Under the pieces are notes generated by a model. It was not told the origin of the DNA. It saw nothing but the letters and a program-made list of their open reading frames with translations, and did not search any database. Positions 1-16,098 of a stretch of DNA of 16,098 nt are shown here, piece by piece; the first letter of the stretch is position 1; each line of letters begins with the position of its first letter. A program made the translations under genes and the position numbers. The DNA comes from an uncultured Ruminococcus sp. (GTDB lineage: Bacteria; Bacillota; Clostridia; Oscillospirales; Acutalibacteraceae). The stretch lies in assembly GCA_934476515.1 (NCBI GenBank), contig CAKSNZ010000039.1:1-16098 (forward strand), read 5' to 3'.

Positions 1-15
1 TTAGTATATGCGAAT

Positions 16-50
16 TGTATACCATGTCCTTGCGCTCCTGTATACCATGT
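16..50. repeat. Short direct repeat pair (12-mer, 23-bp period)
   Basis: The 12-mer TGTATACCATGT occurs at 16-27 and again at 39-50 in a gene-free stretch. No ORF or conserved RNA is visible here. It may be the edge of a larger repeat cut by the window boundary; its function is unknown. Confidence 0.5.
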
Positions 51-64
51 TACTCTTGACACAC

Positions 65-141
65 TGTTCGCCCCTACAACCGTAAGCCAAAAGTTTGTTG
101 TAATTTTGTCCTATGTAGTTACCCTAAATTTGTACATATTC
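65..141. repeat. Partial copy of an interspersed repeat also found at the right end
   Basis: Three words in this stretch recur near the right end of the window: TGTTCGCCCCTACA (65-78 and 15990-16003), an ATTTTGTCCT-N-TGTAG word (103-118 and 15902-15917) and GTACATATTC (132-141 and 16034-16043). The order of the words differs between the two ends, so these look like rearranged members of one repeat family rather than a simple long duplication. The TTCGCCCCTACA word resembles short palindromic repeats common in gut Firmicutes (family knowledge, not checked). Confidence 0.5.
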
Positions 142-144
142 GCC

Positions 145-375
145 AGTCTCCCTTGTGTAAAGGGAGATGTCAGCGATAGCTGACAGAGGGATTGTTTAGT
201 AGGCAGTAATAGATAGATAAAATTTAGATAGGAAAACAAAACCTATTATATATCTATCGAATAAAATTGATATAGCAAAAAGTATATACCATAACAATCC
301 CTCAGTCGCTCTTTAAGAGTAAATTGTCATTCTTCCAATTTACAAGCGACAGCTCCCTTTACACAAGGGAGCCTT
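145..375. mobile_element. MITE-like non-coding element with structured inverted termini
   Basis: The left end (148-195) and right end (294-371) are inverted copies. Each begins with a small hairpin, CTCCCTT-loop-AAGGGAG, and each carries an inner AGGGATTGT word. The left terminus also holds TGTCAGC-GATA-GCTGACA. The right terminus has a longer insertion that itself folds (GTAAATTG against CAATTTAC). The middle is AT-rich and also roughly self-complementary (ATAGG against CCTAT, ATAGAT against ATCTAT). The whole unit could fold into one long imperfect hairpin and contains no ORF. This matches a MITE that would need a transposase supplied elsewhere. No clear target-site duplication was seen. 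Confidence 0.65.
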
Positions 376-660
376 ATTTGCTGAAATTTAACACTTTACA
401 TTTAGCACTACAAACCCTAATTTATTAAGCTGATTTATCTTAAGCAACGCAGAAACAAAATTAAAAAAGAGTACAGAAGAACTGATAAAATGAAATCAAT
501 TCAACTGTACTCTTTATTTTTATTTTAAAGTTTTTATTTTTATATTTCAAATTCTATCCAATAGGAACTATATATAAATAATTACCCTACTATTATAATC
601 ACCTATATTTATTATATTTTAAATCAACATTTACAATTACTACAATATTTTGAAATTATA
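376..660. other. AT-rich intergenic region downstream of the cobalamin operon
   Basis: No credible gene is visible on either strand. The only structure I can support is the terminator-like hairpin at 463-515. The remaining sequence, between that hairpin and the S-component stop codon, is very AT-rich and would form the 3' untranslated tail of the operon transcript. Confidence 0.6.
463..515 (-). terminator. Putative intrinsic terminator of the cobalamin operon
   Basis: The arms 466-476 and 505-515 form an 11-bp perfect stem (core GAGTACAG / CTGTACTC) closing a roughly 28-nt AT-rich loop. Read on the minus strand, the stem runs into six T residues. It lies about 155 nt past the S-component stop. 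The large loop makes it less typical. Because the A/T tracts are symmetrical it could also stop transcription from the other side. Confidence 0.6.
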
Positions 661-669
661 AAAGGTAAA

Positions 670-1347
670 TTAAAGACCGTATTTTATTTTTATACGCTCA
701 AGTTTTTTGCCGATTGGTTTTATTAGAACAAACAGGAACACCACATTTGAAATGGCATAGGTGATTGTAACAGGGATTGCAGTTACAATATTTGCAATAA
801 ATCTTGAAAAGTTAAATGTACCGTCATACCAAAATGTTGTCCACACATCCATAAGAAATGAGAACAGTACACCGGCTAATGCACCGAAAACAAGTAGAAT
901 AATAATATTCTTTTGAAGGACTTTAGCAAGTAACCCTGCAAGTAGCCCAATCAGTCCCCAAGCAAACATTTGGAATGGTGTCCATGGTCCTTGACCGAAA
1001 ATAAAGTTAGAGATAAGGGCAGTAAACGCCCCACAAATAAAGCCATATTCATAACCCATATAAATACCGGTTATCACCACCATTGCAGTTACAGGCTTAA
1101 AATGTGGAATAAATGAAAATAGAAATCTACCGGCTACCGAAAGTGCAATCATTACTGCTAAGATAACTAACTTTGTGGTGTTGGTGTCCTTCTTTTCAAA
1201 AGTCAAAAATAGTGGTACTAGGGAAAATAATGCCACACAAAGTGACACCCATGCATATGACCTATCCTTAAAAACCACCACACCTAATATAACTGCAAGT
1301 GGTACTAATATTATTAGAAATGAAAGTTTAATTATTTTCTTAGCCAT
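670..1347 (-). CDS. ECF transporter S component, predicted cobalamin/corrinoid-specific
   Basis: This is an integral membrane protein of 225 residues and the probable substrate-binding subunit of the ECF importer encoded just upstream. About eight hydrophobic segments are visible. Two extra N-terminal helices (about 6-26 and 30-50) precede the usual six-helix S-component core, which starts near TTKLVILAVMIAL. A conserved-looking loop, FGQGPWTPFQMFAWG (near residues 117-131), matches many clostridial ECF S components. The start is ATG preceded by AAGGAGGA at ideal spacing, and it overlaps the ATPase stop by 8 nt, so translation is probably coupled. Substrate is inferred from the B12 riboswitch and the transcobalamin-like partners; CbrT-type B12 S components are a plausible relative. 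It is not CbiM, since it has no N-terminal His metal motif. Family confidence is high, substrate moderate. Confidence 0.85.
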   Translation of the reverse strand: MAKKIIKLSFLIILVPLAVILGVVVFKDRSYAWVSLCVALFSLVPLFLTFEKKDTNTTKLVILAVMIALSVAGRFLFSFIPHFKPVTAMVVITGIYMGYEYGFICGAFTALISNFIFGQGPWTPFQMFAWGLIGLLAGLLAKVLQKNIIILLVFGALAGVLFSFLMDVWTTFWYDGTFNFSRFIANIVTAIPVTITYAISNVVFLFVLIKPIGKKLERIKIKYGL

Positions 1348-2995
1348 TTTGTTCCTCCTTAATTAGAGAAACTACATCATCAACAGTAACTGCATTTGCG
1401 AATTTATCACGAGAAATTCTGCTTGATGCTGTGGTGTAGAAATTATTTTTTGAGAAAAATTCTTGTGGTACAAGTGAGGACAGCACTTCCCCATCAAAGA
1501 AAAGACCACATCTGTCTGCTACTATTGAGGCAAATTCCACATCATGGGTTACTGTAATAATTGTCACACCATCTGATTTAATCTCTTGCAAAATTTTGCT
1601 TAATGAAAGTTTACTGTAAGCATCCACACCCTTAGTAGGCTCATCAAGTAAGAGAATTTTCGGTTCAGAAATCAAGACTTTTCCTAAAGCACATTTCTGT
1701 ATTTCACCACCACTAAGGTCATAAGGATGGTTTTCTAATAAGTCCTTTATACCTAACTTTTCAGCTACTGAATTTATCTTATCTTCATAATCCGATTTTT
1801 CAATTCCCTTAATTTTGCAAAGTTCTGTATAGTCATCAATGACTCTGGATTTTAGGAAAACCGATTCAGGGTTTTGTGGCAACATTGCAACACCAAGTCG
1901 GTTAAAATCGGCAGTGGTTTTCTTAGTCATTTTGTTGTTATCAATTATAACCTTGCCTCTGTATGGCTTTAGAAGTCCTGCAAGAATTTTCAATGTTGTG
2001 GTTTTGCCTGAACCGTTACCACCTAAAATACAGAAGTGTTCACCTTTTTTGATACTTAAATTTGTACCGGAAAGAATGTCATTTCCACCTTTTTCATATC
2101 TAAAGAATACATCCTTTAGGGTGATAATATCTTCTGTATTCGGAATAGTATTTCGCAAAGGTAATTTTCTTTCAGAGAAATTCAAGTTAATAAAATTTCT
2201 ACCTTCCTTTACTGTTAAAGGACATTCACCTTTACTGCCGGACTTTTGCCAAATCCGTACTGCTGAAGGGAAACCTTGTGACATAGGGTGGTTACTGAGC
2301 TTTTCACACACATTCCTAGGTGTATCGTAACAAATCACCTTGCCATCTTCCATAACTGCAACCTTATCGGCAATAGGGAAAACCTCTTGAAGTCTATGTT
2401 CAATAATAATTACAGTTAGTCCAAGTTCATCATTGATTTTCTTTAAGGTTGTAATAAAATCATTGGCAGTTATAGGGTCAAGCTGAGAAGTAGGTTCATC
2501 AAGAATAATAACATCAGGTGACATTGCCATAACTGAGGCAAGGTTCATTAACTGCTTTTGACCACCTGAAAGTTCAGTAGTCTTTTTTCTAAACAGACTT
2601 GTAATGCCAAAGTAGTTTGCCATTTCCCCTACTCTCAGTCTTATATAGTCAGAGTCATAACCTAGGCTTTCAAGACCAAAAGCAAGTTCATGCCACACCT
2701 TATCCGTAACAATTTGTTGGTCAGGCTTTTGGAATACAAAGCCGATTTTTTGTGCAGAAATTTTATCATCTAGCTTTTCTACATCTTCACCCTTATAATA
2801 AACTGCACCTTGCTTTTCCCCATGTGGTGCAATTTCTTTTTTTAACATTCTAAGCAGTGTAGTTTTGCCACTACCTGACTGACCACACACCACAACAAAA
2901 TCACCACTGTTAATAGATAGGTTCACATTTTGTAGTGCAAAGTTTTCCTTATTCGGATAAGAAAATGTTAAATCTTTGATACTGAGTATTTCCAC
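1340..2995 (-). CDS. ECF transporter ATPase, two fused ABC domains
   Basis: This single 551-residue chain holds both nucleotide-binding domains that power the ECF importer on the cytoplasmic face. Domain 1 (about 1-235) has Walker A GQSGSGKTT (about 38-46), a Q-loop near FVFQKPDQQ, signature LSGGQKQ (about 142), Walker B VIILDEPTSQLDP and an EH switch histidine. Domain 2 (about 285-530) has Walker A GGNGSGKTT (about 325-333), AMLPQNP, signature LSGGEIQK, Walker B ILLLDEPTKGVD and THD. All catalytic motifs look intact in both halves. I chose GTG at 2995 because a near-perfect GGAGGTGA lies 5 nt upstream; the longer TTG-started frame to 3010 would place this site inside the gene. The frame overlaps the T-component gene by 28 nt. 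Fused A-A' proteins are typical of dedicated rather than shared ECF systems. Confidence 0.92.
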   Translation of the reverse strand: MEILSIKDLTFSYPNKENFALQNVNLSINSGDFVVVCGQSGSGKTTLLRMLKKEIAPHGEKQGAVYYKGEDVEKLDDKISAQKIGFVFQKPDQQIVTDKVWHELAFGLESLGYDSDYIRLRVGEMANYFGITSLFRKKTTELSGGQKQLMNLASVMAMSPDVIILDEPTSQLDPITANDFITTLKKINDELGLTVIIIEHRLQEVFPIADKVAVMEDGKVICYDTPRNVCEKLSNHPMSQGFPSAVRIWQKSGSKGECPLTVKEGRNFINLNFSERKLPLRNTIPNTEDIITLKDVFFRYEKGGNDILSGTNLSIKKGEHFCILGGNGSGKTTTLKILAGLLKPYRGKVIIDNNKMTKKTTADFNRLGVAMLPQNPESVFLKSRVIDDYTELCKIKGIEKSDYEDKINSVAEKLGIKDLLENHPYDLSGGEIQKCALGKVLISEPKILLLDEPTKGVDAYSKLSLSKILQEIKSDGVTIITVTHDVEFASIVADRCGLFFDGEVLSSLVPQEFFSKNNFYTTASSRISRDKFANAVTVDDVVSLIKEEQNG

Positions 2996-3864
2996 ACAAT
3001 CACCTCCCAAACCTCTGATACAAATGGTATAAATGATAATAAAGCAAAACTAATATATACAATAATCTGACTAATGCCAAAATTAAAATTTGAAATTTCC
3101 GGATAAAAGCTAAAGTCAGTTACTCCCATAGCCATTCCCACAATTACTATGCCAAAGAAAATTACAATAGCAAGTAGATAAATTAAGTCCCTTGACCTAA
3201 ATTTGTACATAGAAAAGTGGGTTCTTCCCTTTAGTCCATAACCTCTTGCTTTCATTGATGAGGCAGTTTCTACAGAATTTTCAAGTGACCAAGTGATTAG
3301 TGCAGAAAACACCTTTAGTTCACTTGTGATTTTATTTACAAAACCTTTTCTGTCATACAGACCTATTGAACTTTGTACATTTCTGATTTCATGTAGCTTT
3401 TCTTTAAACAAAGGAATAAACCTTAGTGCCATTGACAGTACAAGGGAAAGCTTAGGAATAGCCTTACCGAAAAGATAAAGGAACTTATCAGTAGTCATAA
3501 TTAAGCTATAGCACTTGCACCAATAGATAACTGCCATCAGCATTAGGGCAATATCCATACCGTAAATAATAGCCTCCATAGTTACAGGGTTGCCATTCAT
3601 AAAGAATAGTGGTGTTACACCGTTGTGTGAAAATAATGGATTGATAATTGTTATCAACAGAAACATAGGAATGTAAAAGGTCAAATCCTTTAGAAACACC
3701 TTTATATCTTGAATCATTAGGAAAAACAAAAGTCCACCAACTAACCCTACACCTAAAATTATAGGGTTTGTGCTAAACATAGAAATTACAATTTCACTTA
3801 GAAAATACACCATTAAAACTGCCGGATGAATTGTGGCAAAACTTTTTAACTTGTTACTTTCCAT
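2968..3864 (-). CDS. ecfT: ECF transporter T component (transmembrane coupling subunit)
   Basis: This 298-residue membrane protein should connect the S component to the ATPase dimer. Hydrophobic segments fall near 15-50, 55-90, 100-125, a long coupling region, and 225-285. The diagnostic coupling-helix motif SSMKARGYG (Ala-Arg-Gly, about 205-213) is present after the stretch that begins with SLVLSMALRFIP. I selected ATG at 3864 because GGAGGAAAG lies directly upstream. A longer frame to 3894 would run back into the DUF4430 gene and bypass this site. The true start still overlaps the upstream gene by 11 nt. Position between the membrane-tethered DUF4430 protein and the ATPase marks it as dedicated to this corrinoid system. 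Confidence 0.9.
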   Translation of the reverse strand: MESNKLKSFATIHPAVLMVYFLSEIVISMFSTNPIILGVGLVGGLLFFLMIQDIKVFLKDLTFYIPMFLLITIINPLFSHNGVTPLFFMNGNPVTMEAIIYGMDIALMLMAVIYWCKCYSLIMTTDKFLYLFGKAIPKLSLVLSMALRFIPLFKEKLHEIRNVQSSIGLYDRKGFVNKITSELKVFSALITWSLENSVETASSMKARGYGLKGRTHFSMYKFRSRDLIYLLAIVIFFGIVIVGMAMGVTDFSFYPEISNFNFGISQIIVYISFALLSFIPFVSEVWEVIVWKYSVSKI

Positions 3865-4405
3865 TGCTTTCCTCCACAAAATCACAACCAACATCTCTGC
3901 CTAAATCACAGGTATAGGACCATACAATATCATCACCGTCTTTTAAAGTATAATTGGAACAACCATACTTAGGAAACTTATTGTTTACCTTATACATCCA
4001 GCCTGATAATTCTCCACAAGAATATTCATAAAGGTAGTTAATACCCTCAATATAGGCACTACCGTATTTATTTAGGTCAGCACCCTGATATTCCATTTGG
4101 ATTTTCTTGTAGCGAGTTACTCTGTCAAGAATATCAAAAACAGTATCCTTTGGGTTAAGCACAAACCTAGTTTTCTTTAGAATATAGCCATCCTTTGGAA
4201 TATACTTTTCTAAATTTGAATCTAGCTTGTCCTTATTGTCAAAGACAGTTTTACATTCTATTGTCATTGTTACTGTTTTGCTATCCGGTTTAATATCGTC
4301 AACATGGGTTAGGTAATATTCATCAACAGACTGAAAGTCTGTACCCATTATTAAGATAATTACTACTATTATACCGGCAAAAATTGCAAGAATATCTTTC
4401 TTCAC
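3854..4405 (-). CDS. Membrane-tethered DUF4430 (transcobalamin C-terminal-like) protein
   Basis: A 183-residue protein: one N-terminal hydrophobic helix (about 5-23), then a single extracytoplasmic DUF4430 domain to the C terminus. The domain signature reads SGWMYKVNNKF...G...DGDDIVWSYTCDLG.DVG, shared with the two large proteins at the operon start. DUF4430 is homologous to the beta domain of transcobalamin and intrinsic factor, which covers bound cobalamin. Five cysteines (two in CGELSGWM..YGC, two in TCDLGRDVGCDF) could form disulfides. The start is GTG in TAGTG, overlapping the upstream stop by 1 nt, with GAGGAAG upstream. The helix could be a cleaved signal, but no clear cleavage site is seen, so an N-terminal anchor is likelier. 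Being directly before the transporter genes, it may hand ligand to the S component (inference). Confidence 0.8.
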   Translation of the reverse strand: MKKDILAIFAGIIVVIILIMGTDFQSVDEYYLTHVDDIKPDSKTVTMTIECKTVFDNKDKLDSNLEKYIPKDGYILKKTRFVLNPKDTVFDILDRVTRYKKIQMEYQGADLNKYGSAYIEGINYLYEYSCGELSGWMYKVNNKFPKYGCSNYTLKDGDDIVWSYTCDLGRDVGCDFVEESNGK

Positions 4406-5955
4406 TATTCTTCCTCAAAATCAATTTCTTTTTTCTTCTTAATTCTTTTTCTGATTCGTAAAACTACAAATAGTATCAGTAGTACTGCCACAACTGTTAG
4501 CACTGCAAAAACTATAATATTTCTTGTTTTTTCACTAACTACTGCTAAGGCTCTTTCTGTATCATCAAAGCCTGAAACTTTTGTTTTGTCATAACTACTT
4601 AAACTGTTGTAGTCAGCAATTACCTTTTCAATTTTATCCTTATCACTGATTTTCACATTATCAATAGGATAAATTGAATTGATAGTAGTATTAATTGAGT
4701 TGATTTTTTCCTGTATTTTTTCTATTTCTGCTTTATCATTTTTCAGAGTAGAAACATACTTTTCATTTTTACTGTACTGCGCCTTTTCCAATAAAGCTAA
4801 AACATCACCATAGTTTTCTGTGGTTAAATCTTTAGGTAAATTATTAATCTTTTCAATATCTTTATCAGTCAAAGGACTTTTCTTAGAAATTGTATCGGTA
4901 AAGTCATAAAGTGACTTTTCTCCATTTACATAACGAATATATGATGAAAGTGCAAGTAAAGTTTGTTCACTAGCCATTGAATTTGATTTACCGGCTACTG
5001 CTGTAGGGTTGTCCTTATCATTTACATAAGAATGAGTAAATCCACCATCGGAAGTTTTGTACTTCATTATAGCTGACAGTAAAGTGTTGTTACCTTTGAT
5101 AAACCTTTTATCGGTTTGAGCATTAATATTCAGTGCAGAAAGTGCAATTACAACTTGACTTGAACTTTCTACATTTTCAGTACCCCAACTAGTAAAGCCA
5201 CCACTGTTCTTTTGACTTTTTGAAAGGTAGTTAAGTGCCTTGTTGATAGACTCTTTTACATTTTTATAATCTTGATTTTTAGCAAGGGATTGTAGAGCCA
5301 TTGCAGTTAAGTCAACATCAGAGTCACCACTTGTCAAAGCCCAACCACCATCTTTGTTTTGAGCTGAAATTATACTGTTAATAATGCTTTCCTTACTGTT
5401 AAGTGCATTACTTGGTACAGAATAGTTGTTACTGTCAAGTGCAATTAATGCCCAAATGTAACCGTTGATACCTTGCCTACCTAAACCATCTCTGTTATAT
5501 GTACCGTCAGCAATTAGGTTGATACTGTTGCCGTCTTTATCTTTGCCAAAGTTTGTAGGATTACCACCACAAGCTAAAACAGAAAGTGTAATTCTGTGCC
5601 ATTCTGTTGACTTATATTTACTTAACTTCTGAGGAGTTTTGTATGACTTTTCCACATAGTCCTTTAAAGATGTTAAATATGCGTTATAGTCATCATCATA
5701 ACCAAGCCTATTCATAGCAATAGGATACCAGTCACCGTTAGTAGTACCGGCATAAGTTAGGTATTCACCGGTTAACAGATTACTGTCTTTACTGACCTTT
5801 TGGTCAGACTTTTTCCAATTTACAATATTATCACAAATAGATTTTAATTCTTTTGTAGAATATATTTTACTTTCAGCACCATAGGCAACTGTTACGGTAG
5901 AAAGTATCATCACCATTACAATTACACAAGGTATAATCTTCTTAATCATTTTCAT
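4405..5955 (-). CDS. Surface alpha/alpha-toroid protein (intrinsic-factor N-domain-like), membrane-anchored, paralogue 2
   Basis: A 516-residue exported protein. Signal peptide 1-27 ends near AYGA. An alpha/alpha toroid of the squalene-cyclase/prenyltransferase type spans about 30-345, with repeats such as GINGYIWALIALDSNNY, DGGWALTSGDSDVDLTAMAL, GGFTSWGTENVESSSQVVIA and GGFTHS...ASEQTLLALSSY. A helical, FIVAR-like, coiled-coil-prone stalk follows (about 355-475), then a membrane helix (about 480-500) and an RKRIKKKK tail. The place of the cyclase acid motif DxDD is taken by DVDL, which argues against cyclase activity. Intrinsic factor and transcobalamin use this fold as their N-terminal cobalamin-binding half. 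The stop and start of neighbours overlap by 1 nt on both sides (TAATG, TAGTG). Fold assignment is strong; corrinoid binding is inferred from the riboswitch, DUF4430 partners and transporter. Confidence 0.85.
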   Translation of the reverse strand: MKMIKKIIPCVIVMVMILSTVTVAYGAESKIYSTKELKSICDNIVNWKKSDQKVSKDSNLLTGEYLTYAGTTNGDWYPIAMNRLGYDDDYNAYLTSLKDYVEKSYKTPQKLSKYKSTEWHRITLSVLACGGNPTNFGKDKDGNSINLIADGTYNRDGLGRQGINGYIWALIALDSNNYSVPSNALNSKESIINSIISAQNKDGGWALTSGDSDVDLTAMALQSLAKNQDYKNVKESINKALNYLSKSQKNSGGFTSWGTENVESSSQVVIALSALNINAQTDKRFIKGNNTLLSAIMKYKTSDGGFTHSYVNDKDNPTAVAGKSNSMASEQTLLALSSYIRYVNGEKSLYDFTDTISKKSPLTDKDIEKINNLPKDLTTENYGDVLALLEKAQYSKNEKYVSTLKNDKAEIEKIQEKINSINTTINSIYPIDNVKISDKDKIEKVIADYNSLSSYDKTKVSGFDDTERALAVVSEKTRNIIVFAVLTVVAVLLILFVVLRIRKRIKKKKEIDFEEE

Positions 5956-7454
5956 TACTTATCACTTTTCTTCTTAATCATCATTATTAATGTACCTAAA
6001 ACTACTATCAAAATACCTACAACAAAAATCATAATCAGGTTAATAAACACATCTTTATAGTCCTTTGACTTTGTAATTACATTAGATTTTTTATTTTCTT
6101 TAGTAGAATTATTAGTTACTGTGGTACTTTCTGTTGTTGAAGTTGTAGTGTTGCTCACTGTTGTACTTTCAGTATTAGAAGTAGTTTCTGCTACTGTTTC
6201 TTCACTACTATTACTACTGTTATCCCTATTATTATTTACAACATTGTTAACTGAATTATCATTAGGCTGATAATTATTTGTGTTGTTATATGTTGGGGTA
6301 GTTTTATTTTCCGTTACAGAATTATAACTATTAGTAGTTGTATAAACCACTTCAGAATTTTTTGTTGCTTTAGTTGGATTAGTAGTTGTATTTTTATGTG
6401 TAGTAGAATTTGTAACAGTAGGTTTTGACTCAACAGACTTTGTTGTTGTAGCCTCTGTTACAGTAGGGTCATAAGGCTTTTCATACACATCGGTCATATT
6501 ATACAAGAAATTCTTGTTATTGCATAGTCTATAATAAGCCACTAAACCGTAAAAACATTGTTCTGTAGCCATTTGATTATAGTTACTGCCTTTAGTGTGG
6601 GAAAAACCATTTCCAACATAATAAGAAAGCAAAATGTCAACAGGACTTTTGCCATTCTTAATAAATCTTTTATCTGTGTCAGGGTTAATACCTAATGAGC
6701 AAAGTGCCACAATAACTTGACTTGTACTTTCACTGTTAACAGTACCAAAGCTAGAAAATTCTCCTGAAGAATTTTGCATCTTAGTCAAAGCAGTAATACC
6801 TCTGTCAACCGACTTTTTTACTTCTTCATTAGAATTATAATACTTAGCCAAAGAAGTAATAGCCATTGCAGTAATGTCAGGGTCAGGTGTATTACCGATT
6901 AAAGCCCAACCACCGTTACTTAGTTCTTTACTTATAATATATTCAATTAGATTTTCCCTAGTAGTTTGGTTGCTAGGATTTTCATTTTTAGGGATTTCAT
7001 AGTTGTTACTGTCAAGTGCAATTAATGCCCATATAGGACCGTTGATACCTTGCCTTTTTACCTTATTAAAATCAGATAAATAACTTAGAAGGTTATAACT
7101 GCCTACATTAGTAACATCACTGCCTATTGAAGTTAGTGAAAGGATAACCCTTGAATACTCTGTGTATTTTGCAGTGGATAAAACTCCATTCTTCTCCACC
7201 AAGGTATTTACTACATTATTCTGATATTTTTCAAAGTAGGATTTGTCTATATTTAAATCAGACCTGGCAAGACCAATAACCTCCCACTCACCACCGATTG
7301 AACCTACAACTGGGGATTGATTAGCAAGGTACTTTCCTGTAGCGTTATATTCTTCCCTACCCTTTAGTGAAGTACTAACCGAACCTACACTTATAATAGA
7401 AAGGAAAATTGCAACAACAATAGGCAATACTAGGAACTTACTTTTTCTCTGCAT
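5955..7454 (-). CDS. Surface alpha/alpha-toroid protein with Thr/Ser/Asn-rich linker, paralogue 1
   Basis: A 499-residue exported protein paralogous to its downstream neighbour. A signal peptide or anchor (1-29) is followed by an alpha/alpha toroid (about 35-325) with the same landmarks: RQGINGPIWALIALDSNNY, NGGWALIGNTPDPDITAMAI, GEFSSFGTVNSESTSQVIVA and QMATEQCFYGLVAYYR. The cyclase DxDD position reads DPDI, again lacking the last acid. Residues about 330-462 are a low-complexity Thr/Ser/Asn linker that probably spans the cell wall, then a membrane helix (about 472-494) and a KKKSDK tail; there is no LPxTG motif. The ATG lies 16 nt inside the upstream small gene, with AAAGGAAAAG ahead of it. 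It differs from the paralogue mainly in replacing the helical stalk by a flexible linker. Role inferred as a surface corrinoid-binding half. Confidence 0.83.
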   Translation of the reverse strand: MQRKSKFLVLPIVVAIFLSIISVGSVSTSLKGREEYNATGKYLANQSPVVGSIGGEWEVIGLARSDLNIDKSYFEKYQNNVVNTLVEKNGVLSTAKYTEYSRVILSLTSIGSDVTNVGSYNLLSYLSDFNKVKRQGINGPIWALIALDSNNYEIPKNENPSNQTTRENLIEYIISKELSNGGWALIGNTPDPDITAMAITSLAKYYNSNEEVKKSVDRGITALTKMQNSSGEFSSFGTVNSESTSQVIVALCSLGINPDTDKRFIKNGKSPVDILLSYYVGNGFSHTKGSNYNQMATEQCFYGLVAYYRLCNNKNFLYNMTDVYEKPYDPTVTEATTTKSVESKPTVTNSTTHKNTTTNPTKATKNSEVVYTTTNSYNSVTENKTTPTYNNTNNYQPNDNSVNNVVNNNRDNSSNSSEETVAETTSNTESTTVSNTTTSTTESTTVTNNSTKENKKSNVITKSKDYKDVFINLIMIFVVGILIVVLGTLIMMIKKKSDK

Positions 7455-7701
7455 TTTTCTTTTCCTTTTTATTTAATTTAAAAATCTTTAGGTATGCAAT
7501 ATACACACCTTCAGCTACTGCAACTGCAGTAACAATAATAAACATAATATATATATAAACATCACTAACACCACTACTACCGTCAGTTGCAAAACAAGTT
7601 GTACAACTAATAATAATTAGCAGAATTACTGATATTACAGTCAAAGTTAATTTCTTAATTTTCATAGTTTTATTTTCTTTATTAGAATTTTTATTCTTCA
7701 T
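7438..7701 (-). CDS. Small membrane protein in the cobalamin operon, unknown function
   Basis: I do not recognise a family. The product is about 87 residues from ATG 7701; a GTG at 7713 and an ATG at 7665 are alternatives. The last of these would place the signal-like helix MKIKKLTLTVISVILL right at the N terminus. That helix ends in IISC, which fits a lipobox loosely, and in CFATDG, which fits a signal peptidase I site. A second membrane helix (YIYIMFIIVTAVAVAEGVYI) and a Lys-rich cytoplasmic tail follow. It overlaps both neighbours (11 nt upstream, 17 nt downstream), so it is embedded in the operon. It could be an accessory subunit or chaperone of the surface proteins, but nothing in the sequence shows which. 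Confidence 0.65.
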   Translation of the reverse strand: MKNKNSNKENKTMKIKKLTLTVISVILLIIISCTTCFATDGSSGVSDVYIYIMFIIVTAVAVAEGVYIAYLKIFKLNKKEKKNAEKK

Positions 7702-7963
7702 TATTTTTCTCACAATTTTTCTTGTACTGAGCTTTTCTTTCCTTTGCTCTTTTTTGTTTCTCTTGTTTTACTAATAATTTTTTGTCATCCCTAGGTGGCT
7801 TTACTCCTGCCTTTTCCAATGCTCTTGGCCATGGACCTAGGTGGGACTTTATCATCATAACTTGCCAATCTGTAAAGTCACTTTTCTTAGGCAATTCATT
7901 ATTTTTATTAAATTTATTCTTTATAAGAATTATACAATCTTCTTTAGTTAACTTTTCTTCCAT
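7691..7963 (-). CDS. Small HNH_repeat-type (homing-endonuclease-associated repeat) protein without nuclease
   Basis: A roughly 90-residue, highly charged, presumably cytoplasmic protein. Residues 5-60 resemble the homing-endonuclease-associated repeat (HNH_repeat): an N-terminal helix (LTKEDCIILIKNKF), NNELPKKSDF, then a second helix ending in LGPWPRALEKAGVKPP, which matches the family's G.W..AL..AG hallmark. The rest is a Lys/Arg/Glu-rich tail. No HNH or LAGLIDADG catalytic motif is present, so it is not an endonuclease by itself. The second of two adjacent ATGs (7963) is preferred because GGAG sits 5 nt before it, against 2 nt for ATG 7966. It overlaps the next gene by 11 nt. A DNA- or RNA-binding role is possible; why it sits in a B12 operon is unclear. 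Confidence 0.72.
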   Translation of the reverse strand: MEEKLTKEDCIILIKNKFNKNNELPKKSDFTDWQVMMIKSHLGPWPRALEKAGVKPPRDDKKLLVKQEKQKRAKERKAQYKKNCEKNNEE

Positions 7964-7988
7964 CATTTCTCCACTGTAAATATGGAAA

Positions 7989-8020
7989 TAACTGATACTC
8001 CCCTAAGGAAGTATCAGTTA
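7989..8020 (-). other. Strong intergenic hairpin inside the operon, no U-tract
   Basis: Arms 7989-7999 and 8010-8020 are an 11-bp perfect inverted repeat (TAACTGATACT / AGTATCAGTTA). On the minus-strand RNA about three further pairs (one G-U) can form, leaving a 4-nt loop. It sits between the dockerin gene stop and the HNH_repeat gene, the only sizeable gap within the operon. No T-run follows on either strand, so a full terminator is doubtful. It may stabilise the upstream mRNA segment or cause partial termination (inference). Confidence 0.6.
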
Positions 8021-8035
8021 CCCCTATAAATTAAA

Positions 8036-10360
8036 TTATTTTGAATACATATAGAATGATGCACCAATTAAAGTATCAAGTTCCGGATTGGCAATATACT
8101 TCTGAATCTTTGTTACAGATTTTACAGTAATTATATCCATATGGTCAAACATAGCACATTCTTTCTGAACATCATTTAGTTCAGCTAACTTAGTAGCATA
8201 CTTCTGTAGTAATGTTACATCCTGAACAGTTACTTCACCGTCTTGGTTTATGTCACCATAAATATACTTACTTCTCTCTACACCACAGTAAATACACTTG
8301 TCGTTTTCGAAAGTACAGAATTCTTCTTCACTTTCACCACAACCATCACAAGTCTTAATGTGTTTACCGTTTAATAGAGTTTTGTAAGTGTAGTTATGAA
8401 TATGCTTTTCACCATAGCAATATAGATAACCTTCTTCGTTAAAGAAGTAGATTTGACCTTCATCATCAATAGCAATCTGTTCGTAAGCATATGCTGCTGT
8501 ACTTGTTGTTGAAAGGTTGCTTAACTGCTTTAGTGTACCGGAAGTGCTGTTTTCATTATCCTCTAGATAATAAATATTACCCGGTGCATTGTATGACTGA
8601 ACATAAATATAAACATTGCCTGTTTCTTCTTCGTAACCTGTTGAAAGAATTGGGTTACTCTGAATTTTCATACCGATTTTATTTGTTGTGTAGATAGTAT
8701 TCATAAAGTTGCTATCCTCAGGATTACCGTTGATAACATCAATAGTACCACCCTGACCTGCTACATAAATTCTGTTGTTATATACAACCGGTGCACATAC
8801 AGATTCTTGGCTGATAGTAGCAGATTTATAAGTTTCCTTATCAAAGTCACCATTATCATTTAGCTTAACTGCATGTAGGTTTTTCTGCTTGTATGAACCC
8901 CAATATAGATAATCTGTTGTATCATCATATGTAAGTTCACCACCAATATTATAAGTAGTAGTACGGTTTTCATCATACTTATACTGATACTTAATTGTGT
9001 TTGTCTTGTAGTCAACACAGTAAATATCATTTGTTGCTACTACATAGTAGTAATTATTAGCAAATACACCTTGTGACCAGTTAAAGGCATCTCCACCAAT
9101 AGTACCGTCACCAACCTGAGTTAGTACATTGTCACTATTTTTATTTACCTTATAAATATTACCGTTACAAACTAAGTAACCGTTGTTGTACTGCATTGGG
9201 TGATACTGATTAAATGTACCTTTTACTTTGCCAAGTGACTGTAAAGTATCAATGTCAAATGCTTCAATATCACTTGCAGTTGAAACGAAAATCATTCCGT
9301 CACCATATGCAACATAGTCATAATAGAAAGCTGTTGAACCGGCTACTGCAACAGTTTCGCCTTTACCTGTTTTTGTGTCAACCTTGTGTAGGCTACCTGC
9401 ACCTGTAGCATATAGATAATCGTCAACAATTACTGACTGACCGGCATAGTAAGAACCCCAAGAACCCTTAGTTCTGTTAAGTTCATAAGACCATTTTTCT
9501 TCCGGATTATTCTTAACAACCTTAGTATCAGTTACCTGATTGCCGTCTTTGAAGTTATTCATAGCACCGGCCCATTCAACATTGTGTGTGTCCTCAGGTT
9601 CATCAGGTGTTGACTGCTTTGCATCATCAAGTGCCTTAATAGCATTATCAATCTGTTCTTCTGTTACATTCCAAGTGTTTAATAACTTAACTGCATCTGT
9701 ATAAGCAGTACCGTATTCACTCTGAGCATTTTCGTCATTAATATCAGCAACATAAGAAATAAGGTCACTTCTATCTACAAACTTATTTGTAGTATCAAAG
9801 CTCATCATACCCCAGCTAATACCAACATCTTCACCATAGCCGTAAAGAGTGTACTGAAGTCTTACAACACTACCGTCTGTATAGTGAGTTGTGTCTGCCT
9901 TGTCAGCATAGCTAACACCACCTGCACCAACATCAATACCCTTGTTATCTACAGTAAACATCCAACCACTGTATGAAGTGTAATCAAATGCCTTAAGAAC
10001 ATCTTTCTCTGTTCTACCATTTACATTTTCACCAATAGCCTTCTTAATGTCTGAAGGAATTTCATCAGAAGTCCAATTTTCAGGTTCGCCACCATCTTTG
10101 ATACCTTCTAGGTAGTAGTTTGAAATATCACCTGTAAATGTACTTCTGTCGCCTAACATTCTTTCTGTAATATCTGCCAAAGACTCACCCTCATAGTAAC
10201 CAACCTTGATTGGTTCTTGAATGAAACCTTGACCAAGAGTGTTTCTTTCAACAGTCATATAAATATAACCGTCAAAAGCCTTTTCTTCTTCTGCACTAAA
10301 AGTTGCTACTGTTGAAATAACAAGAGCTAGTGCAAGAAATAATGATAATAATTTTTTCAT
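8036..10360 (-). CDS. Secreted DUF4430, PQQ-like beta-propeller, dockerin protein (predicted corrinoid binder)
   Basis: A 774-residue secreted modular protein. Signal peptide about 1-22 (cut near TFSA). The DUF4430 domain (about 28-190) carries the SGWMFTVDN...DGSVVRLQYTLYGYGEDVG signature. A FIVAR-like helical linker (about 200-250) follows, then a PQQ-like beta-propeller (about 258-650) with repeated blade strands such as VIVDDYLYATG and PVVYNNRIYVAGQGG. Next is a Cys/His-rich zinc-ribbon-like module (about 653-698; CDGCG, CIYCG), and last a type I dockerin (about 702-758). Dockerin repeat 1 (GDINQDGEVTVQDVTLLQKY) is intact; repeat 2 (FDHMDIITVKSVTKIQKY) has lost most calcium ligands. It has no membrane anchor, so retention presumably depends on a cohesin elsewhere. 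It starts at ATG in an ATGA overlap with the upstream gene. DUF4430 suggests cobalamin binding, and the propeller recalls BtuG of Bacteroides, which also binds B12; both links are inference. Confidence 0.85.
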   Translation of the reverse strand: MKKLLSLFLALALVISTVATFSAEEEKAFDGYIYMTVERNTLGQGFIQEPIKVGYYEGESLADITERMLGDRSTFTGDISNYYLEGIKDGGEPENWTSDEIPSDIKKAIGENVNGRTEKDVLKAFDYTSYSGWMFTVDNKGIDVGAGGVSYADKADTTHYTDGSVVRLQYTLYGYGEDVGISWGMMSFDTTNKFVDRSDLISYVADINDENAQSEYGTAYTDAVKLLNTWNVTEEQIDNAIKALDDAKQSTPDEPEDTHNVEWAGAMNNFKDGNQVTDTKVVKNNPEEKWSYELNRTKGSWGSYYAGQSVIVDDYLYATGAGSLHKVDTKTGKGETVAVAGSTAFYYDYVAYGDGMIFVSTASDIEAFDIDTLQSLGKVKGTFNQYHPMQYNNGYLVCNGNIYKVNKNSDNVLTQVGDGTIGGDAFNWSQGVFANNYYYVVATNDIYCVDYKTNTIKYQYKYDENRTTTYNIGGELTYDDTTDYLYWGSYKQKNLHAVKLNDNGDFDKETYKSATISQESVCAPVVYNNRIYVAGQGGTIDVINGNPEDSNFMNTIYTTNKIGMKIQSNPILSTGYEEETGNVYIYVQSYNAPGNIYYLEDNENSTSGTLKQLSNLSTTSTAAYAYEQIAIDDEGQIYFFNEEGYLYCYGEKHIHNYTYKTLLNGKHIKTCDGCGESEEEFCTFENDKCIYCGVERSKYIYGDINQDGEVTVQDVTLLQKYATKLAELNDVQKECAMFDHMDIITVKSVTKIQKYIANPELDTLIGASFYMYSK

Positions 10361-11610
10361 TGTTTCCTCTCCTTGTTGTTTTTATATAATATCATAATGC
10401 AAACTATAATTGCCAAAACAACTACACCTGCAATTATTATTAAAAAAATGAAAAATCCATTTACAGTATTAATTTCTTTTACAGAGTTATTACTACTTTC
10501 ACTACTTAAATTATCAGAGTTATCAGAAATATTAGAATTATTATCTTCATTATTACCCTTAACATTTTCAGTATTGCTTACTGTTTCCTTACTGATATTT
10601 TTACTGTTATCAGTAGCAGTTTCTTTTGTATCATTCTTCTTGTTATCGGTACTTTTATTTTCTCTATAAGAATTATTATCTATACTATTAATACTATTAT
10701 CTGTATTATTATTTACAGAATTTTTATTAACTGCTTTAATACTGTTACCGTTAATATCTTTCTTTGTGGTTTTATCAGTAGTATTTTTAGTAGTTTTTGA
10801 AGTAGGAATTTTCACTTTAACAGTAACAGTATCACTGTCTTTTTTGCCTTCTCCATTGTCAAAAACAGATTTAACTGTAATTGCAGTATTGTCCTTTACC
10901 TTAAAATACTCATTATTGCTATAGCTTTTTCCATTATAATGATACGTTACCCTAGAATAATAATTTTCAAGGGTTGCATTTATAGCAACATTGCTTTTGC
11001 CCTTAGGCAAAGTTAATGTATAGCTTTTATTATTAGTAGAAAAGCTAGGTGACAGCTTACCACTTGTAAAGTGCAAATTCTTAATTTTTGCAACAGGATT
11101 ATTAAAGTCACAACCAATATCTTTACCAAGACCGGTAGCAGTAAACTGCCACTTAATTTCATCATTATTTTTTACATAAAATTCTGATGCACCTTTATTG
11201 ATAAACCAGTTGTTGTAACTAATCATCCAACCACTTTCGCTACCAACAGAAAATTCACCTAAACCGTAACCGTCACTAACCTTTTTTCCACTTACTGTAG
11301 TAAAGTTGTCAATAGAAGCAAGATAAAAACCACCACCCATTTCAGGTTTACCTGTATATGCCGGTTTGATACCCTTTTCCTTTAGTAGTCTTAATGTGAC
11401 AGTTGCAATAGTATCGTTTTTATTAATTTTTACTTTGGTTTTGTTAATGATTTTCCCAAGCTGATGAGGAAAATCTCCCTTGTCACTACCACGGATACCA
11501 TAGTCCTGAAAGCTAATAGTTACATAACCACTACTAGCAGAAACATTTACTATACCAAATGATAGGATTACTGTGATAGCAACAAGGATTAGAGCAAATA
11601 ACTTTTTCAT
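10357..11610 (-). CDS. Surface-anchored DUF4430 plus cadherin-like domain protein, first gene of the B12 operon
   Basis: A 417-residue exported protein. Signal peptide about 1-26 (MKKLFALILVAITVIL...SASS); DUF4430 about 28-160 with GGGFYLASIDNF and ESGWMISYNNWF...NNDEIKWQFTATGLGKDIGCDF. A cadherin-like beta-sandwich domain (about 163-262) has the hallmark LHFTSGKLSPSFSTNNKSYT. An Asn/Ser/Thr/Lys-rich linker (about 265-375), membrane helix (about 380-405) and basic tail KNNKERKQ end the protein. I chose ATG 11610: TTAGG lies 5 nt upstream, while the GTG at 11616 overlaps that site. The leader holds a cobalamin riboswitch and terminator, so expression should rise when B12 is scarce. It ends ATGA-overlapped with the dockerin gene, preceded by a good AGGAGAGG. 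Likely a wall-spanning corrinoid receptor (inference from DUF4430 homology to transcobalamin). Confidence 0.85.
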   Translation of the reverse strand: MKKLFALILVAITVILSFGIVNVSASSGYVTISFQDYGIRGSDKGDFPHQLGKIINKTKVKINKNDTIATVTLRLLKEKGIKPAYTGKPEMGGGFYLASIDNFTTVSGKKVSDGYGLGEFSVGSESGWMISYNNWFINKGASEFYVKNNDEIKWQFTATGLGKDIGCDFNNPVAKIKNLHFTSGKLSPSFSTNNKSYTLTLPKGKSNVAINATLENYYSRVTYHYNGKSYSNNEYFKVKDNTAITVKSVFDNGEGKKDSDTVTVKVKIPTSKTTKNTTDKTTKKDINGNSIKAVNKNSVNNNTDNSINSIDNNSYRENKSTDNKKNDTKETATDNSKNISKETVSNTENVKGNNEDNNSNISDNSDNLSSESSNNSVKEINTVNGFFIFLIIIAGVVVLAIIVCIMILYKNNKERKQ

Positions 11611-11641
11611 AAACACCTAAAATATAACACAAAATGGGCAT

Positions 11642-11669
11642 AAAAAAACTCCTTGCAAAACGCAAAGAG
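11642..11669 (-). terminator. Intrinsic terminator acting as riboswitch expression platform
   Basis: On the minus strand CTCTTTGC (11669-11662) pairs with GCAAGGAG (11656-11649) in an 8-bp stem with one G-U, a 5-nt loop, and seven T residues (11648-11642). It lies between the riboswitch aptamer and the first gene, so B12 binding probably promotes termination. A segment upstream, GAAGAG (11721-11716), can pair with CUCUUU of the terminator's 5' arm and is a candidate antiterminator. Confidence 0.85.
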
Positions 11670-11683
11670 ACACCAAAACAAAA

Positions 11684-11700
11684 CATTACCCATAGTAATG
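11684..11700 (-). other. Candidate P13 hairpin of the cobalamin riboswitch
   Basis: CATTAC-loop-GTAATG forms a 6-bp stem with loop UAUGG in the minus-strand RNA, about 45 nt past the B12 box. AUGG of the loop (11693-11690) is complementary to CCAU in the aptamer's L5 region (11782-11779), which fits the L5-L13 kissing contact known for cobalamin riboswitches. The L5 segment also repeats CATTAC, so it could compete for the 3' arm of this hairpin. Confidence 0.5.
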
Positions 11701-11744
11701 CTTTAAAAATGGTTACTCTTCTTACCCAAAAGTACTAAAACCTT

Positions 11745-11825
11745 GAATATAGCAAGTCATCTGGCTTAATTCACAGTAATGGCAGTTGCAACGGACTTTC
11801 ACCGTATTTCCCTTGCCTATATTCT
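11745..11825 (-). promoter_or_regulatory. Cobalamin riboswitch aptamer (compact form)
   Basis: The minus strand carries the cobalamin-riboswitch landmarks in order: a closing stem GAATATA...TATATTC extended by GCAAG/CTTGC, then GGGAA, ACGGTGAAAGTCCGT, an L5 region with GCCATTACTGTGA, and the B12 box AGCCAGATGACTTGC (11766-11752). Only a few bases separate ACTGTGA from the B12 box, so the long peripheral arm of class I aptamers is missing and a class II (Cbl-II type) assignment is likely. Such compact forms may prefer methyl- or aqua-cobalamin over adenosylcobalamin (family knowledge). It controls the ten-gene operon through the terminator at 11642-11669. Confidence 0.93.
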
Positions 11826-11842
11826 TATTCAATTACAAAGAC

Positions 11843-11871
11843 AGTATACCACAATCTCCCCTATATTTCAA
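11843..11871 (-). promoter_or_regulatory. Sigma-A-type promoter of the cobalamin operon
   Basis: The minus strand shows TTGAAA (11871-11866), a 17-nt spacer and TATACT (11848-11843). Transcription would start near 11836, about ten bases before the closing stem of the riboswitch. The hexamers, spacing and position all agree, so this is a confident call for a housekeeping promoter. Confidence 0.8.
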
Positions 11872-11915
11872 CTTATATTTTTTAGCTATAAAATGTGACA
11901 AATTATTTTTATAAT

Positions 11916-11958
11916 AAAAAAGTGGTAGCAAATAAGCCGTAAACTTACTTGCCACCAC
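11916..11958 (-). terminator. Intrinsic terminator of the beta-helix gene
   Basis: On the minus strand GTGGTGGCAAGTAAG (11958-11944) pairs with CTTATTTGCTACCAC (11936-11922), a 15-bp stem with two G-U pairs and a 7-nt loop, followed by six T residues (11921-11916). It begins 8 nt after the beta-helix stop codon and insulates the cobalamin promoter from upstream transcription. Confidence 0.9.
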
Positions 11959-11966
11959 AAGATTAA

Positions 11967-13397
11967 TTAATATTTTGAAACTGCTTTTACTTTTGAAGCA
12001 CAATTTGAATAAGTATTCTTATTTTTACCTGAATTAACAATACTAATTTTTTTACCCTTAACGTAATAAATTGCTGAACCCTTGATTTTTGTGTCACTAA
12101 CATTTTTAAACTTATTCTTGCTTATAGTAACATTTTCTTCAAAAGGTAATGAAATAGCATGACCTACTACATTGGTAAACTTATTGTTTTGGATTGTAAT
12201 GCCATTACAATTTTTCTTACCGGCTGCATGAGAACCAATAGCTCTAACTACACCGTTAAAATTACAATTATGAATATTAACGTTTTTTGTAGAGGTACCA
12301 TCCCAACTTGACTTAATTGTTGGCATTGCTCCTTCTTCATCAGTTTCAATTTGAGCTACTTCAAAATGGTAGAACTTACCGGTACCTTTCTTACCACTTT
12401 GTCTTTCAAGGTACTTATCAAAATTCTTTGTTGCTAAAGGCTTATCGGTAGCCACTCTGTAGATAACGTCATTTCTCTTATTATCTGTATTAACAGAGTC
12501 TGTATAAAGAATGTTTTTAAAATTACAATGACTAATTTCAATATTTCTTGATGAAGTAAGCTGGAATACATGGCTATAATACAAAGCCTTTTCCACTGTA
12601 ATGTTTTCAACCTTTAGATTAGCACCGTGTAAGAAATACATAAAAGAAGATGGCTTGTATGTTTTAGCCTTATCGTCACCACCGGCAACAACAAAGTTTC
12701 TTACAGTAATATTTTGGGAACCATTATATCCTTTAGTATTTGTATCATCATTATCAAAATTAATGAAAATAGGCAAAGCTCTTGTCTTGATTAATCTTGT
12801 ATTTGCTCCGGAGCCTTCTACTTTTGTCTTAGAATAAAGTCTATAAAAACCATCAACATAGAAGTCGCCTTTACTAAGTTTAACTGTTAGGTTCTTTCTC
12901 TGTGCAAAAGGAATTTTTGCTCTACTCTTAGTTTTACCGATTTTGGTAATAGTATTGCTAACGTCACAGTTCTTCTGGAATATATACTGAATACAGAACT
13001 TACCACTATTTTCACTGGTAGTAACCGTATTATTCTTTTCGTTTACATAACTATTAGTAAACTCGCCCTTATTATTAAAACTACCATACTGCCACTTATA
13101 TGTTTTTCCTTGTTTCCAAAGCTTAACAACATAATTAATAATAACTGTTTTGTAATTAGGTTTTTTTAATGTAACAGTAATATAATTAGGCTTACTGCTT
13201 TTATTCCAAATATGTGATGTTGCATCACTTGCATTGTTAAGATGTCTTGTACTTTTACCATTTGCATCTGTAACAACAGGATAATTTGTTCTAACATTTG
13301 TTGATTCTGCACTTGAAGTCATTGGCATAACAGAGAATGCAGTTAGCATCATAATCATTGCCATAATAAGTGCAACACAATTTCTACATTTTTTCAT
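11967..13397 (-). CDS. Secreted right-handed parallel beta-helix protein
   Basis: A 476-residue exported protein with signal peptide about 1-30 (MKKCRNCVALIMAMIMMLTAF...SSAES). The N-terminal third (about 30-150) is rich in Lys, Asn, Thr and aromatic residues with no family I recognise. From about 160 the chain shows parallel beta-helix coils of the pectate-lyase type: QNITVRNFVVAGG, LKVENITVEKAL, RNIEISHCNFKNI, KNVNIHNCNFNGVVRAIGSH, NGITIQNNKFTNVVGHAIS and ENVTISKNKFKNVS. No anchor, dockerin or clear catalytic set is visible. A carbohydrate-active or surface-binding role is possible, but a lyase cannot be claimed. ATG 13397 is preferred over 13415 because AAAGGAAG lies 7 nt before it. The gene has its own promoter and terminator, so a link to B12 uptake is not supported. 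Confidence 0.82.
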   Translation of the reverse strand: MKKCRNCVALIMAMIMMLTAFSVMPMTSSAESTNVRTNYPVVTDANGKSTRHLNNASDATSHIWNKSSKPNYITVTLKKPNYKTVIINYVVKLWKQGKTYKWQYGSFNNKGEFTNSYVNEKNNTVTTSENSGKFCIQYIFQKNCDVSNTITKIGKTKSRAKIPFAQRKNLTVKLSKGDFYVDGFYRLYSKTKVEGSGANTRLIKTRALPIFINFDNDDTNTKGYNGSQNITVRNFVVAGGDDKAKTYKPSSFMYFLHGANLKVENITVEKALYYSHVFQLTSSRNIEISHCNFKNILYTDSVNTDNKRNDVIYRVATDKPLATKNFDKYLERQSGKKGTGKFYHFEVAQIETDEEGAMPTIKSSWDGTSTKNVNIHNCNFNGVVRAIGSHAAGKKNCNGITIQNNKFTNVVGHAISLPFEENVTISKNKFKNVSDTKIKGSAIYYVKGKKISIVNSGKNKNTYSNCASKVKAVSKY

Positions 13398-13451
13398 TTT
13401 ATTACTTCCTTTCATAATGTAAAATTTGAGAAATATTTTCTATTTCCCAAA

Positions 13452-13480
13452 GTAACCCTTTTAAATAGTAAAAAGGTTAC
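13452..13480 (-). other. 5' leader hairpin of the beta-helix gene
   Basis: In the minus-strand RNA GUAACCUUUUU (13480-13470) pairs with AAAAGGGUUAC (13462-13452), 11 bp with one U-G pair and a 7-nt AU-rich loop. It lies 55 nt before the chosen start in a leader of about 115 nt. It is not followed by a U-tract, so an mRNA stability or translation role is likelier than termination (inference). Confidence 0.5.
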
Positions 13481-13519
13481 ATAATTTGCAATATTTTAAT
13501 TTACCAATTCAACAGTATA

Positions 13520-13548
13520 ATTATATAATTTTATCCAAATTAATGCAA
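13520..13548 (-). promoter_or_regulatory. Sigma-A-type promoter of the beta-helix gene
   Basis: Minus-strand TTGCAT (13548-13543), 17-nt spacer, TATAAT (13525-13520). The -10 box is a perfect consensus. Transcription would start near 13513 and include the hairpin at 13452-13480 in the leader. Confidence 0.65.
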
Positions 13549-13571
13549 TGTTAATTTTCCACAAAAAACTC

Positions 13572-13600
13572 TTTACATCAGTAAATAAATAGTATAAACT
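13572..13600 (+). promoter_or_regulatory. Possible promoter for the plus-strand membrane-protein genes
   Basis: TTTACA (13572-13577), a 17-nt spacer and TAAACT (13595-13600) stand about 30 nt before the first plus-strand start codon. The -10 matches the consensus at four of six positions, so the call is tentative. It would be divergent to the beta-helix promoter in the same roughly 230-nt intergenic region. Confidence 0.4.
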
Positions 13601-13630
13601 ACAAGTATAGTTATGAAATGAGGAATTAAT

Positions 13631-13906
13631 ATGAAAAACTTAGACAAAATTTTTATGGCATTATTTATTATAGGTACAGTATTCCTTGTTGTATCGGTAT
13701 GTTTCTTTAGACTTGCTCCAATCGGTTTTAATGTTGCAATGTCAATTTTGGAAGGACTTACTGCTTTAATTATGCTTGTACTTACCGGTATTTCTGCTAT
13801 CAAAAATCATAAATCATCCGGTTCATGGTATAGCAACCCTTTCCAAACTGTCTTTTTCTCAGTTATCCTTATTGGTTGGGCTATTGCCGTATTCTTTGTA
13901 ATGTGA
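13631..13906 (+). CDS. Small three-helix membrane protein, unknown function
   Basis: I do not recognise a family. The 91-residue product is almost entirely membrane-embedded: helices at about 8-28, 33-57 and 70-90, with short polar loops (IKNHKSSGSWYSNPF between helices 2 and 3). ATG 13631 follows GAGGAAT at good spacing. It is the first gene of the plus-strand group and reads away from the beta-helix gene. The overlapping minus-strand frame (13573-13803) lacks a ribosome site and is a shadow of this gene. Confidence 0.7.
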   Translation: MKNLDKIFMALFIIGTVFLVVSVCFFRLAPIGFNVAMSILEGLTALIMLVLTGISAIKNHKSSGSWYSNPFQTVFFSVILIGWAIAVFFVM

Positions 13907-13926
13907 TTTTTGTTTTGGTATCTGAT

Positions 13927-13955
13927 TTGAAGTAATTTCATTCTACAAATTATAT
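13927..13955 (+). promoter_or_regulatory. Possible internal promoter ahead of the 151-residue protein gene
   Basis: TTGAAG (13927-13932), 17-nt spacer, TTATAT (13950-13955), placed 15 nt before the start codon at 13970. The -35 is good and the -10 weak, and the short distance to the start codon would leave a very short leader. Low-confidence call; the three downstream genes may instead be read from the promoter near 13.57 kb. Confidence 0.3.
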
Positions 13956-13969
13956 AGCAAAGGTAAAAT

Positions 13970-14425
13970 ATGATTATAAACATAAAGACAAACCGTACAA
14001 TAGAAGAAATGGAAAACACATTATCAAATCTAATTCTAGAAAAATATCCCAGAAGGTACAGTGAAAACAGAAAAGGTATCAACTGGGTAAGCAACAAAAA
14101 GGACTTTCTATGCTTATTTTATGAGGATGATAACAAGGATCGTTTTGGTTGTCAAACTACTGCAAAACCATTTTTCTACGGAAAATTGATTAAATTCAGA
14201 GGTAACTACAGAATAGTAGGCATTGCTTGCCTTAACATAGTAGATATTCTTATACTTCTGGCTTTACTCATAATTTCAATTTTTGGAGCTGATGAATTTT
14301 TGGAATTTGACAGTGAAACTCTGTTTGGCTTAGTCTTTGCTTGTTTTATCCTTGCAATTTTTGTTAATGACCTACTTATCGACACTAAAAAAATCAAGAA
14401 ATATTTAATAGAAAAATTCGGATAG
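13970..14425 (+). CDS. Membrane protein with N-terminal soluble domain and two-helix hairpin, unknown function
   Basis: No family recognised. The 151-residue product has a polar N-terminal domain (about 1-75, with a helix TIEEMENTLSNLILEKY and a beta-rich part FLCLFYED..FYGKLIKFRG), two membrane helices (about 82-101 and 113-131), and a Lys-rich tail. ATG 13970 follows AAAGGTAAA. The next gene begins 10 nt after this stop codon, indicating co-transcription. The layout of soluble domain, membrane hairpin and basic tail is shared with the two following genes, although I see no convincing residue-level similarity. Confidence 0.7.
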   Translation: MIINIKTNRTIEEMENTLSNLILEKYPRRYSENRKGINWVSNKKDFLCLFYEDDNKDRFGCQTTAKPFFYGKLIKFRGNYRIVGIACLNIVDILILLALLIISIFGADEFLEFDSETLFGLVFACFILAIFVNDLLIDTKKIKKYLIEKFG

Positions 14426-14435
14426 GAGATTTTAA

Positions 14436-15101
14436 TTGAAAAACTTTAATATTAACTTAAAAATTAATGATGTAATGGCTGAGTCATCTTCTGTAGTACA
14501 ACTTTATGTGAATGATGAAAAGTTGTGTAGCTTATGTGATGAAAACAAATATTATTCAAACAATATTGAAATTGATAATAATGAAGCTACTGTTCAGGTA
14601 AAAAGCACATATCACAAAGGTTCTACCACCTTAAAAACTAATAATCCTATTAAGAAAGTATTTTCATATATTGTTCTGTTTATAGTCAATATTTTCTCAA
14701 TTGCAGAAAAGTTAGAATGTCCCTATGAATTTAAGGATAAAATAGAAATTAATGTTACAGGTAATGAACCTTATATATCAATCAGTTTGTATAAACCGAC
14801 TGCAACAGAACAACCACAAATCTTTATTGATAGCAAGGATATTTCTTTTAAAAAAACAAAAGACTGCTATATTAACAAAACTGCATTAAAAGAAATTTAT
14901 AATGAAAGAAAAAAGGCTACTACTGTATTTTCAGTAGTAGCAAGTTTAATTTTCCTTATTGTAGGATTGGTTGGTATATTTCTAAAAAATTATACAACCT
15001 TTATATTTTCCTTAATCATTATAATGCTTTTTGTAGTGATGTATTTTTGTTCAAGAAATAGTCTTAACAAACAGTATAAAAATTTATTAAAAGTTAAATA
15101 A
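14436..15101 (+). CDS. Membrane protein with beta-rich domain and two-helix hairpin, TTG start, unknown function
   Basis: No family recognised. The 221-residue product has a polar, beta-rich N-terminal portion (about 1-70: LKINDVMAESSSVVQLYVND...EATVQVKSTYHKG), a hydrophobic stretch (about 76-93) that could be a membrane or re-entrant segment, a second polar part (to about 155), a C-terminal membrane hairpin (about 163-183, 186-206) and a basic tail. The start is TTG at 14436: GGAG (14425-14428) stands 7 nt upstream and no ATG is near, the first internal ATG being at 14475. It lies 10 nt after the preceding gene and 21 nt before the next. The N-terminal fragment VQLYVNDEKLC resembles YTVMINGKVIN of the next protein, hinting at distant paralogy. 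Confidence 0.65.
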   Translation: MKNFNINLKINDVMAESSSVVQLYVNDEKLCSLCDENKYYSNNIEIDNNEATVQVKSTYHKGSTTLKTNNPIKKVFSYIVLFIVNIFSIAEKLECPYEFKDKIEINVTGNEPYISISLYKPTATEQPQIFIDSKDISFKKTKDCYINKTALKEIYNERKKATTVFSVVASLIFLIVGLVGIFLKNYTTFIFSLIIIMLFVVMYFCSRNSLNKQYKNLLKVK

Positions 15102-15122
15102 CAGTTATAGGATTGATTCACT

Positions 15123-15704
15123 ATGCTAAACAAACTGCACCTTGAAATTGAAAATAACAATGACTTTTCCAATAATTACACAGTAATGATTAATGGGAAA
15201 GTTATTAATATGGAAAAGCATAAGGATATTTTGGAATATAATTATGCAACAAAGTCAGATAAATGTGAAATTAATATTTACGGTGAAGATATTTGGAACA
15301 AAGATGAGTCTATACAAAGAAAGATTGTGTGGTTATCAATATTTGATTTTCAATTTGGAAATTCAATGGAGAACCTGCCTATCTCTGCACATTACTCAAA
15401 GAATTTTGATTTTAATGAGAAATCGGAATACAATCTGCACTTAACAGAAAAGGACTTTGTTAAAGTAGAAAAAAGTTCCTTGTCTTATTGGAACAAGTGT
15501 TCTCTCATACAAACAATTTTATGCACCTTGCTTTTAACTGTTGTTTTGGTTTTATTGGGATTTGTTTTCAGTAACTTTGTATTTAAAGTAATATTTTATA
15601 TTATCGATTTAGCTTTAGTTTCCTTTATCTTCGTTGTGCTAAATAGGAAAAGAAAAGAATTGTATAAAAAATTATTCATCTTTTCAAATAAAAAATATTT
15701 TTAA
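15123..15704 (+). CDS. Membrane protein with beta-rich domain and two-helix hairpin, unknown function
   Basis: No family recognised. The 193-residue product has a polar N-terminal domain (about 1-125: LHLEIENNNDFSNNYTVMINGKVI..., KCEINIYGEDIW, YNLHLTEKDFVKV) and a C-terminal membrane hairpin (about 130-153 and 155-174), ending in a basic tail (NRKRKELYKKLF). ATG 15123 has only a weak AGGA site about 11 nt upstream. Order of parts is the same as in the preceding protein, so the two may be diverged duplicates. No clear terminator follows; AT-rich repeats begin right at the stop codon. Confidence 0.65.
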   Translation: MLNKLHLEIENNNDFSNNYTVMINGKVINMEKHKDILEYNYATKSDKCEINIYGEDIWNKDESIQRKIVWLSIFDFQFGNSMENLPISAHYSKNFDFNEKSEYNLHLTEKDFVKVEKSSLSYWNKCSLIQTILCTLLLTVVLVLLGFVFSNFVFKVIFYIIDLALVSFIFVVLNRKRKELYKKLFIFSNKKYF

Positions 15705-15777
15705 TTTTATCTGTTGGTAAAGATTAGTTAGATAAATTAGGGTTTTTCAATTTTGTCTGTGGGTAAAGGTAAGTTAG
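15703..15777 (+). repeat. Imperfect 29-bp direct repeat pair
   Basis: Copies at 15703-15731 and 15749-15777 agree at 25 of 29 positions (core TCTG-T/G-GGTAAAG), with a 46-bp period. They start at the stop codon of the last plus-strand gene. No gene or RNA structure is evident. A recent local duplication is the simplest explanation. Confidence 0.55.
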
Positions 15778-15838
15778 TTTTTTATTGAGTATAAAGGAAA
15801 ATTTGCAAAATTATCATACCTCATAATTATTACAATAG

Positions 15839-16016
15839 TATGGCTAACAGGTGTAGGGGACATCATTGATGTCCCGTTTGAAAATTAACCTTTTTATTTG
15901 TATTTTGTCCTTTGTAGATATTATAAATTTATAGTCTGTAAATAGGACAAAAATCCCATAGGTATCACACTTTCATTACGGGCGAACGATGTTCGCCCCT
16001 ACACCTGTGAGTCATA
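15839..16016. mobile_element. MITE-like non-coding element with 21-bp inverted termini
   Basis: The termini 15839-15859 and 15996-16016 are inverted copies with 19 of 21 positions matching, including a perfect 13-bp core ACAGGTGTAGGGG / CCCCTACACCTGT. Just inside each end is a near-perfect palindrome with different sequence: GGGACATCA-T-TGATGTCCC (15857-15875) and GGGCGAAC-GAT-GTTCGCCC (15980-15998). A further internal inverted pair, ATTTTGTCCT (15902-15911) and AGGACAAAAAT (15944-15954), makes the roughly 178-bp unit nest as three hairpins. No ORF is present. A MITE or REP-like element is likely; a bidirectional transcription stop is an alternative role. Confidence 0.6.
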
Positions 16017-16098
16017 GTTTTTATATAATTTAGGTACATATTCTCACTATGAATTTTCTTTATAACCAATTGAATTTAAAAGAAATTTACCTTTACCC
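16017..16098. other. AT-rich non-coding right edge
   Basis: No gene is seen. The word GTACATATTC (16034-16043) also occurs at 132-141 in the left flank, after the same TTCGCCCCTACA word, so this edge probably belongs to the same repeat family. Confidence 0.4.

Follow-up and report, generated by a model that had tools for sequence, protein, structure and literature searches.

Organization of the operon

The window, by which we mean the whole stretch of 16,098 nucleotides analysed here (contig CAKSNZ010000039.1, uncultured Ruminococcus sp.), carries on its minus strand an AdoCbl-II cobalamin riboswitch and, downstream of it, the genes for three DUF4430 proteins, two α/α-toroid proteins and a full ECF importer. 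This inventory agrees in every part with that of the sequence-only reading, an earlier interpretation of the same DNA. The range given there, 3854-11610, holds the surface genes; however, the importer continues to base 670 and the riboswitch begins at 11829. Since the S component, the fused ATPase and most of EcfT fall outside the earlier range, we define the unit as about 670-11829, with the S component as the last gene, ending at base 670. Neighbouring genes overlap, and the sole exception is a 69-base gap (8036 versus 7966).

The aptamer (11746-11829) was detected with the covariance model RF01689 (Rfam clan CL00101) at an E-value of 1.3e-5, and its 36.6 bits pass the cut-off of 36.5 only marginally. 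An intrinsic-terminator-like hairpin at 11649-11669, between the aptamer and the first gene, is likely to be the expression platform; terminator-like matches are enriched in the window (15 versus 5.6 in shuffles). A promoter-like site, TTGAAA-17-TATACT with TG before the -10 element, lies at 11843-11871 on the same strand. Its support is its position ahead of the riboswitch, since such matches are no commoner in the window than in shuffles (78 versus 79.2). Promoter-like site, aptamer and hairpin together appear in the layout expected for a transcriptional off-switch, and cobalamin riboswitches are reported to act as off-switches (PMC11477304).

The first gene (10357-11616, minus strand like all that follow) encodes a DUF4430 protein with a signal peptide, a low-complexity stalk and a C-terminal transmembrane (TM) segment (PF14478, 8.8e-8); its start codon is likely the ATG at 11610. 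The second (8036-10360) encodes a secreted protein of 774 residues with an N-terminal DUF4430 domain, a propeller-like region (4e-4) and a C-terminal dockerin-like repeat (0.0017), the latter two under the Pfam cut-off. The third DUF4430 protein is the core protein at 3854-4405, which has an N-terminal TM anchor (PF14478, 2.6e-18). PF14478 exceeds its cut-off of 23.8 bits in two of the three proteins (66.7 and 32.9 bits). The copy at 8036-10360 has no Pfam match at E 0.1, and a profile built from relatives places the domain at residues 53-180 with an E-value of 3.9e-12. The family is uncommon, with matches in two of 14 control genomes. The core protein is also matched three times among faecal 'Bacteriophage sp.' records that carry no annotation. 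Two small genes complete the set of accessory proteins: a 91-residue HNH_repeat protein devoid of TM segments (7691-7966, PF18780) and a small two-TM protein (7438-7713). These two, the propeller-like region and the weak dockerin match were absent from the sequence-only reading.

Toroid protein 2 (5955-7454) has a signal peptide, the α/α toroid, a Thr/Asn-rich stalk and a C-terminal TM segment; its Pfam match is weak and under the cut-off (6e-4), and the family profile gives 1.2e-75. Toroid protein 1 (4405-5955), the conserved core toroid (PF13243, 2.8e-10, above the Pfam cut-off), has a signal peptide, the toroid, a helical stalk and a C-terminal TM segment with a basic tail. Signal peptides and TM anchors mark the toroid and DUF4430 proteins as exported, as had been proposed. 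The NCBIfam model SCO2321_fam matches both window toroids weakly, and gave only sub-threshold matches in the two relatives' genomes searched with it. Many toroid residues are invariant in alignment A1 (26 rows), including D213 and D215; the residue after them is never Asp (0/26 rows). The catalytic motif of class II terpene cyclases is DXDD. We dropped a terpene-cyclase function because the toroids are exported, lie in a B12 riboswitch operon and lack the full motif. In viral contigs, 16 toroid pattern matches yielded no true relative.

The ECF importer

EcfT (2968-3894; PF02361, the CbiQ family, 2.3e-11), the EcfA-EcfA' fused double ATPase (1340-3010; TIGR04520, 374.3 bits against a cut-off of 315) and the S component (670-1347) are encoded together, as in a complete ECF importer. 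Among solved S components, that of the window is closest to CbrT of Lactobacillus delbrueckii (PDB 6FNP; phmmer 1.4e-9, profile 1.5e-13), and the second nearest is 4HZU with a profile E-value of 0.011. A cobalt importer of the CbiMNQO type, to which the Pfam family of EcfT, CbiQ, could point, was considered and rejected on account of the CbrT-like S component. The window encodes a homologous S component and the same type of ECF module as ECF-CbrT. It differs in that the S component is accompanied by T and A-A' genes of its own in a single operon under riboswitch control, and in that this operon adds surface proteins, two with a toroid and three with DUF4430. The riboswitch and the CbrT-like S component bear out the earlier assignment of a B12 uptake operon.

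Gut communities contain many cobamides, which favours the reading that the cargo is not B12 but another cobamide or a corrinoid precursor (pseudo-B12, cobinamide). We consider this very unlikely as a separate explanation. The sequence evidence separates none of these ligands, and the reading differs from B12 capture and uptake in ligand preference only. In its favour, ECF-CbrT is described as an ATP-dependent importer of cobinamide besides cobalamin (PMC5997447).

Conservation of the association

Alignment A1 led to 78 genome loci, taken from the best 80 of 99 matches. Within these 78 loci from the best 80 of 99 matches, a DUF4430 ORF is found in 76, relatives of the HNH_repeat protein in 29 and a MoxR-DUF58-transglutaminase trio in 13-14, and the best toroid ORF carries an upstream DUF4430 domain in 13; at E 1e-3, none of the 78 holds a relative of the small two-TM protein. 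In 58 loci the sequence extends for 5 kb or more beyond the toroid on its downstream side. Here DUF4430, T and A occur together in 50, the full order toroid-DUF4430-T-A-S is kept in 43, and T and A are not nearby in eight. An S component was not detected in seven of the 50 loci with DUF4430, T and A, five of which belong to Sporosarcina, Caryophanon and Lysinibacillus. Of the 78 loci, 41 were scanned with Rfam, and 35 of these have a match to the cobalamin riboswitch model RF00174 upstream and on the strand of the operon; the misses are L001, L021, L022, L026, L049 and L068, and the block in L026 begins 77 bases from a contig end. RF01689 exceeded its cut-off in none of eight relatives' genomes searched.

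Because the 78 loci had been picked by toroid similarity, a further search covered 299 evenly sampled genomes of one phylum, centred on Clostridium cadaveris (G002, a seed genome, which is counted). Thresholds were E ≤ 1e-20 for the toroid and E ≤ 1e-10 for the core DUF4430 (profile A2) and the CbrT-like S component (profile A5). The toroid was found in 42 genomes, the core DUF4430 in 25 and the CbrT-like S component in 90. The S component is present in all 42 toroid genomes (Fisher 3e-26) and in all 25 core-DUF4430 genomes (Fisher 6e-15), and toroid and core DUF4430 occur together in 19 of the 299 (Fisher 1e-13); these counts are not fully independent, since some of the genomes look closely related. 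The genes are also physically close. From DUF4430, a toroid is no more than 5 kb away in 16/25 genomes and the S component no more than 10 kb away in 18/25; toroid and S component are separated by 10 kb at most in 33/42. A cobalamin riboswitch is found within 15 kb upstream, on the same strand, of the best DUF4430 match in 16 of 22 genomes searched (three of the 25 were left out), against 0.35 expected.

Eighteen diverged genomes have the toroid within 10 kb of the S component and no DUF4430 match at E ≤ 1e-10. Weaker DUF4430-like ORFs are present in the same block in 17 of the 18 (own profiles, E-values down to about 1e-4), and in the one such block checked with Pfam (L114) both DUF4430-like proteins were confirmed. 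A riboswitch lies within 5 kb upstream in 17 of the 18, the exception (G061) being on a 4-kb contig. The sequence-only reading had proposed an HMM survey of how often toroid and DUF4430 co-occur behind cobalamin riboswitches; in these 299 genomes they do so far above chance. The association of toroid, DUF4430, S component and riboswitch is therefore not due to chance.

Fusions and surface anchors

The sequence-only reading had the toroid and DUF4430 halves encoded separately. This is true in the window, whereas relatives have both DUF4430-toroid and toroid-DUF4430 fusions. A single chain with the toroid first, absent from the window with its separate genes, occurs for example in Anaerovorax sp. 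IOR16 (L027:3180-4505), where a lipobox is followed by toroid and then DUF4430, the order of the animal proteins. This fusion has 17 homologs at E ≤ 1e-99; no riboswitch lies ahead of it on its own strand in L027. In L033, the upstream DUF4430 domain of the fusion is a piece cut by the contig end. In one genome only (G116), one continuous frame (L116:4616-6826) leads from the S component into a toroid that bears SLH repeats, and a separate start of the toroid gene inside this frame is possible. We excluded another apparent toroid-DUF4430 fusion of the same operon, P0007, because its joint runs the C-terminal TM segment of one gene into the TM segment of the next; a deletion or a mistake of assembly could have produced it.

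These fusions bear on the role of the toroid. DUF4430 alone could bind the ligand, as a classical accessory lipoprotein of a B12 uptake operon, and the toroid could be a scaffold or docking part that makes no corrinoid contact. The window does contain more DUF4430 domains than toroids (three versus two), and in Lactobacillus the annotation of a small DUF4430 lipoprotein assigns it as an extra part to a putative ECF transporter for cobalamin (PMC9963975). However, the link of the toroid to the S component (42/42 genomes) is no looser than that of DUF4430, fusions join the toroid to DUF4430 and, in a single genome, to the S component, and its many invariant residues also count against a passive part. 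We therefore regard a DUF4430-only binder as unlikely.

Anchors vary across the family and include C-terminal TM segments, N-terminal anchors, lipoboxes, SLH domains, LPXTG-type signals and, in the window, possibly a dockerin. LPXTG-type anchors exceed the cut-off in L046 and L129, and a sortase gene lies within the L043 operon. L129 is the locus of Latilactobacillus curvatus, a non-pathogenic relative that shares the block, as does Sporosarcina ureae (L059). A predicted location outside the cell is the theme common to these varied anchors.

Comparison with the animal B12 carriers

Intrinsic factor, transcobalamin and haptocorrin resemble the window proteins in combining an α/α toroid with a DUF4430-family domain, and the animal TCN proteins are described as having DUF4430 at the C-terminus (PMC4350170). 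In the window, by contrast, the domains reside on separate membrane-anchored proteins and the toroid is not recognized by PF01122, the animal toroid family. We compared a structural model of a toroid-DUF4430 fusion with the PDB. In Foldseek, ranks 1-15 are all transcobalamin, intrinsic factor or haptocorrin (E-values of 5e-10 to 6e-8), and the first non-carrier after rank 15 is a prenyltransferase (2.4e-5). A second aligner returned toroid enzymes for the same model and no carrier among the 50 matches listed. The placement of the domains differs from that in closed animal carriers.

Sequence searches gave no such signal. PF01122 does not match the two window toroids at E 0.1 and is above its cut-off in none of 25 relatives' genomes, with one weak match at 0.0057; L127 has a sub-threshold match at 0.017. 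Profiles A1, A2 and A3 and single proteins, searched against PDB sequences, found no carrier above the cut-off. The link suggested by the model is thus visible by structure comparison only. The earlier interpretation is upheld in part: the likeness to the animal carriers is borne out by the structural match of a fused relative, and common descent would be a further possibility, for which PF01122 gave nothing above the cut-off.

The structural match also bears on the reading in which the surface proteins serve another ligand or the wall (glycan or peptide binding, maturation) and the B12 importer shares the operon for regulation only. Several observations would suit this: the toroids also resemble glycan-active enzymes, operon members bear SLH, dockerin-like, MucBP and GLUG domains, the MoxR-DUF58-transglutaminase trio accompanies some of the loci, and Vescimonas has toroid and DUF4430 with no ECF genes in the stretch read. 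On the other hand, the surface proteins remain linked to a CbrT-like S component and to cobalamin riboswitches in diverged genomes, and it is the B12 carriers that the toroid-DUF4430 fusion matches in structure. This reading is accordingly rated as distinctly unlikely.

Proposed function

B12 capture and uptake by the operon is well supported by the riboswitch, the CbrT-like S component, the co-occurrence of the parts and the structural match of a fused relative. This is a real, widespread, B12-regulated uptake system of the ECF-CbrT kind with a structural link to the animal B12 carriers. In our preferred explanation, to which we give a probability of about 0.6, it is a B12 (corrinoid) scavenging operon in which toroid and DUF4430 clamp the corrinoid and the core pair hands it over to the CbrT-like S component. 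The sequence itself establishes which parts are present and in what order, the riboswitch, CbrT as the closest solved relative of the S component, and the conservation of the association. A clamp like that of intrinsic factor is likely; we infer the corrinoid as the ligand of toroid and DUF4430, the pairing of the two domains and the hand-over.

The proposed sequence of events is as follows. At low levels of intracellular cobalamin cofactor, the riboswitch would let transcription pass the terminator. The toroid and DUF4430 proteins would be exported and held at the outer face of the membrane or in the wall, where the two domains would close around the corrinoid as they do in intrinsic factor and transcobalamin. 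From the core pair, anchored in the membrane (4405-5955 and 3854-4405), the corrinoid would then go to the CbrT-like S component, which would import it with EcfT and the EcfA-A' ATPase. Sortase-anchored heme proteins form a relay across the cell wall, and by analogy one may exist here that is made up of the additional DUF4430, toroid and propeller proteins.

A broader proposal is that the combination of toroid and DUF4430 arose long ago in bacteria as a corrinoid clamp serving the ECF B12 importers of Gram-positives, and that the animal carriers descend from it, possibly by lateral transfer or through shared ancestry. We put this forward tentatively and consider it doubtful at present. If true, a surface capture system of Gram-positives would survive in intrinsic factor and transcobalamin in soluble and fused form.

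Relation to known systems

The DUF4430 half of this idea was already anticipated, because the DUF4430 protein LGG_02295 of L. rhamnosus is labelled 'Additional lipoprotein component of putative cobalamin ECF transporter'; its gene adjoins that of a B12-dependent ribonucleotide reductase (PMC9963975). The likeness to the window is one of annotation alone, and the excerpt of that paper makes no mention of a toroid, a riboswitch or a carrier architecture. In L. delbrueckii, the reported cluster is nrdJ-cbrS-cbrT-pduO (PMC5997447), in which cbrS would be the DUF4430 gene. Among the papers listed in our searches of an open-licence library, none was seen to join a bacterial toroid, DUF4430 and B12 or to describe the carrier architecture.

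Identifying the B12 transporter in numerous human-gut genomes is described as an open problem (PMC6593275). The present finding gives the CbrT-type importer a conserved, testable set of surface partners, suggests likely functions for proteins labelled 'terpene cyclase', 'squalene oxidase repeat' and 'DUF4430', and would sharpen the genome-based prediction of B12 phenotype. It also points to a possible bacterial counterpart, perhaps an ancestor, of the human B12 carriers.

Other systems also capture a tetrapyrrole-type cofactor at the surface and hand it over to an importer: BtuG and BtuH are surface B12 proteins of Bacteroides, and NEAT/Isd is a Gram-positive heme relay. We set them beside the window by description, and a propeller-like region occurs in the window too (8036-10360).

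Genes accompanying the toroid and DUF4430 proteins

Among the 78 loci gathered by similarity to the core toroid, a MoxR – DUF58 – transglutaminase-like trio recurs, with MoxR in 14, DUF58 in 13 and the transglutaminase in 13 loci. We located the trio at L028 (11853-16378), L040, L045, L046, L050, L058, L059, L060, L062, L066, L068, L069, L073 and L074 and, in addition, at the Vescimonas locus L127 (12987-17218). It sits between the toroid and the core DUF4430 gene in L028 and L040, and after the ATPase gene, at the place expected for the S component, in L059, L066 and L068. The trio adjoins toroid and DUF4430 in the annotation of Vescimonas fastidiosa, where the stretch read around these genes contains no ECF genes. 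Also recurrent in B12 operons is an HNH_repeat (PF18780) protein of about 90 residues without a transmembrane segment (window 7691-7966), which is present in 29/78 loci, is the first gene after the riboswitch in many of their operons and is perhaps a regulator.

Propeller-like (PQQ-type) surface proteins are another repeated component of the B12 operons, seen in the window (8036-10360), L028 (4575-7934) and L053 (5562-9011), and only the L053 match passes the cut-off; BtuG of Bacteroides is a propeller too. The window protein ends in a C-terminal dockerin-like repeat (E 0.0017, below the cut-off), which suggests docking to a cohesin. In L127, cohesin and dockerin genes are annotated next to toroid and DUF4430. 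Beside the operon and on the same minus strand lies a gene for a secreted 482-residue protein (window 11967-13415), putatively of the beta-helix type as read from its sequence; a terminator-like hairpin follows it at 11958-11922, so that the gene looks like a separate unit.

Relatives and riboswitches elsewhere

Against PF01122, the cobalamin-binding family of animals, the bacterial toroid L127:11866-12987 scores weakly (0.017, below the cut-off). The unannotated faecal 'Bacteriophage sp.' records MT837027.1, MT839226.1 and MT835727.1, which are possibly bacterial DNA entered as phage, code for proteins related to the core DUF4430 protein, one of them with 65% identity. Finally, the B12 regulon is unusually expanded in one sampled genome of 2.9 Mb (G256), which carries 26 matches to the cobalamin riboswitch (RF00174), 25 of them above the cut-off and several close to DUF4430 or toroid matches.
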